Shown here in pieces: positions 1 through 64,000 of a stretch of DNA of 64,000 nucleotides. The position numbers were made by a program, and so were the translations under genes. The stretch's first letter is position 1; the number at the start of each line of letters is the position of its first letter. The DNA lies in the NCBI RefSeq assembly GCF_900188125.1, contig NZ_FZOW01000003.1:310001-374000 (forward strand). The letters are read 5' to 3'. The stretch is from Rhodococcoides kyotonense (GTDB taxonomy: Bacteria > Actinomycetota > Actinomycetes > Mycobacteriales > Mycobacteriaceae). The notes under the pieces are model-generated. The model was not told where the DNA came from, searched no databases, and was given only the letters and a program-made list of their open reading frames with translations.

Positions 1-552
1 TGCCTCGGTGAAGGTGTACGACGGCATCAGCAGCAGCTCGGCACCTCGCCTCGACAGAACCGTGCTCACCTCGGGAATCTCTGCCTCGTAGCAGACGGCG
101 ATGCCGACCGTGACGTTGCCGAGGTCGATCGGCTCGAGCAGGTTGCCCTCGCCCGTTCCCCAGTCCGCTTCGGCCGGGAAGATGTGTGTCTTCTCGTGCT
201 GGTACTCCGTGCCGTCCGGGGTGAAGAGGAACGCTGTGTTGAGCAGTTCGTCTTCCTTCTGCACGAGATGTGTTCCCGCCAAGATGTTCTGGCCACGGGA
301 GCGTGCGAGATCGGCGAACAGCGCGCGATAGTCGTCGGTGTACTCGGAGATGCGTCCGAGCTCCGAGATCGGGTCCGACTGCCATCCTGGTTTCACGGTG
401 AACAATGGCTCGGTGACGAGCTCGGGGAACACGACGATGTCGCTTCCGTCGGTCTGCTCGATCAATCCGCGGACCTGTGCTGCGAAGGCGTCGAAGCCGT
501 CGAGTTCGCGCATCTCGAATTGCACCGCGGATACGGTGACGGTCCTGCTCAT
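1..552 (-). CDS. Carbon-nitrogen hydrolase (nitrilase superfamily), C-terminus cut by window edge
   Basis: The 184 visible residues carry the nitrilase-superfamily triad in order: Glu in VVFPELV, Lys in HEKTHIFPAE and Cys in GIAVCYEAEIPE. Members hydrolyse amides or nitriles through a thioester on the Cys. The ATG at 550-552 opens MSRTVTVSAVQFEM, the usual first strand of the fold, so this start is secure. The gene continues past position 1. It lies 25 nt downstream of an SDR gene on the same strand, and two SDRs precede it, so the three probably form one catabolic operon. The substrate cannot be read from sequence; an amide-cleaving role beside two alcohol/ketone dehydrogenases is inference. 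Confidence 0.85.
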   Translation of the reverse strand, partial: MSRTVTVSAVQFEMRELDGFDAFAAQVRGLIEQTDGSDIVVFPELVTEPLFTVKPGWQSDPISELGRISEYTDDYRALFADLARSRGQNILAGTHLVQKEDELLNTAFLFTPDGTEYQHEKTHIFPAEADWGTGEGNLLEPIDLGNVTVGIAVCYEAEIPEVSTVLSRRGAELLLMPSYTFTEA

Positions 553-577
553 AGCGGTACTCCTGTTCGTTGAGGCT

Positions 578-1297
578 CTAGCGAGCGAGCAGTCCACCGT
601 CGATGACGAGGTCGGTTCCGGTGACGTATGAGGACTCGTCGCTGGCGAGGTACACAGCGCCGTAGGCGATTTCGATCGGCTCGGCTCCCCGGCCCATCGG
701 GGTGCCGCCGATGACACGTGCATTGATCTCGGGATCCTGCGCTTCGGCGAGCGGTGTGCGAATCCACCCGGGCACGATCGAGTTGACCCGAACCCCCTGC
801 TGCGCATAGGTGATCGCGGCATTGCGCGTCATCGACCGGACTGCACCCTTGGCGGCTTGATACGCGGCGACGCCGACGCCGCCCACGACGCCCCACGCCG
901 AGGACAGGTTGATGATCGAGCCCGCACCTGCCGACAGCATCGAGGGAATCACCGAACGCATACCGAGCCAGACTCCGGTCTGGTCCACGCCGATGACCCT
1001 GTTCCACTCCTCGATACCGATGTCCTCGATACCGGAGTACGCGATGACGCCTGCATTGTTGACCAGGACGTCGATGGTTCCGTGCTCAGCGACGATGGCG
1101 TCGACGGCGCTCTGCCACGCCTCTTCCCGAGAAACGTCGAGGGCGATCGAGTGAGCACCGTCGATCTTCTCGAAACCGTCGGTCAGGTCGGCGGCGTAGA
1201 CGATCGCACCTTCCGCTGCGAAGGCCTCTGCCGTCGCACGCCCTATTCCCTGCTGCGCACCGGTGACCAGCGCGATCTTGCCTTGCAACCTGTTCAT
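578..1297 (-). CDS. SDR family oxidoreductase
   Basis: A 239-residue classical short-chain dehydrogenase. The Rossmann motif TGAQQGIG sits near residue 12, NNAG is present, and the catalytic Ser and YxxxK are seen in SSAWGVVGG...YQAAK. The C-terminus has the GWIRTPL segment and ends in VIDGGLLAR, typical of the FabG-like group. The ATG at 1295-1297 is chosen because MNRLQGKIALVTG starts the fold directly and a GAGAGAG ribosome site lies upstream. The next gene upstream (1329-2045) is a paralogue with the same layout, 31 nt away, so they are probably co-transcribed. It acts on an alcohol/ketone substrate with NAD(P); the substrate is unknown. Confidence 0.88.
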   Translation of the reverse strand: MNRLQGKIALVTGAQQGIGRATAEAFAAEGAIVYAADLTDGFEKIDGAHSIALDVSREEAWQSAVDAIVAEHGTIDVLVNNAGVIAYSGIEDIGIEEWNRVIGVDQTGVWLGMRSVIPSMLSAGAGSIINLSSAWGVVGGVGVAAYQAAKGAVRSMTRNAAITYAQQGVRVNSIVPGWIRTPLAEAQDPEINARVIGGTPMGRGAEPIEIAYGAVYLASDESSYVTGTDLVIDGGLLAR

Positions 1298-1328
1298 GAC
1301 GGATGGTTCTCTCTCTTCGAAGTGTCGG

Positions 1329-2045
1329 TCATTGCGCGAGATATCCGCCGTCGATCGGCAATTCGATACCGGTGACGAAGGCGGACTCGCGCGATGCCAG
1401 ATAGACCGCGCCCCACGCGATGTCCTCGGGATCGGCACCGTGGCCGAGTGGGGTTGCGTCGAGGTATCGGGCGTTGAGTTCGTCGGTCTGGCCGACGGTC
1501 ATCGGCGTCTTGATCCAGCCGGGGAGAATGGCGTTGGCCCGGATGCCGTCACGGGCATAGCTGACCGCGGCGTTCTTGGTCATCGTGATGACCGCGCCTT
1601 TACTGGCGTGATAGGCCGCGACGCCGGGCACGGCGGTCGAGCCGCAGATCGAGGAGATGTTGACGATCGATCCTGCGCCGTTCGCTCGCATCGCTGGGAT
1701 GACCGACTGCATCCCGAACAGGACGCCGGTCTGATTGATGGCGACGATGCGCTGCCATTCGTCCAGCGGGGTGTCGACGATGTCGTAATATCCCGCTACA
1801 CCTGCGTTGTTGACGAGGATGTCGACCTTGCCGTGCGCGGCGACTGTCTCGTCGACGAGTCCCGCCCACTGGCCCGCGTCGGTGACGTCGTGCTGACGGA
1901 TCTCGACCGCGCTGTCCCTGGTCACGGCCTGGACATCGGTCGCGACGACGGTGGCCCCTTCGAGTGCGAACCGTTCGGCGATCCCGAGGCCGATTCCGCC
2001 CGCCGCGCCGGTCACGATGGCCACTGATCCGGACAGACGTCCCAT
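1329..2045 (-). CDS. SDR family oxidoreductase (paralogue of the downstream SDR)
   Basis: A 238-residue classical SDR with [12 protein letters not shown], an active-site Ser in [11 protein letters not shown] and YHASK, ending in PIDGGYLAQ. It resembles its downstream neighbour closely enough (GWIKTP, GAVYLAS, VTGxxLxIDGG) to suggest local duplication. Two adjacent ATGs exist at 2048 and 2045; the 2045 start is preferred because AAGGAG ends 5 nt before it, against 2 nt for the other. It is the first gene of the leftward run to the window edge. The 186 bp between it and the E3 gene hold the promoter and a long palindrome. Substrate not recognisable. Confidence 0.87.
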
Positions 2046-2205
2046 CATGTCTCCTTCTGCTTGCCTCACCGAGAACGGTGATTCACATCCCGTTTGATGT
2101 GATGGCAGAACAGTAGGAACCAGGTGGCACCCCGCACGTCCGTAGATTTACGTATGTGGAACGACGAGCGGGAGAGTTTTCAGGGGCGTAACAATGGGCC
2201 TCCGG

Positions 2206-2253
2206 CCATGTGCATAGAAATACATAGCGGGCTATGTATTTTCGTGCACATGG
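2206..2253. repeat. Dispersed 48-bp palindrome, copy 1
   Basis: Two 23-nt arms separated by 2 nt (GG) pair at 20 of 23 positions. The right arm ends ATTTTCGTGCACATGG. The stop codon of the E3 gene (2232-2234) lies inside it. A near-identical copy sits at 34,830-34,877, also at gene ends. The shape suggests a strong bidirectional terminator or a REP/MITE-like mobile palindrome; which one cannot be told from two copies. Confidence 0.85.
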
Positions 2254-3572
2254 GCTAGTGCGATATGCGCCTCGCCCAGCGCCTCGGATTGAGTCGGGTG
2301 GGCGTGGACGAGGTGGGCAACTTCCTCCGGGTACGCACCCCAGTTCACGACGAGCTGCGCCTCACCGATCAGCTCGCCCACCCGCGCGCCGACCATGTGG
2401 ATCCCGACGACGGCGCCACCAGCGCGCACCAGCTTGACTCCGCCGGACGTCCCGAGAATCTGACTCTTCGCGTTGCCGGCGAGATCATGGACAGCCGTCT
2501 CCGCTGACCCGCACTGCTCGACGGCCTGAGCCTCGGTCAGCCCGACGGACGCGATCTCCGGATTCGAATACGTGACGCGTGGGATGTTTTCGTCGCGAAC
2601 GGCTTTGGGCTCGAGTCCGGCAATCTGCTCGGCCACGAAGATTCCCTGCTGAGTTCCCCTGTGCGCCAACTGAGGCCCTCGAACGATGTCGCCGACGGCA
2701 TAGACACCCTCCTCGGAAGTTCTCAGCGCGGTGTCGACGGCAACGAACCCACCGTCCAGAGCAATGTCTCCGAGCGCGCCCGTGTTCGCCCCTCGCCCGA
2801 CGGCCACGAGCACCACGTCTGCATCGAGCGTCTCCCCCGATTCGAGCGTGACCGTCACACCGTCCGGAGTCTCCTTCACACCGGCAAACGGCGACGACGT
2901 CTTCGCGGTGATGCCGCGCTTTCGGAACGCTTTCGACAGTTGCTTCGACGACCATTCGTCCTCTGCTGCAATCAGTCTCGGAAGCGCTTCGACGATCGTC
3001 ACGTCCGCACCGAACGACGCCCACACACTGGCGAATTCGACGCCTATGACGCCGCCACCGAGCACGATCGCGCGCGTCGGCAGCCGGTCGAGGATCAACG
3101 CCTGGTCGCTGGTCAACACACGTGGCCCCAGCTCGATACCGGGCAGCACCTTCGGATACGACCCCGTTGCCAGAACAACCGACTTTCCGACGATCCGACG
3201 CCCGTCCACCTCGACAGTACTGTCGCCGACGTATCGCCCAGTGCCGCTGATCAATTCGACCTTGTTCGCCTTGACAAGGCCTTGCAGACCCTTGTACAGC
3301 TTCGCGACGACGCCATCCTTGTAGGCGTGAACACCCGCCATGTCGACGCCGTCGAAGGAAGTCTCGATCCCCACCGAAGCGCTGTGGCGAGCCGAATCAG
3401 CCACCTCAGCTGCGTGGAGCAGCGCCTTCGTCGGGATACACCCGCGGTGCAGACACGTCCCGCCGACTTTGTCCTGCTCTATCAACACCACCGAAAGGCC
3501 GAGTTCCGCGGCGCGGAAGGCACAGGAGTACCCACCCGAACCACCGCCCAGCACAACGACATCCGGCGTCAT
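2232..3572 (-). CDS. lpdA: Dihydrolipoyl dehydrogenase (E3) of the 2-oxoacid dehydrogenase complex
   Basis: 446 residues, the usual E3 length. FAD-binding GGGSGG is at residues 9-14, and the redox disulfide CLHRGC has C40 and C45. NAD-binding GGGVIGVEFA follows, then AVGDIVRGPQLAH for the second FAD contact, and the C-terminal HAHPTQSE gives the catalytic His-Glu pair. It reoxidises the lipoyl arm of E2 with NAD. The start overlaps the E2 stop by 4 nt (ATGA), so it is translationally coupled and is the last gene of the operon. Its stop codon falls inside a dispersed palindrome that probably terminates the transcript. An operon-dedicated E3 is typical of branched-chain complexes. Confidence 0.93.
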   Translation of the reverse strand: MTPDVVVLGGGSGGYSCAFRAAELGLSVVLIEQDKVGGTCLHRGCIPTKALLHAAEVADSARHSASVGIETSFDGVDMAGVHAYKDGVVAKLYKGLQGLVKANKVELISGTGRYVGDSTVEVDGRRIVGKSVVLATGSYPKVLPGIELGPRVLTSDQALILDRLPTRAIVLGGGVIGVEFASVWASFGADVTIVEALPRLIAAEDEWSSKQLSKAFRKRGITAKTSSPFAGVKETPDGVTVTLESGETLDADVVLVAVGRGANTGALGDIALDGGFVAVDTALRTSEEGVYAVGDIVRGPQLAHRGTQQGIFVAEQIAGLEPKAVRDENIPRVTYSNPEIASVGLTEAQAVEQCGSAETAVHDLAGNAKSQILGTSGGVKLVRAGGAVVGIHMVGARVGELIGEAQLVVNWGAYPEEVAHLVHAHPTQSEALGEAHIALAHVHENT

Positions 3573-4765
3573 CCGAGCGCAACCAGATTCAGCGGATCGG
3601 CCAGCATCGACGCAACATCAGCCAGGAACCTCGACCCCTGCTCGCCGTCGACAAGTCGATGATCGAACGACAGGCTCAAGGTCGTCACCGATCGCAATGC
3701 GATCTCGCCTTCGAACTCCCAAGGCTGACGACGGATCGCACCGAAGCACAGGATCGCTGCCTCGCCGGGATTGAGGATCGGGGTTCCCGAATCCACCCCG
3801 AAGACACCGACATTGGTAATCGTGATGGTGCCGTCGGCGAGATCTTCCTGCCCGGTCTTGCCTTCCTTGGCCGTCGCCGTCAGCCCGTTCAGCGCCAGGG
3901 CCAGATCCTTCAGTCCGAGTGCGTGTGCGCCCTTGATGTTCGGCACCATCAGACCGCGCGGGGTTGCGGCAGCGATTCCGAGATTGACGTACCTCTTCGT
4001 CACGATCTCCTGATTCACCTCGTCCCACTCCGAGTTCAGGCTCGGGTTCGCGCGCAACGCAACCAGAAGCGCCTTCGCGACAAGCGCAAGTGGCGTCAGG
4101 CGCACATCGCGAAAGTGCTTGTTGGAACGCAGCTTTTCGATCAACTCGACCGTCTGGGTCACGTCGACCGTAATGAACTCGGTGACGTGCGGTGCCGAGA
4201 ACGCACTCGACACCATCGCGGCCGCAGTGTGCTTGCGAACTCCCTTGATAGGCGTCCGCGTCTCGTCCTCGGGCTGCGGCGCAACCGGTTCGGGCCGCTG
4301 CAAAAACGCATCCAGATCGCCCCGCGTCACTTCACCCCGGCCACCGGTGGCCGGAACGTCCGCAAGATCGATACCTTCTTGCCGCGCGACGAAACGCACC
4401 GGCGGGGACGCGAGAGGCTTGCCTCCTGCCTCTGCGGGAGGCGCTGGTCTCCTACCTCCACGGCGACTCTTGCCCTCCCCCGCCACCCCGTAGCCGACGA
4501 GAACCGGCGTACGTTCTTCCGGTGCACCGGGTTCGTCGATATCGATGATGGCCTTACCGACCTCGACCGTGGAGCCTTCCTCGGCATGCAGCGCAGTCAC
4601 GGTACCGGCGAACGGTGACGGCAGTTCCACGGACGCTTTGGCGGTTTCGACCTCGGCGATGACCTGGTTCAATTCGACTGTGTCACCGACCTTCACAAGC
4701 CAGGTGATCAACTCGGCCTCGGTGAGTCCTTCGCCGAGGTCGGGCAGCAGGAAACTCTTGGTCAT
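3569..4765 (-). CDS. bkdC: Dihydrolipoamide acyltransferase (E2), branched-chain type
   Basis: 398 residues in standard E2 order. One lipoyl domain (about 1-80) has the lipoylated lysine K43 in VETAKASVE. A variable Pro/Ala/Arg linker follows, then a peripheral-subunit-binding domain at about 130-165 (SPPVRFVARQEGIDLADVPA). The catalytic acyltransferase domain ends with the SFDHRLVDG motif that holds the active-site His. It moves the acyl group from E1 to CoA. The ATG at 4763-4765 overlaps the E1 beta stop by 4 nt. A single lipoyl domain and linkage to separate E1 alpha and beta favour branched-chain 2-oxoacids over pyruvate; that is inference from family layout. Confidence 0.92.
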   Translation of the reverse strand: MTKSFLLPDLGEGLTEAELITWLVKVGDTVELNQVIAEVETAKASVELPSPFAGTVTALHAEEGSTVEVGKAIIDIDEPGAPEERTPVLVGYGVAGEGKSRRGGRRPAPPAEAGGKPLASPPVRFVARQEGIDLADVPATGGRGEVTRGDLDAFLQRPEPVAPQPEDETRTPIKGVRKHTAAAMVSSAFSAPHVTEFITVDVTQTVELIEKLRSNKHFRDVRLTPLALVAKALLVALRANPSLNSEWDEVNQEIVTKRYVNLGIAAATPRGLMVPNIKGAHALGLKDLALALNGLTATAKEGKTGQEDLADGTITITNVGVFGVDSGTPILNPGEAAILCFGAIRRQPWEFEGEIALRSVTTLSLSFDHRLVDGEQGSRFLADVASMLADPLNLVALG

Positions 4766-5766
4766 GCGGGGAAGCTCCTGTCGACGGCGTCGAGAATGCG
4801 GTCTACGTCGGGTAGGAAGAACTCTTCCAGCTTGGCTGCCGGATACGGGATCGCGAATCCGCCGACACGCTGCACCGGCGCTTCCAAGCTGTAGAAACAC
4901 TGTTCCTGCACGCGCGCAGCGATTTCCGCACCGATACCCATGAACGTCGCAGCCTCGTGCGTGACGACGAGACGGCCGGTCTTGCGCACCGACGTCGCGA
5001 TCGTGTCCATGTCCAACGGAGACAGCGACCGCAGGTCGATCACTTCGAGTGATCGGCCTTCTCGTGCAGCGACGTCCGCGGCATTGACAGCTGTCGCAAC
5101 CAACGGACCGTAGGCGACGACGGTGGCATCGCGTCCTTCTCGCACGACCCGCGCCTTGTGCAAGGGATAGGCGTCGTCGATCGAGGCGGTGACGTCGACC
5201 TCGCCCTTCTGCCAGTAGCGACGCTTCGGCTCGAAGAACAGGACTGGGTCGTCCGACGCGATCGCCTGTCGCAACATGACATTGGCGTCGGTGGAATTGC
5301 TGCAACTGACGACGCGCAGGCCTGCGGTCTGAGCGAAGTAGCCCTCCGGTGACTCCGAATGATGTTCGACGGCACCGATTCCGCCGCCGTACGGCACTCG
5401 GATGGTCAGCGGCATCGTCACGTGACCGCCAGTGCGGTAGTGCAGTTTCGCGACCTGCGAGACGATCTGGTCGAATGCCGGGTAGATGAACCCGTCGAAC
5501 TGTATCTCGCACACCGGCCGGTAGCCGCGGAACGCGAGACCGACTGCAGTACCGATGATTCCGGATTCTGCGAGAGGTGTGTCGATGACACGGTTCGGGC
5601 CGAAATCCTTCTGAAGGCCGTCGGTGATCCGAAAGACACCACCTAGTTTGCCGATGTCCTCGCCCAGGAGGACGACCTTCGGATCGTCCTCTAGTGCTCG
5701 ACGCAGTCCCGCGTTGAGGGCTCTGCCCAGCGGCAGAGACGCGGTCCGAGACAGAGTTGCGGTCAT
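4762..5766 (-). CDS. bkdB: 2-oxoacid dehydrogenase E1 component, beta subunit
   Basis: 334 residues, full length for E1 beta. It begins with a short leader and ALNAGLRRALEDDPKVVLLGEDIG, then the transketolase pyrimidine-binding region with PLAESGIIGTAVGLAFRGYRPV and the RVPYGGGIGAVEHHSESPEG loop. The C-terminal transketolase domain has VVTHEAATFMGIGAEIAARV. It forms an alpha2beta2 heterotetramer with the product of the next gene and decarboxylates a 2-oxoacid using thiamine diphosphate. It overlaps E1 alpha by 4 nt (ATGA). By analogy to mycobacterial bkdABC it would act in leucine, isoleucine and valine breakdown. Confidence 0.92.
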   Translation of the reverse strand: MTATLSRTASLPLGRALNAGLRRALEDDPKVVLLGEDIGKLGGVFRITDGLQKDFGPNRVIDTPLAESGIIGTAVGLAFRGYRPVCEIQFDGFIYPAFDQIVSQVAKLHYRTGGHVTMPLTIRVPYGGGIGAVEHHSESPEGYFAQTAGLRVVSCSNSTDANVMLRQAIASDDPVLFFEPKRRYWQKGEVDVTASIDDAYPLHKARVVREGRDATVVAYGPLVATAVNAADVAAREGRSLEVIDLRSLSPLDMDTIATSVRKTGRLVVTHEAATFMGIGAEIAARVQEQCFYSLEAPVQRVGGFAIPYPAAKLEEFFLPDVDRILDAVDRSFPA

Positions 5767-6854
5767 GACTGGGCTCCTTCGAATCCGGCGAGGTAAGCGG
5801 CGTAGGCGTCACGCTCTTCGTCGATCAAGGGATGTGGATCGACATACACGTTGTCGAACAACGCCATCGGGCCCGGTTCGACGGTTCCGAGGCATCCGCG
5901 TCGCAGTTCGGCGGCTGTGGCGTCGGCGCGGTCCTTCACTCGTGTGCGGAAGGCATCGTCCATGGCGCCTTCGGTCTCGAGCAGTCGCTCGATGCGGTCG
6001 ATCGGATCCTTCTGCTTCCACTCGTCGTCCACCGCTGCCGAGCGGTACCGAGTCGGGTCGTCGGACGTGGTGTGCGGTCCCATTCGGTACGTGACGGCCT
6101 CGATGAGCGTCGGGCCACTTCCTTCGCGGGCCCGCGCCAACGCTGTTCGTGTAGCGGCAAGTACAGCGAGAACGTCGTTTCCGTCGACGCGCAGTGCCGG
6201 AATGCCGTAGCCGCGCCCGCGGTCGGCGATCGACGCGTGCGTCTGCAGCGTCACCGGTTCGGAGATCGCCCATTGATTGTTCTGGCAGAAGAACACGACG
6301 GGCGCGCCGAAACTCGCTGCGAATCCCAAGCCTTCGGAGATGTCGCCCTGGCTGGTCGCACCGTCGCCGAAGTAGGTGATGACGGCGCCGTCGCTCCCGT
6401 CGAACTTCATCCCGAGTCCGTATCCGGTCGCGTGCAGCGCCTGCGATCCGACGATGATGGCCGGCGTTGTCATGTTGTATTCGTAAGGGTTCCAACCCGA
6501 TTGCGTCGATCCGCGCCAGAATCGCAACATCTCGGTCGGGTCGACGCCACGGCAGTAGGCGACACCGTGTTCGCGATAGCTGGCGAACACGAAGTCGTCA
6601 CGGTGCAGCGCGCGGGCCGAGCCCACCTGCGCGGCCTCCTGCCCCAGCAGCGGCGCCCACAATCCGAGCTCACCCTGGCGTTGCAGCGCCGTGGCCTCGG
6701 CATCGATTCGCCGTACGACGACCAGGTCTTCGTAGAGATTCTGCAGCGTATCCACGGTGACGTCGGCGACCAGTTCGCTGTATTCCGAAGGCTCGGTCCG
6801 TCGGCCCTCCGGCGTGACGATCTGAATGAGGGCGTCGTCGTCGTTTCTCGGCAT
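5763..6854 (-). CDS. bkdA: 2-oxoacid dehydrogenase E1 component, alpha subunit
   Basis: 363 residues. The thiamine-diphosphate motif starts GDGATSQGDISEG and ends at CQNNQWAIS, the expected spacing for E1 alpha. GQEAAQVGSARAL and HGVAYCRGVDPTEML are family segments. The MGPHTTSDDPTRYR loop resembles the phosphorylation-loop region of BCKDH alpha. It is the promoter-proximal gene of bkdA-B-C-lpd, all joined by 4-nt overlaps. The ATG at 6852-6854 has an upstream GGAGGAC ribosome site. A small CTTGG...CCAAG dyad lies about 30 nt upstream. Confidence 0.92.
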   Translation of the reverse strand: MPRNDDDALIQIVTPEGRRTEPSEYSELVADVTVDTLQNLYEDLVVVRRIDAEATALQRQGELGLWAPLLGQEAAQVGSARALHRDDFVFASYREHGVAYCRGVDPTEMLRFWRGSTQSGWNPYEYNMTTPAIIVGSQALHATGYGLGMKFDGSDGAVITYFGDGATSQGDISEGLGFAASFGAPVVFFCQNNQWAISEPVTLQTHASIADRGRGYGIPALRVDGNDVLAVLAATRTALARAREGSGPTLIEAVTYRMGPHTTSDDPTRYRSAAVDDEWKQKDPIDRIERLLETEGAMDDAFRTRVKDRADATAAELRRGCLGTVEPGPMALFDNVYVDPHPLIDEERDAYAAYLAGFEGAQS

Positions 6855-6884
6855 GTCGTCCTCCGTAACGATGGTGCACTGTTA

Positions 6885-6901
6885 CTTGGAACACAACCAA
6901 G
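6885..6901. promoter_or_regulatory. Possible operator/promoter region of the bkd operon
   Basis: CTTGG and CCAAG, spaced by 7 nt, form a dyad 31-47 nt upstream of the E1 alpha start. The position suits a regulator such as an Lrp/AsnC-type BkdR, but no regulator gene is adjacent and the assignment is a guess. The rest of 6,902-7,110 shows no gene I can support. Confidence 0.3.
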
Positions 6902-7110
6902 AATCATCAGTCGGCGCAATAGAAGAGTTCAGGACTGAGCATTGTGCACGGTTTCGGGTAACGAATCCGTGCTTATCTTGCGCTCGATGACCAATGCGCG
7001 ACGTGCGCTCACAGACCTGTTGCGACGGTAGGCTTCGCTCGAGTTCGTTCGGATACGTTGCCCGCACTACAACGGGCTGTCGACCATGACAAACCGTTCG
7101 GCTTCGCCCG

Positions 7111-7668
7111 TCAATCCGCCAGCTTGTAGTAGCGAGATCGTCGATCAGAACCCTCGGGCCCATCGGCTGCCGCCACTTTGCCGCGGGCAATCAATTCACC
7201 TAGCGCTTTGGAAATCTGGTCGGGCCGCACCGATACACCCCGTTGCTCGACGGCTCTGCGAATCGCCGTAGGGGTCGTCTGTCCGCCGCGAAGAAGTTGC
7301 ATGGCAGCATCCACGATCGCAACTCGCGCCGTAGTATCGGATCGCTTTTCGAGGACCCGATTCGATTGCGCCACATACGCTGACATCATCTCGTCCGCGC
7401 CCCACATAGCGCCTGCGAGGAAGATCCGCCCATGTTGCCCCTGGAGTATCTCAGAAGGCTTGAGTTCGGATACATCCTTACACCGTTCGAGTTCCTCCCG
7501 AAGCGATGCCACCTCAGCCTGCAGAGCTCTGGCATCGGTAGTCGGTCCGCCGGCCAGAACCCGTCCGATGTCGTTGATCACGCCGGTCGCAGCCCGAAGG
7601 TCAGGCTTTTCACCTGCTATTTTCCGGGTCAGAGAGCGCAAAACCTCAGCCGTCGCATTGGCCACCAT
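7111..7668 (-). CDS. Hypothetical protein, coiled coil plus C-terminal winged-helix-like segment
   Basis: 185 residues from the ATG at 7666-7668; a TTG at 7713 would add 15 residues and place the start 10 nt after the upstream stop. The middle (ALQAEVASLREELERCKD) is a short coiled coil. The C-terminal 70 residues (IVDAAMQLLRGGQTTPTAIRRAVEQRGVS...ALGELIARGKVAAAD) look like a winged helix with a basic wing (GSDRRSRYYKL). It is probably co-transcribed with the nitrilase-fold gene just upstream. I do not recognise the family. A DNA-binding or adaptor role in the cassette is inference from fold shape only. Confidence 0.6.
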   Translation of the reverse strand: MVANATAEVLRSLTRKIAGEKPDLRAATGVINDIGRVLAGGPTTDARALQAEVASLREELERCKDVSELKPSEILQGQHGRIFLAGAMWGADEMMSAYVAQSNRVLEKRSDTTARVAIVDAAMQLLRGGQTTPTAIRRAVEQRGVSVRPDQISKALGELIARGKVAAADGPEGSDRRSRYYKLAD

Positions 7669-7723
7669 CGCCACAGTCTGCCAAACACGACGCGGCGGTG
7701 CAACTATTGGCAACTATTGAGAA

Positions 7724-8641
7724 CTAGATCGACACCCAGTCCATGCTGCGTTCAGCCGCATCGAATACCCACAGTCCCGGACCTGCCTCCTCGCTACCCT
7801 CGCCACCGCCGAACGGCGCGACCACCGTCGCTGGGTGAAGTTCGTAAGGTCCAACGAACGCAGCTTCGTCGCGTTGGGGGGCGTCCGGTGGACGTCGATC
7901 CAGGCGTTCGTCCGTCCACACTGCCGGACCCACTGCAACTATCGCGAACGCCTGACTGACCGGCCCGAGTGAAGACGCCTGACTGATGATAGTTCCCGTA
8001 CGTTCCGAAAATGCGGGCACAAGAAGCAAATTCACGCCACATCGGCCGAGCATTGCCGTCAGCTCGGGCGACATCGCATCGCGACAGATAAGCACCGCGA
8101 TCGACCAACATTCCGACCTGAACACCCTAACGGAGCCAACAGGCCCAATTCCCTCGATCCGCGAGCCCATCTCCGCTGCGAAGACCTTGCCCTGGGTCAA
8201 CCCGAATCCTCCCGAAACCATCAGAAATGCATGGTTTTCTACGCGCTCACCAGAACCGCCGTCGAACACCTCGCTAGTTCCAGCAACAATCAAGGTTGGA
8301 GACTTGGAAAGCTTCTCCGTCGCACTCTGCAACTCGTCGCGCCAACTGCTGTGCAGCGAGTACTCAGAAAACACCAGTACCTCGACGCCTAACTCACCGG
8401 CACGAGTGATCGTTCTCAACAGCGTTTCGTGCTGACCTTCCGGATCCGACGGCCCATGATTACGAACCCTGTTCGTGGAGACGTTTTCGAATTCGTACTC
8501 GGCGAGGCTTAAATTCGGCTGTGCAGCAGCGACTTTGAGACCGGAGAGGTCACTCAGGGGTGAGAGATGATGCCAGTGCTCGTAATCGATGGTCAGTCCA
8601 TAGGCGCTGGTCCACTTGTCGCCGAGCCTCAAGTACAGCAT
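7724..8641 (-). CDS. Nitrilase-fold (carbon-nitrogen hydrolase) protein with N-terminal extension
   Basis: 305 residues. After a 34-residue extension the CN-hydrolase fold begins at GLKVAAAQPN. The triad is visible: Glu in VLVFSEYSLHS, Lys in TQGKVFAAE and Cys in IAVLICRDAM. The extension contains YGLTIDYEHWHHLSPLSDL and reads like a linker from a longer protein, not a normal nitrilase start. The first 92 nt overlap the upstream 150-residue gene in another frame, which is unusual. Either the two proteins are separately made, or a frameshift has split one larger protein with a C-terminal nitrilase domain. Catalytic residues are intact, so the domain could be active. The substrate is unknown. 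Confidence 0.7.
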   Translation of the reverse strand: MLYLRLGDKWTSAYGLTIDYEHWHHLSPLSDLSGLKVAAAQPNLSLAEYEFENVSTNRVRNHGPSDPEGQHETLLRTITRAGELGVEVLVFSEYSLHSSWRDELQSATEKLSKSPTLIVAGTSEVFDGGSGERVENHAFLMVSGGFGLTQGKVFAAEMGSRIEGIGPVGSVRVFRSECWSIAVLICRDAMSPELTAMLGRCGVNLLLVPAFSERTGTIISQASSLGPVSQAFAIVAVGPAVWTDERLDRRPPDAPQRDEAAFVGPYELHPATVVAPFGGGEGSEEAGPGLWVFDAAERSMDWVSI

Positions 8642-9002
8642 GCGCTGAAATCGCTTCGATCGACCGACGGTAATCGTGCCGAGCCCAGCCTGCCAGGTTC
8701 TGTTCGACGACTACTCGTAGCCTGTCGATCGAATCTCGGTCGGCAAAAGTGCTATCGCTTTCACCACGGTTTGCGAGTAGTACGCCGAGCAGCTCAGCCT
8801 CCAGACCAGGCCGAAAGTCCTCGTAGCGGGCGTGATCTGACAGCACACGCCACACCTCCGCGTCAGGACTGGCATCTGCCGCCCACCGCAAGAGTTGTTC
8901 AGCCAGCGACAGCCATGTGCGTTCGCCTATCTCGGTCGACGCAAAATGCTCTAGGAACTCGGAAAGCCCACCGGCGCTCACATGCATGTCACTCGAATCC
9001 AC
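8550..9002 (-). CDS. Hypothetical helical protein upstream of the nitrilase-fold gene
   Basis: 150 residues, predicted mostly alpha-helical by eye (LSEFLEHFASTEIGERTWLSLAEQ, LRVVVEQNLAGWARHDY), with no motif I recognise. The last 30 residues overlap the next gene out of frame. Changing frame near 8,641 would fuse RSIEAISAHA to LYLRLGDKWTSAYG and continue into the nitrilase domain, giving a protein of about 420 residues. It opens the leftward cassette; 97 bp separate it from the mycolyltransferase stop. It may be a broken N-terminal part of a multidomain protein. Confidence 0.5.
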   Translation of the reverse strand: MDSSDMHVSAGGLSEFLEHFASTEIGERTWLSLAEQLLRWAADASPDAEVWRVLSDHARYEDFRPGLEAELLGVLLANRGESDSTFADRDSIDRLRVVVEQNLAGWARHDYRRSIEAISAHAVLEARRQVDQRLWTDHRLRALASSLTPE

Positions 9003-9099
9003 GAGCTCAAGTTACACATCGACTCAGACAAAGTCGGCGCCTTACCGAAGGTGCTTCTGCCTCCACACCGGAGAGTTGCGCTCGTACCCGTTCTCGCGT

Positions 9100-10041
9100 T
9101 CACAACCCCAGGCCGGCGGCCAGTGTCGGCCAACTCTTGGGGAGCTGATCGACCCAGTAAGCCCATGAATGCGTTCCGGTCTCCTCGAAGTCGAAGGTGG
9201 CCGGGATGGACAGCTGCTCGAGTCGATCGCTCAGCATTCGGGTGCAGTGGTTCGACCCCACCTCGATGGCGCCACCGACGAGCACGATGTCCCAGTCCGC
9301 CGCCGTCTCGAATTGCTCGTGACGACCGGGAATCCCTGAGCCTGCAGACACGTACAGTGCTGTGCCACGGAGGTTTTCCGCGTGCGCGATCACGTCGTGC
9401 TGCGCCCACGCCGGATCGAGGGGCCCACCGAACATGTTGTCGGCATTGCCTCCGAACGCCGAGACGATCGAACGCATGTGGCCCTGGCCCACCAGATCTG
9501 CCGATTCGAAACATCCGCTGTACGCGGCAACCGCGGAATAGAAGCCAGGATTGCCCGACGCCAGCATCATCGCCGATTGCGCGCCCATCGACAGACCCGC
9601 AATTCCGTTGCGGCCGTTGCCGTCGAACCGCGCGTCGATCACCGGCGGCAGCTCCTGGGTCAGAAACGTCTCCCATTGGTTCCGGCCGAGCGTGGGGTCG
9701 TCGCGCTGCCAGTCGGCGTAGAAACTACCCGGGCCGGCCAGCGGCAGGACGACGTTGACGTTCTTATCCCGAAAGAACTCCGCTGCACCGCCCTTGCGAA
9801 GCCACATACTGTTCGACGGGTCCTCCTCACCGACGCCGCTGAGCATGTAGAGCGTCGGCCTGGGGCCGTTCCCGACAGCGGGTGTCAGGACCTGCACCGT
9901 GATGTCCCGGCCCATACTGGCCGAGTAGACCGACAGCGTGGTCACGGTGCCCACCGGGTAGGACTGAGCCAAGCCGGCAAGAGCAATGTTCGACGCGATC
10001 GCGACACCGCAGATCACCATGAGCCGTCGCCAGAAGGCCAT
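9100..10041 (-). CDS. Secreted mycolyltransferase / antigen 85-type esterase
   Basis: 313 residues from the ATG at 10,039-10,041, which opens a signal peptide (MAFWRRLMVICGVAIASNIALAGLAQS). The alpha/beta-hydrolase nucleophile is in GLSMGAQSA. Antigen-85-like features follow: FGGPLDPAWAQHD, LYVSAGSG, and the C-terminal catalytic His in THSWAYWVDQL. Family members act outside the membrane and transfer mycolic acids between trehalose and arabinogalactan. A start 42 codons upstream would put charged sequence before the signal peptide and is rejected. Divergent from the LLM oxidoreductase gene across 258 bp that presumably hold both promoters. Confidence 0.85.
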   Translation of the reverse strand: MAFWRRLMVICGVAIASNIALAGLAQSYPVGTVTTLSVYSASMGRDITVQVLTPAVGNGPRPTLYMLSGVGEEDPSNSMWLRKGGAAEFFRDKNVNVVLPLAGPGSFYADWQRDDPTLGRNQWETFLTQELPPVIDARFDGNGRNGIAGLSMGAQSAMMLASGNPGFYSAVAAYSGCFESADLVGQGHMRSIVSAFGGNADNMFGGPLDPAWAQHDVIAHAENLRGTALYVSAGSGIPGRHEQFETAADWDIVLVGGAIEVGSNHCTRMLSDRLEQLSIPATFDFEETGTHSWAYWVDQLPKSWPTLAAGLGL

Positions 10042-10299
10042 GAAACCCCCACCCCGAAAAGCGGTTCCGCCGACCGCGCTGACGGGAGTGTTACACACTG
10101 CGGGCGAACGGTCACGAGTTACGAACGGGCACAGGAAACAAACCGGTATGCACTCTTCTGCCAACACGCCGAAGCGCCCGAAAGCTCGATTTCATGGCGC
10201 GTTTCGGGGTCGCCGTTGGAATCGAAGCACTGAAGTCACGATCGAAGGTAGTACCAGCAATCCCTGGGTAGACCGCGTCGATGTGCCTACCGTGGAGGT

Positions 10300-11172
10300 A
10301 TGGAACTGGGACTGCACATTGCCGATTTCACTTTTCCGGATGGACCGTCGGCGCTCGCCGACGACCTGTCCCGCATCGCCGTCACGGCCGAGGACGCCGG
10401 CTTCGCGAAGATCAGCGTCATGGACCACCTCTGGCAGATCGAACCGGTGGGCCCCATCGAGACGGACATGCTCGAGGCCTACACCGCGTTGGGCTACCTC
10501 GCCGCCGTCACGAAGAAGGTGGACCTGTTGGCGTGGGTCACGGCGACCGTCTACCGCGAACCCGGACTGCTCGCGAAGGCAGTCACGACTCTCGACGTCC
10601 TGTCCAAGGGACGCGCGTACCTCGGTATCGGCGCCGCGTGGAACGAGGACGAGAGCGTCGGCCTCGGATTGCATTTCCCGCCGACGGCCGAGCGCTTCGA
10701 ACGTCTCGAGGAAACGCTGCAGATCTGCCTGCAGATGTGGAGCGACGACGAAGGGCCGTTCGAGGGCAAGCACTACACGCTCGGACGCACGCTCAACGTG
10801 CCCCAGCCTCTGCGTCGTCCGCATCCGCCCATCCTCATCGGCGGTGGCGGGGAGAAGAAGACACTGCGCCTCGTCGCGCAGTATGCACAGGCGTGCAATC
10901 TCTTCGGCGGACCGGAGGTGGAACACAAGCTCGAGGTCCTCCGAAAGCACTGCGACACACTGGGAACCGACTACGACGCCATCGAGAAGACCGTCATGTT
11001 CCCGCTCGATCCGGGCGCAGACGGCGAGAACGTCGACGAACTACTCGGCCAACTGGAAGGTCTGTCGAAGCTCGGAATCAGTCACGTGCACGGATGGGTG
11101 CCGAACGTCGCGAGTATCACGCCGCTCGAGATCCTCGGCACGCGCGTGGTGCCTGCGATTGCAGAGTGGTAG
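10300..11172 (+). CDS. LLM class F420-dependent oxidoreductase
   Basis: 290 residues of the luciferase-like TIM-barrel family. MELGLHIADFTFPDGP starts strand one; MDHLW, AWVTATVYREPGLLAKAVTTLDVLSKGRAYLGIGAAWNE and HPPILIGGGGEKKTLRLVAQYAQACNLFGG are hallmark segments of the actinobacterial F420-linked group. It would reduce or oxidise a substrate with F420 as cofactor; the substrate is unknown. It stands alone, followed at once by a hairpin shared with the convergent SDR operon. Confidence 0.88.
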   Translation: MELGLHIADFTFPDGPSALADDLSRIAVTAEDAGFAKISVMDHLWQIEPVGPIETDMLEAYTALGYLAAVTKKVDLLAWVTATVYREPGLLAKAVTTLDVLSKGRAYLGIGAAWNEDESVGLGLHFPPTAERFERLEETLQICLQMWSDDEGPFEGKHYTLGRTLNVPQPLRRPHPPILIGGGGEKKTLRLVAQYAQACNLFGGPEVEHKLEVLRKHCDTLGTDYDAIEKTVMFPLDPGADGENVDELLGQLEGLSKLGISHVHGWVPNVASITPLEILGTRVVPAIAEW

Positions 11173-11179
11173 ACCCCAT

Positions 11180-11232
11180 CGCTTGAATGGCACTTTCATA
11201 CGATCTGAGCGCATGAAAGGACCATTCAAGCG
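11180..11232. terminator. Bidirectional hairpin between convergent genes
   Basis: The arms CGCTTGAATGG and CCATTCAAGCG pair perfectly, and the stem continues through CACTTTCAT against ATGAAAGGA with two mismatches around a 13-nt loop. It fills the gap between the ends of the LLM gene and the SDR gene, so it can stop transcription from both sides. There is no clear T-run. Confidence 0.75.
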
Positions 11233-11238
11233 GTAAGG

Positions 11239-11970
11239 TCAGGCCCCCAAACCGGCCCCAGCCCTGGTGACGACGATGCGCGGAACCACAGCGCGCGACG
11301 ACAGGTTCAGCACACTGGTGGCGAGTTCGACGATGTCGCCGACGCGAATCATGGACTCGGCGGGGATCTTGTCCTTGGTCCAGTCGCTCATGTCGGTGTC
11401 GACGTACCCTGGCGCGATGGCGGTTCCGGTGATGCCGTTGCCGCTCTCCTCCGCGTTCAGTGTCTCGACGAGCGACAGCATGGCTGCCTTGGTCGCACCG
11501 TAGACGGCCAGGCCTGCCTCGGAGTAGACGCCCGCAAGTGACGCCAGCGCAACCACTTTCGCGCCGTGTTCCGTGTCCGCCTCGGCGACGCGCCGCAGCA
11601 ACGGAATCGAGTTCTGCAGAATCTGGAACGGTGCACGGAAGTTCACGTCGAGCGTCTTGTCGAACCTGCGCATCGGGTATTCGGCGATCGACCCAGCGGT
11701 ACCGACACCGGCGTTGAGAATCAGAGCGTTCATCGATTCGAAGCGCGACGCGTGGGCGTCGACGATTCTGTCGGCAGCATCGCGGTCCGCGAGATCGACT
11801 GCGACCGTGATTACCTCGGGAGCACCTGCGGCCGACAAGCCGGCTGCCACCGATTCGAGCGTCGTCGCATCCCGTGCCGTGACGGTCAACCCGTAGCCCA
11901 ATTCCGCCAGTCGCGTGGCGATTCCGAGTCCGATACCGCGCGAACCGCCGGTCACCAGTGCAGATTTCAT
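11239..11970 (-). CDS. SDR family oxidoreductase
   Basis: 243 residues with TGGSRGIG at the N-terminus, LNAGVG in the NNAG position, Ser in ALASLAGVYS and YGATK. The C-terminus has APGYVDTDMSDW. The start overlaps the stop of the phosphotransferase gene by 4 nt. It is the last gene of a three-gene operon with acyl-CoA dehydrogenase and an APH-like kinase, so a role in acyl-CoA or hydroxyacyl metabolism is likely but inferred. Confidence 0.87.
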   Translation of the reverse strand: MKSALVTGGSRGIGLGIATRLAELGYGLTVTARDATTLESVAAGLSAAGAPEVITVAVDLADRDAADRIVDAHASRFESMNALILNAGVGTAGSIAEYPMRRFDKTLDVNFRAPFQILQNSIPLLRRVAEADTEHGAKVVALASLAGVYSEAGLAVYGATKAAMLSLVETLNAEESGNGITGTAIAPGYVDTDMSDWTKDKIPAESMIRVGDIVELATSVLNLSSRAVVPRIVVTRAGAGLGA

Positions 11971-12989
11971 TGCTTTCCCTCCATCGCTCGCAGACCCGCT
12001 GCCATGAACTCCTGCGTCACCTCGGCGGCCTTCGCAGCCCCCGATCCCGAATCCGAACCGGCCAGTGCGCGATGGGTGATGCCCTCGCCGATGATTCCGA
12101 GTTTGAAGTTCGCGAGCGCGATGTAGAAGTTCCAGTCGGCCAGTTCGGTGTCGGCTTCGCGGCTGTACATGTCGGCCAGGCTGTCGACCGACGGGTAGCG
12201 GTCACTCGTCCAGGCTGCTCCCGCACCGAGTACCGCGTCGAATATCGGTTGCCGGTAGACGCACATCAGGGCGACGTCGGTGAGCGGATCACCCAGCGTC
12301 GACAGCTCCCAATCGACGACGGCTGCAATGGAACCCGGGTCTTCGGCGTCGAGGATCACGTTGTCCACGCGATAGTCACCGTGCACGATGGATGCGGCCG
12401 AGGTCGCCGGGACTGCCTCGGCGAGCTTGTCACGCAGTGTGTCGACGTCGGGCAGTTCCCGCGTCTTGACCTGTTCCCACTGCCGCGCCCACGTTTTCAC
12501 CTGCCGACCGACGAAACCGTCCGGCTTGCCGAAGCTTCCGAGACCGACGGACCGGTAGTCGACGCGATGCAGTCGTGCAAGAACACGGACCAATTCGGCA
12601 GTATTGGCGGCGAGATCCGCGTCGGACAGATTCTCGAGATCTTCGCGCGTTCGGATGACCCGACCCGGGTCGAACTCGACAACCGTTGTGGGAGCGCCGA
12701 GTACGCTGCCCTCCGCGTCGAAGGCGATGGTTCGTGCGACCGGCACATCCGTCGATTGCAACCCACTGGTGACAGCCCATTCACGTGCCATGTCGTGCGC
12801 CGACGGCGTCAGTCCGCTCGTCGGCGGGCGTCGGACGACCCACGCGGACTTCTCGTCGAACGCCTTGTAGGTCAGATTGGATCGACCGCCGCTGATGAGT
12901 TCGACCTTCAGATCACCCTGCAGGTCGATTCCGTTGTCGGTCAGGAACTTCGCCAGCGCAGGCGTGTTCATTCCGGGAAGTTCGGTCAC
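11967..12989 (-). CDS. Phosphotransferase family protein (APH/ACAD10-like kinase)
   Basis: 340 residues with an aminoglycoside-phosphotransferase-type fold: SGGRSNLTYKA for the glycine loop, WVVRRPP with the ATP-binding region, HGDYRVDNVILD as the catalytic loop and VVDWELSTLGDPLTDVA with the metal-binding Asp. Such proteins occur beside acyl-CoA dehydrogenases in actinobacteria and resemble the kinase half of human ACAD10/11, which acts on 4-hydroxy acids. The GTG at 12,987-12,989 overlaps the acyl-CoA dehydrogenase stop (GTGA); an ATG 6 codons later is possible. The substrate is inference. Confidence 0.85.
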   Translation of the reverse strand: MTELPGMNTPALAKFLTDNGIDLQGDLKVELISGGRSNLTYKAFDEKSAWVVRRPPTSGLTPSAHDMAREWAVTSGLQSTDVPVARTIAFDAEGSVLGAPTTVVEFDPGRVIRTREDLENLSDADLAANTAELVRVLARLHRVDYRSVGLGSFGKPDGFVGRQVKTWARQWEQVKTRELPDVDTLRDKLAEAVPATSAASIVHGDYRVDNVILDAEDPGSIAAVVDWELSTLGDPLTDVALMCVYRQPIFDAVLGAGAAWTSDRYPSVDSLADMYSREADTELADWNFYIALANFKLGIIGEGITHRALAGSDSGSGAAKAAEVTQEFMAAGLRAMEGKQ

Positions 12990-14185
12990 CGTGCTGCCTT
13001 CTTCGCGGCGCCGACGACCCGCTTGGCGATAGCCCAGCGATGAACCTCGGATGGGCCGTCGTACACGCGGAAAGGACGCACTTCGCGGGAGAGCCGAGCG
13101 AGTGGGAGGTCGTCGGACACTCCGAGTCCGCCGCACATCTGGATACCACGATCTACGATGCGGAATATCGCCTCCGCCGCAAACGTTTTCGCGATGGACG
13201 TCTCGTTGCCCGCATGCGACCCTTGATCGAGCGCGAAGCAGGCCTGCACCAGCAGAGCCCGAGTGGCCGCGATGTCGATCTCGTTGTCCGCGACCATCTT
13301 CTGGATCATCCCCAGGTCACCGAGCTTGGAACCGAAGCCTTCTCGCTGCGCGACGTGCGCAACGGCGATGTCGTGGCCGCGTCGGGCTGCGCCGAGCCAC
13401 CGCATCACGTGTGTCATGCGGGCAGGCCCGAGGCGCACCTGCGCGTAGGCGAAGCCCTCGTCGACCGCGCCGAGGACGTTCTCGTCGGGCACGAAGACGT
13501 TGTCGAAGAACACCTCGCAGTGGCCGCCGATCATCGCCTTGTCGAGCGTGCCGATGTGACGGCCGACCTTGATGCCTTCAGTGTCGGCAGGGGCGAGGAA
13601 CATCGTGGCGCCGCCGCGGTCACCGGGCTTGCCCGACGTGCGGGCCATGATGATGAAGAAGCCTGCCCCGTCGGCGCCGGTGATGAACCACTTGTGACCG
13701 TCGATCTTCCAGCCTCCGTCGACCTTCACTGCTGCCGTCGTCAACGCGGACGGGTCCGAACCGGCGCCGGGCGCAGGCTCGGTCATCGCGAAGGCCGACC
13801 GGACGTCGCCGGTGGCCAGCGGCGCGAGGAACTGCTCCTTCTGCGCCGCCGACGCGATGTGGGCGAGCATGTGGACGTTGCCCTCGTCAGGGGCGCCGAT
13901 GTTGAGCGCCACGGGCCCGAACAGCGAGTAGCCGCCCTCCTCGAACAGTGGCGCGCGATCGCTCATGTTCAGTCCGGCGCCGCCGTACTCGATCGGCGCA
14001 TGCGGGGCGAACACACCGGCGTCCTTGGCGGCCTTCTGCATCGACAGCCGCCTGTCGTCGCCACCTGCGTCGGCGATGTTGCCGAGGAACTCGTCCTCGA
14101 TCGGCAGCACCTCGTCGCGAACGAACGTGCGCGTCTTGTCGATCAGAGTCTGGACTTCGGGTGAGTACGTCAGATCGATGGCCAC
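12986..14185 (-). CDS. Acyl-CoA dehydrogenase
   Basis: 399 residues. The three-domain ACAD layout is clear: helical N-terminus, AFAMTEPAPGAGSDPSAL for FAD and substrate contacts, GWKIDGHKWFITGADGAGF in the beta domain, and the C-terminal helical domain with QMCGGLGVSDDLPLARLSREVRPFRVYDGPSEVHRW. The RVYDGPSEVHR segment matches the ACAD10/11-like group. It is first in the operon with the kinase-like and SDR genes. A perfect 18-bp palindrome 28 nt upstream probably binds its repressor. Confidence 0.92.
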   Translation of the reverse strand: MAIDLTYSPEVQTLIDKTRTFVRDEVLPIEDEFLGNIADAGGDDRRLSMQKAAKDAGVFAPHAPIEYGGAGLNMSDRAPLFEEGGYSLFGPVALNIGAPDEGNVHMLAHIASAAQKEQFLAPLATGDVRSAFAMTEPAPGAGSDPSALTTAAVKVDGGWKIDGHKWFITGADGAGFFIIMARTSGKPGDRGGATMFLAPADTEGIKVGRHIGTLDKAMIGGHCEVFFDNVFVPDENVLGAVDEGFAYAQVRLGPARMTHVMRWLGAARRGHDIAVAHVAQREGFGSKLGDLGMIQKMVADNEIDIAATRALLVQACFALDQGSHAGNETSIAKTFAAEAIFRIVDRGIQMCGGLGVSDDLPLARLSREVRPFRVYDGPSEVHRWAIAKRVVGAAKKAAR

Positions 14186-14212
14186 GAGTATGTTCCTCCG
14201 GTTCGAGCGCGC

Positions 14213-14230
14213 ACCGAGCGATCGCTCGGT
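14213..14230. promoter_or_regulatory. Perfect 18-bp palindromic operator upstream of acyl-CoA dehydrogenase
   Basis: ACCGAGCGATCGCTCGGT is its own reverse complement and ends 28 nt before the start codon. The size and symmetry suit a TetR-family repressor, common for fatty-acid catabolic genes, but no TetR gene lies beside it, so the regulator would act from elsewhere (inference). Confidence 0.7.
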
Positions 14231-14293
14231 CGGACAATGCGCTCAGGTTCGCACGGTCGAACGCACCGCGTCAAGATGCGCCTGCGGCGCCCG

Positions 14294-14331
14294 TGCGCGC
14301 AGAGTTGGCGCCGAAACCAACTCTCCACGCA
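14294..14331. terminator. Hairpin downstream of the Nudix gene
   Basis: AGAGTTGG and CCAACTCT pair perfectly around an 8-nt loop, and the stem extends outward through TGCG/CGCA with a 3-nt mismatch. It lies 22 nt past the Nudix stop and upstream of the acyl-CoA dehydrogenase promoter, so it probably insulates the two units. Confidence 0.65.
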
Positions 14332-14353
14332 CAGGTGGCGCAGCCGCACTGCT

Positions 14354-14797
14354 CTACTCCAGCGCGTCGAGCAGCACGACCTGTGCCTCGAGCAGCTTGA
14401 CCCGCGCATCCGCGAGCCCGAACCACTCGATCCGGTCGATCTCCGGGAACGACTGTGTCTTTCCCGACTTCGGTGGCCACTCCATCTCGAACGTGTTGCC
14501 GACCGCTGCAGAGGCGTCGAAATCGGCATCCACGGCGAACACCGTCACCACCTTGCCTCCCTTCTGCGTGACCACACCCAGAAGAAAAGGATCGCCGACG
14601 ACGTCGAAACCTGTCTCCTCGCGAAATTCGCGCACCGCTGCGGTCATGGGGTCCTCGTCGGTGTATTCGCCCTTGATCACCGACCACGCCCCTGCGTCCT
14701 TGCGCGCCCAGAACGGACCGCCCGGATGCGCGATCAGAACCTCGACGACGCCGCCACGCCGCCGGAACGGCAGCAGTCCTGCACTCGTTTTCGGCAC
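14354..14797 (-). CDS. Nudix hydrolase
   Basis: 147 residues. The Nudix box reads GEYTDEDP...REFREETGF, with the REFREE core intact but one residue fewer between G and the first acidic residue than the classic GX5E spacing. WSVIKGEY and FEMEWPPKSGK are shared with a widespread bacterial group of short Nudix proteins whose substrates are poorly known. It is a stand-alone gene 9 nt after the epimerase start side, on the same strand, so it may be co-transcribed with it. Confidence 0.85.
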   Translation of the reverse strand: MPKTSAGLLPFRRRGGVVEVLIAHPGGPFWARKDAGAWSVIKGEYTDEDPMTAAVREFREETGFDVVGDPFLLGVVTQKGGKVVTVFAVDADFDASAAVGNTFEMEWPPKSGKTQSFPEIDRIEWFGLADARVKLLEAQVVLLDALE

Positions 14798-14806
14798 TGC
14801 GACAGC

Positions 14807-15727
14807 CTAATGCGCGTCGAGGAGGTTCTCGACGCCCTTCTCGACGGTCACCGAGGGGATCCAGCCGAGGTCGGTAGCTGCCGCATCGGTCGACATGGTT
14901 CGCGCGTTCATCACGTACGCATCGGGCTCGTCCCCCTGTTCGACGCGCGTGCCGGGAATCGACGAGCATATGGCCGACGCGATCTGCTCGAATGTCGGCT
15001 GTCCCGGACCGGTCACGTTGTATGCGTGAATATCGTTGCCGTCCAAACACTTTCGATCTGCAGCAAATGCAGCATCCAACGCGGTACAGATGTCGTCGAC
15101 GTGTACCCACGGCAGCGGCAGATCAGCCCCTTGATGCAGCGTGACAACACCGGAATCCATCGCCTGCCTGACCATTTCGGTGATGCCGCAGTACGTAGTG
15201 CGCCCGGGTCCATACACGATGGACACACGCAGAGCGAGTGCGTCGACGTCGAATCCGTCGATGTACGCCCGCATCATCGCCTCACTGGAGATCTTCGACG
15301 CACCGTATGGTTCGCTGGCGAGCAGTACGTCCGTCTCGACGCACGGTCGCGTCGAAGATGCTTTCTCCCAAGCCTTTCCGTACACCGAGCTGGACGACAG
15401 CAGGATAACGCGGCCGGATATCCCCGCTCGCCGTGCCGTCTCGAAGACACCCACGGTGCCGCCGACATTGACGGCCGTCACCAGCTCGGGGTCGTCGTTC
15501 GCCACGTGCGGACCGGAGATACCGCCGCCGTGCAGAATATCGGTGATCGAATGTTCGTCGACGACCCTCTGCAGCGTCGCGCGATCTCGAATGTCCGCCG
15601 AGACATGCGGCCACGGCCCGGACGCAGGTCCGAGGTCCATACCCACGACATCGTGTCCCTGTTCTCGCGCGTGAGCCGCAAAGTTCCGTCCGATGAAGCC
15701 GCTGGCGCCAGTGACGAGAAGTCTCAT
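14807..15727 (-). CDS. NAD-dependent epimerase/dehydratase (extended SDR)
   Basis: 306 residues. TGASGFIG binds NAD at the N-terminus, and the catalytic Ser and YxxxK are in LLSSSSVYGK and YGASK. WVHVDDICTALDAA and YNVTGPGQPTFEQIA are typical of nucleotide-sugar epimerases and related proteins. Substrate not recognisable. It is divergent from the ATP-grasp gene over about 110 bp, so both promoters must be there. Confidence 0.88.
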   Translation of the reverse strand: MRLLVTGASGFIGRNFAAHAREQGHDVVGMDLGPASGPWPHVSADIRDRATLQRVVDEHSITDILHGGGISGPHVANDDPELVTAVNVGGTVGVFETARRAGISGRVILLSSSSVYGKAWEKASSTRPCVETDVLLASEPYGASKISSEAMMRAYIDGFDVDALALRVSIVYGPGRTTYCGITEMVRQAMDSGVVTLHQGADLPLPWVHVDDICTALDAAFAADRKCLDGNDIHAYNVTGPGQPTFEQIASAICSSIPGTRVEQGDEPDAYVMNARTMSTDAAATDLGWIPSVTVEKGVENLLDAH

Positions 15728-15839
15728 GCCGAAACGATACGTCGCCGCAGGTCAAGGGCGCGGTGGAATCGCGTCGACGCTGCTCTGTACGGTGGAACGA
15801 ACTGACCTGACACGATTTCGCCGACGGAAAGGACCTTGT

Positions 15840-17081
15840 ATGCCGCAGCCCACACGCCTGGAGAAAGATCCGGAGAAGGGCTACGTCGCACTACTGGGCT
15901 GGAGTTTGGCGGCAGTCGAAGCCCTCGACGCATTCGACCGTCGATACGTGGTCGTGGCGCCCGAATGGGCCGAGGAATACTGCACGGAACACGACATTCC
16001 GTACTTGCCGTGGAATTTCGAGCGGCTCAACGATCGATCGCTGGAAATCGCCGAGACACTGCAGGACAAGGGCGTCGACGTCGCGATTCCGCTGTACGAG
16101 GAGACCGTCGAATGGGCGGGGGCGATCAACTCCGTGTTGCTCGGCAACCCGCGACTGTTCGGTCAGGCGATGTTGCTGCGAGACAAGGCGCTGATGAAGC
16201 GTCGTGCACAGCTGGGCGGAATCCGCGTCGGCATCTTCGAGGAGGCGCACGACCGCGAGGACGTCATTCGATTCCTTCGACGGGTCAATCAGACGCTGCT
16301 CAAGCTCGATGGCGACCCCAACGACCCCATCCACCTCAAGGCGTTCGACAAGGCAGGCTGCCTCGGACACCGCGTCATTCGAACTCCCGACGAGGTCGAC
16401 TCGATTCCCGACGACGAATTCCCGGTGCTGATGGAATCGCACCTCGACGGTTGGGAATTCGCGGTCGAGGCGTGGGTCCACAACGGAAAGATCAAGTTCC
16501 TCAACATTTCCGAGTACGTGACGCTCGGCTACTCGGTGTTCGTACCTGCGACCCCAGAGCTCGAGAAGTACCGCCCGCAGATCACCGCTCAGATCGAAAA
16601 ACTCATCAAGACGTTCGACATCGAGTTCGGCTTCATCCACCCCGAGTACTTCGTGACGAGCGACGGCGAGATGTACTTCGGCGAAGTCGCCTACCGGCCA
16701 CCAGGTTTCAAGGTCTTCGAGCTCCTGGAGCGAGCCTACGGCTTCAACGCATACCAGGGCCTGGCGCTCGCGTTCGACCCCAAGACCACCGAGGAAGAGA
16801 TCGACGCCTTCTTTCCAAAGGAAGTCGTCGACGCCACCGGGATCGCGGGATGCTTCGGCGTCTACCCACGGCGACGCGTCGTCAGCCATCTCGAAATTCC
16901 TTCCGAGACAGCCGAACACGACTACTACGAGACGAACGACCTGTCCGCGCCGGTCGAGGAGACTGTCACCAAGCGGACGGCCTTCGGAACACACTGGGGT
17001 CTGCTGTACTTCTTCGGCGACGACCCGTACCGGATGCGTGACCTTCTGAAACATCAGGAAGAACTGGACTTCTACGTGTGA
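15840..17081 (+). CDS. ATP-grasp family ligase
   Basis: 413 residues. The N-terminal Rossmann-like part (GYVALLGWSLAAVEALDAF) is followed by the ATP-grasp core: MLLRDKALMKRRAQLGG, TLLKLDGDPNDP, PVLMESHLDGWEFAVEAWVHNGKI and HPEYFVTSDGEMYFGEVAYRPPG. This matches carboxylate-amine ligases with an acyl-phosphate intermediate. The ATG at 15,840 has GGAAAGGACC just upstream. Its stop overlaps the GTG start of the next gene by 4 nt, so the two products are made together and probably act together. Substrates unknown; peptide or amino-acid ligation is a family-level guess. Confidence 0.85.
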   Translation: MPQPTRLEKDPEKGYVALLGWSLAAVEALDAFDRRYVVVAPEWAEEYCTEHDIPYLPWNFERLNDRSLEIAETLQDKGVDVAIPLYEETVEWAGAINSVLLGNPRLFGQAMLLRDKALMKRRAQLGGIRVGIFEEAHDREDVIRFLRRVNQTLLKLDGDPNDPIHLKAFDKAGCLGHRVIRTPDEVDSIPDDEFPVLMESHLDGWEFAVEAWVHNGKIKFLNISEYVTLGYSVFVPATPELEKYRPQITAQIEKLIKTFDIEFGFIHPEYFVTSDGEMYFGEVAYRPPGFKVFELLERAYGFNAYQGLALAFDPKTTEEEIDAFFPKEVVDATGIAGCFGVYPRRRVVSHLEIPSETAEHDYYETNDLSAPVEETVTKRTAFGTHWGLLYFFGDDPYRMRDLLKHQEELDFYV

Positions 17082-19117
17082 GGCAAGATTTCGGGAACGC
17101 CAAGCAGGGTCCGTCGCAGGCTCTGGATCCGCTCGTCGATCCAGCGTTGACGTCGCGGCTCGCTCAGCTCGATCACGCGACCGAGGCGATGGCCGCCGCG
17201 CCCGAGTTCTCCAAGACCACCAAGGTACGGCGGGTCCTCGACGCGCTGCACCGCGTGCTCCTCCAGCCAGGAGGGTGTGCGGCTGTTCGGACGCGCGCTG
17301 CCGCGCTCGAGGATGCCGGACTATTCCTCGGCTCGGACTGGGCGCACCCCGACATCCTGGTACCGGCGTACGTCGGGCCCAGCCTGCGCAGTGGCGTCAT
17401 CGACACCGTCGTACTGGAAGCGGCCAGTGAACTCCGGCTCGTCGCTATCGCCGCCGGTGACTACGACCATTCGGCCATCACTGCCGAGGACGCCAGGCGG
17501 TTCCTGTCGCAGGTGTTGGCGATGAATCTCGAAGTGTTGTTCTCACCGCCGTCCGAGGCGGAACGCGTACGACTCGGTCGGGTGGCGCATCTGATACGAG
17601 ATCTGTTCGGGTACGTGGCCGATCAGATCGGCTACGAGAGCGTGCTCGACGAACTCACCGAAGAGATCTGGCGGGTCCTGCGCCAACGGCCGATCCAGGT
17701 CGATCACGTCAAAGCGATGGTCACTCGCATCGCGGTGTATCGAGAAGATCCCGACGTCGAGTTGAACGCGGCCGGCCAGGGCCTCGACCGTCTGATTTCT
17801 GCGTTGTTCGGGCCGACCGAGGCGTGCCGCGAGGACCCGGGTGTGGACACCTACCGCTCCCGTCTCGACGCGTTGGACTCCGAGGGCCTCGAATTCGAGG
17901 CGCGCGGATTCGCCCGCGCGATGCACGACACGGGTCTCGTCTCGCCGTACCACGCCACGTTGGCTCGGTTCCTGATCGAACACAATCCATACCTCCTCGG
18001 CGAGGTCCTCGGTGTCTCCGAGACCGGTCGCACCTGCCTGCAGCGGTACCCCGATCTGGTGCATGCCCTGATCCTCGACGCCGTCCACCCCGAGACCGCC
18101 CAATGCCTCTACGGCATCGCATTGCTGCTCGACCGCGGAATCCTTCACCAACCCCCGATCGTTCCGTCTCTGTGGCGTCAGCTGAACCTGAAGCTGGCAC
18201 CGGATGTTCGCCAGCGCCTCGTCGGCGTCTTCGGACAGACGCCAGCCCCGGAATCGAGACTGCTCGGCGGGCTGCTGTCGATGCTCGGCCAGCCGCTCGG
18301 CGTCGGGCAGGGCGACAACCCGACGTGCCAGTCGGCCCGCGCACTGTCGATGTGGGCATACAACGACCCCGACTACCTGCTTCAGATGGTCGTCTGGGCG
18401 GCTCGCGACGACGAGATCGTCATGCATTTCGAGGGCCAACCGCTGTCGTCCAACGACAGTGCAGGCGGAGTCGCCACCACGTCACCGATCGACCTCGACC
18501 CTGTATCTCAGCTGCTCGTGCCGCACCTGGACCGCATATATGCCGAAATGGGTCGACGGTGTTCCGACCGGCCGGGAGATCCTCATCGCTGGGTCAACCC
18601 CGAGTTCCACGGGTGGTGGTCGGCGCGCGGATTCCATATCAACGTCGACGTCGCGACGGGCAATCTCATCGACCTCGATGACTTCCTGCGCCAGTTCTAC
18701 GCGTCGTATCACCTGGACTACAACGGCGGTCAGCGGCTGATTCACCCGCAGCCTGCAGGTGTCGCCGTCACCGACAGCGCCGCTCGCTACATCGGCTGGC
18801 ACGCCATCACCATCCTGCGTGTCGCACTCGACCCCGACGCCGTCATGCGCGTCTACTTCTTCAACCCGAACAACGACAGCGGCCAGGATTGGGGCGACGG
18901 TGTCGTCGTCGGAACAGCGGGTAACGGTGAGCGGGCAGGCGAGGGCTCACTTCCGTTCGAGCAGTTCGCATCTCGGGTGTACATCTTCCATACGGACCCG
19001 CTCGAGAACGGTGAACCGGACAAAGTGCCCGCCGCCGCCATCGACGACGTCATCGGCTACATCGAACGCAGTTGGGGCGTGGATCGACTGCCGAACCGCA
19101 GCACCCTCACGGAGTAG
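17078..19117 (+). CDS. Large protein with papain-like Cys-His-Asn arrangement, partner of the ATP-grasp ligase
   Basis: 679 residues from a GTG that overlaps the ATP-grasp stop (GTGA). Residues 1-400 are mainly helical with no motif I recognise. From about 405 the sequence resembles a papain/transglutaminase fold: QGDNPTCQSARALSMW with C417, GWHAITILRV with H575, and FFNPNNDSGQDWGDG with N597 or N599. His-to-Asn spacing (about 22) is near that of papain. No signal peptide or membrane segment is seen, so it is cytosolic. The assignment of a catalytic triad is my reading, not a database match; it could hydrolyse or transfer the product of the ligase. The 3' end overlaps the convergent serine hydrolase gene by 11 nt. 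Confidence 0.7.
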   Translation: MRQDFGNAKQGPSQALDPLVDPALTSRLAQLDHATEAMAAAPEFSKTTKVRRVLDALHRVLLQPGGCAAVRTRAAALEDAGLFLGSDWAHPDILVPAYVGPSLRSGVIDTVVLEAASELRLVAIAAGDYDHSAITAEDARRFLSQVLAMNLEVLFSPPSEAERVRLGRVAHLIRDLFGYVADQIGYESVLDELTEEIWRVLRQRPIQVDHVKAMVTRIAVYREDPDVELNAAGQGLDRLISALFGPTEACREDPGVDTYRSRLDALDSEGLEFEARGFARAMHDTGLVSPYHATLARFLIEHNPYLLGEVLGVSETGRTCLQRYPDLVHALILDAVHPETAQCLYGIALLLDRGILHQPPIVPSLWRQLNLKLAPDVRQRLVGVFGQTPAPESRLLGGLLSMLGQPLGVGQGDNPTCQSARALSMWAYNDPDYLLQMVVWAARDDEIVMHFEGQPLSSNDSAGGVATTSPIDLDPVSQLLVPHLDRIYAEMGRRCSDRPGDPHRWVNPEFHGWWSARGFHINVDVATGNLIDLDDFLRQFYASYHLDYNGGQRLIHPQPAGVAVTDSAARYIGWHAITILRVALDPDAVMRVYFFNPNNDSGQDWGDGVVVGTAGNGERAGEGSLPFEQFASRVYIFHTDPLENGEPDKVPAAAIDDVIGYIERSWGVDRLPNRSTLTE

Positions 19118-20459
19118 GCGTCGGCTCAGCTGTCTCGGGAGTGGTGAGCGACGGACCGGATGTCTGACCGCCCGTCTTCTCCGGAACACTCGCCGGGTTG
19201 CCCCCGGTGACAGCGCCCTCGCCGTAGAACGTCGGGATCATTGCCTTGAGCAGGACCAGGGCCGACCCCTCACCCGTCGGGACCGTCGCCAGATTCGTCG
19301 CGATGACGATGGTCAGATCGGTCGCGGGATCGTTGACCGCGACCGTCGTGAAACCAGGGATCTGGCCATCGTGACCGATGAGAGCGGGCCCGAATCGAGC
19401 GATCCCGAGACCGTAGCCCGCCGCGTCCGGGTTCTGCGGTTCGATCGGCTGAATGCTGTCCAGCCTCGTCTTCTGCATGCCTTCGTCGAGCAGCCCTCCG
19501 CCGACGAGCGCCTTCGTGTACGTGACCATGTCGTCGACCGTCGAGATCGCTCCGCCCGCAGTCCAGGTCCACGACGGGTTCGCATCCGTTTCGTCGTTGG
19601 GCTTCAACGTTCCGACGAGAGCCTCCGACTGCTGCGGCTCGGGCAGTGCGAACGTGTCGATCGTGGAGACATTGGTGCCGAAGGAATACCCCTGCGGATG
19701 AGGCGTGGGGATCGACGCGTCCGTGGCATCCGGTAGCGATGTGTGCGTCATACCCAAGGGCTCGAAGATTCTCTGCTGCAACGCTTCCGCGGCAGGCATA
19801 CCGGTGACCTTCTCGATGACGAGGCCGAGAAGCACGATATTGGTGTTGCTGTACTCGAATTTCGCGCCCGGTTCGAAATTGACGGGATGGGAGAATGCAA
19901 TGGCCAACAACTCGTCCGGTGTCCACGCCTTCTGCGGATCGTTGTCGAGCGTCGTATTGAACGCCGGATCGAAGCTGTAGCTGTACAACCCGCTGTGCAT
20001 GTCGGACAGTTGAGCGATGGTGATGCGGTCGCCGTTCGGAACTCCGTCCTGGTACTTCGCAATCGGGTCGTCCAGACCGATCTTGCCTTCCTGCGCCAAC
20101 TGGAGGATGACCGTCGACGTCATCGTTTTCGTGTTGCTTCCGATGCGGAAATAGTCGTCGACAGAGACGGGGCGATCCTCACCGATGACCTGAGTCCCGA
20201 ACGTGCCGGTCCAGTTGCCCTCGGTGGGAGATTCGACGACGACGACCGCGCCTGGAATCACGTTGTCGCTCATCGCTTTTTCGATCTTCGGTTGCAGGTC
20301 CGCGACGTACGAGGCCTCCGCCGTCGTCGATGCGGTGCTCGATGCAGTGGCCGATGCAGTCCCCGTGCTGTCGGAGGATTCCGACGACGAGCTACACCCT
20401 GCCGCAATCACCAGGACGAACACCGCCCCCAGAACGATCGATGTCGAACGACGCCGCAT
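19107..20459 (-). CDS. Serine hydrolase lipoprotein (class C beta-lactamase / D-alanyl-D-alanine carboxypeptidase family)
   Basis: 450 residues. The signal peptide ends in a lipobox VIAAGC with the lipidated C22, then a Ser/Thr-rich linker. The serine hydrolase motifs are SNTK (S108, K111), YSN (203-205) and GHDG near residue 377. The protein is anchored outside the membrane and probably cleaves a peptide or ester; true beta-lactamase activity is unproven. Monocistronic and convergent with the papain-like gene. The C-terminus ends in a Thr/Pro-rich low-complexity tail. Confidence 0.88.
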   Translation of the reverse strand: MRRRSTSIVLGAVFVLVIAAGCSSSSESSDSTGTASATASSTASTTAEASYVADLQPKIEKAMSDNVIPGAVVVVESPTEGNWTGTFGTQVIGEDRPVSVDDYFRIGSNTKTMTSTVILQLAQEGKIGLDDPIAKYQDGVPNGDRITIAQLSDMHSGLYSYSFDPAFNTTLDNDPQKAWTPDELLAIAFSHPVNFEPGAKFEYSNTNIVLLGLVIEKVTGMPAAEALQQRIFEPLGMTHTSLPDATDASIPTPHPQGYSFGTNVSTIDTFALPEPQQSEALVGTLKPNDETDANPSWTWTAGGAISTVDDMVTYTKALVGGGLLDEGMQKTRLDSIQPIEPQNPDAAGYGLGIARFGPALIGHDGQIPGFTTVAVNDPATDLTIVIATNLATVPTGEGSALVLLKAMIPTFYGEGAVTGGNPASVPEKTGGQTSGPSLTTPETAEPTPTP

Positions 20460-20547
20460 GGCCTCCCCTTACCGAATCACGCCGATTCCGAGCGGATCGA
20501 TCATAAATAAAATCGGGACGAAAATAGGGCGAATCGGAAATCCGCAT

Positions 20548-20582
20548 GGGCTTTTCGTCCCGAACGGCAGGCCGGAAGTCCC
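20548..20582 (+). promoter_or_regulatory. Two DosR-box-like sites upstream of the USP gene
   Basis: Two sites resemble the DosR core GGGACTWWAGTCCC: GGGCTTTTCGTCCC at 20,548-20,561 and AGGCCGGAAGTCCC at 20,569-20,582. Each has one strong GTCCC half. Their centres are 21 bp apart, two helical turns, and end 36 nt before the ATG. A DosR-like regulator is encoded 2 kb away, which strengthens the reading. Confidence 0.5.
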
Positions 20583-20618
20583 TATCGTCATGGGCAGCGG
20601 TGGCCCGATGATGAATTC

Positions 20619-21524
20619 ATGACACACGGGAACGCCGCGCGATCCAACGCGACCGTTGTCGGTGTCGACGATTCACCGGCCAGTCTGGGCGCAGTGCGAT
20701 GGGCAGCTGCGGACTCGGCCTCGCACACAGCCACTCTGGTGCTGGTGCATGCCGACCCGGGAATCGAAGGATCGTTCTCCGACGCGATCAATCTACGCGG
20801 TGGCATGGTTTCGAGCGCTCGTGCACGCGCGCGCTCCACCCTGGATCGAAGTTGCATTGCGGCGGAGAGCGTTGCAGGCGAGTCCCTCTCGGTGGACAAG
20901 GTACTCGCGGCGGGACGTCCGGCAGACGTACTGACCGAATACGCACAGGATGCGCGGATGGTAGTCGTCGGTTCGAAGGCTGTCGGCTCGAGGGGTGCCG
21001 GCGGCCTTGCCCGCGGAGTTCTGGGATCGGTGTGCGATCACGTTGCTGCACACGCGCAATGCCCGGTCGTGCGGGTTCCTGAGGGCTACTGGCAGAGCGG
21101 GCACGACCCGTCGTCGCTTCCCGTCGTGGTGGGCCTGGACATCTCGGTCAACAACGACGCAATTCTCACCGTCGCATTCGATCAGGCGGCACGACGCGGC
21201 GTCGGGCTCCGGGTCGTTCATGCCCGCGCGAACGCCGAATACCGCCTCGATCCCGGACCGCCCGTCGAGTCCTGGCTCACGGATATCACCGCACCATGGG
21301 CGGCGAGGTACCCGGGGATTCCGATCACGACGGCGGTCGTCACGGACAAGGCACCGCACGCCATCGTCGAGGAGTCGGGGCATGCGCAAGTGATCGTCGT
21401 CGGCGCACCCAGCCGCGGGACCTTCTCGGCAGTGTTCGCGGGATCGACGTCTCGCGCTGTGCTGCATCACTCTTCGGTACCGACGATCGTCGTACCCGTC
21501 GCCGCGCTGCACCACGCGCACTGA
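20619..21524 (+). CDS. Universal stress protein, tandem USP domains
   Basis: 301 residues with two USP domains, about 10-150 and 160-300. Each ends in the ATP-binding loop: VGSKAVGSRGAGGLARGVLGS and VGAPSRGTFSAVFAGSTSRAV, then a PVVRV / PTIVVP strand. This tandem form matches mycobacterial dormancy-regulon USPs such as Rv2623. It would bind ATP in the cytosol and slow growth under stress (family knowledge). The DosR-like sites upstream and the neighbouring DevR/DevS genes agree with hypoxia control. It is convergent with the nitroreductase, one base apart. Confidence 0.9.
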   Translation: MTHGNAARSNATVVGVDDSPASLGAVRWAAADSASHTATLVLVHADPGIEGSFSDAINLRGGMVSSARARARSTLDRSCIAAESVAGESLSVDKVLAAGRPADVLTEYAQDARMVVVGSKAVGSRGAGGLARGVLGSVCDHVAAHAQCPVVRVPEGYWQSGHDPSSLPVVVGLDISVNNDAILTVAFDQAARRGVGLRVVHARANAEYRLDPGPPVESWLTDITAPWAARYPGIPITTAVVTDKAPHAIVEESGHAQVIVVGAPSRGTFSAVFAGSTSRAVLHHSSVPTIVVPVAALHHAH

Positions 21525-21525
21525 T

Positions 21526-22530
21526 CTACATGGTCGTTCGAAACGACCGCTCGCGAACACCCTCGATGGACAGAACCGTCGAAACCTTCTGTCGCGGAGT
21601 CCTCGTGGGCGGAGCGTGACCCACCGGAGTTCCGACTCTGACGAGCACCTGCGGTATCCCGCCGTGCGGCGCGAGCGACGCCACGATCGCACGGCTACCG
21701 GACTGCTCGGTCATATGCGTCAGCGGGCACGTCGCGAGACCTCGCACAGTCGCCTCCAACAGCACCGACGACAACGCGCGCCCGCAGCGCAACCAATCGA
21801 GAGGGCCGTCGGAACGCGTCGCCAGCAGCAGGACCGAGGATTCGTCTTCCGGCGCATCCACCGCCGAACCGTCGTCGCGCACCGGGAACGCACGCCCCAC
21901 CGGAATCGAGGCCGCCTGCGCACGATCCGAAAGCGCCTGAGGCGGAATGCCATCCACCTCGAAACCGTGACCCGCCCACCACCGGAGTTCGGCCTGATAC
22001 GTCGCGTCGTACCTGCGGGTGTTCGCACTCGTTCGAGATGCCTCTGCGAGAACGTCTTTCGCGCCGTCGGTCAGCGCCGCAAGGATGGTCTGGTTCACGT
22101 CGGCCGCCCGGCGCATCTCCGGGCTGATCACCACGTCCTGACGAACGCCGCCGAAGGGTCGTCGGTCCGTGTACCGGCGATTGATCGCGGTCAGCAGATC
22201 GAACTCATGCGATCGCGGCCGCGCGCCCGGTACGAACCGAATTCGCGCGAGATGACGCGGCCCACCAGGCGTCGGAAGTGTTTCGATCTCCGCCGTCCAC
22301 CGCGACGCCTCGGCCGCCTTCTGCAGATGATCCAGTGCTGCTCCGCAACTGATCAGCATCTGCCTGCCGTCGGGATCGATGACGTCCAGCAACCTCGTTC
22401 GATCCGAGAACATGTCGAGAAAGCCGTTCGAATACTTCCACCGCCAGGGCTGACTGTTGTGCACCGACGGCGCCCGACACGCAAGGTCGACGAGCATAGC
22501 GACGACTGCCGAATCGGGTTCGACGTTCAC
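21526..22530 (-). CDS. Acg-type nitroreductase family protein
   Basis: 334 residues from a GTG at 22,528-22,530 with a strong GAGGAGG site 7 nt upstream. [21 protein letters not shown] is the flavin-binding start of the Acg family (Rv2032, Rv3127 and Rv3131 in M. tuberculosis), which sequester FMN and belong to the DosR regulon. [11 protein letters not shown] and the C-terminal [16 protein letters not shown] also fit. Longer starts run into the divergent regulator and are rejected. It faces away from the DevR-like gene across 190 bp. Confidence 0.87.
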
Positions 22531-22646
22531 GGGCGGGCCTCCTCGATCGGCACGAACGAACTTCTCGGCACGATCGGACGCTGCCGATTGCCTCCACTGT
22601 CGACGCGGCACTCGACTGCCGACAGGGGCCATCGTCACCGAATTCA

Positions 22647-22659
22647 GGGGACTTGTTCC
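22647..22659. promoter_or_regulatory. DosR half-site-like sequence between nitroreductase and DevR-like gene
   Basis: GGGGACTTGTTCC has one good DosR half (GGGGACTT) and a poor, shifted second half. It sits 62 nt before the DevR-like GTG and 117 nt before the nitroreductase start, so it could serve autoregulation. The match is weak. Confidence 0.3.
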
Positions 22660-22720
22660 AGCTTGCGCGGACGACTGCGACAGTATGCTTTCCTCCACAG
22701 AAGAATGTTCAGGAGCAGCC

Positions 22721-25149
<2,429 letters not shown>

Positions 25150-25151
25150 CC

Positions 25152-25165
25152 GGGACCTTGGACCC
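25152..25165 (+). promoter_or_regulatory. DosR-box-like site upstream of the SPW gene
   Basis: GGGACCTTGGACCC matches the DosR core GGGACTWWAGTCCC at 11 of 14 positions, and is itself a near-perfect dyad. It starts 2 nt after the kinase stop and about 83 nt before the SPW start. It suggests the SPW gene has its own hypoxia-controlled promoter. Confidence 0.5.
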
Positions 25166-25247
25166 TATCCCGTGGGTAGACGCAGCGGTGGACTGGACAG
25201 TACGTGGTACACGTGCGCCCCTCCACCCCCTCGAGGAGATGAGATCC

Positions 25248-25739
25248 ATGTCGACATCGACGAATCTATCCATGCACACACACCCCGACATCGCGTCGCT
25301 ACGCGATCACTACGACGAGGCATTCGGTCGACCCACAGCGCAAGTGACCGACGGGTTGCTGTTGCTGGCGGGCCTCTACGCGGCCGCGTCGTCGTGGATC
25401 GTGGGATTCGGTGGGTTCGACAACGGACCCGCGTTCCTCACCGCCGCCAACGGTGCCACCGCGCTCACCGTATCGAATCTCATGTGCGGACTTGCGGTTT
25501 CGATCCTCGCGCTTGCACTCGGAGCGGCATACGGACGAACCCACGGCATGGCGTTCATCGTCCCCCTTCTCGGTCTGTGGTTGATCGTCTCGCCGTGGAT
25601 CATCGCCGACGTCTCGACCACGACGGGGATGATCTGGTCCAACGTCGTCGCCGGTGTGGTGATACTCGTGCTCGGATGTATCACCACGGCAATGGGGACC
25701 GAACGTTTCACCGAAATGCGGCGCCCCCGGGAGCCGTGA
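25248..25739 (+). CDS. SPW-repeat integral membrane protein
   Basis: 163 residues with four hydrophobic segments in two similar halves: LLLAGLYAAASSWIVGF and FIVPLLGLWLIVSPWIIAD. The SSW and SPW triads mark the SPW-repeat family, of unknown function. The ATG at 25,248 follows a GAGGAG site; an ATG 9 nt earlier is too close to it. The DosR-like box upstream and the kinase just before place it in the dormancy locus. The last 32 nt overlap the convergent LysR gene. Confidence 0.85.
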   Translation: MSTSTNLSMHTHPDIASLRDHYDEAFGRPTAQVTDGLLLLAGLYAAASSWIVGFGGFDNGPAFLTAANGATALTVSNLMCGLAVSILALALGAAYGRTHGMAFIVPLLGLWLIVSPWIIADVSTTTGMIWSNVVAGVVILVLGCITTAMGTERFTEMRRPREP

Positions 25740-26640
25740 GCTCCGCCAACTCGGTCTGGTCCGTCAGGAGACACCGAACGAAATTCTTCACACTTGCGGT
25801 CTCGTGCCTGTTCTCGACGCGCACGAGCGAGATGATCCGCTCGACCGTCGGCACGAGCGGAATATGTACCAATCCGGCGAACACCATCATCGGCAGCACC
25901 ATCCGCGGCACCGCGGTGATCCCCAGATCCGCCGCCACGAGACCGGCGACGGCTCCGACGTTCTGCGCGTGCATCACCGGACCCGTCGTGACACCTGCAG
26001 CGTGCAACGCCTGCAGGACGGGTTCGGCGATACTGCTCTGCGGTCCGAACGCGATGAAGGGCTCGCCCTCGAGATCGGTCCAGTCGAGTTCCGTGCGGTT
26101 CGCCAACCGATGGGTCGGCAGCAGCGCGCAGTAGAACGAGTCCGTCGTCAGCGTCTGCTGCAGAACACCCGGGATCACCGATGGAGTCGACACGAGCGCG
26201 ATGTCGACCGTGCCGTCGAACAGCAAATCGAGGGACTCGCGACGAAGGCCGTCTCGAATGTCGAGTTGCACGTCCGGGTGCGCTCGACGGAACCTCACCA
26301 CGTACGGCGGTAGGAACGTCGCCGCCAGCGAGGGCAGACACGCCATCGACACCGTGCCGCGATCCCCGGTGACGAAGCGCGAGATCTGAGCAAGCCCCTC
26401 GTCGAAGTCGGACACCATCTGTCGCGCATATTCGGTGACGGCACGACCGTCCGGCGTCACGACGACTTTTCGGGTGGTTCTCTCGAACAGTGTCACGTCC
26501 AGCCTGCGTTCGGCCTCGGCAACGGATCTGCTGAGCGACGACTGCACCATGCCCAGTGCGGTGGCAGCCTCGGTGAAACTTTCGTGTTCTGCGATAGCAG
26601 CGATGCACCGAAGGTGCTGCACCCCGAGATTGACGGCCAT
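25708..26640 (-). CDS. LysR-family transcriptional regulator
   Basis: 310 residues. The N-terminal winged HTH reads LRCIAAIAEHESFTEAATALGMVQSSLSRSVAEAERRL, followed by VTLFERTTRKVVVTPDG. The effector domain follows with GTVSMACLPSLAATFLPPYV. It is divergent from a citrate-type transporter and AtuA-family genes, so it most likely controls them in response to their substrate. A CCAAT-N4-ATTGG dyad in the shared 102-bp gap is a candidate binding site. Confidence 0.92.
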   Translation of the reverse strand: MAVNLGVQHLRCIAAIAEHESFTEAATALGMVQSSLSRSVAEAERRLDVTLFERTTRKVVVTPDGRAVTEYARQMVSDFDEGLAQISRFVTGDRGTVSMACLPSLAATFLPPYVVRFRRAHPDVQLDIRDGLRRESLDLLFDGTVDIALVSTPSVIPGVLQQTLTTDSFYCALLPTHRLANRTELDWTDLEGEPFIAFGPQSSIAEPVLQALHAAGVTTGPVMHAQNVGAVAGLVAADLGITAVPRMVLPMMVFAGLVHIPLVPTVERIISLVRVENRHETASVKNFVRCLLTDQTELAELTAPGGAAFR

Positions 26641-26676
26641 GAGCGCAGTCTATGTACAAGTGTCATCAAACGATCG

Positions 26677-26690
26677 CCAATTGATATTGG
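26677..26690. promoter_or_regulatory. Candidate LysR binding dyad
   Basis: CCAAT and ATTGG, spaced by TGAT, lie in the divergent gap between the LysR gene and the transporter, 53 nt before the transporter ATG. It has the T-N-A type symmetry expected of LysR boxes, though the spacing is short. Confidence 0.4.
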
Positions 26691-26742
26691 ACTTGCATTT
26701 GTGATGCGGGCAACAATCCCTTCAGCCCCTGAAGGAGATCAC

Positions 26743-28050
26743 ATGCTTGCCGCTCTCGGCTTCGCCACTATTGCCACGTTCCTCGCGTTGACGTTCACGC
26801 GACGAGTGTCCGTACTGGTCGCCCTCGTCCTGGTACCGATCGCGTTCGCTCTCATCGGGGGCTTCGCTCCCGAACTGGGCGGCATGATCGCCGACGGCCT
26901 CATCAAGGTCGCACCCGTCGCGATCATGATCGCGTTCGCAGTCCTGTACTTCAGCCTGATGGTCGATCAAGGACTGTTCGACCCCGCCATCCGAAGAGTG
27001 GTGCGGTGGGCAGGCGGCAGTCCGACGAAGATCGCGATGGGTACCGCGGTACTCACGCTCCTCGTGGCACTAGACGGTGACGGCACGTCCACCTTCCTGA
27101 TCATGGTGTCCGCAATGCTGCCGATCTACCAGCGCATCGGGATGCGGCCGCTCGCTCTCACCGGCATCGTCTGCCTCGGCGCAGGCGTCATGAACATGAT
27201 CCCGTGGGGCGGACCGACCGTACGCGCGATGGCAGCCCTCGACGCCACCAGCGGTGACATCTTCACCCCTGTCGTGCCTGCCATGGCCGTAGGCGCACTG
27301 TGGGTCGTGTTCTCCGCGTTCCTGATCGGCAGGATGGAAGGCAAGCGCCTGGGCACCGTCGTAGCTCCGGTCGTCAAGGCAGGACCGGGCACCCCGCACG
27401 TCGACGACATCCCGACCCGCGCCCGAGTGCATCCGGTCGTGATGACGTTCAACGTCGTTCTCACTCTGGTGCTGTTGGTCATCCTCCTGTTCCAACTCGC
27501 CCCGCTTCAGGTCGCTTTCGCTATTGCATTCGCGCTCGCCATCGTCGTGAACCGCCCGAAGTGGGATCAGCAACAGGAACTGTTCGCCAAGCACGGCGGC
27601 AACGTCACGATGGTCGTCGTCATGATTCTCGCGGCGGGAGTTCTCACCGGAATCCTCAACGGCACCGGCATGATCACGGCGATGGCCGAAGCTTTCGTCT
27701 CGTGGATTCCCGATTCGGCCGGTTCGTTTCTTCCACTGATCACCGCGGTGACGTCGATGCCCCTCAGTCTCGTATTCACCCCTGACGCCTACTATTTCGG
27801 CGTCGTACCCGTCTTGGCGGAGACAACCGCGTCGTTCGGCGGAGATCCGTTCGAGATCGGACGAGCTGCCATCCTGGGTCAGATGACCACCGGGTTCCCA
27901 CTGAGTCCACTGACCGCATCCACGTTCATTCTGGTGGGAATGACGAACGTGGAGTTGGGCAAGCATCAACGCTTCATCTTCGGATGGGCGTTCGGCACCA
28001 CCATCGTCATGACCATGATGGCCCTGCTGACAGGAGCGATCTCGCTGTGA
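26743..28050 (+). CDS. CitMHS-type citrate/proton (or metal-citrate) symporter
   Basis: 435 residues with about 12 hydrophobic segments. Recognisable parts are LVALDGDGTSTFLIMVSAMLPIY, MNMIPWGGPTVRAMAAL and TPDAYYFGVVPVLAETTASFGG, all conserved in CitMHS transporters. It should import citrate or a related tricarboxylate through the inner membrane. GAAGGAG lies 6 nt before the ATG at 26,743. Its stop overlaps the AtuA gene start (GTGA), so transport and metabolism are coupled. The LysR gene faces away from it. Confidence 0.9.
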   Translation: MLAALGFATIATFLALTFTRRVSVLVALVLVPIAFALIGGFAPELGGMIADGLIKVAPVAIMIAFAVLYFSLMVDQGLFDPAIRRVVRWAGGSPTKIAMGTAVLTLLVALDGDGTSTFLIMVSAMLPIYQRIGMRPLALTGIVCLGAGVMNMIPWGGPTVRAMAALDATSGDIFTPVVPAMAVGALWVVFSAFLIGRMEGKRLGTVVAPVVKAGPGTPHVDDIPTRARVHPVVMTFNVVLTLVLLVILLFQLAPLQVAFAIAFALAIVVNRPKWDQQQELFAKHGGNVTMVVVMILAAGVLTGILNGTGMITAMAEAFVSWIPDSAGSFLPLITAVTSMPLSLVFTPDAYYFGVVPVLAETTASFGGDPFEIGRAAILGQMTTGFPLSPLTASTFILVGMTNVELGKHQRFIFGWAFGTTIVMTMMALLTGAISL

Positions 28051-29390
28051 CCACCACCAACCGCACGGTCCGCGTCGGCGCAGGCTCGGGCTTCTCCGGT
28101 GACCGCATCGATCCCGCCGAAAAACTCGCTCGCGACGGCGATCTCGACTATCTGATCTTCGAGTGCCTCGGGGAACGGACCGTCGCGGCGGGGAATGCAC
28201 GTCGCCTCGTCGACCCGTCGTCGGGATTCGATCCGTTACTGCGTGCCCGCATCGAAGCTGTTCTACCGCACACAGTTCGACGCGGCACACGGATCGTCAC
28301 CAATGGTGGCGCCGCGAACCCCATGGCTGCGGCACGCATGATCGCGACCATCGCAGGAGACTCCGCCAGAGTCGCGGCCGTCACGGGAGACGACGTGCTC
28401 GAGACGGTCGAGGCGGTGGATCCCATCGTCTGGGAAACGGGAAAGCCGTTGTCCGCCCACACAGCCCAACTCGTCTGCGCCAACGCGTACATCGGTGCGA
28501 ATGCCGTGATCCCGGCGCTCGAACGAGACGCGGACATCGTCGTCACCGGCCGGCTCGCGGACCCGTCGCTGTACGTTGCGCCGCTTGCTCACGAATTCGG
28601 TTGGGAATTGGGCGATACGGCCACGGTGGGTGCGGCTACTGCCGTCGGACATCTGCTCGAATGCGCTGGGCAGTTGACTGGCGGCTATTTCGCAGATCCG
28701 GTCACGAAACCTGTTCCCGGACTTGCCGATCTCGGGTTCCCGTTCGCCGACGTCGCCATCGACGGGACCGCCGTTCTCGGGAAGCTCGAATCCTCGGGAG
28801 GAATTCTCACCCCGCGCACCTGCGCGGAGCAGCTCTTGTACGAGGTGGGAGATCCGAATGCGTACCTGACACCTGATGTCACAGCGGATTTCGGCTCCGT
28901 GCGATTCGATCAGGTCGGCCCCGATCGTGTTGCCGTCTCCGGCGCTACCGGGACCACGCGCCCCGACGAGTTGAAGGTCACGCTCGGCTTCCTCGACGGA
29001 TGGATCGGAGAAGGTCAGATCAGTTACGCCGGTCCCCGAGCCTACGACCGCGCGAGGTTGGCAGCGGACATCGTCATCGAACGGTTGGCCACCGTGCACG
29101 GGATCGGCCCGGATGACATCATGTGCGAATTCATCGGCGCCGGAGCGGCTTTCCGGGATCTCGCGACGGACTCGTCGGCGAGCGAGGTTCGGGTGCGCGT
29201 CACCGCCAGGACGTCGTCGCCGGAGGAAGCCGACCTGGTGGGGTGGGAAGTCGAGAGCCTGTACACCAACGGACCTGCTGCGGGCGGCGGTGCGCGCCGA
29301 TGGATGTCGGAAGTGCTGTCCATCCAGTCCACTTCGATCCCCCGCACCCTCGTACACACCGACGTCCACATCATGGAGACGAGCCGATGA
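28047..29390 (+). CDS. AtuA-family (DUF1446) acyclic terpene utilisation-type protein
   Basis: 447 residues from a GTG overlapping the transporter stop. RVGAGSGFSGDRIDPAEKLARDGDLDYLIFECLGERT and VTNGGAANPMAAA are diagnostic of the AtuA family; IVVTGRLADPSLYVAPLAHEFGW and GGYFADPVTKPVPGLADLG also belong to it. AtuA was named in Pseudomonas acyclic terpene catabolism, but many homologues sit with tricarboxylate or organic-acid transporters, as here. The reaction is not known. Its small companion follows with a 4-nt overlap. Confidence 0.88.
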   Translation: MTTTNRTVRVGAGSGFSGDRIDPAEKLARDGDLDYLIFECLGERTVAAGNARRLVDPSSGFDPLLRARIEAVLPHTVRRGTRIVTNGGAANPMAAARMIATIAGDSARVAAVTGDDVLETVEAVDPIVWETGKPLSAHTAQLVCANAYIGANAVIPALERDADIVVTGRLADPSLYVAPLAHEFGWELGDTATVGAATAVGHLLECAGQLTGGYFADPVTKPVPGLADLGFPFADVAIDGTAVLGKLESSGGILTPRTCAEQLLYEVGDPNAYLTPDVTADFGSVRFDQVGPDRVAVSGATGTTRPDELKVTLGFLDGWIGEGQISYAGPRAYDRARLAADIVIERLATVHGIGPDDIMCEFIGAGAAFRDLATDSSASEVRVRVTARTSSPEEADLVGWEVESLYTNGPAAGGGARRWMSEVLSIQSTSIPRTLVHTDVHIMETSR

Positions 29391-29701
29391 TCACCGTTGA
29401 CGACCTTGCAGACGTTCGCACCGGAGACAAAGGCGACACGTTGATACTCGCCGTCATCGCTCGGGACCGCCGCGCGTACGACCACCTGGTCGAATCCCTC
29501 ACCCTGGACAGGGTCGTTGCACACTTCGGCAACCGCACGACTCGGAGCCCCCGGCGAACGCTTCAGGAGAACCTGACGGCGATGGTGTTCGAGCTACCCG
29601 GGCAGCTGGGCGGCGGGGTGACGGGGTCGGCCGAGCTCGACGGTCATGGCAAGACCTTGAGCTACCACCTCCTCGGCCTCGCCGTTTCCAACGGGAACTG
29701 A
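29387..29701 (+). CDS. AtuA-like C-terminal ferredoxin-fold protein
   Basis: 104 residues matching the small domain that in some organisms is fused to the C-terminus of AtuA: VDDLADVRTGDKGDTLILAVIARDR at the N-terminus and FELPGQLGGGVTGSAELDGHGKTLSYHLLGL at the end. Start ATG overlaps the AtuA stop (ATGA). The pair presumably works as one complex. Function unknown. Confidence 0.85.
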   Translation: MITVDDLADVRTGDKGDTLILAVIARDRRAYDHLVESLTLDRVVAHFGNRTTRSPRRTLQENLTAMVFELPGQLGGGVTGSAELDGHGKTLSYHLLGLAVSNGN

Positions 29702-29755
29702 CGGCCGTTTCACCGCCTGCCGCACACTTGACGGCCTTCAGTTACCCTGAAGGTT

Positions 29756-30202
29756 ATGGAATCGCTGCTGCTGTCCGTCCACGTCGTGGCGGGCATTCTT
29801 TTCGTCGGCCCCATCGCCGTCGTCACGAGCCTGTTCCCGCGGTACGCGCCGGTGTCCGGGACCGACGGCTCCGCCGAGCGAAGCATCGGCACCGCACGGG
29901 TGCTTCATCGCATCACCCGTGTCTACGGACTCCTGGCGATCACGGTCCCCGTCGTCGGACTCGTTCTCGCATGGGTCCAGGGACGACTGGGAGACTCGTG
30001 GGTCGTCGCCGCCATGGTGCTCACCGCCATCGCGGGAGGGCTGCTCGCCCTCCTGATCGCACCGCTGCAGAGCGAAGCACTCGAATCCCCCGACGCGGGC
30101 GGGCGGCTACGACTCATCGGGATGATGACGGGAATCTTCAACCTGCTGTGGGTGATCGTCGTCGTTCTCATGATCGTGCGTCCCGGATCGAGCGGCGCAT
30201 GA
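29756..30202 (+). CDS. Small integral membrane protein (DUF2269-like)
   Basis: 148 residues with four hydrophobic segments: LLSVHVVAGILFVGPIAVV, RVYGLLAITVPVVGLVLAWV, WVVAAMVLTAIAGGLLALLIA and LIGMMTGIFNLLWVIVVVLMIV. The N-terminal His in a membrane helix resembles DUF2269-like proteins. AAGGTT lies upstream of the ATG. It is probably a separate unit, 54 bp after the AtuA companion. Function unknown. Confidence 0.75.
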   Translation: MESLLLSVHVVAGILFVGPIAVVTSLFPRYAPVSGTDGSAERSIGTARVLHRITRVYGLLAITVPVVGLVLAWVQGRLGDSWVVAAMVLTAIAGGLLALLIAPLQSEALESPDAGGRLRLIGMMTGIFNLLWVIVVVLMIVRPGSSGA

Positions 30203-30271
30203 GTTTCCGGCACTACCTTCGTCGACCACCGGCGATCTCGGCCGCGGGAGGCGCACTGTCCGACTGAGTCT

Positions 30272-30328
30272 CGAACCCGCGCTTATGCGCCCGAAACTCC
30301 CGGATTCGTCTGCATAAGTGCGGGTTCG
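30272..30328. terminator. Long hairpin between convergent genes
   Basis: CGAACCCGCGCTTATGC pairs with GCATAAGTGCGGGTTCG with one mismatch across a 23-nt loop. The EamA stop (30,283-30,285) lies in the left arm, so the hairpin overlaps the gene's end. It can end transcripts from both directions. Confidence 0.7.
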
Positions 30329-31263
30329 CGGGTTTCGCCCATCTTGACGACGACAACCCCGATCAGAATGAGGACACCACCACCGATCTGAATGGCACGC
30401 GGCGTCTCACCGAGCAACAACCACGCGAACACCAACGCCGACAGGACCTCGGTGAGCCCGACGAACGATGCCAGCCGCGAACCGAGGCGTCGGCCCGCAG
30501 CAATTCCGCAGACATACGCCAGCGCAGCCGTGACGACGCCGAGCCCCAGGATCGAGACCCACCACGGCAGGGTTGCGTCGGCCAGCACCACGTCGTTCGC
30601 CGTGGCCGCGAACGGAACGATGCCGACGAGCCCGGCGAGCAGCAGAATGGTTCCGCCACACAGCAATCCGCCTGCCGCGAGGGTCAGCGGAGGTAATCCG
30701 TTCGACTCGTCGGCGGACATGATCCAGTACACGGCCGCGCCGACCATCGCGCCCAGCGCCCACAACACGCCGACGGGATCGAGCGAGGCGCCCGACACCA
30801 GATCGAGCACCAAGACCAGACCCACGGCCGCGAGCGCCGCTCCGCCGAACGTCTTCACCGTCGGACTTTGTTTGTGCCGCAACCACATCCACCCGATCAC
30901 CACGACAGGGGACGTGAACTCGATCAGCAACGCAACACCGACCGGCATGTACCCGACCGCGTTGAAGTAGGCGAGCTGACACCCTGCCACCGCAACAGCG
31001 CCGTAGCCGAGTATCACGACGATGTTGCGCGACAACAGATTCCACTGCCCACGCAAAGCCAGCACACCCGGCACGACGAGCACCGCCGCCGCGATGAGGA
31101 TCCGGGCCGTGACCGCCGCACCTGCGCTCCAGCCCGCGTCGAGCAGGCTCTTCGCCAAGGGTCCGGACAACCCGAACGACGTCGACGACGCGACCGCCAG
31201 CACGAGCCCCGAGGCGAGGCGTGAGTGCCGTCGTCCCGCGATGTCATCAGTCAATAAGGTCAT
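30283..31263 (-). CDS. EamA-family (drug/metabolite) transporter
   Basis: 326 residues with ten hydrophobic segments and two EamA repeats. SSTSFGLSGPLAKSLLDAGWSAG opens repeat one, GYMPVGVALLIEFTSPVVVIGWMW closes it, and FVGLTEVLSALVFAWLLLGETPRAIQIGGGVLILIGV closes repeat two. It exports or imports a small metabolite. It is divergent from a CGNR zinc-finger gene over only 39 bp containing an inverted repeat, suggesting that regulator controls it. Confidence 0.88.
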   Translation of the reverse strand: MTLLTDDIAGRRHSRLASGLVLAVASSTSFGLSGPLAKSLLDAGWSAGAAVTARILIAAAVLVVPGVLALRGQWNLLSRNIVVILGYGAVAVAGCQLAYFNAVGYMPVGVALLIEFTSPVVVIGWMWLRHKQSPTVKTFGGAALAAVGLVLVLDLVSGASLDPVGVLWALGAMVGAAVYWIMSADESNGLPPLTLAAGGLLCGGTILLLAGLVGIVPFAATANDVVLADATLPWWVSILGLGVVTAALAYVCGIAAGRRLGSRLASFVGLTEVLSALVFAWLLLGETPRAIQIGGGVLILIGVVVVKMGETREPALMQTNPGVSGA

Positions 31264-31269
31264 GACTCA

Positions 31270-31300
31270 TGACACTAGAACCGGCCGATGTAAGGTGTCA
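31270..31300. promoter_or_regulatory. Inverted repeat in the EamA/CGNR divergent gap
   Basis: TGACAC at 31,270-31,275 and GTGTCA at 31,295-31,300 face each other across 19 nt, filling most of the 39-bp gap. The right half ends 2 nt before the CGNR start codon, so that gene may be expressed from a very short or absent leader. It is a natural operator for the CGNR protein. Confidence 0.45.
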
Positions 31301-31302
31301 AT

Positions 31303-31836
31303 ATGGTTTTCACCCATGACACGGAGTGTGCGTTGGTGTCGGCCGTGTTCCTGGCCAATTCGGCCGAAGACCCGGACACCCTCGACACATGCGAGCAGCT
31401 CCGCGAGTTCTATCGAAGCCACGACTACACCGGCCGCCTCGACGGCGACCAGGCGGAACTCGACTCCGTCCGGTCTCTGCGGCCCCGCCTCAGGCAACTT
31501 CTGACGAGTGATCGCGATGCTGCGGTAGACATCGTCAACCAGATCCTGTCCGACGCGAATGCACTGCCTCGGCTCGTGCGACACGGCGACACCGATTGGC
31601 ATCTGCACGCGGTGAGCGACGACCACCCCTTCGCTGTCCGCATAGCCGTCGAATCCGCCATGGCGATGATCGACGTCATCCGAGCCGACGAGCTGTCCCG
31701 TCTGCAGATCTGCGCCGCCGACTGCGACGGGATCGTTCTCGACCTCTCACGTAACCGCTCGCGAAAGTTCTGCAGCACCGCGTGCGGCAATCGCACTGCC
31801 GTCGCCGCCTATCGAACCCGCAAAAGTAGTCGCTGA
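31303..31836 (+). CDS. CGNR zinc-finger (ABATE-domain) putative regulator
   Basis: 177 residues. The N-terminal ABATE part covers about 1-130. The C-terminal zinc finger is CAADC...RKFCSTACGNRTAVAAYRTR, with four Cys and the CGNR signature. Such proteins are putative transcription regulators, often beside transporters. Divergence from the EamA gene and the inverted repeat between them support local control. It ends 6 nt before the convergent PAS-GGDEF stop. Confidence 0.87.
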   Translation: MVFTHDTECALVSAVFLANSAEDPDTLDTCEQLREFYRSHDYTGRLDGDQAELDSVRSLRPRLRQLLTSDRDAAVDIVNQILSDANALPRLVRHGDTDWHLHAVSDDHPFAVRIAVESAMAMIDVIRADELSRLQICAADCDGIVLDLSRNRSRKFCSTACGNRTAVAAYRTRKSSR

Positions 31837-31842
31837 CGACCG

Positions 31843-33438
31843 TCAGCCTTGCTGGCGCACCGGCTTGGCCTGATACATCTCGACATCGGCGTCGTGCAAG
31901 ATCTCTCGCGCGGTTCGCCGATCGTTCCGCGCCACTGTCGTCCGTCCGATGCTCGCGGCGATCGTGAGCGCCTGCCCACGCACGACGATCGGCGTCGACA
32001 GCGCCGTGCGGATGTCGTCGGCCTCCGAGCCTCTACCTGCGGGCACGACCGCCACGAACTCGTCGCCGCCGATACGGCCGACCATCGAGTCCGGCGTCAA
32101 CGCTGCCGTCAGGCGCTGGGCGACGGCGCACAACGCTTCGTCACCGACGGCATGGCCGTGGGTGTCGTTGATCGTCTTGAAGTGATCCAGGTCGATGAAC
32201 AGCACCGCAAGGGGGTAGCGCCGGGCGCTGTCGTCGCCCAATCGTTCGAGAAGCAGCGTCCGGTTCGGTAGCCCGGTCAGGTCGTCGTGCGACGCCGCGT
32301 GCGCGAGTTCGAGGCCTGCTTCGTGCTGCTCGGTCACGTCGGTGAACGTGGTGACGACCGCAGAACTCGACGCTCCCGGGTCGAGCAACGTCGCGGTCAG
32401 CCACACCCAGAATCGGCGACCGTCCCGGCGTCGTTGCACACCGACCACGGCACTGGCAGGCCGTCTCGACTGCCGCGCGATGACGACCGGATGTTCGGCC
32501 GGTGTGATCGGCACGTGGTCGGTGTTGAACACCCGGAACGGTAGGTCGTCGTTCTGCCTTGTGAGAGTTCCGGTTTCGACGTCCAACACGCGCTTCGCAG
32601 ACAGATTCGCCGATGTGATTCGACCGGTGTGATCGACCACGACGACGCCTTCGTTGAGGGCCTCGACGACTGTCGTGAAGTGCCGTTCCGCCTGCCGCAC
32701 CGCGGTCTGATCCGAGCAGACCAGGACGAACCCGTCGTCCATCTGCGCTGCAGACACCGTCACCGACAGAGCGGAACCATCGGCATGGACATGAGTGTCC
32801 GTGACGCGACCACCGGCAGCGAGAATGCCCGAGGGATCACACGGCACACCGAAGGCCGTCGACAACGACCTCCCGACGACGGCGGCAGCCGGCCGCCCGT
32901 ATACCTGTTCCGCGGCGGGATTCCACGCAGAAACCTTGCCGTCGGGCGCGACGCCGACGATCGCGTCGCTGACATGGTTGACCAAGGCTGCGTGATAGCG
33001 CAGTGATTCCTGAGCGGCCTTGTGCTCGGTCAGATCACGAAGAATGACCTGGAATGCCGGCTCGCCGTTCCAACTGGTGCGCACCGACACCGCTTCGGCA
33101 GGTATGCGCGCACCGCCGAGAGTGATCACGACAGCTTCGGACGGCTTGCTGACTGCGCCGTGGCCGTCGAGACCGGCAATGCGCTCGAGCATCGGCCCGA
33201 TCGAGCTCGGATCGATGAAGTCGGTGATGAAGCGTCCGTTCACCTGGTCGATGCTGTCGGCCTCCAAGTAGCGCAGCCCGGCAGGGTTCATCCACCGGAT
33301 AACACCGAACTGATGCACGACGATCGCATCAGGAGTGTGTTCGACAAGCAGTCGGTAGCGGTCTGCCAGATCGGCGGCGGCGACCTCGTCGTCCCCCACC
33401 GAGTTCGACGGGTCAGGACGCGGCACTTCGTGCGTCAA
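31843..33438 (-). CDS. PAS-PAS-PAS-GGDEF protein (putative diguanylate cyclase)
   Basis: 531 residues from a TTG at 33,436-33,438. That start has GGGAGG 6 nt upstream, and longer reading would overlap the divergent promoter. Three PAS-like domains are visible: LLVEHTPDAIVVHQFGVIRWMNPAG, HAALVNHVSDAIVGVAPDG and VVEALNEGVVVVDHTGRITSANLSA. The GGDEF domain (SHDDLTGLPNRTLLLERL...RIGGDEF) ends the protein. The intact GGDEF suggests synthesis of cyclic di-GMP under control of a PAS ligand. No EAL domain or membrane segment is seen, so it is cytosolic. Monocistronic. Confidence 0.87.
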   Translation of the reverse strand: MTHEVPRPDPSNSVGDDEVAAADLADRYRLLVEHTPDAIVVHQFGVIRWMNPAGLRYLEADSIDQVNGRFITDFIDPSSIGPMLERIAGLDGHGAVSKPSEAVVITLGGARIPAEAVSVRTSWNGEPAFQVILRDLTEHKAAQESLRYHAALVNHVSDAIVGVAPDGKVSAWNPAAEQVYGRPAAAVVGRSLSTAFGVPCDPSGILAAGGRVTDTHVHADGSALSVTVSAAQMDDGFVLVCSDQTAVRQAERHFTTVVEALNEGVVVVDHTGRITSANLSAKRVLDVETGTLTRQNDDLPFRVFNTDHVPITPAEHPVVIARQSRRPASAVVGVQRRRDGRRFWVWLTATLLDPGASSSAVVTTFTDVTEQHEAGLELAHAASHDDLTGLPNRTLLLERLGDDSARRYPLAVLFIDLDHFKTINDTHGHAVGDEALCAVAQRLTAALTPDSMVGRIGGDEFVAVVPAGRGSEADDIRTALSTPIVVRGQALTIAASIGRTTVARNDRRTAREILHDADVEMYQAKPVRQQG

Positions 33439-33665
33439 CCGAAACCTCCCTCGACTGGCGGTGCACCGAACCGATGGATGTTCGGCGGCAAACCCGTCCG
33501 GTGCCGCTGCTGATTGAACCACTTTTTCCGTCGCCGACCCAGATTCCGCTTCGTCGAGATGGCACCTCGACGTCTCCGGTGGATACGCGGTCGGTTTCGG
33601 GCGTTGAATCCAAATGTAAGCCGCATTTCCGCGGCTACAACCCCTCGATGACAAGAAAGTTGATC

Positions 33666-34820
33666 ATGAACTCATCACGTGCACACATCACGGGCCTCGG
33701 AGCTGTCACCGGTTACGGCTGGGGCACCGGCCCACTCTGGGACGGTCTCGCGTCGGGCAAGGCCGCTGCGACTCTCCACCACGATTTCGCCCACCCCGGC
33801 AGCAATCCCGTCTGGTTGGCGAAAGTGCCCACAGGCGGCGACGACGCCGACGGCAGCAGCAGGTTCGGCCGCGCCATGCGGGGATCGGCACGCGAAGCGA
33901 TAGAAGACGCAGTACAGCGGGGATGGAAGCCGGGCCGCAAGGTCGGCCTGCTCCATGCGGTCGTTCTCGGCGACGTCGACGAGTGGCGCAGTTTCTATCT
34001 CGAAGAAGGAGGTCGACGACGCGTTCGCGACTATCTCACCTTGATGCCGTCGACTCCGATGTCACTCATGATGCAGGAGTATGGTTTTCACGGCCCGGCC
34101 ATGGCGGTCTCGGCGATGTGCGCGTCGGGCAATGCAGGGTTGATCACGGCCAAGATGTGGCTCGATACCGGTTTCGTCGACGACGTCGTGTTCGTCGCCA
34201 CCGACCTGTCCGCCACCCCGGAGAACGTCGAGCACTTCGTGAATCTCGGTGTGGGAGTGGTGGATATCGAGCCGCAGCAGGCGTGCCGTCCATTCCAGGC
34301 CGGAAGCCGCGGCTTCCCCGCCGGCGAAGCGGCTGCTGCGTTCGTGCTGTCCGGCCGCGACGGCGGCGCATACGGGTCGGTTCTCGGCGGATCGATGTCA
34401 CACGACGGCTATCACGCCACCTCCATCGACCCGAACCTGACGCACGTGAAGCAGTGCTTCGAGGAAGCGCTGTCCGACGCGTCGGCGTCACCCGATCAGG
34501 TGCGTTACCTCAACGCGCACGGACCGGGTACCGCTCAATGCGATGCTGCGGAAGCCACGATGCTCGAATCGGTCCTGGACTCGAACGCGCAAGTCTACTC
34601 GGTCAAACCCCTTGCCGGACACTGCCAGGGCGCGGCATCCGCCGTCGAAACCATTTCTGCTGTACTTGGATTCGAGAGGAACTTGGTTCCGGCGGCACCC
34701 CAGGTGTCCGACGCGCATCCGCTCCTCCTCGACGGCCTCACCCCCGCCGAGCCCGGATTGACCGTCAAGTCCTCCCTCGGCATGGGCGGACACAATTCGG
34801 TCGTCGTGCTGGCGCCTTAG
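33666..34820 (+). CDS. Beta-ketoacyl synthase (KAS II-like)
   Basis: 384 residues, slightly short for KAS II (about 410). HITGLGAVTGYGWG opens the thiolase fold. The active site is C152 in VSAMCASGNAG, H285 in LNAHGPGTAQCDAAE and H319 in KPLAGHCQGAAS, the full Cys-His-His triad. SSLGMGGHNSVVVL ends it. It condenses malonyl and acyl groups. No acyl carrier protein or other PKS/FAS gene is nearby, so it is an orphan; its substrate is unclear. A start 6 codons upstream (33,648) is possible. The gene is followed by the dispersed palindrome. Confidence 0.85.
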   Translation: MNSSRAHITGLGAVTGYGWGTGPLWDGLASGKAAATLHHDFAHPGSNPVWLAKVPTGGDDADGSSRFGRAMRGSAREAIEDAVQRGWKPGRKVGLLHAVVLGDVDEWRSFYLEEGGRRRVRDYLTLMPSTPMSLMMQEYGFHGPAMAVSAMCASGNAGLITAKMWLDTGFVDDVVFVATDLSATPENVEHFVNLGVGVVDIEPQQACRPFQAGSRGFPAGEAAAAFVLSGRDGGAYGSVLGGSMSHDGYHATSIDPNLTHVKQCFEEALSDASASPDQVRYLNAHGPGTAQCDAAEATMLESVLDSNAQVYSVKPLAGHCQGAASAVETISAVLGFERNLVPAAPQVSDAHPLLLDGLTPAEPGLTVKSSLGMGGHNSVVVLAP

Positions 34821-34829
34821 GGGCTACGC

Positions 34830-34877
34830 CCATGTGCACGAAAATACATAGCAGGCTACGTATTTTCGTGCACATGG
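34830..34877. repeat. Dispersed 48-bp palindrome, copy 2
   Basis: Two 23-nt arms separated by AG pair at 22 of 23 positions; the left arm includes GTGCACGAAAATACATAGC. It exactly fills the gap between two convergent stops (34,818-34,820 and 34,880-34,882), so it probably works as a two-way terminator. It matches the copy at 2,206-2,253, with only one mismatch between the right arms. Confidence 0.88.
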
Positions 34878-34879
34878 CG

Positions 34880-36364
34880 TCAGCCGGGACGACGACGGTG
34901 ACGCGCGTTACCCAACCGGACCATGGCGCGCAGCACCTGCGGTGCACGACGGGCCGCCGTCAGAAGCGCCTTGTCGACGGCAGACAGGCGCACACGGGAT
35001 CGGGGCTGCGATTCACGCTCGACACCCTCGGTCAGGGCAAACAACCGCCATGCCCCCGGAACTCCCTTCAGCTCGTGAATGCCATTGTCTTCGAACGTAA
35101 TTCCGGATCCGACGGTCATGTCCCTCACCGCCTGCGACACCAGGACCTCACCGGGTCCAGCAACAGCACCGATGCGCGCTCCTGCATGCACCGTCATTCC
35201 GGTGAGATCGGGTCCACTTCGTTGCACCTCCCCCGTATGCACACCCGCCCTGACTTCGATTCCCAAAGAGCCGGCTTGCGAGGAGATTTGGTGTGCACAT
35301 CGCACAGCCGCGAGAGCGCTCTCGAAGACACTGAAGGTACCGTCGCCGGCGACGCTGACCACGCGACCCCCGTCCTGCGCGACGGCAGCACGTACCTGGC
35401 GCTCGTGCGACGCGCGCAGCGCCTGGTAGTCCAGGTCACCCAGTCGCGCAAGGATTTCCGTCGAGCCAACGATATCGGTGAACAGTACGGCCCCGAAGAA
35501 GCGATCCGCGGAGGTCGGGCGATGGGCACCGGTGGTAATCTCTTCGACGTGTTCGAGAATCGGAACCCACGACTCCCCCAGTGATGCGCCGGCCGGAGCG
35601 GGAGGCAGTACGTGGAAGGTTCCGTTCGGAATCTTGTCGGCCACATGCCGAGCAGCACCCCGAGATACCGGGCTGCGAGGAACCAGCAGTACGCGCGCCG
35701 GGCACTGAATCGCAGGCAGCGTATCCGAATAGCTCACTCGCATAACATGTTCGAGATGTTCCTCTGCGGTAGCAGGTGGAGCCGAGCACCGCTCGAGCAT
35801 TGCCGACACCCTCCGATTGACCGGTGTATCGACTGCCGGATCCCACATCGGCGCGCTCTCACCCGAACCCCAGTGTCGGTACGCGGATCGCCAGCTGCTG
35901 ACGAACCGTTCGAGGTTCTCACGGTCCCACCCAGGAGGCAGCGCCTCGTCGTCCACGATCAGCCGGTCGGCGAACGGCTGGATCAGAACCAGCGCCGCGA
36001 CTCGCTCGGGTGAGCGTGCGGCGACCAACGCGGCCGGCCCCGCTGCGCTCGCGACTCCGACGAGCGTCACCCGACTCATCCCGACGGCGTCCATCACCGC
36101 GAGGATGTCGTCCGCCTGCTCCTCTATCGTGGGCTGGTGATCGACCGGGGCCGACAATCCGATCCCCCGGCGCTGGAAGAACGCAGTGCGGGCGAAGCTG
36201 TTGCCGCGCTCCATCAAGTAGTTCATCTGCGGGTCTGTCCACATGAGGTCGAGATGCATGTTGATCTCGAAGAACCACACCACGTCGGCGTCACCGTCGC
36301 CGACCAGCTGATATGCCAGCGCGTCACCGTCGCGCTGGACATATCTGGTGACCGGCGGGTCCAT
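34880..36364 (-). CDS. Adenylate/guanylate cyclase-like protein with N-terminal alpha/beta-hydrolase fold
   Basis: 494 residues. Residues 1-280 look like an alpha/beta hydrolase, but the elbow reads LVGVASAAG and lacks a proper GxSxG, so that part may be non-catalytic. The class III cyclase domain starts at AVLFTDIVGSTEILARLGD, with the metal-binding Asp in FTDIVGS and VVSVAGDGTFSVFESALAAVRCA. TGMTVHAGARIGAVAGPGEVLVSQAVRD is typical. This hydrolase-cyclase fusion is common in mycobacteria and relatives. It is expected to make cAMP; some family members are degenerate. Its 3' end abuts the palindrome. Confidence 0.85.
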   Translation of the reverse strand: MDPPVTRYVQRDGDALAYQLVGDGDADVVWFFEINMHLDLMWTDPQMNYLMERGNSFARTAFFQRRGIGLSAPVDHQPTIEEQADDILAVMDAVGMSRVTLVGVASAAGPAALVAARSPERVAALVLIQPFADRLIVDDEALPPGWDRENLERFVSSWRSAYRHWGSGESAPMWDPAVDTPVNRRVSAMLERCSAPPATAEEHLEHVMRVSYSDTLPAIQCPARVLLVPRSPVSRGAARHVADKIPNGTFHVLPPAPAGASLGESWVPILEHVEEITTGAHRPTSADRFFGAVLFTDIVGSTEILARLGDLDYQALRASHERQVRAAVAQDGGRVVSVAGDGTFSVFESALAAVRCAHQISSQAGSLGIEVRAGVHTGEVQRSGPDLTGMTVHAGARIGAVAGPGEVLVSQAVRDMTVGSGITFEDNGIHELKGVPGAWRLFALTEGVERESQPRSRVRLSAVDKALLTAARRAPQVLRAMVRLGNARHRRRPG

Positions 36365-36453
36365 TTCTTCAGACTAAGCGCCGACGGCTCCCTTGTAATC
36401 GGATCGGCGTCGGATCGTCAGCGCGACCGTGCGCCACGTGCAACCCTGACCGT

Positions 36454-36783
36454 ATGAGCACCGAGAACGACGTCCGACGCCTCGCCCTCGCGCTGCCGGA
36501 GGTGACCGAGCGGCCCTGCTACGGGACCCCGGCGTTCTATGTCGCAGGCAAGATCTTTGCCCGCGTGCACGACGAACCCGGAGTCCTCGTGTGCTGGAGA
36601 GCAAGCCTCGACGACCGAGAGGCTCTCATCCACGCCGATCCCGAGAAATTCTTCACGACCGACCACTACGCCGGACACAGCAGCGTGCTCGTTCGCCTGG
36701 CCCAAGTGGATCCGGAAGAACTGTCCGAACTTCTCGCCGAAGCCTGGGAATCCCGAGCTTCTGCACGATTACGGAACCTGTGA
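36454..36783 (+). CDS. MmcQ/YjbR-family protein
   Basis: 109 residues. VRRLALALPEVTERPCYGTPAFYVAGKIFARV is the family's N-terminal signature, followed by VLVCWRASLDDREALIHADPEKFFTTDHYAGHSSVLVRL and a C-terminal helix. The fold is a CyaY-like double-wing DNA-binding type; function unknown. It is divergent from the cyclase gene over about 90 bp and convergent with GAPDH. Confidence 0.88.
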   Translation: MSTENDVRRLALALPEVTERPCYGTPAFYVAGKIFARVHDEPGVLVCWRASLDDREALIHADPEKFFTTDHYAGHSSVLVRLAQVDPEELSELLAEAWESRASARLRNL

Positions 36784-36859
36784 TCCGGCTGCACGTCGAT
36801 TCATGATCGAGCTGGCACGCGAAATCGCTTCTTCCCCATGCGACCCGTTCACCACGGTG

Positions 36860-38308
36860 TCACTTCTTCGATACGACTGCCGGATAGGTCGGGTATTCGA
36901 TTCCGGAGAGGTATTGCACCGTTCGCACGACCTGGCTCGAATAGCCGAATTCGTTGTCGTACCAGACATAGACGATCGCCGTGTCGCCATCGATGATGGC
37001 CGCGTTCGCGTCGACGATGCACGCAGCCCTCGACCCGATGAAGTCGCTCGACACTGCATCGGTCGCTGCCGTGTAATCGAGGTTGCGACTCAACGGGCCC
37101 GTCAGCGACGCCAACCGCAGCGAGTCCAACACCTCGCCCTTGGTGCTCTCACGCTTCAGCTGCAGGTTGAGAATCGCGACGGACACATCCGGCGTCGGCA
37201 CACGAATGGAGTTGCCGGTGATCTTGGCCTTCAGCTCGGGTAGAGCCTTCGCGACGGCCGACGCTGCACCGGTCTCGGTCAGCACCAGGTTGAACGGCGC
37301 CGAACGACCACGACGGTCCGCATTGTGGAAGTTGTCCAACAAGTTCTGATCGTTGGTGAACGAGTGAACCGTCTCGACGTGACCACGCACGATCCCGAAC
37401 GCATCGTCGAGCGCTTTGAGCGGCGGCACGATCGCATTGGTGGTGCACGACGCGCACGAGAAGATCTGCTCGTCGGGACTCTGGGTCAGGTGGTTGACAC
37501 CGTGCACGATATTCGGCACGTCACCCTTACCCGGTGCGGTCAACAGGACCTTGGCGATACCGGGGCGCAGATGCACGGACAACCCGTCGCGGTCACGCCA
37601 CTTGCCGGTGTTGTCGATGAGGATCGCGTCGGCGATTCCGTGTTCGGTGTAGTCCACCTCCGACGGGTCGTTGCTGTAGATGAACTTGATGACGTTGCCG
37701 TTCGCGATCAGCGAGTTGTTCTCCGCGTCGATCTTGATCGTGCCGTTGAACTGACCGTGGACCGAGTCACGCCGCAGCAGCGACGCACGCTTGGCCAGGT
37801 CACCTTCCCCGCCCTTGCGCACGACGACGGCACGCAGATTCAGTCCTCCCCCCGAGCCCGACTTCTCGATCAACAAACGAGCTACCAGTCGACCGATACG
37901 GCCGAACCCGTAGAGCACCACATCCCGCGGCCCGGACAGCGGCTGGTCCGGATCCACACCGGTCACCTCATCGAGCTGCTCCGCCGTGAACTCGGGAACC
38001 GACAGACCGCGGTCGTCCGAGTGATACGCCATCACCAGCAGCGCAAGGTCGATCTTCGACGGCCGCAGATCCAGATCGGCCAGCGCCTGCAGGAACGGGA
38101 AGGTCTCGTCGACGGACAGTTCCTCGCCGCTGATCTGCCGCGCGAAACGGTGCGTCCGGAGAATGCTGATCACCGACTTGTTCACCAGCGACCTGCTGTG
38201 CAGAAGGATCGTGACGTTCTTCGAGCGATGCAACGTACCGATGATCGGGATCATCGACTCTGCGATCGCTTCCTGGGCATTCCAACGGGCAAGTTCTTCG
38301 GTGGGCAC
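36860..38308 (-). CDS. gap: Glyceraldehyde-3-phosphate dehydrogenase, long form
   Basis: 482 residues against about 335 for normal GAPDH; the extra 125 residues are N-terminal (ELARWNAQEAIAESMIPIIGTLHRSKNV...). NAD-binding GFGRIGR is at 134-140 and catalytic C288 is in SCASCTTN. WYDNEFGYSSQVVRTVQYL ends the fold. Similar long GAPDHs are known in Mycobacteriales and some proteobacteria as second copies beside the glycolytic one; their role is less clear and may favour gluconeogenesis. Monocistronic. The 284 bp upstream to the IspD-like start hold no gene I can support. Confidence 0.9.
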   Translation of the reverse strand: MPTEELARWNAQEAIAESMIPIIGTLHRSKNVTILLHSRSLVNKSVISILRTHRFARQISGEELSVDETFPFLQALADLDLRPSKIDLALLVMAYHSDDRGLSVPEFTAEQLDEVTGVDPDQPLSGPRDVVLYGFGRIGRLVARLLIEKSGSGGGLNLRAVVVRKGGEGDLAKRASLLRRDSVHGQFNGTIKIDAENNSLIANGNVIKFIYSNDPSEVDYTEHGIADAILIDNTGKWRDRDGLSVHLRPGIAKVLLTAPGKGDVPNIVHGVNHLTQSPDEQIFSCASCTTNAIVPPLKALDDAFGIVRGHVETVHSFTNDQNLLDNFHNADRRGRSAPFNLVLTETGAASAVAKALPELKAKITGNSIRVPTPDVSVAILNLQLKRESTKGEVLDSLRLASLTGPLSRNLDYTAATDAVSSDFIGSRAACIVDANAAIIDGDTAIVYVWYDNEFGYSSQVVRTVQYLSGIEYPTYPAVVSKK

Positions 38309-38592
38309 GGTCGCATCCTATGGGCGCTCGATCCGAGCGACTCCAGGTGCCCGCCGATGTCGCCTTCAGTCACACGAATGTATGCGAGAGCATCACCTTC
38401 CTTCGGCAGTGGGCCGGTGGTGAAGGTATTCGACGCTTATCCTGCTGCGCGCCACTATCTTTCGGCATATTCTCCGGGTCTCGATGATCTCTGGGCATTC
38501 ACACTCGTGGTGCGGTTCGACCATGTCTACGGCCCCCTGTTTCGCCTGCACCGGTGTCCTCTGGAGGTTCGGTCGAAGGCTAAGCTTTTCCG

Positions 38593-39312
38593 ATGGTCGA
38601 TCGTCGCGTTCCCGAGTCCGTCGGAGTCGTCCTGGCGGCTGGAAAAGGAACGAGGGTAGGCCGGGACGTCAACAAAGCGTATCTGCCGTTGGCAGGTCGT
38701 CGAATGGTGTCGTGGACTCTGGAATCACTGGCGGACGCTGACGAAATCGGTCGGATCCTGCTCGTTGTGGGTCCTGCCGACATGGACACGGCGCGTGAGG
38801 TGCTGCGCAGTGAGGTGCCGGACATCGACGTCGAGATCGTCGAAGGCGGGCAGTCCAGGCACGAGTCCGAATTCAAAGCCCTCGAGTACCTGGCGGACGA
38901 TATTCGAAACGGGTCCGTCGATGTCGTGCTGATCCACGACGCCGCTCGGCCGCTGGCAGGACCAGAAATGATGCGTTCCGCTGTGTCGGTTGCACGAGAA
39001 TTCGGCGGATCGGTTCCTGCACTGCCCGCGACCGGCCTGATAGAGGTCGACGAGGGCGGGCAGATCTTGGGTGGACGCGGTCCGGAGTCGTTGGTTCGCG
39101 TGCAGACCCCGCAGGCGTTCCGCGCACCCGAACTACTCGACGCGTACGTCGCGGCGGCGCGATCGGGTTTTGAAGGAACTGACACGTCCTCGTGCGTCGA
39201 GCATTTCTCCGAACTGGATGTGCGGTCGTTCCGAGGTGCCGAGCAGAACTTCAAGGTCACGTACGGTCGTGACTTGTTCCTGGCGGAGAAACTGTTGGTG
39301 GACAACAGATAA
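38593..39312 (+). CDS. IspD-family cytidylyltransferase
   Basis: 239 residues. The nucleotidyltransferase loop GVVLAAGKGTRVGRDVNKAYLPLAGRRMVSWTLESL is clear, with VVLIHDAARPLAG and RVQTPQAFRAPELLDAY, as in 2-C-methyl-D-erythritol 4-phosphate cytidylyltransferase (IspD) and CDP-ribitol synthases. The canonical IspF partner is absent, and actinobacterial ispD normally sits beside carD and ispF. It may therefore be a second copy with a different sugar or polyol phosphate. A convergent, more divergent relative follows at 39,337. Confidence 0.82.
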   Translation: MVDRRVPESVGVVLAAGKGTRVGRDVNKAYLPLAGRRMVSWTLESLADADEIGRILLVVGPADMDTAREVLRSEVPDIDVEIVEGGQSRHESEFKALEYLADDIRNGSVDVVLIHDAARPLAGPEMMRSAVSVAREFGGSVPALPATGLIEVDEGGQILGGRGPESLVRVQTPQAFRAPELLDAYVAAARSGFEGTDTSSCVEHFSELDVRSFRGAEQNFKVTYGRDLFLAEKLLVDNR

Positions 39313-39336
39313 CAGCTCTCCTGCGGGGCCCGAAGT

Positions 39337-40029
39337 TCACCGTCGGCCGGCGAGCCTGCACGAGACGATGGCCTCGGCGAAGGCTCTGTCTCGTGGTCCG
39401 CGCATCTCGAAGCCGTCGGGGTCACCGTCGACAGTAGTGATCGGGAGCCCCTTGTCCAATGCGTATGCGAGCTCGTCGAATTCGGTTGTGTCGTCGTGTT
39501 CGGACAGGGCATTCGTGAGTGTCCGAGAGTCGATACCGCGCGGAAACTGAGACGACCGCAGACGGGTTCTGTCCACAGTTCGGACCACTGTTCCTCTTTG
39601 GTCGACCGATTTGACGCTGTCGACCATCACGAGTGTTGGGATGACGAACTCGCTGCCTGCCGCGAGTGAGTCGCAGATCCGATCGCGAACCGTCCAGGAG
39701 GCCAGCGGCCGCGACACATCGTGGACGAGGGTGAACGAGCTGTTCGAGGAAGAGGCCTGCATGCCGGCCCGGAGGCAATCTGCTCTGGTACCACTGCCTT
39801 CAGCCGTCACCAACCGGACGTTCTTCAGTCCTTCAGCAGCGATCACGCTCCGAGCATCGACCGTGTGGGCCTCCGCGGCTGCCACGAGGACCGCATCGAA
39901 CGTGTGCGAACCCTCCAACATCGAACGCAGACAGTGCCCGAGCGGCGCCGCGCCTGCGAAATGCGTGAATGTCGACTCGTTCAGCTGCCCGTCCAGCGGG
40001 ATGAGGAGAGTTCCGCCGCGGTTCGTCAT
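39337..40029 (-). CDS. Divergent IspD-like protein
   Basis: 230 residues from the ATG at 40,027-40,029 (ribosome site AGAGGG). The overall IspD plan is visible: LRSMLEGSHTFDAVLVAAAEAHTVDAR, FTLVHDVSRPLASWTVRDRICD and GDPDGFEMRGPRDRAFAEAIV. The N-terminal GxGxR nucleotide loop is missing: IPLDGQLNESTFTHFAGAAP stands there. Cytidylyl transfer is thus doubtful. It may be a regulatory or degenerate partner of the convergent gene, 24 bp away. Convergent pairing suggests old duplication and inversion (inference). Confidence 0.75.
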   Translation of the reverse strand: MTNRGGTLLIPLDGQLNESTFTHFAGAAPLGHCLRSMLEGSHTFDAVLVAAAEAHTVDARSVIAAEGLKNVRLVTAEGSGTRADCLRAGMQASSSNSSFTLVHDVSRPLASWTVRDRICDSLAAGSEFVIPTLVMVDSVKSVDQRGTVVRTVDRTRLRSSQFPRGIDSRTLTNALSEHDDTTEFDELAYALDKGLPITTVDGDPDGFEMRGPRDRAFAEAIVSCRLAGRR

Positions 40030-40141
40030 ACACCCTCTCGGTGGTGTGCGTGGGCGAGGAAACCCGCACCTCTCGGCTGTCTCGTTGTGAGACCTGAACG
40101 ACCCGATGCTATCGAACTGACACGCCGACCCCGAATCAAAG

Positions 40142-40258
40142 TCACCATGCAAAGCGGACCTGGTTCCGGTCGTGCTCGTCGTGACGCGTCATCCAGCGGT
40201 CGACAACCGACATCCACGCGTCCGGATCGCTCAACACTGTCCCTGCCGGACGAATCAC
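40142..40258 (-). CDS. Possible small protein near the tRNA site
   Basis: A 38-residue reading from a GTG with AGGG five bases upstream: it contains GTVLSDPDAWMSVVDRWM and ends NQVRFAW. The amphipathic sequence looks protein-like, but length and context give little support. It lies between the IspD-like gene and the tRNA fragment. It might be the tail of a longer host gene. Confidence 0.3.
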   Translation of the reverse strand: MIRPAGTVLSDPDAWMSVVDRWMTRHDEHDRNQVRFAW

Positions 40259-40294
40259 TTGTGCCCTGGTCGGGGCGGACCTCAACACAGTGAA

Positions 40295-40334
40295 AGAGCC
40301 CCTGCTCTGCGGATGATCGCAGAGCAGGGGCTCT
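40295..40334 (-). terminator. Intrinsic terminator of the tRNA locus
   Basis: AGAGCCCCTGCTCTGCG and its complement pair perfectly over 17 bp around GATGAT. On the minus strand it follows the tRNA 3' end by a few bases and is followed by a short T-run; the plus side also has TCTTCTT. It is the original host terminator of the tRNA gene. Confidence 0.88.
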
Positions 40335-40339
40335 TCTTG

Positions 40340-40369
40340 TGCGCCCGAAGGGATTCGAACCCCTAACCT
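40340..40369 (-). other. tRNA 3'-end fragment: prophage attachment site (attL)
   Basis: Read on the minus strand, the T-arm (AGGGG-TTCGAAT-CCCTT) and the acceptor strand CGGGCGC plus A73 of a tRNA are present, but there is no anticodon arm, D-arm or 5' acceptor. The end fits actinobacterial tRNA-Arg (tentative). An integrase gene follows within 170 bp. So this is the host-side 3' fragment left by integration into a tRNA gene; the intact tRNA should be rebuilt at the other end of the prophage, beyond 64,000. Confidence 0.8.
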
Positions 40370-40533
40370 CTTGTTCAGTACTTTCGTTCCCCCTGACCAG
40401 GGGAAATGAGGAACTGGATAACGCGGCATGATCTCAAGTAACTGGCTTGCAGTCACAGACAAAAACAATTGGTCGGTTCGTTATGGTCAGTAAGGGAAAA
40501 TCACAAGCGCGTCATTTAGTACCTCTAAGGTGC

Positions 40534-41415
40534 ATGAACTACAAGCCTGCCGGGGTAGCCAAGGCCCTCACCGAAGAATGGTCCGATCTCCTGTCCGGGT
40601 ACATCTCGCACGAGCGTGCAGCGGGGCGGCCATGGACATCTATCTCCACACGAAGGGCGCACGTCTCGCGTATGTCGCGGGAACTGAACGTGCCCCCTGC
40701 CGAAGTAACCGGTCTCATGCTGAAGGACTGGTTCGGGCTACAGGACCAGTGGAAGACCGAAACACGGCGCGGGTACCGCAACAGCATGCGGGCCTTCTTC
40801 GGCTGGGCATGCTCCGAGAGTCGCATCGATTCGAACCCGGCACTCGACCTACCGCACGTGTCCGCCGAGAAGGGACGCGCCAAACCTGCACCGGACCGAG
40901 TATGGAAGGAGTCCCAGCTCGCCGCAGACGACCGGACACTGGTCATGCTCGAGCTGGCCTGCCACGTCGGGATGCGCCGAGCCGAAGTCGCCGTCTGCAG
41001 CACCGACGACCTGCACGAAGAATTCGACGGCTGGATGCTGACCGTCCACGGCAAGGGAGGCAAGGACCGGGAGGTACCCGTCACCGACGAGATCGCAACG
41101 ATGATCCAGCGCGGCGCGGCCGGCCACACGATCGGCGCACGCAAGACCGGCTACCTGTTCCCAGGCGACATCGACGGACACCTGTCACCTCGGTGGGTCG
41201 GGAAACTGTGCGCCCAAGCGATGCCAGGGGTGTGGACGATGCACAAGCTCCGCCACCGCTATGCCACACGCGCATTGCGCGGAACCAACAACCTGCGAGC
41301 AGTGCAGGAGCTGCTCGGTCACGCATCGGTCGCGACGACAGAGATCTACACCGACGTCGGCGGAGAAGAACGCCGGGCTGCGGCTGTCGCGGCGGTCTAT
41401 CGAGACGTCGCCTGA
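40534..41415 (+). CDS. int: Tyrosine-type phage integrase
   Basis: 293 residues from the ATG at 40,534; earlier TTG/ATG starts (40,447 and 40,483) run into the likely promoter. An N-terminal SAM-like core-binding domain covers about 11-110 (EEWSDLLSGYISHERAAG...). The catalytic residues are R148 in GMRRAE, K176 in GKGGKDREVPV, H237 and R240 in HKLRHRYATRA, H263 in LLGHASVATTEIY and nucleophile Y272. All are present, so it should be active. It sits beside the tRNA fragment as expected for site-specific integration. Confidence 0.92.
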   Translation: MNYKPAGVAKALTEEWSDLLSGYISHERAAGRPWTSISTRRAHVSRMSRELNVPPAEVTGLMLKDWFGLQDQWKTETRRGYRNSMRAFFGWACSESRIDSNPALDLPHVSAEKGRAKPAPDRVWKESQLAADDRTLVMLELACHVGMRRAEVAVCSTDDLHEEFDGWMLTVHGKGGKDREVPVTDEIATMIQRGAAGHTIGARKTGYLFPGDIDGHLSPRWVGKLCAQAMPGVWTMHKLRHRYATRALRGTNNLRAVQELLGHASVATTEIYTDVGGEERRAAAVAAVYRDVA

Positions 41416-41450
41416 TGCACACCACTGTGCGCACGCATACTCTTGCTCGC

Positions 41451-41675
41451 ATGTCCAAGGCGCCTGAGATCAAGATCCACCACCGCATGCGGATCGCGCG
41501 TGAGGAAGCCGGCTTCGAGCAGGGCCAGCTCGCAGAGCTGGTCGGCGTCAGCCGAAACACCATCAGTGCTGCAGAGAAGGGCCGAACCGCGCCACGCCGG
41601 ATTCTCATCAACGCGTGGGCTGTCGCCTGCGATGTACCCGTCGATTGGCTGATCACGGGTGAGACACAAACCTAG
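41451..41675 (+). CDS. Small Xre-family HTH regulator
   Basis: 74 residues, essentially one helix-turn-helix domain: MRIAREEAGFEQGQLAELVGVSRNTISAAEKGRTAP, then ILINAWAVACDVPVDWLI. It may regulate integrase or the lysogenic switch. No ribosome site is seen, and CATACT lies 12 nt before the ATG, so a leaderless message is possible. The gap to the integrase stop is 35 bp. A start 12 codons earlier is possible. Confidence 0.85.
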   Translation: MSKAPEIKIHHRMRIAREEAGFEQGQLAELVGVSRNTISAAEKGRTAPRRILINAWAVACDVPVDWLITGETQT

Positions 41676-41684
41676 GGGGATTTC

Positions 41685-42119
41685 ATGTCACGACTACCGC
41701 TGTACTCAGCGCTCACAGGCACAGTCCTGATCGGTCTCGGAGCGTTCTGGCTTTCGTTCACCGCGCTCCAGGATCTCGCCGCTCAGGCGAAACTCGGCAG
41801 CTCCCAGTCCTTCGTCTGGCCGTTGGTCGTGGATCTGACGATCGTGGTCGCCACACTCGCTGTCGTCGTCATGGAACGCGGCCGGTGGTACGCATGGTTA
41901 CTGCTCGCACTGGCCGCTGGCATCTCACTTGTCGGCAACGCTGCACACGCATGGGAGACCGGTCCTATCGCGGTCGGTGTCGCCACCGTTCCACCACTGT
42001 TCCTGCTCATGCTCACTCACCTGTGCGTCAAGCTGACGGCCGACCGCAGCCAGGGCGAGGTGGTGGAACTGGAGATCGTCGATGACGCGTCCTTTCGTCC
42101 GGCCCGCATCGCGGGCTGA
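41685..42119 (+). CDS. DUF2637-type membrane protein
   Basis: 144 residues with four hydrophobic segments: LYSALTGTVLIGLGAFWLSFTALQDLA, VWPLVVDLTIVVATLAVVVME, YAWLLLALAAGISLVGNAAHAW and AVGVATVPPLFLLMLTHLCVKL. WPLVVDLTIVVATLAV is typical of DUF2637 proteins found in actinobacterial mobile elements, some linked to plasmid transfer (Spd-like). A strong AGGGGG ribosome site precedes the ATG by 5 nt. It follows the Xre gene by 9 nt. Confidence 0.8.
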   Translation: MSRLPLYSALTGTVLIGLGAFWLSFTALQDLAAQAKLGSSQSFVWPLVVDLTIVVATLAVVVMERGRWYAWLLLALAAGISLVGNAAHAWETGPIAVGVATVPPLFLLMLTHLCVKLTADRSQGEVVELEIVDDASFRPARIAG

Positions 42120-42166
42120 CACCACGACACGCGGAAACAGACACGGAGGTCTGATACACATACCGC

Positions 42167-42529
42167 ATGAAAAGGGGACTCACAGCAATTGCGGCGATCG
42201 CGCTGCTGGCAACCGCAGGATGCAGCACCGAGACGTCCGGGACCGCGTCAGCACCACGGACGTCACAAACAGGCACGTCTTCCGCCAGCTCCACTACCAC
42301 CGAGCTGACGGAAGATTCGACCGTCTCTGGCTACCACGACACATGCCAGACGGTCACCGATCTGTACGACACACTCGACCAACTCGGCGGCGAACCCACC
42401 GACCGCAGAGCCGCGGTCGATCAGATGATCGAGGAGATGGTGTCGGACCCCGAGTGGGATGACACCCCGGAATCAGAGCAACGCGAAATCCTCCGCGGCA
42501 TGAACGCCGCCGCATCCGGCTACTGCTGA
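42167..42529 (+). CDS. Small secreted lipoprotein
   Basis: 120 residues. The signal peptide MKRGLTAIAAIALLATAGC ends in a lipobox with C19. A Ser/Thr-rich stretch follows, then an acidic C-terminal part with one further Cys pair (HDTCQTVTD...ASGYC). It resembles prophage-encoded lipoproteins that alter the cell surface, for example in superinfection exclusion; that role is inference. It is in the rightward lysogenic-side cluster. Confidence 0.75.
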   Translation: MKRGLTAIAAIALLATAGCSTETSGTASAPRTSQTGTSSASSTTTELTEDSTVSGYHDTCQTVTDLYDTLDQLGGEPTDRRAAVDQMIEEMVSDPEWDDTPESEQREILRGMNAAASGYC

Positions 42530-42542
42530 CAGGAAACCCGAT

Positions 42543-42791
42543 ATGAAGCGCGTCGCGGTGTCGATGTTCGTTGCCCTGTTCCTGCTCGGGCTGTTCATCG
42601 AATACTGGTGGGTGCTCGCGCTCGTCGCGGCCGGGTACTGCGGATTGCGTGCGTGGCAGTGGTGGCAGATCGCGGAAGAGGAACGCCGCCGTCAGGACGA
42701 GATGACGGCGGCGCGAGCGGACTACGAGCATCAGCAGTTCATGGCCGGGAACTCGATCGGCTGGTACGGGCAATACCCGCCAGCACGCTAA
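42543..42791 (+). CDS. Small membrane protein
   Basis: 82 residues. Two hydrophobic segments, VAVSMFVALFLLGLFIEY and WWVLALVAAGYCGLRAW, are followed by a charged cytosolic helix (EEERRRQDEMTAARADYEHQQ). It starts 13 nt after the lipoprotein gene, so the two are likely co-expressed. Its last bases overlap the convergent interrupted gene. Function unknown. Confidence 0.7.
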   Translation: MKRVAVSMFVALFLLGLFIEYWWVLALVAAGYCGLRAWQWWQIAEEERRRQDEMTAARADYEHQQFMAGNSIGWYGQYPPAR

Positions 42792-43063
42792 GCCCGATCC
42801 GCCTTCACCCGGTGCAGAAGCTCGTCGATCATGGCTTGCTTCGTCGACTCCCAGAACAGGTCAGACACTTCTGCGAGTTGAATTACGTGCTGCGTGAAGG
42901 TGCGTCGCGTCGACGGGTCGAACCACTCCACGGTGTGCTCGACACACGCGGACATGTCTACGAGCTCACCGGTGTCTGGGTCTTCGAAATTCTCGGGGGT
43001 GCGCGACGACCAGAGCGCCGAGTCCAGAATGCGTTCGACCTAGTCTGCGTTCAGCACGCTCAC
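42788..43063 (-). pseudogene. Small phage gene with an in-frame amber stop at codon 8
   Basis: Read from a GTG that overlaps the upstream recombinase-like stop (GTGA), the frame gives MSVLNAD, then TAG at 43,040-43,042, then 83 uninterrupted residues beginning VERILDSALWSSRTPENFED and ending ELLHRVKADRA. The GTGA junction is the same as between the neighbouring genes, so the start seems real and the TAG looks like a point nonsense mutation. The only later standard start is ATG at 42,955 (55 residues: MSACVEHTVEWFDPS...). No family recognised. Confidence 0.6.
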
Positions 43064-44013
43064 CCGTTCCTCCAGAAGTAGTCGAGTCTGTTGGTGTCGA
43101 GTCCGGATTGTCCGCGCCGGCCTTCGGACAACGGGTTGACGGTGATGTGGTCGATCAACGCAGCGGCGACGTCGTGACGGCGGCGGGTGGTTGCGTCCTC
43201 CCACCACTCGATGACGTCGTCGCCGCTGACACGTTCGATGTCGACCATGACGTCGCTGGCTTGCTTCTTCCGTTTGACGTCGGCGGTGCGTTGTTCGATC
43301 TCGGCGGTCGCGGAATGCAGGGTGGTGCGGGTGATCAGGCCTCGGGCGTAGTCGGTGCCGAGGTCTTCGAGTCGGGTCGCGAGGGTCGCGAGCTCGACGT
43401 CGACGTCGTGTTCGGTGACGGTGGCGATCGAATTGCTGAGTGCACGCCGGAATGGTGCGTCGGTCAGTCGGGCGAGGACGCGTTCGGTGACGTCTGCTTC
43501 GAACAGGTCCGCGACGATGGTGATGCCGCCGCATCCGGATTGGGTCATGCACATGTATTGGGGGCGTCGGCGTCCGTCGATGCGGCTGGCTACGGTGGGG
43601 AACATTTTCGATCCGCACCGTCCGCAGCGTACGAGTCCGGACAGTAGGTGGGTGCGGGTTTCTTTCTTGCCTCTGCCGCCGCTGGCGAATCGTTTGCGGC
43701 TGGGGTCTTCGAGGATGGAGACGAGGCGTTCGTATTCGCGGGTGTCGAGGATGGGGTCGATGTCGGTGCCGACGAGTTCGCCGGTTGTGGTGTCTTTCTT
43801 GTGGCCGATGATCCTGGGGTTGATGAGTGCTCGTTTGATGGTGATGGGTTCCCAGGTGCGGCCGGTGGCGGTGAGGATGTTTTGGTCGGTGAGTTCACGG
43901 ACGATGGGGCGTAGGGCTTTGCCGTTGATGACGTCTGCGGCGACGCGCTTGAGTACGGCTGCTTCGGTTTCGACGATGGTGCCGTCGGTGTTCCATCCGT
44001 ATGCGCGGCTCAT
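43060..44013 (-). CDS. Serine-recombinase-like protein lacking the catalytic domain
   Basis: 317 residues. It begins at RAYGWNTDGTIVETEAAVLKRVAADVINGKALRPIVREL, which in large serine recombinases follows the resolvase domain. The recombinase domain continues to NPRIIGHKK, then the zinc ribbon (LLSGLVRCGRCGSKM...YMCMTQSGCGG) and a helical coiled region to the end. The N-terminal catalytic domain with the active Ser is absent. Both ends overlap neighbours by 4 nt (ATGA and GTGA), so this length is the natural gene. It likely binds DNA but cannot cut it. It could be a repressor, excision helper or replication factor; all are guesses. Confidence 0.8.
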   Translation of the reverse strand: MSRAYGWNTDGTIVETEAAVLKRVAADVINGKALRPIVRELTDQNILTATGRTWEPITIKRALINPRIIGHKKDTTTGELVGTDIDPILDTREYERLVSILEDPSRKRFASGGRGKKETRTHLLSGLVRCGRCGSKMFPTVASRIDGRRRPQYMCMTQSGCGGITIVADLFEADVTERVLARLTDAPFRRALSNSIATVTEHDVDVELATLATRLEDLGTDYARGLITRTTLHSATAEIEQRTADVKRKKQASDVMVDIERVSGDDVIEWWEDATTRRRHDVAAALIDHITVNPLSEGRRGQSGLDTNRLDYFWRNG

Positions 44014-44186
44014 GCCCCTCCACCTTCCACTGTCACGTCTGCGACTGTCACCCTATTCACTCTAGACCATGCGAGGCGCAGATGCCTAGTGCGTCGCGGA
44101 CGGACCACCTCACTGCAGGCCACACACAGTGGATAGTGACCCTCATCCCCTGGTTTGTCGCAGACGGCGCACACCCAGCCACTCAC
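44010..44186 (-). CDS. Small zinc-ribbon protein
   Basis: 58 residues from a GTG overlapping the DnaB stop (GTGA). Cys6-x2-Cys9 and Cys21-x2-Cys24 (CAVC...CVAC) form a zinc ribbon; the rest is basic (RPRRTRHLRLAWSRVNR). Its own stop overlaps the next start (ATGA). It may bind nucleic acid in the replication operon. A longer start inside the dnaB gene is less likely. Confidence 0.7.
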   Translation of the reverse strand: MSGWVCAVCDKPGDEGHYPLCVACSEVVRPRRTRHLRLAWSRVNRVTVADVTVEGGGA

Positions 44187-45478
44187 GCCGACAACCTCGC
44201 CTGATAGCCCATCCAACGGAGCGGGACGGTGTGGCATTTCCCGGTCCTGTTCTTCGCCACGATCAGATCGACATACCCCGTCGGCAGGGTGTCTTCGATC
44301 TGGTGGTGCAGCAGGATGACGACGTCGGCATCCTGCTCGATCGACCCCGACTCCCGCAGCTCTGACAGCGTCGGTTTCCGTTCCGCGTTGGCCGCGTTGC
44401 GGTTCAGCTGGCAGGCGACGATGACGGCGACGTCGAGTTCCCGGGCGAGGATCTTCAGGCTCCGGGAGATGTGCGCGACCTGCCGCTCGCGGGCCTGCTT
44501 CGAATCGGTTTCCTTCAGCAGCTGCAGGTAATCGACGAACACGACGTCGAGACCGCCGTTGCGTTTCAGGGCTCGGCAGCGGGCCGCGATGTAGTCGATC
44601 GTGACATCGGACTTATCGATCAGGAACAACGGCATGTTCCGGTGCGCCGCGACGAATGCCTCCAGTCGGGCGCGGTTGAACGGGTCGAGGTTCCGCTTCG
44701 TGATCTGCGAGTACTCGACTTCAGCGGCGGCGGCGTAGACGCGGGATGCGACTTCGACGTTGCCCATCTCGACGGAGAAGATCGCCGACCGGTGCCCGCG
44801 CTGCGCGGCGTACACGGCGAGGTTCACACCAGCGATGGACTTGCCGTCGCCAGGCCGTCCGCCGACGACGTAGGTCCGTCCGGCGTGGAGGCCTCCGGCG
44901 AGGAGGTCGTCGAGTTCCTGCCACGGCGTCGGGAAGGTGCGGACGTCGGCGTCGGGTGAGTCGAGCCACGCGAGCCACGTGTCGGTGACCGCGTCCAGCG
45001 TTTGGACGTCGGGCTGGACTTGGCCGCCTTCGAGTTGCGCGAGCTGCTGGTACGCGAACTCGAACGCTTCACCGTACGACTGCGCCGACGTCGTGACCTG
45101 TGCGATGCGTTTGCAGACCTGGATGAGTCGGCGGGACTGCGCCATCTCGGTGACGGCCTGCGCTGCCTTCGACACCGATGCGGGGCGGATGGGTTCGCCG
45201 GCGAGCTGCTCGATCCGGATCCGTGTGCCGGGGGTGTCGCGTTCGGCGAGGAGGGTGCGTTTGCTGATCGACTGGCCGCGGCTCGAGATGGCGCGGGCGG
45301 ATTCCCAGATCTCCCCGATGTGTGGGTCGACGAAGTCGGCTGGTGCGATGCGGGCGAGCAGGTCCGGGACGAGATCGCGGGTGGTGAATGTGAGCAGCGC
45401 GGCGCCGAGGATGCGTTCGTCGGTCTGCGCTTCGAGGAGGTCTTCGCTGTAGTCGAGCTGGGTGTTGACGTTGGTCAT
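44183..45478 (-). CDS. dnaB: DnaB-like replicative helicase
   Basis: 431 residues. The N-terminal helical domain (ERILGAALLTFTTRDLVPDLLARI) is followed by the RecA-like helicase domain. Walker A GRPGDGKS is at 207-214, Walker B is VVFVDYLQLL, and VIVACQLNRNAANAERKPTLSELRESGSIEQDADVVILLH is the DnaB motif H4/arginine-finger region. It is the phage's replicative helicase. The ATG overlaps the RepO-like stop by 4 nt. Longer reading upstream is in another frame of that gene and is rejected. Confidence 0.92.
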   Translation of the reverse strand: MTNVNTQLDYSEDLLEAQTDERILGAALLTFTTRDLVPDLLARIAPADFVDPHIGEIWESARAISSRGQSISKRTLLAERDTPGTRIRIEQLAGEPIRPASVSKAAQAVTEMAQSRRLIQVCKRIAQVTTSAQSYGEAFEFAYQQLAQLEGGQVQPDVQTLDAVTDTWLAWLDSPDADVRTFPTPWQELDDLLAGGLHAGRTYVVGGRPGDGKSIAGVNLAVYAAQRGHRSAIFSVEMGNVEVASRVYAAAAEVEYSQITKRNLDPFNRARLEAFVAAHRNMPLFLIDKSDVTIDYIAARCRALKRNGGLDVVFVDYLQLLKETDSKQARERQVAHISRSLKILARELDVAVIVACQLNRNAANAERKPTLSELRESGSIEQDADVVILLHHQIEDTLPTGYVDLIVAKNRTGKCHTVPLRWMGYQARLSA

Positions 45479-46494
45479 GCCGAGATCCCTTCGCGGCGTG
45501 TGACGGCGGCGGTGATCTGTGTGCGCTTGGCTTCGATCCAGTTGCGGCGGTATCCGAGGAGCCAGGTCGCGACGGCGTCGCGGTCGGGGAGGTCGGCGGG
45601 GATGTCGGGTTGCGGGTAGGCGAGTCCGGAGCGGTCTTCGACGGAGCGGAAGTCGCCGCGCTGCCAGCAGTCCCGCAGCCACAGTTCGATGCCTGTCGCT
45701 GTCAGCTGCGATGTGTTGCCTTGGTCGTCGGAGTCCCAGTGGCCTTTGTTCAGCCAGGTCGCCGGGTACGGGTAGAACTGCTTGTCGCGTTTCTCGGCGG
45801 CGAGGGCGGTCGCGGCGGCGAGGAGTTTCTCCGGGCCCGCAGCCTTGACGGCTTTCGTGTACGCCTTCAGCGCGTCGGGTCGTGCGACTTTGCGGGGGTA
45901 GGCCTGGTACCAGACGTCGAAGTGTTCCTCGATCTGCTTTTTCGAAAAGCTCTTCGGAGTCGGCGCGGTGTCTGGTTGGTCGATCAGCGCGAGCTCGTCT
46001 CGCGTGTTCTCTGGTTCAAAAGATGGCTCTGGTTTAAGTGACTCTGGTTTGTGTGTCGTTTTTGTCCCTGGGGTGGCGTCAGGATTTCCCTGGGGGGTGG
46101 GGTCGTTTTTGTCCCTACCCCTAGTCAAATTTGGCGCGATGGAGCGGACGATGTAGCCGTTGGAAGTCTGCTCTCGGAACTCGTCGCTCTGGGATCTGGA
46201 GACCTGTCCGGAGTCGTTGACGTACCGCGAGAACCGCACGATCGCGCCGATCTCCATCAGCTCCTGGACGGCGCGGTCGATCGTCTTCACGGACGTCTGG
46301 CAGTGCTTGGCGAGTGTCTGCCTCGACGGGTGGCACAGGCCACTCGCCTTGTCCGCGTAGCGTCGCAGCACGCAGTACAGGCGCGTCGCGTGGGCACTGA
46401 TGGGTGCGAACAGAACCCACTCCGGGATCATCGCGAAGTAGCCGCTGTCGGAGTGCACGTCCGCAGCCGTGTCGGTGGCTTGATCTAGACTCAT
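45475..46494 (-). CDS. RepO-like replication protein with N-terminal winged helix
   Basis: 339 residues. The N-terminal 100 residues form a helix-turn-helix domain (LYCVLRRYADKASGLCHPSRQTLAKHCQTSVKTIDRAVQELMEIGAIVRFSRY), then a Pro/Thr-rich linker. The C-terminal part (EEHFDVWYQAYPRKVARPDALKAYTKAVKA...FYPYPATWLNKGHW) is typical of phage replisome organisers. It should bind the origin and load DnaB, encoded immediately after with a 4-nt overlap. The ATG at 46,494 has better ribosome-site spacing than one 6 nt upstream. Confidence 0.85.
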   Translation of the reverse strand: MSLDQATDTAADVHSDSGYFAMIPEWVLFAPISAHATRLYCVLRRYADKASGLCHPSRQTLAKHCQTSVKTIDRAVQELMEIGAIVRFSRYVNDSGQVSRSQSDEFREQTSNGYIVRSIAPNLTRGRDKNDPTPQGNPDATPGTKTTHKPESLKPEPSFEPENTRDELALIDQPDTAPTPKSFSKKQIEEHFDVWYQAYPRKVARPDALKAYTKAVKAAGPEKLLAAATALAAEKRDKQFYPYPATWLNKGHWDSDDQGNTSQLTATGIELWLRDCWQRGDFRSVEDRSGLAYPQPDIPADLPDRDAVATWLLGYRRNWIEAKRTQITAAVTRREGISA

Positions 46495-46518
46495 GGTCAT
46501 CTTCTCTCGTTCGACCTT

Positions 46519-46550
46519 GATGCCCCGGAGCTGTCACCCTCCGGGGCATC
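46519..46550. terminator. Hairpin upstream of the replication genes
   Basis: GATGCCCCGGA and TCCGGGGCATC pair perfectly over 11 bp; the loop GCTGTCACCC carries a repeated early-region motif. It lies between the 79-residue gene and the RepO-like gene. The T-run (TCGTTTCTT) is on the plus side, so for leftward transcription it could be an attenuator or regulatory site and not a full stop. Confidence 0.55.
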
Positions 46551-46559
46551 GTCGTTTCT

Positions 46560-46799
46560 TCAGTTGGTGTGGAACCAATCCAGTTCCGGTGAGCGGGCTT
46601 TCGTGAGCTTGTCTTCGACGTCGAGGGACTCGGCCCACAGGTCATGCAGGTACGCGAGTGTGTCGGCGTCGAAGAGATCACCGGTCTCGAAGACGTGTAC
46701 GGCTTCGTTGATCAGTGCGGTGTTCTGCCGCATCAGGTCGTTGACGCGGTCAGAGACTGCGGGAATGTCCTCCCAGTCGGGGAGGGTTTCGACGGTCAC
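46560..46799 (-). CDS. Hypothetical small phage protein
   Basis: 79 residues, acidic and helical (TVETLPDWEDIPAVSDRVNDLMRQNTALINEAVHVFETGDLFDADTLAYLHDLWAESL). No motif recognised. It sits between the Cas4-like nuclease and the replication genes, with 68 bp upstream in which a promoter may lie. Confidence 0.65.
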   Translation of the reverse strand: MTVETLPDWEDIPAVSDRVNDLMRQNTALINEAVHVFETGDLFDADTLAYLHDLWAESLDVEDKLTKARSPELDWFHTN

Positions 46800-46867
46800 G
46801 CGTTCTCCATCAGATCAGAGTAACCCGGACACACTGCCCACTGTGCCCTAGTCACTCGTGGCACATG

Positions 46868-47857
46868 TTATTCGCTGTCGGGTTCGACGAGGTTGACGAC
46901 CGGATAGCTGCTGGCTTCGCCCATCGGGATTTCGAGGCCTGCTCCTGCGAGGAGGGTCTTGGCTTGCTTCTGGTCGAGGCGTCGGCCTGTGGGGCGTTGG
47001 CTGACTTGGTAGGCGCCGTGGACACCGGTCACGCCTGCGAGGAGGGCGGATGCGAATTTCTTGTCCTTCTTCGCTGCGGCTTCGCGTTGGCCGGCGTCGT
47101 AGTGCAGTTGGGCGGCGTCTCGTACGGCGTCGTCACCGCCTTCGGTGATGATGGTGGCGACGCCTTCGGGGAAACAGCGTGTCCGCCAGGCGCAGTCGTT
47201 GCAGATCCAATCATGTCCGGGGCCGCGTCCACCACGCGGCAACAGGTCGGGGTCGTCTGCGTTGCGGACGTCGCGTATCCATTGGCGCGCCTGAGCGGTC
47301 ACCTCCGGGTCCGGACGCGCACACCACACCTCCGTGTCCCCCAACGCTCGATCGAGGTACACGAGGCCGATCATCGCGACCGTCGCACCCGCCTGACGAC
47401 GAGCCTCCGCATACAAGTTCGTCTGCCACTTGTGACCACGCGGCGGACCATACGCACGCACCTTCGACAACTTCGCCTGCGTGCACGTCTTCAAGTCCAC
47501 GATCACCTCGACAGCACCCGAGACAGGCCGGATCAGATCCGAATGACCCAGCACCCCATCGACACTGACCGTCACCTCGACGTCACCGCCGAACAGGTCC
47601 GCGATCAACGGGAGTGCTTTCTCGTGAATCCACGTCCCCAACAACGCTGGCCGCGACGGCGCCACAGGATCCGTCTTCGGCGTTGCTGTCATCCGATACC
47701 CGGCACGACGTTCGCACTGCCCGATCTCCGACACCCCGATCTCCGCCTGCGTCGACCGCTCATGATCGGCGTCGGCGAGATCCCAGATCCCGTTGACCGC
47801 ATCCTCCAATTCCCCCGCGAGCACCGACAAGTCGAGGTCGGCATGTACATCGGTCAT
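46868..47857 (-). CDS. Cas4/RecB-like PD-(D/E)XK nuclease with Fe-S cysteines
   Basis: 329 residues. Nuclease motifs in order are H78 (LLGTWIHEK), D107 (GHSDLI), D121-L-K123 (VEVIVDLKT) and Q145 (WQTNLYAEA). Four Cys placed as in Cas4 and AddB, C48 and C219/C222/C228 (ICNDCAWRTRCFP), should bind a 4Fe-4S cluster. Phage Cas4-like enzymes are 5'-3' exonucleases that often pair with RecT-type annealing proteins, and a RecT gene lies upstream in the same operon. Both ends join small genes by 4-nt overlap or short gap. Confidence 0.87.
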   Translation of the reverse strand: MTDVHADLDLSVLAGELEDAVNGIWDLADADHERSTQAEIGVSEIGQCERRAGYRMTATPKTDPVAPSRPALLGTWIHEKALPLIADLFGGDVEVTVSVDGVLGHSDLIRPVSGAVEVIVDLKTCTQAKLSKVRAYGPPRGHKWQTNLYAEARRQAGATVAMIGLVYLDRALGDTEVWCARPDPEVTAQARQWIRDVRNADDPDLLPRGGRGPGHDWICNDCAWRTRCFPEGVATIITEGGDDAVRDAAQLHYDAGQREAAAKKDKKFASALLAGVTGVHGAYQVSQRPTGRRLDQKQAKTLLAGAGLEIPMGEASSYPVVNLVEPDSE

Positions 47858-48003
47858 AGCAGCTCCGTCTCCAGGATCTGTCGTTCAGTTGATTCGATAG
47901 GCAGGACGGTGAGGCGGTCCCGGTCGTCGTTGCGGAGCGCAGCCCATAGGCACGCGAACCCGATAGCGCCGAACACGCACACCACGCAGATGAGCGGAGT
48001 CAT
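47854..48003 (-). CDS. Small single-pass membrane protein
   Basis: 49 residues: one N-terminal membrane segment (PLICVVCVFGAIGFACLWAAL) and a charged tail. The start overlaps the upstream stop (ATGA) and its stop overlaps the nuclease start (ATGA), which strongly supports it as a real gene. Function unknown. Confidence 0.65.
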   Translation of the reverse strand: MTPLICVVCVFGAIGFACLWAALRNDDRDRLTVLPIESTERQILETELL

Positions 48004-48170
48004 CGCCGGTCTCCCAGGGCCGACACTTGCGATGCGAACTCGGCGAACATAGGCGCGAATGCATCTCGTATACCCCGCATCATGCGCCCTAGAACGAACC
48101 CTGGCGTCGGCTGCCACAGCCCGAGGAATGCACGCTGCTCGTCATAGGTCATCTTGTTCCAGTCAGTCAT
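48000..48170 (-). CDS. Hypothetical small phage protein
   Basis: 56 residues: MTDWNKMTYDEQRAFLGLWQ, then a helical part with RMMRGIRDAFAPMFAEFASQ. GGGAGAACACCA precedes the ATG. It overlaps the upstream zinc-finger-like gene by 8 nt and the downstream membrane gene by 4 nt. Function unknown. Confidence 0.6.
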   Translation of the reverse strand: MTDWNKMTYDEQRAFLGLWQPTPGFVLGRMMRGIRDAFAPMFAEFASQVSALGDRR

Positions 48171-48339
48171 TGGTGTTCTCCCAATCCCTCGGGACGTAGC
48201 GCGGTGTAACCGCGAGGATGCGGACAGCGTGCGGGGTGCGCAGTGCGTCGAACGCTGTCGCGAGGAACATGGACTTGCAGCGTTCACCCATCCGCGCAAA
48301 GCATTCCGGGCACGGGATCGTGTACGGGTCAGCTGTCAT
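48163..48339 (-). CDS. Small zinc-finger-like phage protein
   Basis: 58 residues starting MTADPYTIPCPECFARMGERC. C10, C13 and C21, with later His, match the short zinc-finger proteins common in actinophages (CPxC...GxxC). AGGAGAACACCA precedes the ATG and is repeated before the next gene. It may bind zinc and nucleic acid. Confidence 0.65.
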   Translation of the reverse strand: MTADPYTIPCPECFARMGERCKSMFLATAFDALRTPHAVRILAVTPRYVPRDWENTND

Positions 48340-48375
48340 TGGTGTTCTCCTGTGCGGAAACAGGCGCGGTCATGG

Positions 48376-48501
48376 TCAGCAGCTCCCATCGCACACGCAC
48401 GCGTAGCATTCGTCGCACTTCTCGCCGGAACCGCCAGGGCAGTCTCCGAGTGTGAGTCCGTCGTCGCCTACAGGTTCAGAGCATTCGGTGCAGTCGCTCA
48501 T
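48376..48501 (-). CDS. Tiny cysteine-rich protein
   Basis: 41 residues with eight Cys: C4 and C7 in DCTEC, then CPGG and CDECYACVCDGSC. The pattern fits a double zinc ribbon or metal-binding knuckle. The ATG overlaps the previous stop (ATGA). Function unknown. Confidence 0.6.
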   Translation of the reverse strand: MSDCTECSEPVGDDGLTLGDCPGGSGEKCDECYACVCDGSC

Positions 48502-48650
48502 CGTTCACCGTCCTGCACTGAAGGGGCGGGGAAGTGGATTGGTCGGCATTCGTGTCCAGACCATGCCTCGCGGAACAGGCGCTGTGTTTCTCGCAGATCG
48601 GCTGCGCGTTCCCACCGTTGAGCCATCCGTCGAGCGAGCGCGCCTCTCAT
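48498..48650 (-). CDS. Hypothetical small phage protein
   Basis: 50 residues, basic N-terminus (MRGALARRMAQRWERAADL) and Pro-rich end. Both ends overlap neighbours by 3-4 nt, which is the main support. Function unknown. Confidence 0.55.
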   Translation of the reverse strand: MRGALARRMAQRWERAADLRETQRLFREAWSGHECRPIHFPAPSVQDGER

Positions 48651-49051
48651 GTCGGCTCCTGTGCGGTAGGCGAAGCAGCAGCGGCGGTGAGATCACGAAG
48701 TAGCTGTTGTCCGAGCGCGTTCGAGGCGACGTCGTCACCGATCAGGTGATCGTGGATCGTGGCGCGGGCCTTCGACATCGCTTCCCATGCGGCATAGAGC
48801 GCTTCGGTCGACTTGTCGAATGCATGGGCGAGATCACCAACGGTCGGCGACGTCATGGGCACGATGGTGTGTCCGGCGTCCCGCAACCGAGACACGATGT
48901 GGGCGGCGTGCGCAGACTTCATCTCGTCGTACGACTGACGCCCTGCGGTGTGAAACTTTCCGCAGTCGCATTCGAGATTTGTCACTCCTGCGTTGGTGAC
49001 GAAGCGATACCCGTGCTCCGCGATGATGGCTTCGGGTGACAGGTCGCTCAC
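48647..49051 (-). CDS. Hypothetical phage protein with a Cys-containing N-terminus
   Basis: 134 residues from a GTG overlapping the upstream stop. The N-terminal part (GVTNLECDCGKFHTAGRQSYDEMKSAHAAHIVSRLRDAG) has C28-x-C30 and several His and looks like a zinc-binding module often seen in actinophage early genes. The C-terminal half is helical. Function unknown. Confidence 0.65.
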   Translation of the reverse strand: MSDLSPEAIIAEHGYRFVTNAGVTNLECDCGKFHTAGRQSYDEMKSAHAAHIVSRLRDAGHTIVPMTSPTVGDLAHAFDKSTEALYAAWEAMSKARATIHDHLIGDDVASNALGQQLLRDLTAAAASPTAQEPT

Positions 49052-49215
49052 TGTGCGACCACCGCGAGATCGCAGACGGGCACGCTGGTTTCAGCGCCGG
49101 TCCCGGTGTGGCGGACGGTGGCGTACAGGTCGTCGCGTTTGATCGGCTCGGCGAGCTGCAGTGGCACGCACATCCACGGATGCCACGCGTCTACGTACAA
49201 GATCGTGTCGTTCAT
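49048..49215 (-). CDS. Hypothetical small phage protein
   Basis: 55 residues: MNDTILYVDAWHPWMCVPL, then LAEPIKRDDLYATVRHTGTG. It overlaps its neighbours at both ends (ATGA and GTGA). No family recognised; the beta-rich sequence suggests a small folded domain. Confidence 0.6.
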   Translation of the reverse strand: MNDTILYVDAWHPWMCVPLQLAEPIKRDDLYATVRHTGTGAETSVPVCDLAVVAQ

Positions 49216-50000
49216 GCGAACCTCCGGTTCAGTTCCTGTGCAGCCCAGTCGGTCCAGGTGATGTTCTGTCCGGGCATGCGTTCCATCGCGTAGCCGGTGT
49301 GGGGTGTGCGGCCTGGGTTGCCGTACGGGACGAGGTAGGCGGTGAGGCCGGCGCCCGCTGCGAGGTACGACGATTCACGTAGCCACGACAGCCAGTCCGT
49401 CGACTTCACCGCATCGAGACTGCGGAACGGGTCGGTCTCGTTGAGCTGCAACGCCGCGAACGGCGACAAGCCGCGAGAGATATTCCGTAGTGGTGAGAAG
49501 CGTGGTGTCGCACCGATGATGTCGCGGGCATCGCACAGCTCCAGGTTCACCGTGTTCCGCGGGAACGGGCCATGCGACGAATGGATCCCGGACCCCTGCA
49601 CCGGAACCACATGATCCCCCGCATTCCTCGCAGGGTTCGCGATCCCCAGATGGAACGCCACCTCCAACGGCGAACCGTTCGGATTCGTCCACCGCCGCAA
49701 CGCGACACCCTCCAGGAACCGGGATGCCACGATGCCGCCGAGACTGTACGAGATCAGCCCCACCGGGTTCGGAGAGTCACGCACCTGGCGGGCCAGATCG
49801 GCGACACCGAGTTCGACGGACACGTCGAGCGGGTGAGCGCCGATCCCGTTGCCCGCTCCGACGTTCCCGATCGTCGCCGGAAAATTGCATTCGAAGATCC
49901 GGAAGCTGGCGCGGTTCAGCTGCTTCGCGACGACACCGGTCATCCCGTTGAACACACCCCGCGGATTACCGGTGCCTCGGATGGTGATTACGTCGATCAC
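49212..50000 (-). CDS. Alpha/beta hydrolase, lysin-B-like or PE-PPE-like
   Basis: 262 residues from a GTG with GAGGGGG 5 nt upstream. IDVITIRGTGNPRGVFNGMTG starts the fold; the nucleophile elbow is GLISYSLGGIVASRF, with S86 and a Ser in place of the first Gly of GxSxG. A C-terminal His lies in PHTGYAMERMPG. The shape fits mycolylarabinogalactan esterases (lysin B) or PE-PPE-domain hydrolases of actinophages. It is odd that it lies among early genes and far from the endolysin, joined to them by 4-nt overlaps. Its substrate is unproven. Confidence 0.7.
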   Translation of the reverse strand: MIDVITIRGTGNPRGVFNGMTGVVAKQLNRASFRIFECNFPATIGNVGAGNGIGAHPLDVSVELGVADLARQVRDSPNPVGLISYSLGGIVASRFLEGVALRRWTNPNGSPLEVAFHLGIANPARNAGDHVVPVQGSGIHSSHGPFPRNTVNLELCDARDIIGATPRFSPLRNISRGLSPFAALQLNETDPFRSLDAVKSTDWLSWLRESSYLAAGAGLTAYLVPYGNPGRTPHTGYAMERMPGQNITWTDWAAQELNRRFA

Positions 50001-50122
50001 AACAGCCCCCTCGCTGCTCGCTCGAATTGGTTTCCCGCCCATGTGAATGCGATGACGCCGATGTTGCAGACACCGGCCGCCGCGAACGCGGCGACCAGTG
50101 CTAGATCCTTGGCGTGCGTCAC
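49997..50122 (-). CDS. Tiny membrane protein
   Basis: 41 residues with one hydrophobic segment (DLALVAAFAAAGVCNIGVIAFTWAG). GTG start overlaps the RecT stop, and its stop overlaps the next GTG. Function unknown; it could be a phage small membrane factor. Confidence 0.55.
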   Translation of the reverse strand: MTHAKDLALVAAFAAAGVCNIGVIAFTWAGNQFERAARGLL

Positions 50123-51078
50123 TGCCCGGTGGCCTTGGCTGCCGATACGGACTTGCGTGCGTCGAGGATCCACTTCCGCAGCGGGGTGCCCTCGTACTCG
50201 TAGCCGAGCCACTCCCCCTCGGATTCCCGGCCGAGCTTCCATAGGCGTTGGAGCTCGTCGTCGCGGTGGAGGTCGCGGGCGAGGACGACCTGGTCGATGA
50301 ACTCTTCGAGGGTCTCGGGGTTCGGGAGTTGCTCGGGCTGCTCGGTTTCGGTCTCCGGCTCCCGCGTCTCGTCGGGTACGTCGGCGGCCGGGTCAGCTGC
50401 CTGAGGATCCGGGACGACGTCGACGTCGAGCGGTTCCTGCTTGTCGTCGGACTTGTCACCTTCGGCCGTCTGCTCGGTAGGTGCTGCTGCCGGGGCGTCG
50501 GGTTCTGGCTTGTCGCTGGGCTTCTCGATCCGCTCACTCGACGCCTGAGCTGCACGCTCGTCCTCCAACTCCTCGGCGGACTGACCGAACCCTGCCAGCA
50601 CGTCGGCGAAGTACAGTTTCGCGCCCTTCGTCGTCGCGCGGGCCACCATCATCGCGGCCGGGTTCTTGTCGTAGTTCCCACCCGGCTTGACCAGACCAGC
50701 AGTGCGAGCGTCCTCGATGCGGTAGTCGACGAACCTGGACGCGGACCATTCCTTCCGGCGGACCTTGATCTTCGCGTGAACGGCGTCGTCCTCGACGAGT
50801 TCGAAGTCGTGTCCGGCGCGGATGATCAACGCGCGCATCATGAACGCCGACAGGCCGGTCTTGCCGTTGATGTGGTTCAGCTCCTGGAACGCCACCCACA
50901 GCGGAATGTCGAGAGCATTGGATGCCATCTGTGCGGCGAGGATGTTGCCGGGCTTCCCGACGTACTGGGTCGGCAGCATGCCTGCCGTCGACAGCTGGGT
51001 CGCGAGTTCGCGGCGTTCAGCCCAGGAGTCGGGGATGTCGGAACGGCCGATCGTGGTGAGCGCGGTAGATGGAGCCAT
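50119..51078 (-). CDS. recT: RecT-family single-strand annealing recombinase
   Basis: 319 residues from the ATG at 51,078 (AAAGGA site). The RecT core is clear: LPTQYVGKPGNILAAQMASNALDIPLWVAFQELNHINGKTGLSAFMMRALIIRAGHDFELVEDDAVHAKIKVRRK, then MMVARATTKGAKLYFADVLAGF. Residues 170-260 are an acidic, Pro/Glu-rich disordered linker, and a short conserved tail follows. It anneals phage DNA and probably works with the Cas4-like nuclease. It is the first gene of the early operon. Confidence 0.88.
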   Translation of the reverse strand: MAPSTALTTIGRSDIPDSWAERRELATQLSTAGMLPTQYVGKPGNILAAQMASNALDIPLWVAFQELNHINGKTGLSAFMMRALIIRAGHDFELVEDDAVHAKIKVRRKEWSASRFVDYRIEDARTAGLVKPGGNYDKNPAAMMVARATTKGAKLYFADVLAGFGQSAEELEDERAAQASSERIEKPSDKPEPDAPAAAPTEQTAEGDKSDDKQEPLDVDVVPDPQAADPAADVPDETREPETETEQPEQLPNPETLEEFIDQVVLARDLHRDDELQRLWKLGRESEGEWLGYEYEGTPLRKWILDARKSVSAAKATGQ

Positions 51079-51117
51079 GTGTGTAAGTCCTTTCACGAGG
51101 GACACTGACGTAGGGAA

Positions 51118-51151
51118 CAGTAGCACTGTCACCCTGCACACATGAGTGTAG
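51118..51151 (-). promoter_or_regulatory. Early-operon promoter/operator region
   Basis: A leftward -10-like TACACT (plus 51,145-51,150) is followed by a dyad ACAGT-AGC-ACTGT (51,118-51,130) and the motif AGGGTGACAGT. The same GTGACAG core recurs at 46,530-46,540 and twice at 44,029-44,051. A rightward-reading TACACT lies at 51,192-51,197. This looks like a repressor-controlled promoter for RecT and the genes behind it. Confidence 0.45.
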
Positions 51152-51222
51152 CCGCCGAACCCGACACAAACTCGTGACACAGGAACAGACGGCTACACTG
51201 GGTATTGCCTTTCACGAGGCCC

Positions 51223-51259
51223 GAGGCCCCCCTTGCGTTCTGGCGGACGCGGGGGCCTC
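51223..51259. terminator. Terminator between late (lysis) and early operons
   Basis: GAGGCCCCC pairs with GGGGGCCTC over 9 bp around a 19-nt loop. It lies 10 nt past the holin-like stop and upstream of the early promoter, so it should end late transcription. Confidence 0.8.
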
Positions 51260-51268
51260 ACCTATATG

Positions 51269-51649
51269 TCAGGCCTCGAACGAATCCGGCCCCGTCTGCA
51301 CAGCCTCCAGAGCAGGCGTGTTGGAGCCAGCAACAGCAGTACCCAACAGTGCGGCGACGACAGCGATCACGCCGGCCAACTGCACATCCGACGCGATACC
51401 GTACGCACCGAGCAGACCCGACGCCGCCACGACGACGGTGTAAAACGCCTGCCGCAACGTCGTCGACGCATACAGCAAAGCGAACAGCAGGGTGATCACA
51501 TTGACCGCCAACGCAGTCCACAACGCCGCCGTCGCACCATCGACAGCACCCCACAACACCAACGCACCCACCACCGCAGTGGACACGTCATAGAACCGCT
51601 GACGAGCAGACGCAGGAATAGAAGAACGAACCGGATCGAGAACAGACAT
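51269..51649 (-). CDS. Holin-like membrane protein
   Basis: 126 residues with four hydrophobic segments: VSTAVVGALVLWGAV, ATAALWTALAVNVITLLFALLYAS, AFYTVVVAASGLLGAYGIA and LAGVIAVVAALLGTAVAG. Position after the endolysin block and before a terminator fits an actinophage holin. AAAGG precedes the ATG by 7 nt. It would make lesions in the inner membrane at lysis. Confidence 0.75.
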   Translation of the reverse strand: MSVLDPVRSSIPASARQRFYDVSTAVVGALVLWGAVDGATAALWTALAVNVITLLFALLYASTTLRQAFYTVVVAASGLLGAYGIASDVQLAGVIAVVAALLGTAVAGSNTPALEAVQTGPDSFEA

Positions 51650-51687
51650 GACAGAGCCTTTCGAGTTGGTTTCCAGTAGATTTCGAG

Positions 51688-52350
51688 CTACGCGCCGACA
51701 CCGACAGGGACGGTCACGTCTCCCTCGCGAGCGAGGAGAGTCTTGAAGTCATCGAACGAGATCCGGGCACGGCCACCGCTCCCCCAGTCCGCCGACCACG
51801 AATTAAGGATCGTCACGTACTGCGCCGTCAGATTCGCACCCAACGCCAGATACTCGTGACCGCCGACCAACCCACCCGACGGCCGGATGAAGAACTTGTC
51901 GTCCGGTGACTCCATGCCGGTGAACCAATCCGTCCCGACCAACACCGGTCCGGACTGCATGGCGTGGAGGAACTGGTCGAACCCGAACGCATGCCGGTAC
52001 GACGACAGATAGCCCTGTGCGACACCGGCCTTGCACACCGCCAGCCCACTCGAGCCTGTGTCGTGCGGTGGATAGAACCCGGGGATCTCGTCGAGCTGCG
52101 TCGCCATCTCGTACAAGGTGAGCGCATTATCCGACGTCAGATACGCTCCACCACCGCCGCGTGACTTCGCGCCGATCTCGCAGTTCAGCCACTGCGCCAA
52201 CGCATGACCCGTGCACGACCCGATCTCACCCTGGTCCAACACGGGGGCGTTGTGCCGCCACAGGACAGTCCGCAACGCGAACGCAGGCCGCACCGCGAAC
52301 CGACGAGAACGCTCATCATGCTCAACGACCCGGCCGTAAGCTCGTGTCAC
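51688..52350 (-). CDS. Papain-like (C1-type) cysteine protease, lysis region
   Basis: 220 residues from a GTG overlapping the upstream stop. The catalytic set is Q40 and C46 in LDQGEIGSCTGHALA, H165 in VGGHEYLALG and N183 in ILNSWSADWGSGG, exactly the papain order. In actinophages such domains are found in or next to endolysins and may cut peptidoglycan cross-links. It lies between the endolysin genes and the holin-like gene. No signal peptide is seen. Peptidoglycan as substrate is inference. Confidence 0.8.
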   Translation of the reverse strand: MTRAYGRVVEHDERSRRFAVRPAFALRTVLWRHNAPVLDQGEIGSCTGHALAQWLNCEIGAKSRGGGGAYLTSDNALTLYEMATQLDEIPGFYPPHDTGSSGLAVCKAGVAQGYLSSYRHAFGFDQFLHAMQSGPVLVGTDWFTGMESPDDKFFIRPSGGLVGGHEYLALGANLTAQYVTILNSWSADWGSGGRARISFDDFKTLLAREGDVTVPVGVGA

Positions 52351-52826
52351 TTCGTGGCGTCCTTCAGCAACTCAGCGATCTCCTGCGCTGCACGCCGAGC
52401 GAGCGTCGCCTCCCGATACGTGCCCAGCACGTACGAGATCAACGACCCACGGCGAGCAAGGTTCTCGACCGGGGTATTCGCCGGAGCATTGTCCGGATCG
52501 ATCTTCCCGTCATGCAGATCGACCGGGTTGACGTAGCCGTCCCACACCACTTCGTTCCACACGTCGGCGAGACCGGCGCGAGTCCACATCTCGCCCTCTT
52601 TGACGTTGTAGTGAATCCTCTGAAACACCTTGCGCACCTTGTGCGGAACGCCGACCTGATTCCAGACGGCGGACAGTGCATTGTTCTGGTCGTCGTTCAT
52701 GTCGGCGCCTCCATAGACCCGGTCGATGATTGCCTGTACGTCGATACGGAACTGGTTCATGTCGATCCCGGCAGGATCGATCTTCCCTTCGGAGCTGTAT
52801 TCCTTGTGCCCCACAACGTCGCCCAT
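52347..52826 (-). CDS. C-terminal half of split endolysin: amidase zinc-ligand segment plus helical domain
   Basis: 159 residues. It begins MGDVVGHKEYSSEGKIDPAG, which is the C-terminal block of Amidase_2 domains that carries the second and third zinc ligands (His of GHKE, Asp of KIDP). The preceding gene ends just where this block should begin. A perfect AAGGAGG lies 8 nt upstream of the ATG inside the upstream gene, and stop and start overlap as TGATG. The rest (VYGGADMNDDQNNALSAVWNQVG...) is helical and may bind the cell wall. It probably pairs with the upstream product to form the amidase. Confidence 0.75.
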   Translation of the reverse strand: MGDVVGHKEYSSEGKIDPAGIDMNQFRIDVQAIIDRVYGGADMNDDQNNALSAVWNQVGVPHKVRKVFQRIHYNVKEGEMWTRAGLADVWNEVVWDGYVNPVDLHDGKIDPDNAPANTPVENLARRGSLISYVLGTYREATLARRAAQEIAELLKDATK

Positions 52827-53782
52827 CAGGCGGCCCTCCTTCCGAGCGCGTTCATGATTGCGGCACAGAGGATCTTGTAGTTCCGGAGCTGCACGTCGGT
52901 CCAGTCCCACGGCGCCGTCCCACGCGACACGGCTTCGACGCCGATGGTCTGGAAGTTCGCGTTGTTCGTCTCCCAGCCGGGCCACTTCCCCCGCCCGGCA
53001 TGCCAGCACACGCCGACCGCGATCAGACGGACCGTGCCGTCCTTCTCCAGAACGAGCTGCGCGAGCGGACCGGGCAGATCAGGGCGGCCGTCCTGCACGA
53101 TGCGCCAGTCGTTCTTGCCGCCGCCCGCAGTGTGATGACACAGCACACCGAGGACTTCCCGGAAGTCACCGTGCCCGCGATTCCGCCAACCCTCGTGCTC
53201 GATCAACGGCAGCCCGGCCGCGCGGATCACCTCCGCCAGCCACGTCGGATCACCGCGCCAGCCCTTGTATTTCCCGAACGGAATCCCCAACGAGTTCACA
53301 GGCGTCTCCTGCACAGGCGGCACGGTGGCCGGTGCGTCACCCGGGTAGGCGGCACCGGCCAGCAGTGGAAGTGGATCGAGAACGTCGCGTTCGTTACGAC
53401 GATCGACGTACGCGTAGCGGTGCCATTCGAAATGCAGATGCGGGGACACGTTCCCGTTGCCGGGGCCCTTCGTCGGATTGATCCGCGCGATGCGTTGTCC
53501 GGCCTCGACGCGCTCCCCGACTTTCACTTCGGGGATGACGTGGCCGTACACGGTGGCGCCTGAACCGTCACCTGTCGGGTGGTCGACGACGACCCACGAG
53601 CCGAAGCCTGAAGCCGCGCCCGAATACTGCACGGTGCCGCCCTGCGACGCGAACACAGGCAGGCCACCCGACCCGCCGTCCTTACCGAAGTCGACACCCC
53701 AGTGGACGGCCTGACGCCAGTCCTGCCAACCGAACATGTCGGTGACCTTGTGGCCGCGCGCAAGCGGCCAGAAACGAGTCAT
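52826..53782 (-). CDS. Endolysin N-terminal part: M23 peptidase and incomplete Amidase_2
   Basis: 318 residues from the ATG at 53,782 with GAGGTGA eight bases upstream. The M23 (LytM-type) domain has H27 and D31 in VHWGVDFGKD, H81 in YGHV and H115-x-H117 in SPHLHFEW: a complete Zn-endopeptidase set. The Amidase_2 domain starts near 200 with H216/H217 in LCHHTAGG, H261 in CWHAGRG and E283 in IGVEA, but stops at NALGRRAA before the GHKE...DP block. That block begins the next gene. The gene is preceded by an intergenic repeat seen also before the tape measure. Confidence 0.85.
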   Translation of the reverse strand: MTRFWPLARGHKVTDMFGWQDWRQAVHWGVDFGKDGGSGGLPVFASQGGTVQYSGAASGFGSWVVVDHPTGDGSGATVYGHVIPEVKVGERVEAGQRIARINPTKGPGNGNVSPHLHFEWHRYAYVDRRNERDVLDPLPLLAGAAYPGDAPATVPPVQETPVNSLGIPFGKYKGWRGDPTWLAEVIRAAGLPLIEHEGWRNRGHGDFREVLGVLCHHTAGGGKNDWRIVQDGRPDLPGPLAQLVLEKDGTVRLIAVGVCWHAGRGKWPGWETNNANFQTIGVEAVSRGTAPWDWTDVQLRNYKILCAAIMNALGRRAA

Positions 53783-53817
53783 GGACCGGGTCACCTCGAG
53801 GACATGTCAGCAGAGGC

Positions 53818-53835
53818 GCCCGGCCCGAGGCCAGC
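53818..53835. repeat. 18-nt intergenic repeat, copy 1
   Basis: GCCCGGCCCGAGGCCAGC lies 36 nt upstream of the endolysin start. The same 18 nt occur at 63,098-63,115 upstream of the tape-measure gene. On the leftward strand it reads GCTGGCCTCGGGCCGGGC, with a GGCC-TCG-GGCC core that can fold. It may be a late-gene regulatory or processing site. Confidence 0.6.
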
Positions 53836-53893
53836 AGCAATTACCAGCCAGGATAGACCCGACGCGTGACGGAACGGTGAAGGCTGAACGGTC

Positions 53894-54208
53894 CTAGTCG
53901 AACAGGCGTGAAAGCATCCGCCCGATAACCGACGTCGGCTCTTCCTCGTCCGTCTCAGGCGGGCCGATCAACGTCGCGATGGTCTGATTGATGTAGTCGA
54001 GCGCAGCATCCGGTCCCATACCGGCGACCAGGTTCACCGCCTGGTCGCACCGGACCACGTACTTCGGCCACGTGAACGGGTTACGGAACTCGGCAGTGTC
54101 CTGATTCGGGACGACAACAAGCGGACCTTCCTGCGCGACCAGCAGCAACAGTTTCTCGGTGTCGCCGTGCCGTGTCAGTAGGTTGATCAGCTGCTCACGC
54201 GTCAGCAT
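53894..54208 (-). CDS. Hypothetical phage protein in tail/lysis region
   Basis: 104 residues. Helical start (MLTREQLINLLTRHGDTEKLLLLV), middle PFTWPKYVVRCDQAVNLVAGMG, and an acidic end. It overlaps the upstream gene by 14 nt. No family recognised. Confidence 0.65.
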   Translation of the reverse strand: MLTREQLINLLTRHGDTEKLLLLVAQEGPLVVVPNQDTAEFRNPFTWPKYVVRCDQAVNLVAGMGPDAALDYINQTIATLIGPPETDEEEPTSVIGRMLSRLFD

Positions 54209-54650
54209 CGAGAACTCCCATCGGGATACCGAACTGCGGAAACACCTGACGCAGCAGCGGGTTCAGCTGCTCGTCGCATGCCCGCTGGAACACGTCGATC
54301 CAGTCTTCCTTCGACGCCATGCGGGCGCGCTCGAACGCATCCGCCAACGCCTGCTCACGCTCCGGCCCGACGGCAGACAGGTCTCCGAGGAACCACTGAA
54401 TCACCCAGTCCAAGTCCGGTCCGGTCATCAGGACCAGCGGCCAATCAGCACCCGACTCCGCGTCGAAGTCGCCGCTGCGCTTCACCTCGGTGTGACCGTC
54501 CTCGTGGATCAGCCACACGTGCGCCGCGACACCGCCCGGCGACGTCAGCTGCTCGATCACCGGCAGACAGAACTCGTACAGTTCTTCAGCGGTCGCCGAA
54601 TACCAGGTGAAAACCGGTTCCCCTGCCAGGTCGTAGTCGGTGTGCCTCAT
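54195..54650 (-). CDS. Hypothetical phage protein downstream of tail genes
   Basis: 151 residues, mixed alpha/beta (FTWYSATAEELYEFCLPVIEQLTSP, WLIHEDGHTEVKRSGDF, DWVIQWFLGDLSAV). Start overlaps the tail-protein stop by 4 nt. No family recognised; a tail-fibre accessory role is only positional inference. Confidence 0.65.
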   Translation of the reverse strand: MRHTDYDLAGEPVFTWYSATAEELYEFCLPVIEQLTSPGGVAAHVWLIHEDGHTEVKRSGDFDAESGADWPLVLMTGPDLDWVIQWFLGDLSAVGPEREQALADAFERARMASKEDWIDVFQRACDEQLNPLLRQVFPQFGIPMGVLDADA

Positions 54651-55720
54651 GGTGTCGGCCCCAATCCTGCCCAGGGAATGTAGTCACGGTTCGGTGTCAG
54701 CGACGACAGCGCCACCGACGACGGGATGGTCTGCTGGCTCGCGAGGGTGTACGCGCGCGCCGACGGCAACGTGCCGGACGCTTCGGCGATCCCGGTCTGG
54801 TACTTGCAGGCGATCCCCCGCGCGGACTGCAGCGCCCCAGGTGCGATCTGCAACGACGCGACGAAGATCAGGTGGTCCGGTTCAGCCTCGTACGTCAGGC
54901 CTGTAGCAATGTTGTACGCCTGACGCTGTGACGATAGGACGCTCTTGATGTCACCCGAGTTCCACAACGTGATGACGTTGCCCGTCGCCGGGTCGTAAGC
55001 GCAGATCGCGAGGTACCAGGCGTCGATACCGAACAGTGAATTGTCTGCCCCGGTGATGTACTTCAGGACATTCAGCGGTACGGGCTCGGCGAGGAACGCG
55101 CCACGCAGCGCCACATAGTCGACCGTGCCGCGAGCTGGAGTGGTGATCTTGACGGTCGTCTGAGTGAACGCCGGCGGACGCATCCCGATCGTGTGATCAT
55201 GCGACCCAAGGTTCTCGAAACCAGTGTTGTTACCAGTACCTGCTGTCGGGTGCCGGTGCTGCCCGAGGTTCGTTGTCGCCGTGCTCATGTTCGGTATCGG
55301 CTGCATGTCGGCTACGGGGAAGCTGACCATGTCCTTGCCGCCGACGGACGCCCAGATCGGCGTGATGATGCCAGTCCCCGAAATACCCTCGAGATCCGCG
55401 AGCTGCTGGCCGTGAACGGCGATGATTTCCGTGTTGATCTGGGTCTGATTCTTGATGCCGAGCAAGCCACCGACCAGATCGAGCAGGCTCCCACCAGCTC
55501 CGCCGAAGATCCCCGCGAACAGTGCGGCGATCAGACCGGCGATACCGTTGACGAACCCACCGAGCAGATTCGTCAGCAGGTTACCGCGGGCCAGATTCGC
55601 CAACCCGGTGATGTCACCGTTCGCGACACCCGCCGCGAAGTCCGGGTCGTAGTCCTGCAGCTGGTAAATCTCGTTGTACGTTTGCGCCTTGTTCGGACGC
55701 GCACCGTCCGGCGAGGTCAT
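54647..55720 (-). CDS. Minor tail / tail-tip protein
   Basis: 357 residues. The N-terminus has a Gly/Ala hydrophobic stretch (FVNGIAGLIAALFAGIFGGAGGSLLDLVGGLLG), followed by HGQQLADLEG. Beta-rich domains follow with GSHDHTIGMRPPAF and WYLAICAYDPATGNVITLWNSGDI. This is the layout of actinophage minor tail proteins that contact the host surface. It lies after the Dit and Tal-like genes and before the lysis block. Receptor binding is inferred. Confidence 0.7.
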   Translation of the reverse strand: MTSPDGARPNKAQTYNEIYQLQDYDPDFAAGVANGDITGLANLARGNLLTNLLGGFVNGIAGLIAALFAGIFGGAGGSLLDLVGGLLGIKNQTQINTEIIAVHGQQLADLEGISGTGIITPIWASVGGKDMVSFPVADMQPIPNMSTATTNLGQHRHPTAGTGNNTGFENLGSHDHTIGMRPPAFTQTTVKITTPARGTVDYVALRGAFLAEPVPLNVLKYITGADNSLFGIDAWYLAICAYDPATGNVITLWNSGDIKSVLSSQRQAYNIATGLTYEAEPDHLIFVASLQIAPGALQSARGIACKYQTGIAEASGTLPSARAYTLASQQTIPSSVALSSLTPNRDYIPWAGLGPTP

Positions 55721-56202
55721 TCGAGACCCTCAGCGTCCTTCAACTGCTGACGCACACCGGCATCGGCGCCGTCGATCATCGACTGCCGAAGCTCTTCACG
55801 CTTGAGTTCGGCCCGCATCGCCGCGATCTTGGTCTTCGACCAGCCAGTCGCGGCAGGCACGACGACCGGGCGTTCGGGGTCGGCTTCCTTCGCAGCCTTC
55901 CGTCCTTTCACTGGCGGCTCCCACGTTCCGACGTTCTTCTGTCCGCCTACTGCCAAGGCAGTCGACGGCGGAACATAGACGTAGCGGGGATTCGTGGGCG
56001 GGGAGCAACCAAGGTTGTCGAAAATATGCAGAGCGCAGAGCTGTTTCAACTCCTGCGGCATGTCGAAGTTAACGCCCGTCTCCGATGGGATCGCGTTGAA
56101 CACGTCGATATACGGGTGCGCATGACGGCGTGCGATCACGATGTTCGTCTGCGGATCCCGAAGGATGCCGTCTTTCTCGACGGTGCGTTGTCTCGGTGGC
56201 AC
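55717..56202 (-). CDS. Minor tail-associated phage protein
   Basis: 161 residues. The start RQRTVEKDGILRDPQTNIVIARRHAHPYIDVF and the central VNFDMPQELKQLCALHIFDNLGCSP resemble a conserved actinophage protein (DUF2744-like) found beside minor tail genes. The C-terminus is charged. Preceded by a strong hairpin at 56,221-56,257, so it may have separate control from the genes upstream. Confidence 0.65.
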   Translation of the reverse strand: MPPRQRTVEKDGILRDPQTNIVIARRHAHPYIDVFNAIPSETGVNFDMPQELKQLCALHIFDNLGCSPPTNPRYVYVPPSTALAVGGQKNVGTWEPPVKGRKAAKEADPERPVVVPAATGWSKTKIAAMRAELKREELRQSMIDGADAGVRQQLKDAEGLE

Positions 56203-56220
56203 TGGCGGACCTCCATACGG

Positions 56221-56257
56221 GTGTGCAGGGATACTACGTAACTGTATCCCTGCACAC
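56221..56257. terminator. Perfect 13-bp hairpin inside the tail gene cluster
   Basis: GTGTGCAGGGATA and TATCCCTGCACAC pair perfectly around an 11-nt loop. It lies between the stop at 56,263 and the next start at 56,202. No T-run follows on the leftward strand, so it may be a processing site, a partial terminator, or protect the RNA end. Confidence 0.6.
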
Positions 56258-56262
56258 TTCCG

Positions 56263-57903
56263 TCACGACGAAACACCGATCGAGGCAGCAATATGCCGTA
56301 CTTGCTCGAGCTGACGGGCCAGGATCGCACCCGGCTGATCGACGGGCTTGTCGTCTCCGAGCGAGCACGTCCAGTCCGCGTCGCTGCCGCGGTCCCACGA
56401 GCACTTCCGTGAATGCATCCGCTCGACGTGCAGCTTCTTGCGGCGGCCGTGCTCGAACGACGAACGATCACCGAGATCCATGTCCAGGCCGACCCAGTAC
56501 GGTGCACCGTTGCGGACGGTGAACTTGAACGTCTGCATGGGTCGTGATCGCCACATCGCCACCCGGATCGCCTGCAGCGCCGACAGCGAGAAGCCTGTGC
56601 CGCCCGACGACTCGAACGTTTCCCCGAGCGGCGGGCCACGCAATCCCATCTTCGCCTGTCGCACAGGGTTACCCACGCGATGGAACGCGAGGACGACATC
56701 TTCGACCACCGAGTCGAACAACCCGAGTGTCAGTCCGGGGTTGCCGAACATTGCCCCGATGTAACCCAAAACGCCGTTGACCAAGAGCTTGAGGCCCGTG
56801 TTCACCCAGTCAGGGCTGTGACCTCCAGTAACGGCTATAGAGGCATTCGATTTCAGTCGATGTCGTTCCCACTCAACGATTCCCGTCGCACCAGTCTTGT
56901 GCGCTTTCCTGAACGCCGTCCACGGTTCCTTGATGGTGCCGAGGAACCCGGTCAGGTCGTACTCGGGCTGATTGACGTTGTACGAGAACTGCGTCGACAC
57001 TTCGTTGATGTAGTCGTCGGCGACACTCTTCGCGAAGTGCAGGAGACCGTCGAGGAGTGTTCCGGACGGGCCGCAGTAGCCGGACTGATCGACGACGTCG
57101 ACGGTCAGCGTCGGCTGCGTCAATGTGAAGTGCGTCGGCGCGGGCTGCGGATCGCCAGGGAACCAGCGCTTCAACACGATACGTAGTTGCGCATCCGACA
57201 GGGTCGGTGCGACGACGTCGTGGAACATGCCCATGCGCGTCGACAGGACTGTCCACATCGATGTGTCGGTGAGGACGTTGCCGGGGAGGACGACGATCGG
57301 CCAGTTCGCCGGGTTCAGATTGTTCAGCCAGTTCTGCGGGTTGAACAGATCCTCGGGCAGCGCCCACAACGGCGCGAAACGGCGCAGCAGGTTCAGGAAC
57401 AGGAGCGTCTTCACGCCGGTCACCGACGGACCCGCATACGCCCACAGCTTCGGGAACTGGAACTCGGCCGGGAAGAACGGGTTGCAGTAGCACACAACGC
57501 GTTTCATGTGCTCGTACTCGGAGATGCACTTCAGGATGAAGTACTCTTGCCCATCCGCTGTGCCCTGCTCGACGACGTCCTGGACGATGCCTGTCCACTG
57601 CACGCCCGACACGACGATCCGGACGTGAACATCCTCTTCGTCGTCGAGCTCGTCGTCGATCCACTCGGCGAGCTTGTGGTCGCCGAACATCTTGATCTCG
57701 GCGGTGCCGGTGTCGTTGAGGATTTCCTCTGCGTTGCCGGAGATTTCGCCGGCCACATGTTGGCGGGTGTCCCAGGTCCAGTTGCCGTCGAAGATGTCGC
57801 AGGATGCGGGTTTGCGCATCTGCTCGTGGAACTGGCGTTCCATCTCCTCGATCTCGGCGCGGACCTGGTCGCACGTCAGGGACGGCATGGTGGGTGCGGT
57901 CAT
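56263..57903 (-). CDS. Minor tail protein (Gp37/Tal-like)
   Basis: 546 residues. The N-terminal third has beta-rich tail-hub features (DIFDGNWTWDTRQHVAGEISGNAEEILNDTGTAEI, VVSGVQWTGIVQDV). A middle part has FNPQNWLNNLNPANWPIVVLPG, and a helical segment follows. The segment order matches the Gp37-like tail proteins of actinophages that sit after the distal tail gene. It probably forms the tail tip. It overlaps the Dit-like gene stop by 4 nt. Confidence 0.75.
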   Translation of the reverse strand: MTAPTMPSLTCDQVRAEIEEMERQFHEQMRKPASCDIFDGNWTWDTRQHVAGEISGNAEEILNDTGTAEIKMFGDHKLAEWIDDELDDEEDVHVRIVVSGVQWTGIVQDVVEQGTADGQEYFILKCISEYEHMKRVVCYCNPFFPAEFQFPKLWAYAGPSVTGVKTLLFLNLLRRFAPLWALPEDLFNPQNWLNNLNPANWPIVVLPGNVLTDTSMWTVLSTRMGMFHDVVAPTLSDAQLRIVLKRWFPGDPQPAPTHFTLTQPTLTVDVVDQSGYCGPSGTLLDGLLHFAKSVADDYINEVSTQFSYNVNQPEYDLTGFLGTIKEPWTAFRKAHKTGATGIVEWERHRLKSNASIAVTGGHSPDWVNTGLKLLVNGVLGYIGAMFGNPGLTLGLFDSVVEDVVLAFHRVGNPVRQAKMGLRGPPLGETFESSGGTGFSLSALQAIRVAMWRSRPMQTFKFTVRNGAPYWVGLDMDLGDRSSFEHGRRKKLHVERMHSRKCSWDRGSDADWTCSLGDDKPVDQPGAILARQLEQVRHIAASIGVSS

Positions 57904-58838
57904 GCGACTTCACCACCCCACACGCGCTGCCAGAACTGGGGAACGTACATGGTGACTTCGGTGTTCGCGGTGCCGCCTTGGATGCGGATCGGCGCCATAT
58001 AGGGTTCGATGAACGAGCGTGGGATCGGGTCGTCGTCGAATGCGCGGGCATTCATCTTCGCCCACTGCAGCGACTGATCGCGGACGAGCAGGGTGCGGAG
58101 CATCGGGTCTGTCCGGACGAGGAACTCACGGCCCGCGGTCAGCGACGGGAGCGTGACTGTGCGGCCGGTGTTCCGGTCGGGCAGCGTCACGATCGTCGCA
58201 GCTTCCAGCTGGTTGGATGCGAAGATCGGATACGACGGCTGGTCACCGTAGTTGACGATCGGCACCATCTGCTCGTAGACACCGCCGCCGATCGGAGTCA
58301 TCTCCGAACGCTTCACCGTGAACCGCAGCTCCTGGGACTGCCAGTCCGGTTTGCATGCGAGCGCGACGATCTCCCAGGCGCCGAACCGGTTCTTGCCCGG
58401 CCCCTTCCGTTTGATCATCGACTTCGGTCGACGCTCGAGCCGGATCCCGATCTCACGCGGCTCGGACCGGTGCGAATAGACGCGCATGACGCATTCGAAG
58501 AACGGGGACAGGAACTTCCACAACCGAGTTTCGACGTCCTCGCAGCGCGCTGCTGTCGCGGCCTGGGTGCCGAGGATGAACGTCATGATCCGTTCGTTCT
58601 CGCGTGGAATGTCTGACGGCTTCGAACCTTTCATGTACGCGCCGGACTCACGCGGAATGGTGACGTCGGCGTGCTCGAAACCGTCGTAGCCTTCGGCGAG
58701 GGTGACTCCTTCGCCGCCGTACTCCTTGCCGTAGATGTTCAGCGTGTCGACGTCCTGCCCGGCAGCGTTGCGGAGGATCAGCTGAACGGGACGGGGTTCG
58801 TTCTCTGCCGGATCACACGGATACGTCACCGCGATCAC
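57900..58838 (-). CDS. Distal tail-like minor tail protein
   Basis: 312 residues. VQLILRNAAGQDVDTLNIYGKEYGGEGVTLAEG, then ITIPRESGAYMKG-like DVTIPRESGAY and RIMTFILGTQAATAARCEDVETRLWKFLSPFFECVMRVYS are typical of Dit/minor tail proteins in actinophage siphoviruses. It follows the tape-measure gene with a 4-nt overlap, the usual order. It would cap the tail tube and anchor the tip. Confidence 0.78.
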   Translation of the reverse strand: MIAVTYPCDPAENEPRPVQLILRNAAGQDVDTLNIYGKEYGGEGVTLAEGYDGFEHADVTIPRESGAYMKGSKPSDIPRENERIMTFILGTQAATAARCEDVETRLWKFLSPFFECVMRVYSHRSEPREIGIRLERRPKSMIKRKGPGKNRFGAWEIVALACKPDWQSQELRFTVKRSEMTPIGGGVYEQMVPIVNYGDQPSYPIFASNQLEAATIVTLPDRNTGRTVTLPSLTAGREFLVRTDPMLRTLLVRDQSLQWAKMNARAFDDDPIPRSFIEPYMAPIRIQGGTANTEVTMYVPQFWQRVWGGEVA

Positions 58839-61800
58839 CCACCGTTCCTGGTCGTGACAGTGGCAGGCGTGGTGCGATTGTTCAGCATCCGCTCCATCTC
58901 GTCGGTTGCTTTACGCTCGTCGTGGTTCTGGAAGATCATCGTGTCGGCGAGCTTGTTGTCGCCGTATCCGCCGTTGTACGAATTGAATTCGGCACGCTGC
59001 TTCATCATCTCCTCGTAGGCGTTCGACACCTGGTCTTGCGCGAGACCACCAAGGCCTAACGGGGACAGCAGATCCCCGATGATCGACCCGGCTGCCTCGT
59101 AGCCCCACTTCTCGGCCTGGGTGCCGAAGTTCTGGTCGGCGGCCCACCGGTTCGCTGCGTCGATCCGTTCGGCCCACGACCCGGTGCCGATGGAGTACGG
59201 GTCGTAGCCGCCGTACAGGTCACCGCCCGTGTTCGGCAGCGAGTAGCCGGTGGTCGCGTTCTGCACCATCGCCGGGTCGTAGTACGCCGACGACGGGCCG
59301 GTCAGGTTGACTCCTCCACCGCCAGTGACCATCCCAGCCCCGCCGCCACCGCCGCCTGTGTAGTAGCCGCCGCCTGCCATCGCATCTGCAGGCGACTGGT
59401 ACGAGAACGCAGGCTGGCCTGGGAGTCGGTCGCCGCCGACGAAGAACTCGGGCGGGAAATGCGCGTGATCGGTGAAGCTCGGATCGTCCGCTCCCGCAGC
59501 AGGTCCGCCGACCTGACCGTCACCGCGTCCGCCGCCCATCTCGACGTTCGTGCCGTCGGGGAGAGTGCCGGCGGTGTGGCCGCCGTACGGGCCGCCGTTG
59601 TACCAGCCGAAGTTCAACGATCCAGCGGGCCCGAGGCCGGGCTGGGCGCCCATGCTGGCGAGCTCTGCGCCCATGGTGCCGGTGGCGAATCGGCCGCCGA
59701 ACGGGTCCAACCCTGCCGCGTAGCGTGCGATCGCGGACATAGCGCCGGAGCAGTCACCCCACTGGATGCCGCCCCACACGTACGGTGCGCCTTCGAGTCC
59801 CGCGATCCTCGGGAACTGCGACACCTGCTCCGCCGACACCAGACCGCCGCCAGCGAACCCCGGGACGGCACCGACCATCGCGGACAGGAACTCAGCAGAC
59901 GGAACCCAACCGTTGTTGATCGCATCGAGCAGAGGCAGCGTCGTCCCCGACACCGCCTGCGCTTTCGTGACGTACGCGAGGTGCTCCTGATCGGAGATGC
60001 GGATCAGGTTCGCGTCGTCGGTGGGGCCGCCCTTGCCGTGGAACAGGCCACCGTTGGCGTAGCCGCGCGGAATCGCCTGCTTCTGCAAAGCGCTGATCTG
60101 CGTCGCCTGCTTCAGTGTCCCACCCGTCCCACCGGTGGTGGTCATGTTCGCCCAGTCGATCAATCCCTGCCCGACACCGGAAATCGTCCTGGCGCGGTCA
60201 CTCATTCCGGGCACCTTGCCGAGCAGATCCCCAGCGCCCTTGATGATGTTGCCGATGTTCCCGACGACGTCCTTGATCTTGTTCAGGATCGCGTCCCACA
60301 CACTGCCGACGGTGTCCGCGAGGCCGCCGAAGAACCCGCCGATCGCATCGACGGTCGTCCGGAAGAACTCCTTCACATCCGAGAACGCATTCCGAACTGA
60401 CGTGATCTTCGCGGCGAACTGGTCAGCGAACCAACGGATCGCATCGATGACGATCGGCAGAATGTTCTGCGCCAGGAACTCGAAAATCGTGACGACCTTC
60501 GGCAGCACCTCACGCACCAGCCACGTGAACAACTCGATCATCATCGGCAGGTGATCAGCCCAAATCTCCACCAGCTGAGGGATGAACGGTGCGATCGCCA
60601 GCACGATCCGAGAGAACGAATCGATCAGCGTCGGCAACAGCGGCATCAGCTGAATCAGCGCATCCGCGATCGCCTCACCGAGCTGCATCGCGACGTCGGC
60701 GAGGATCGGCGCCAACTGCTCGAGGACAGGCTTCATCCCGTCAAGCCACTGCTCGATGACCGGGCCGAGAGCGTCGAAGATCTTCGTCAGCGCCGGCGCC
60801 AACGCCTGGATCATCACGGAGACAACTTCGGCGATCATCGGCAACATCGGCGCGATAGCCGTGATCAGTGACGCGAACGATTCACCGAGCGGCCCCATCG
60901 CCGGAGCGAGCGCCGTGATCGCATCCGCCAACGCGGTGCCGACGACGACCATGATGTCCGACAGCGGCGGAATCAGCGGCATCAACGCTTGCGCCAGCGC
61001 GTTGAACAGTTGCGCGAGGACCGGCATCACCGGCGCCAAACCGTCAGCGAGCTCGGAGATGAACTCGGCGAGCGTCGGCAGCATCGCGGTGAACGACGAC
61101 GTGAACGCCGCACCCAACACACCGAGCGACGGCGCCATGTCCTTGATGGCGTCACCGAACGCCTGAAACAGTGGACCGATGTACGGGCCGACGATGTTGC
61201 CCATCTCGATCAGGCCGTCCAGCAACGAGTTCAGGCCGCCACCGAGCCCGGACATGATGTCACCGAACGTCGAAATCAACTGCGTCAGCGCACCGGACTC
61301 GAACGCATCGGTGAACGCCTGCCCGATACCGCCGAGCAGATCACCGAGCCCCTGCCCGACCTTGTCCATCACCGGCTCCGCAGCACGGGCCATATCCAGG
61401 AACCCGGTACTGAGCTGCTCGAGCCCCGGCTGCAACGAGTCGATCAGCGTCGCCGTCCCGGAGAACGCCGCCCGCAACCCTTCCTGCGCTTCAGCGCTCG
61501 ACCAGAACGTCGCGAACGACTGCGCGCCGCGGTTCATCGCATCCGCGACCTCCACCATCCCCGTCTTCAACGTCGGCAGCGTCGCTTGCGCGAGATTCGT
61601 GAACACCGTGTCGAGGTCAGCGAACATGGCATCCTGGGTGGCGAGACGCAGGTCTTTCCACATCGGCCCGAGATCCCGCATCGCCAGCACGAAGTCCCGC
61701 GCATTCGGCGACAGTTTCGCGAGCGCCTCGGCGACCTTGTCGACGCCACCAGCGGCCGGGGACTGTGCCTCGGCGAGCTCGTTCATCGCGTCGATCAGGT

Positions 61801-63061
61801 CGCGCTGCGATTCCTTGACGTTGTCGTTCGCCTCTGCGAGACGGTCTTTCGCGTCGACGACCTGGTCGGAACCCTCGACGCCCTTGACGTTCGCCTCGTA
61901 CGTTTCCTCGGCGAGATCCTTGTTCCGCGCCTGGACTTCGAGGAGTCGCTGCTCGGCCTCCTCGACGCGCAGTACTGCGCGGGCGCGTTCGTCAGGGTTG
62001 TCGAACTTGCCCGTCGCGAGATCGCGTTGCGCTTCCCGGATGGAGAGGATCGCGTCCTTCTCCGACAGTGCGGCGCCGCGGAGTTCGAGGTTCAGATCCT
62101 CGAGCTGATTCAGCGCATCCTTACGGGCGCGGGTGAGATCATCCTCGGCATCCTTGGCGTCCTTCTTCGCCCGGACGACCGCCTTCTCCGCCTGCTCGAC
62201 ACCACGGGCTGCGGACTCGATCGCTTTCGCTTGAGCCTTGGCGTCCTGGCCGGCGGATGCTGATTGGTCTGAGAACGCCGAGAACGCGTCCCCGATACCG
62301 TTGAGGCCGACGACTGCCGTTCCGGCTCCTGCGAGCGCGGCAGGCCCCAATGCGGCGAGGCCTCCGGCGAGTGCACCGACAGCACCCAACGCGGTACCCG
62401 CAGCGCCAGCGATTGCCATGACAAGCGTCGCGATGCCGCCGATCTTCAGGGTTCTGAATACCGGGCTGCGCCGGCCGCCCATACCCCCACCGCCGCCGCC
62501 CAGACCGCCGCCACCGCCGGACTGATTCATCCGGACGTTCATCGTGCGATCCCGCGTCAGCTCGTTGATGCGCGCGATGAACGCGGCCTCGTTGCGAACA
62601 TCCAAACCGATCGGCATCTGAATGTTCGCCAGCGACAACATCGCCCGCAGTTCAGTGGCGAACCGCCGCACCTCGGCATTGGTGACGTACAGGCCAACCT
62701 TGACCTTGCCGTCGGGGAGTTGCCGTAGCTGTCCACGCAGACGTGCCATGTCGACGACAGGGTTCACGTGAACAACAGGACGGTTGTCGCGCAGTTTCAC
62801 ACTGATGTCGCGAACGAACCTGCGAATCTCCGCCTGACTCACATCGAGATTGACCCGAGCAGTCAGCCCTTCGATCATCCGAATATCACGCCGCAACTGG
62901 GAGACGTCGACGTTCGGTGTGAACTTGATGCGGTTCAGCTCACGCTGCGCAGCCCGAGATGCTTTCAGCGCCGCCGCACGAACCTTGGTGGCGAGTTCCT
63001 CGTCGAGGTTGCCCCAGTTCAGTTCGGCATCGACATGGGCGGTCGCGAAGGGCTGTGTCAC
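58835..63061 (-). CDS. Tape measure protein with internal NlpC/P60-like domain
   Basis: 1,408 residues from a GTG at 63,061 with AGGAGG 8 nt upstream; an earlier TTG is rejected. The N-terminus is helical (EELATKVRAAALKASRAAQRELNRIK). A hydrophobic Gly/Ala segment lies near 220-270, then long coiled coils and repeated hydrophobic blocks such as LAPIMP-type VMPVLAQLFNALAQALMPLIPPL. Near 1,085-1,180 an NlpC/P60-like fold is visible: APYVWGGIQWGDCSGAM with C1104 and GGHTAGTLPDG with H1162. Such a domain could cut peptidoglycan during DNA entry. The length predicts a tail of roughly 200 nm. Confidence 0.88.
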   Translation of the reverse strand: MTQPFATAHVDAELNWGNLDEELATKVRAAALKASRAAQRELNRIKFTPNVDVSQLRRDIRMIEGLTARVNLDVSQAEIRRFVRDISVKLRDNRPVVHVNPVVDMARLRGQLRQLPDGKVKVGLYVTNAEVRRFATELRAMLSLANIQMPIGLDVRNEAAFIARINELTRDRTMNVRMNQSGGGGGLGGGGGGMGGRRSPVFRTLKIGGIATLVMAIAGAAGTALGAVGALAGGLAALGPAALAGAGTAVVGLNGIGDAFSAFSDQSASAGQDAKAQAKAIESAARGVEQAEKAVVRAKKDAKDAEDDLTRARKDALNQLEDLNLELRGAALSEKDAILSIREAQRDLATGKFDNPDERARAVLRVEEAEQRLLEVQARNKDLAEETYEANVKGVEGSDQVVDAKDRLAEANDNVKESQRDLIDAMNELAEAQSPAAGGVDKVAEALAKLSPNARDFVLAMRDLGPMWKDLRLATQDAMFADLDTVFTNLAQATLPTLKTGMVEVADAMNRGAQSFATFWSSAEAQEGLRAAFSGTATLIDSLQPGLEQLSTGFLDMARAAEPVMDKVGQGLGDLLGGIGQAFTDAFESGALTQLISTFGDIMSGLGGGLNSLLDGLIEMGNIVGPYIGPLFQAFGDAIKDMAPSLGVLGAAFTSSFTAMLPTLAEFISELADGLAPVMPVLAQLFNALAQALMPLIPPLSDIMVVVGTALADAITALAPAMGPLGESFASLITAIAPMLPMIAEVVSVMIQALAPALTKIFDALGPVIEQWLDGMKPVLEQLAPILADVAMQLGEAIADALIQLMPLLPTLIDSFSRIVLAIAPFIPQLVEIWADHLPMMIELFTWLVREVLPKVVTIFEFLAQNILPIVIDAIRWFADQFAAKITSVRNAFSDVKEFFRTTVDAIGGFFGGLADTVGSVWDAILNKIKDVVGNIGNIIKGAGDLLGKVPGMSDRARTISGVGQGLIDWANMTTTGGTGGTLKQATQISALQKQAIPRGYANGGLFHGKGGPTDDANLIRISDQEHLAYVTKAQAVSGTTLPLLDAINNGWVPSAEFLSAMVGAVPGFAGGGLVSAEQVSQFPRIAGLEGAPYVWGGIQWGDCSGAMSAIARYAAGLDPFGGRFATGTMGAELASMGAQPGLGPAGSLNFGWYNGGPYGGHTAGTLPDGTNVEMGGGRGDGQVGGPAAGADDPSFTDHAHFPPEFFVGGDRLPGQPAFSYQSPADAMAGGGYYTGGGGGGAGMVTGGGGVNLTGPSSAYYDPAMVQNATTGYSLPNTGGDLYGGYDPYSIGTGSWAERIDAANRWAADQNFGTQAEKWGYEAAGSIIGDLLSPLGLGGLAQDQVSNAYEEMMKQRAEFNSYNGGYGDNKLADTMIFQNHDERKATDEMERMLNNRTTPATVTTRNGG

Positions 63062-63097
63062 TGCCGCGGCCTCCTCGGGAACACCCAAACGTGGGGT

Positions 63098-63115
63098 GCC
63101 CGGCCCGAGGCCAGC
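63098..63115. repeat. 18-nt intergenic repeat, copy 2
   Basis: GCCCGGCCCGAGGCCAGC, identical to 53,818-53,835, lies 37 nt upstream of the tape-measure start. Both copies sit at nearly the same distance before a gene with a strong ribosome site. Confidence 0.6.
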
Positions 63116-63173
63116 GGCGGAACTCGTCTATCTGATGATCAGCGTATCGGCTCGACGGCGATACAACTGCCAA

Positions 63174-63743
63174 CTACCCGCCCTGCGCCTGCGCAGACAA
63201 CGCCGCGAGAGCATTCCAATCGGCGTGAGCAGCCTCGACGTCCTTCACAACCTTCACGTTCCGGACCTGCACAGCGGCAGGCGGCGTCGACAGTTCAGCA
63301 ACGAACTGCTCCCGCGCCCGCTTGTCCTCACGAACCCAATCCATCAGGATCCGGTACACGATGTTCGTCGCCCGATCCGGCGGCAGCACCATCAGATCGA
63401 TACCTCGGCCGGACAATTCACCGTCGATGTCCATCCACGAGTTGAGGCCGCGCCGCCAGATCACCTGCGCCTGCCAACGCGGCCGCGCGAAATACGCGTC
63501 GGCGATACCGTCAGCGATCCGGTCGAGCATGTCGTCGGTGATCTTGCTGTCGGGGTCGACGATCCTGCCCGCCAACCAGTCCGCGTCCACAGAATCCCCG
63601 CAGGTGCCCATCAACATCGGTACCGGACTCGACGCCAACAACAGGCCCACGAGGACGCGGAGTTCCGGCTGGGGCGCGAGTACGACTGCCCGGCCGTCGA
63701 GCGACCACGCGTCGATCTGCCGACGCCACGCACCAGCCGGCAC
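63174..63743 (-). CDS. Tail-assembly-chaperone-like protein
   Basis: 189 residues from a GTG. It reads as a mixed helical protein (GRAVVLAPQPELRVLVGLLLASSPVPMLMGTCGDSVDADWLAGRI...) with RPRWQAQVIWRRGLNSWMDIDGEL. Its place just upstream of the tape measure is where tail-assembly chaperones sit, often made in two forms by frameshifting. I see no slippery site with confidence. The 112 bp to the tape measure hold the 18-nt repeat. Confidence 0.6.
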   Translation of the reverse strand: MPAGAWRRQIDAWSLDGRAVVLAPQPELRVLVGLLLASSPVPMLMGTCGDSVDADWLAGRIVDPDSKITDDMLDRIADGIADAYFARPRWQAQVIWRRGLNSWMDIDGELSGRGIDLMVLPPDRATNIVYRILMDWVREDKRAREQFVAELSTPPAAVQVRNVKVVKDVEAAHADWNALAALSAQAQGG

Positions 63744-63746
63744 CGC

Positions 63747-64000
63747 CTAGTCGAGCTCGGCGAGCGTACGAACGATCGACGTGAAGAGGTGGTCCTTGAT
63801 CTGCTGATTCTCCGGAAGCTGGTCGTACGGAACGCAGCACGGGTGCGTCTTCTTCTCCGGATCCTTGACCTCGCCGTAGACCCAGCCGTCCTTCGCCTTG
63901 TGATCGAGCCAGCCCTGGTGAGACTCCTCAGGTGTCCGGCCATTCAGTGCACCCTCGACACCGTCGATAGCAGAATCCTTCTGCCACTGCGGCGCATCGT
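63747..64000 (-). CDS. RyR-domain protein, N-terminus cut by window edge
   Basis: 84 visible codons before the TAG at 63,747-63,749. DSAIDGVEGALNGRTPEESH, then GWLDHKAKDGWVYGEVKDPEKK and THPCCVPYDQLPENQQIKDH followed by LFTSIVRTL match the ryanodine-receptor (RyR) domain, known in some bacterial and phage proteins. It lies 3 nt before the next gene's GTG. The role in phage is not known; ligand or nucleotide binding has been suggested for bacterial RyR domains. Confidence 0.78.
   Translation of the reverse strand, partial: DAPQWQKDSAIDGVEGALNGRTPEESHQGWLDHKAKDGWVYGEVKDPEKKTHPCCVPYDQLPENQQIKDHLFTSIVRTLAELD

Follow-up and report, generated by a model that had tools for sequence, protein, structure and literature searches.

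A divided amidase fold in a Rhodococcoides kyotonense prophage suggests a two-chain endolysin made by coupled translation

The nearest known mechanisms to the arrangement described here are, in the available text of the papers cited below, the genes-in-pieces enzymes of T4-like phages and the endolysins that are made as two polypeptides by means of internal starts. The first group, as far as the available text of PMC2988022 goes, comprises nrdA of phage Aeh1, the T4 topoisomerase and gene 43A/43B of Aeromonas phage 25, and for nrdA and 43A/43B the activity of the reassembled polypeptides was demonstrated. The second comprises Lys170, LysIME-EF1 and LysP7951 (PMC9430671, PMC7098653, both from partial text). 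In actinophages, lysA is divided between domains in PokyPuppy (gp33/gp34; PMC9671378) and in Arthrobacter phage Maggie (genes 16/17; PMC5513430), while the gene pair of Gordonia phage EpicDab is described in PMC9671378 as two LysA enzymes. The splits at domain boundaries reported in the available portions of these last two papers leave the folds intact, which agrees with the view, put forward in a preliminary description of the present locus, that a split inside the amidase fold would be unusual.

The locus lies in a prophage within a window of 64,000 nucleotides (64 kb, the whole stretch of DNA that was analyzed), part of the 6.3 Mb draft genome of Rhodococcoides kyotonense. The prophage is also found as IMG/VR contig L005; the window, L005 and L009 represent one prophage. 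The lysis region is read from the minus strand in the order LysA-N, LysA-C, peptidase, holin, RecT-like gene and LysB-like gene (Table 1). The start of the peptidase gene overlaps the last codon of LysA-C as GTGA, and a further hydrolase may therefore belong to the same coupled run. The alpha/beta-hydrolase-like gene is probably LysB. The RecT-like annealing protein gene (PHROG 561) is oddly placed, with the holin gene on one side and the LysB-like gene on the other.

Table 1. Features of the lysis region in the window, and homologous C halves in public records
Feature	Position	Strand	Remarks
LysA-N	52826..53794	minus	322 aa; M23 peptidase and N-terminal part of the Amidase_2 domain
LysA-N start	GTG at 53794 or in-frame ATG at 53782	minus	ATG chosen in the preliminary description
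Peptidase_M23 domain	53417..53707	minus	LysA-N residues 30-126; Pfam 60.8 bits, cut-off 28.7; coordinates derived from residue numbers
Amidase_2, first part	52844..53161	minus	LysA-N residues 212-317; Pfam 49.3 bits, cut-off 26
HHTAGGG in LysA-N	53117..53137	minus	mapped; presumed first zinc His
IGVEAVS in LysA-N	52925..52945	minus	aligned to IGIE of AmpD; presumed catalytic Glu
AAGGAGG ribosome site	52835..52841	minus	within the last LysA-N codons; 8 nt before the LysA-C ATG
TGATG stop/start overlap (bases 52828-52824) and next two bases	52822..52828	minus	
LysA-C	52347..52826	minus	159 aa; ATG at 52826, stop ending at 52347; amidase last strand and helix, then a C-terminal domain
GHKEYSSEGKIDP in LysA-C	52773..52811	minus	aligned to AmpD; presumed second zinc His, catalytic Lys and zinc Asp
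Peptidase gene	51688..52350	minus	PHROG 16701; weak papain-type match below the Pfam cut-off
Holin (Phage_holin_9)	51269..51649	minus	
RecT-like annealing protein gene	50119-51180	minus	
Alpha/beta-hydrolase-like lysis gene	49212..50039	minus	PHROG 102 (endolysin); start picked inside the ORF by the analyst
Homologous C half, L001	3711-4238		
Homologous C half, L002	3753-4289		
Homologous C half, L003	4890-5420		

The open reading frames and the Pfam matches bear out what the preliminary description had reported of the two genes. In LysA-N an M23 peptidase is followed by an Amidase_2 domain, which breaks off before the GHKE...DP block: the chain ends with NALGRRAA, followed by the TGA stop, and its Amidase_2 match spans only positions 3-108 of the 131 of the Pfam profile. 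LysA-C, whose N-terminus reads MGDVVGHKEYSSEGKIDPAG, opens with the missing GHKEYSSEGKIDP block. The PHROG 880 profile is covered from 3 to 300 by LysA-N and from 305 to 337 by LysA-C residues 4-36, so that the Amidase_2 (PF01510) profile is matched by LysA-N and its remainder is recovered in LysA-C through PHROG 880. A Pfam scan of LysA-C returned no family, the C-terminal domain included, and the same was true of the C halves of L001 and L003.

Motif and alignment to AmpD place HHTAG and IGVE in LysA-N and GHKE...KIDP in LysA-C, and with them one of the three zinc ligands in the first chain and two in the second. Across both chains the His, His and Asp ligands and the catalytic Glu and Lys are all present, in roles that we take over from AmpD. 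The first zinc His is assigned by its motif to HHTAGGG and the catalytic Glu presumably lies in IGVEAVS, while in GHKEYSSEGKIDP, aligned to AmpD, the roles of the other two zinc ligands (His and Asp) and of the catalytic Lys are those that we assume from AmpD biochemistry. In a model of the one-chain LysA of Rhodococcus phage MacGully, which has the AmpD fold, the cut maps to a loop between helix 131-148 and strand 156-158, consistent with a zinc amidase of the AmpD type. A C half modelled alone had disordered first residues, a result that proves little because the model is weak (pTM 0.38).

We consider it likely that the prophage LysA is a two-chain zinc amidase, produced by coupled translation, whose chains assemble one zinc site. 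Two polypeptides sharing a zinc site had been suggested in the preliminary description; this is the best-supported reading, and the assembly itself we infer. Ribosomes would terminate LysA-N at the TGA and then initiate LysA-C at the overlapping ATG, guided by the AGGAGG in the last LysA-N codons, and such a coupled stop and start should fix the ratio of LysA-N to LysA-C fairly well. Most of the AmpD-like fold would come from LysA-N, together with the catalytic Glu and one of the two zinc His residues. LysA-C would complete the fold with its final strand and helix and bring in the other zinc His, the zinc Asp and the catalytic Lys, as well as the C-terminal domain. On docking of the two chains one zinc site would form. 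Neither half alone should then be an active amidase, and the M23 domain of LysA-N may function independently. What the sequences show is the cut, its conservation, the signs of selection on the second start, the constraint on the motif and the occurrence of one-chain forms among the split ones.

The same split, whose TGATG form the preliminary description proposed to look for in related phages, was found at the DNA level in 10 distinct loci, including three named Gordonia phages (EpicDab, record name EricDab; SallySpecial; Emperor), each with a homologous pair. A motif scan of 66 sources gave 53 with the motif and 13 without a match; with near-copies kept, the positive rows divide into 13 split, corresponding to the 10 loci, and 40 one-chain. 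A LysA-C-type C domain is present in only two of the 40 one-chain rows (L004 and L014), the rest ending in other domains. One split row, L015, is a bacterial genome (G363) with a LysA pair identical in protein sequence to that of Emperor, and is for that reason read as an integrated or contaminating DM phage. In another, L046 (4001-4476), the prophage C half loses its frame about halfway and appears disrupted.

The position of the cut is nearly fixed from both sides. Stand-alone, full-length C halves form 42 protein clusters, the window's own protein included (41 from the protein database, with a 92-residue fragment excluded, and P0161 from a separate search), with source names that include Nocardia, Rhodococcus, Rhodococcoides and Gordonia phages. 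In 40 of the 42 clusters the GH motif is preceded by exactly five residues, in one by four and in one by six, and H7, G14, K15, I16, D17 and P18 are invariant in all 41 aligned C halves. Twelve stand-alone N halves, the analyst's pick among 120 listed matches (P0171, with a diverged end, excluded), stop shortly past the LGR that closes the last helix, with two residues following it in 2 of them and three in 10. The C-half family is rare, a point against the two-chain reading: it occurs in 7 of 50,697 phage records, namely two records for each of the three DM phages and one for MacGully, and full-length matches occur in 4 of 401 host-family genomes, three split and one in one chain. A scan of genome contigs gave one distant locus. 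In two genera, 2 of 150 and 1 of 28 genomes had a strong match, and the single new one among them was L067, a Nocardia locus that duplicates L043. Approximately residues 39-150 of LysA-C, which form its C-terminal domain, also occur at 41-44% identity, and without the amidase motif, in three viral contigs and one Rhodococcoides fascians genome (L006, L007, L008 and L041), and the domain therefore seems to be a movable module.

An improbable alternative, though the strongest of those considered, is that the halves act apart, LysA-N through its M23 domain (or as a dead amidase) and LysA-C as a wall-binding protein that retains an old motif. The complete M23 domain in LysA-N, the presence of the C-terminal domain behind other proteins and the treatment of the EpicDab pair as two enzymes in the available text of PMC9671378 all speak for it. 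However, the zinc motif is the most constrained section of LysA-C: among 36 pairs from nine split loci, with pS close to saturation, pN/pS was 0.14 in the zinc motif (13 residues) and 0.30 over the opening 30 residues of the C half, the value also obtained for the N half, and it reached 0.47 in the remainder of the C half. In addition, M23 is missing from the chain in the three DM phages and in the 12 stand-alone N halves, so that their N half would be left without a function if the halves acted apart. A third argument against this alternative is that phages swap to one-chain forms.

Single-chain relatives with the same C domain are MacGully and P0057-P0061, of which P0058, the protein of Nocardia locus L014, unites all three parts (M23, amidase and C domain) in a single polypeptide. 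As with genes in pieces, a one-chain homologue thus exists and the cut lies inside a single fold. The preliminary description held that relatives with one uninterrupted gene would count against the split; such relatives do exist, in MacGully, the Nocardia locus and P0057-P0061, but the split is conserved in many others, and because both are kept they appear as two interchangeable forms, not as an error. In a C-half tree of 47 rows (without P0030, which the motif filter removed), the six one-chain rows require five changes, at least three of them forced by well-supported branches, and 118 of 500 shuffles require equally few changes, so that the one-chain label is not clustered. An N-half tree of 46 rows, in which 20 one-chain rows with other C domains remain ungrouped and long branches meet, forces at least two changes and has its split rows clustered. 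The window and the Rhodococcoides-type rows group in both trees, as do the DM-type rows, with uneven support; the deeper forks are poorly supported and the branch to MacGully is long. As judged from these trees, one-chain and two-chain forms have replaced each other more than once, whether by fission, by fusion or by recombination, and this is in keeping with their being halves of a single enzyme.

The junction itself carries signs of selection on the second start. The stop of LysA-N and the start of LysA-C share one base, TGA and ATG having their A in common, and the TGATG overlap and the AAGGAGG placed 8 nt ahead of that ATG, both given in the preliminary description, were found in the sequence; AAGGAGG occurs twice in total in the 64 kb window, both strands counted. 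TGATG is the junction in 7 of the 10 split loci, while EpicDab and SallySpecial have TGA-N-ATG, with one base between, and Emperor has TGA-NNN-ATG, with three bases between and the frame retained. A Shine-Dalgarno-like stretch precedes all ten second starts, at -8.5 to -15.8 kcal/mol, as computed with an assumed 16S tail; a search of the draft genome with two patterns did not find the tail. Ribosome-site strength was matched by 0.2 to 6.0% of 500 random 25-mers per locus, the weakest sites, which count against the two-chain reading, being those of EpicDab and Emperor (-8.5 kcal/mol, equalled by 6.0 and 3.4%). The last Arg codon is AGG in all seven TGATG loci, where it forms the GGAGG of the ribosome site. 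Elsewhere in the amidase part and the C half, AGG accounts for 1 of the 204 Arg codons counted (nine loci, without L046, whose C half is disrupted, and without the last six codons of the amidase part), and for this reason the second start looks to be under selection. Nothing is inserted at the cut, the two genes either overlapping or being separated by 1 to 3 bases, and an intron, intein or homing gene at this position was rejected on that ground.

A strong Shine-Dalgarno site close to a stop can stimulate -1 shifts, and the AGGAGG might on this basis stimulate a slip or hop at the junction that yields a full amidase chain, with the short chain as a by-product. The window's second frame is indeed -1 and is open far upstream. 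We judge such recoding very unlikely, since among the 10 same-cut loci the second gene lies in frame -1 in seven, +1 in two and 0 in one, a -1 slippery heptamer (X XXY YYZ) was found in just one of nine N-half genes scanned for -1 heptamers, 241 nt before the stop, and every C half opens with a start-codon Met at a fixed position. The set thus displays neither a direction kept among relatives nor a common slippery heptamer, the marks of a programmed frameshift. As a shared mechanism frame shifting was rejected, because a different event would be needed in each junction group, and the earlier suggestion that the strong site serves to shift frame is not supported for the family.

A sequencing error or a decayed prophage gene has a negligible chance of being the explanation: the locus belongs to a draft-genome prophage and one relative, L046, has a disrupted C half, but the same cut recurs, with differing junctions, in several further genomes and in three named phages that form plaques, and recurrence across such loci led us to reject sequencing error for the family.

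Should the halves assemble as proposed for the two-chain amidase, they would define a family of endolysins in which two proteins each hold part of one catalytic fold and one metal site with no inserted element, a natural and easily assayed split enzyme for which the one-chain relatives serve as controls. It could then be tested whether splitting an enzyme through coupled termination and initiation has a neutral effect or aids the timing of lysis. Gene-by-gene annotation of such phages captures just half of the active site, and the public names of the C halves (protease, glycosyl hydrolase, muramidase) would be corrected. More speculatively, and we rather doubt that all of it holds, Gordonia, Rhodococcus and Nocardia phages may keep a long-lived, selected, obligate two-chain zinc amidase whose metal site exists only when the chains meet, whose activity follows the product of two concentrations and so guards against early lysis, and whose forms switched more than once.

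The known systems differ from this arrangement in separate respects. Genes-in-pieces enzymes resemble it in making a single enzyme as two polypeptides, whose reassembly is known there and proposed here; in the available text of PMC2988022 their split is tied to homing endonuclease genes or intercistronic sequence, whereas LysA-N and LysA-C overlap with no insertion. Internal-start endolysins likewise draw two endolysin chains from one message (PMC9430671, partial text), but these are a full-length chain and its C-terminal part, while here there is no full chain and the catalytic fold is divided; a stop lies between the halves in all 10 split loci and the frame differs in nine. PokyPuppy and Maggie share with it two adjacent lysis genes, but there the cut falls between domains, and the available accounts describe for each gene an activity of its own. 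The open-licence literature, in the portions available, nowhere described an amidase fold with a cut that separates zinc ligands, which is weak evidence of absence. The LysA proteins of MacGully and of Nocardia (P0058) have the same amidase and C-terminal domain, with M23 also in P0058, but in a single uninterrupted gene. Closest of all are the Gordonia cluster DM pairs (EpicDab gp5/gp6, SallySpecial gp5/gp6 and Emperor gp7/gp8), homologous genes with the same cut, treated as two separate LysA enzymes in GenBank and in the available text of PMC9671378. GenBank names their C halves lysin A protease domain (EpicDab), glycosyl hydrolase domain (SallySpecial) and N-acetyl-B-D-muramidase domain (Emperor). 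M23 is absent from the DM phages, whose junctions are TGA-N-ATG or TGA-NNN-ATG, whereas the window has M23 and TGATG; on sequence grounds its pair is a new member of the DM-type two-gene set.
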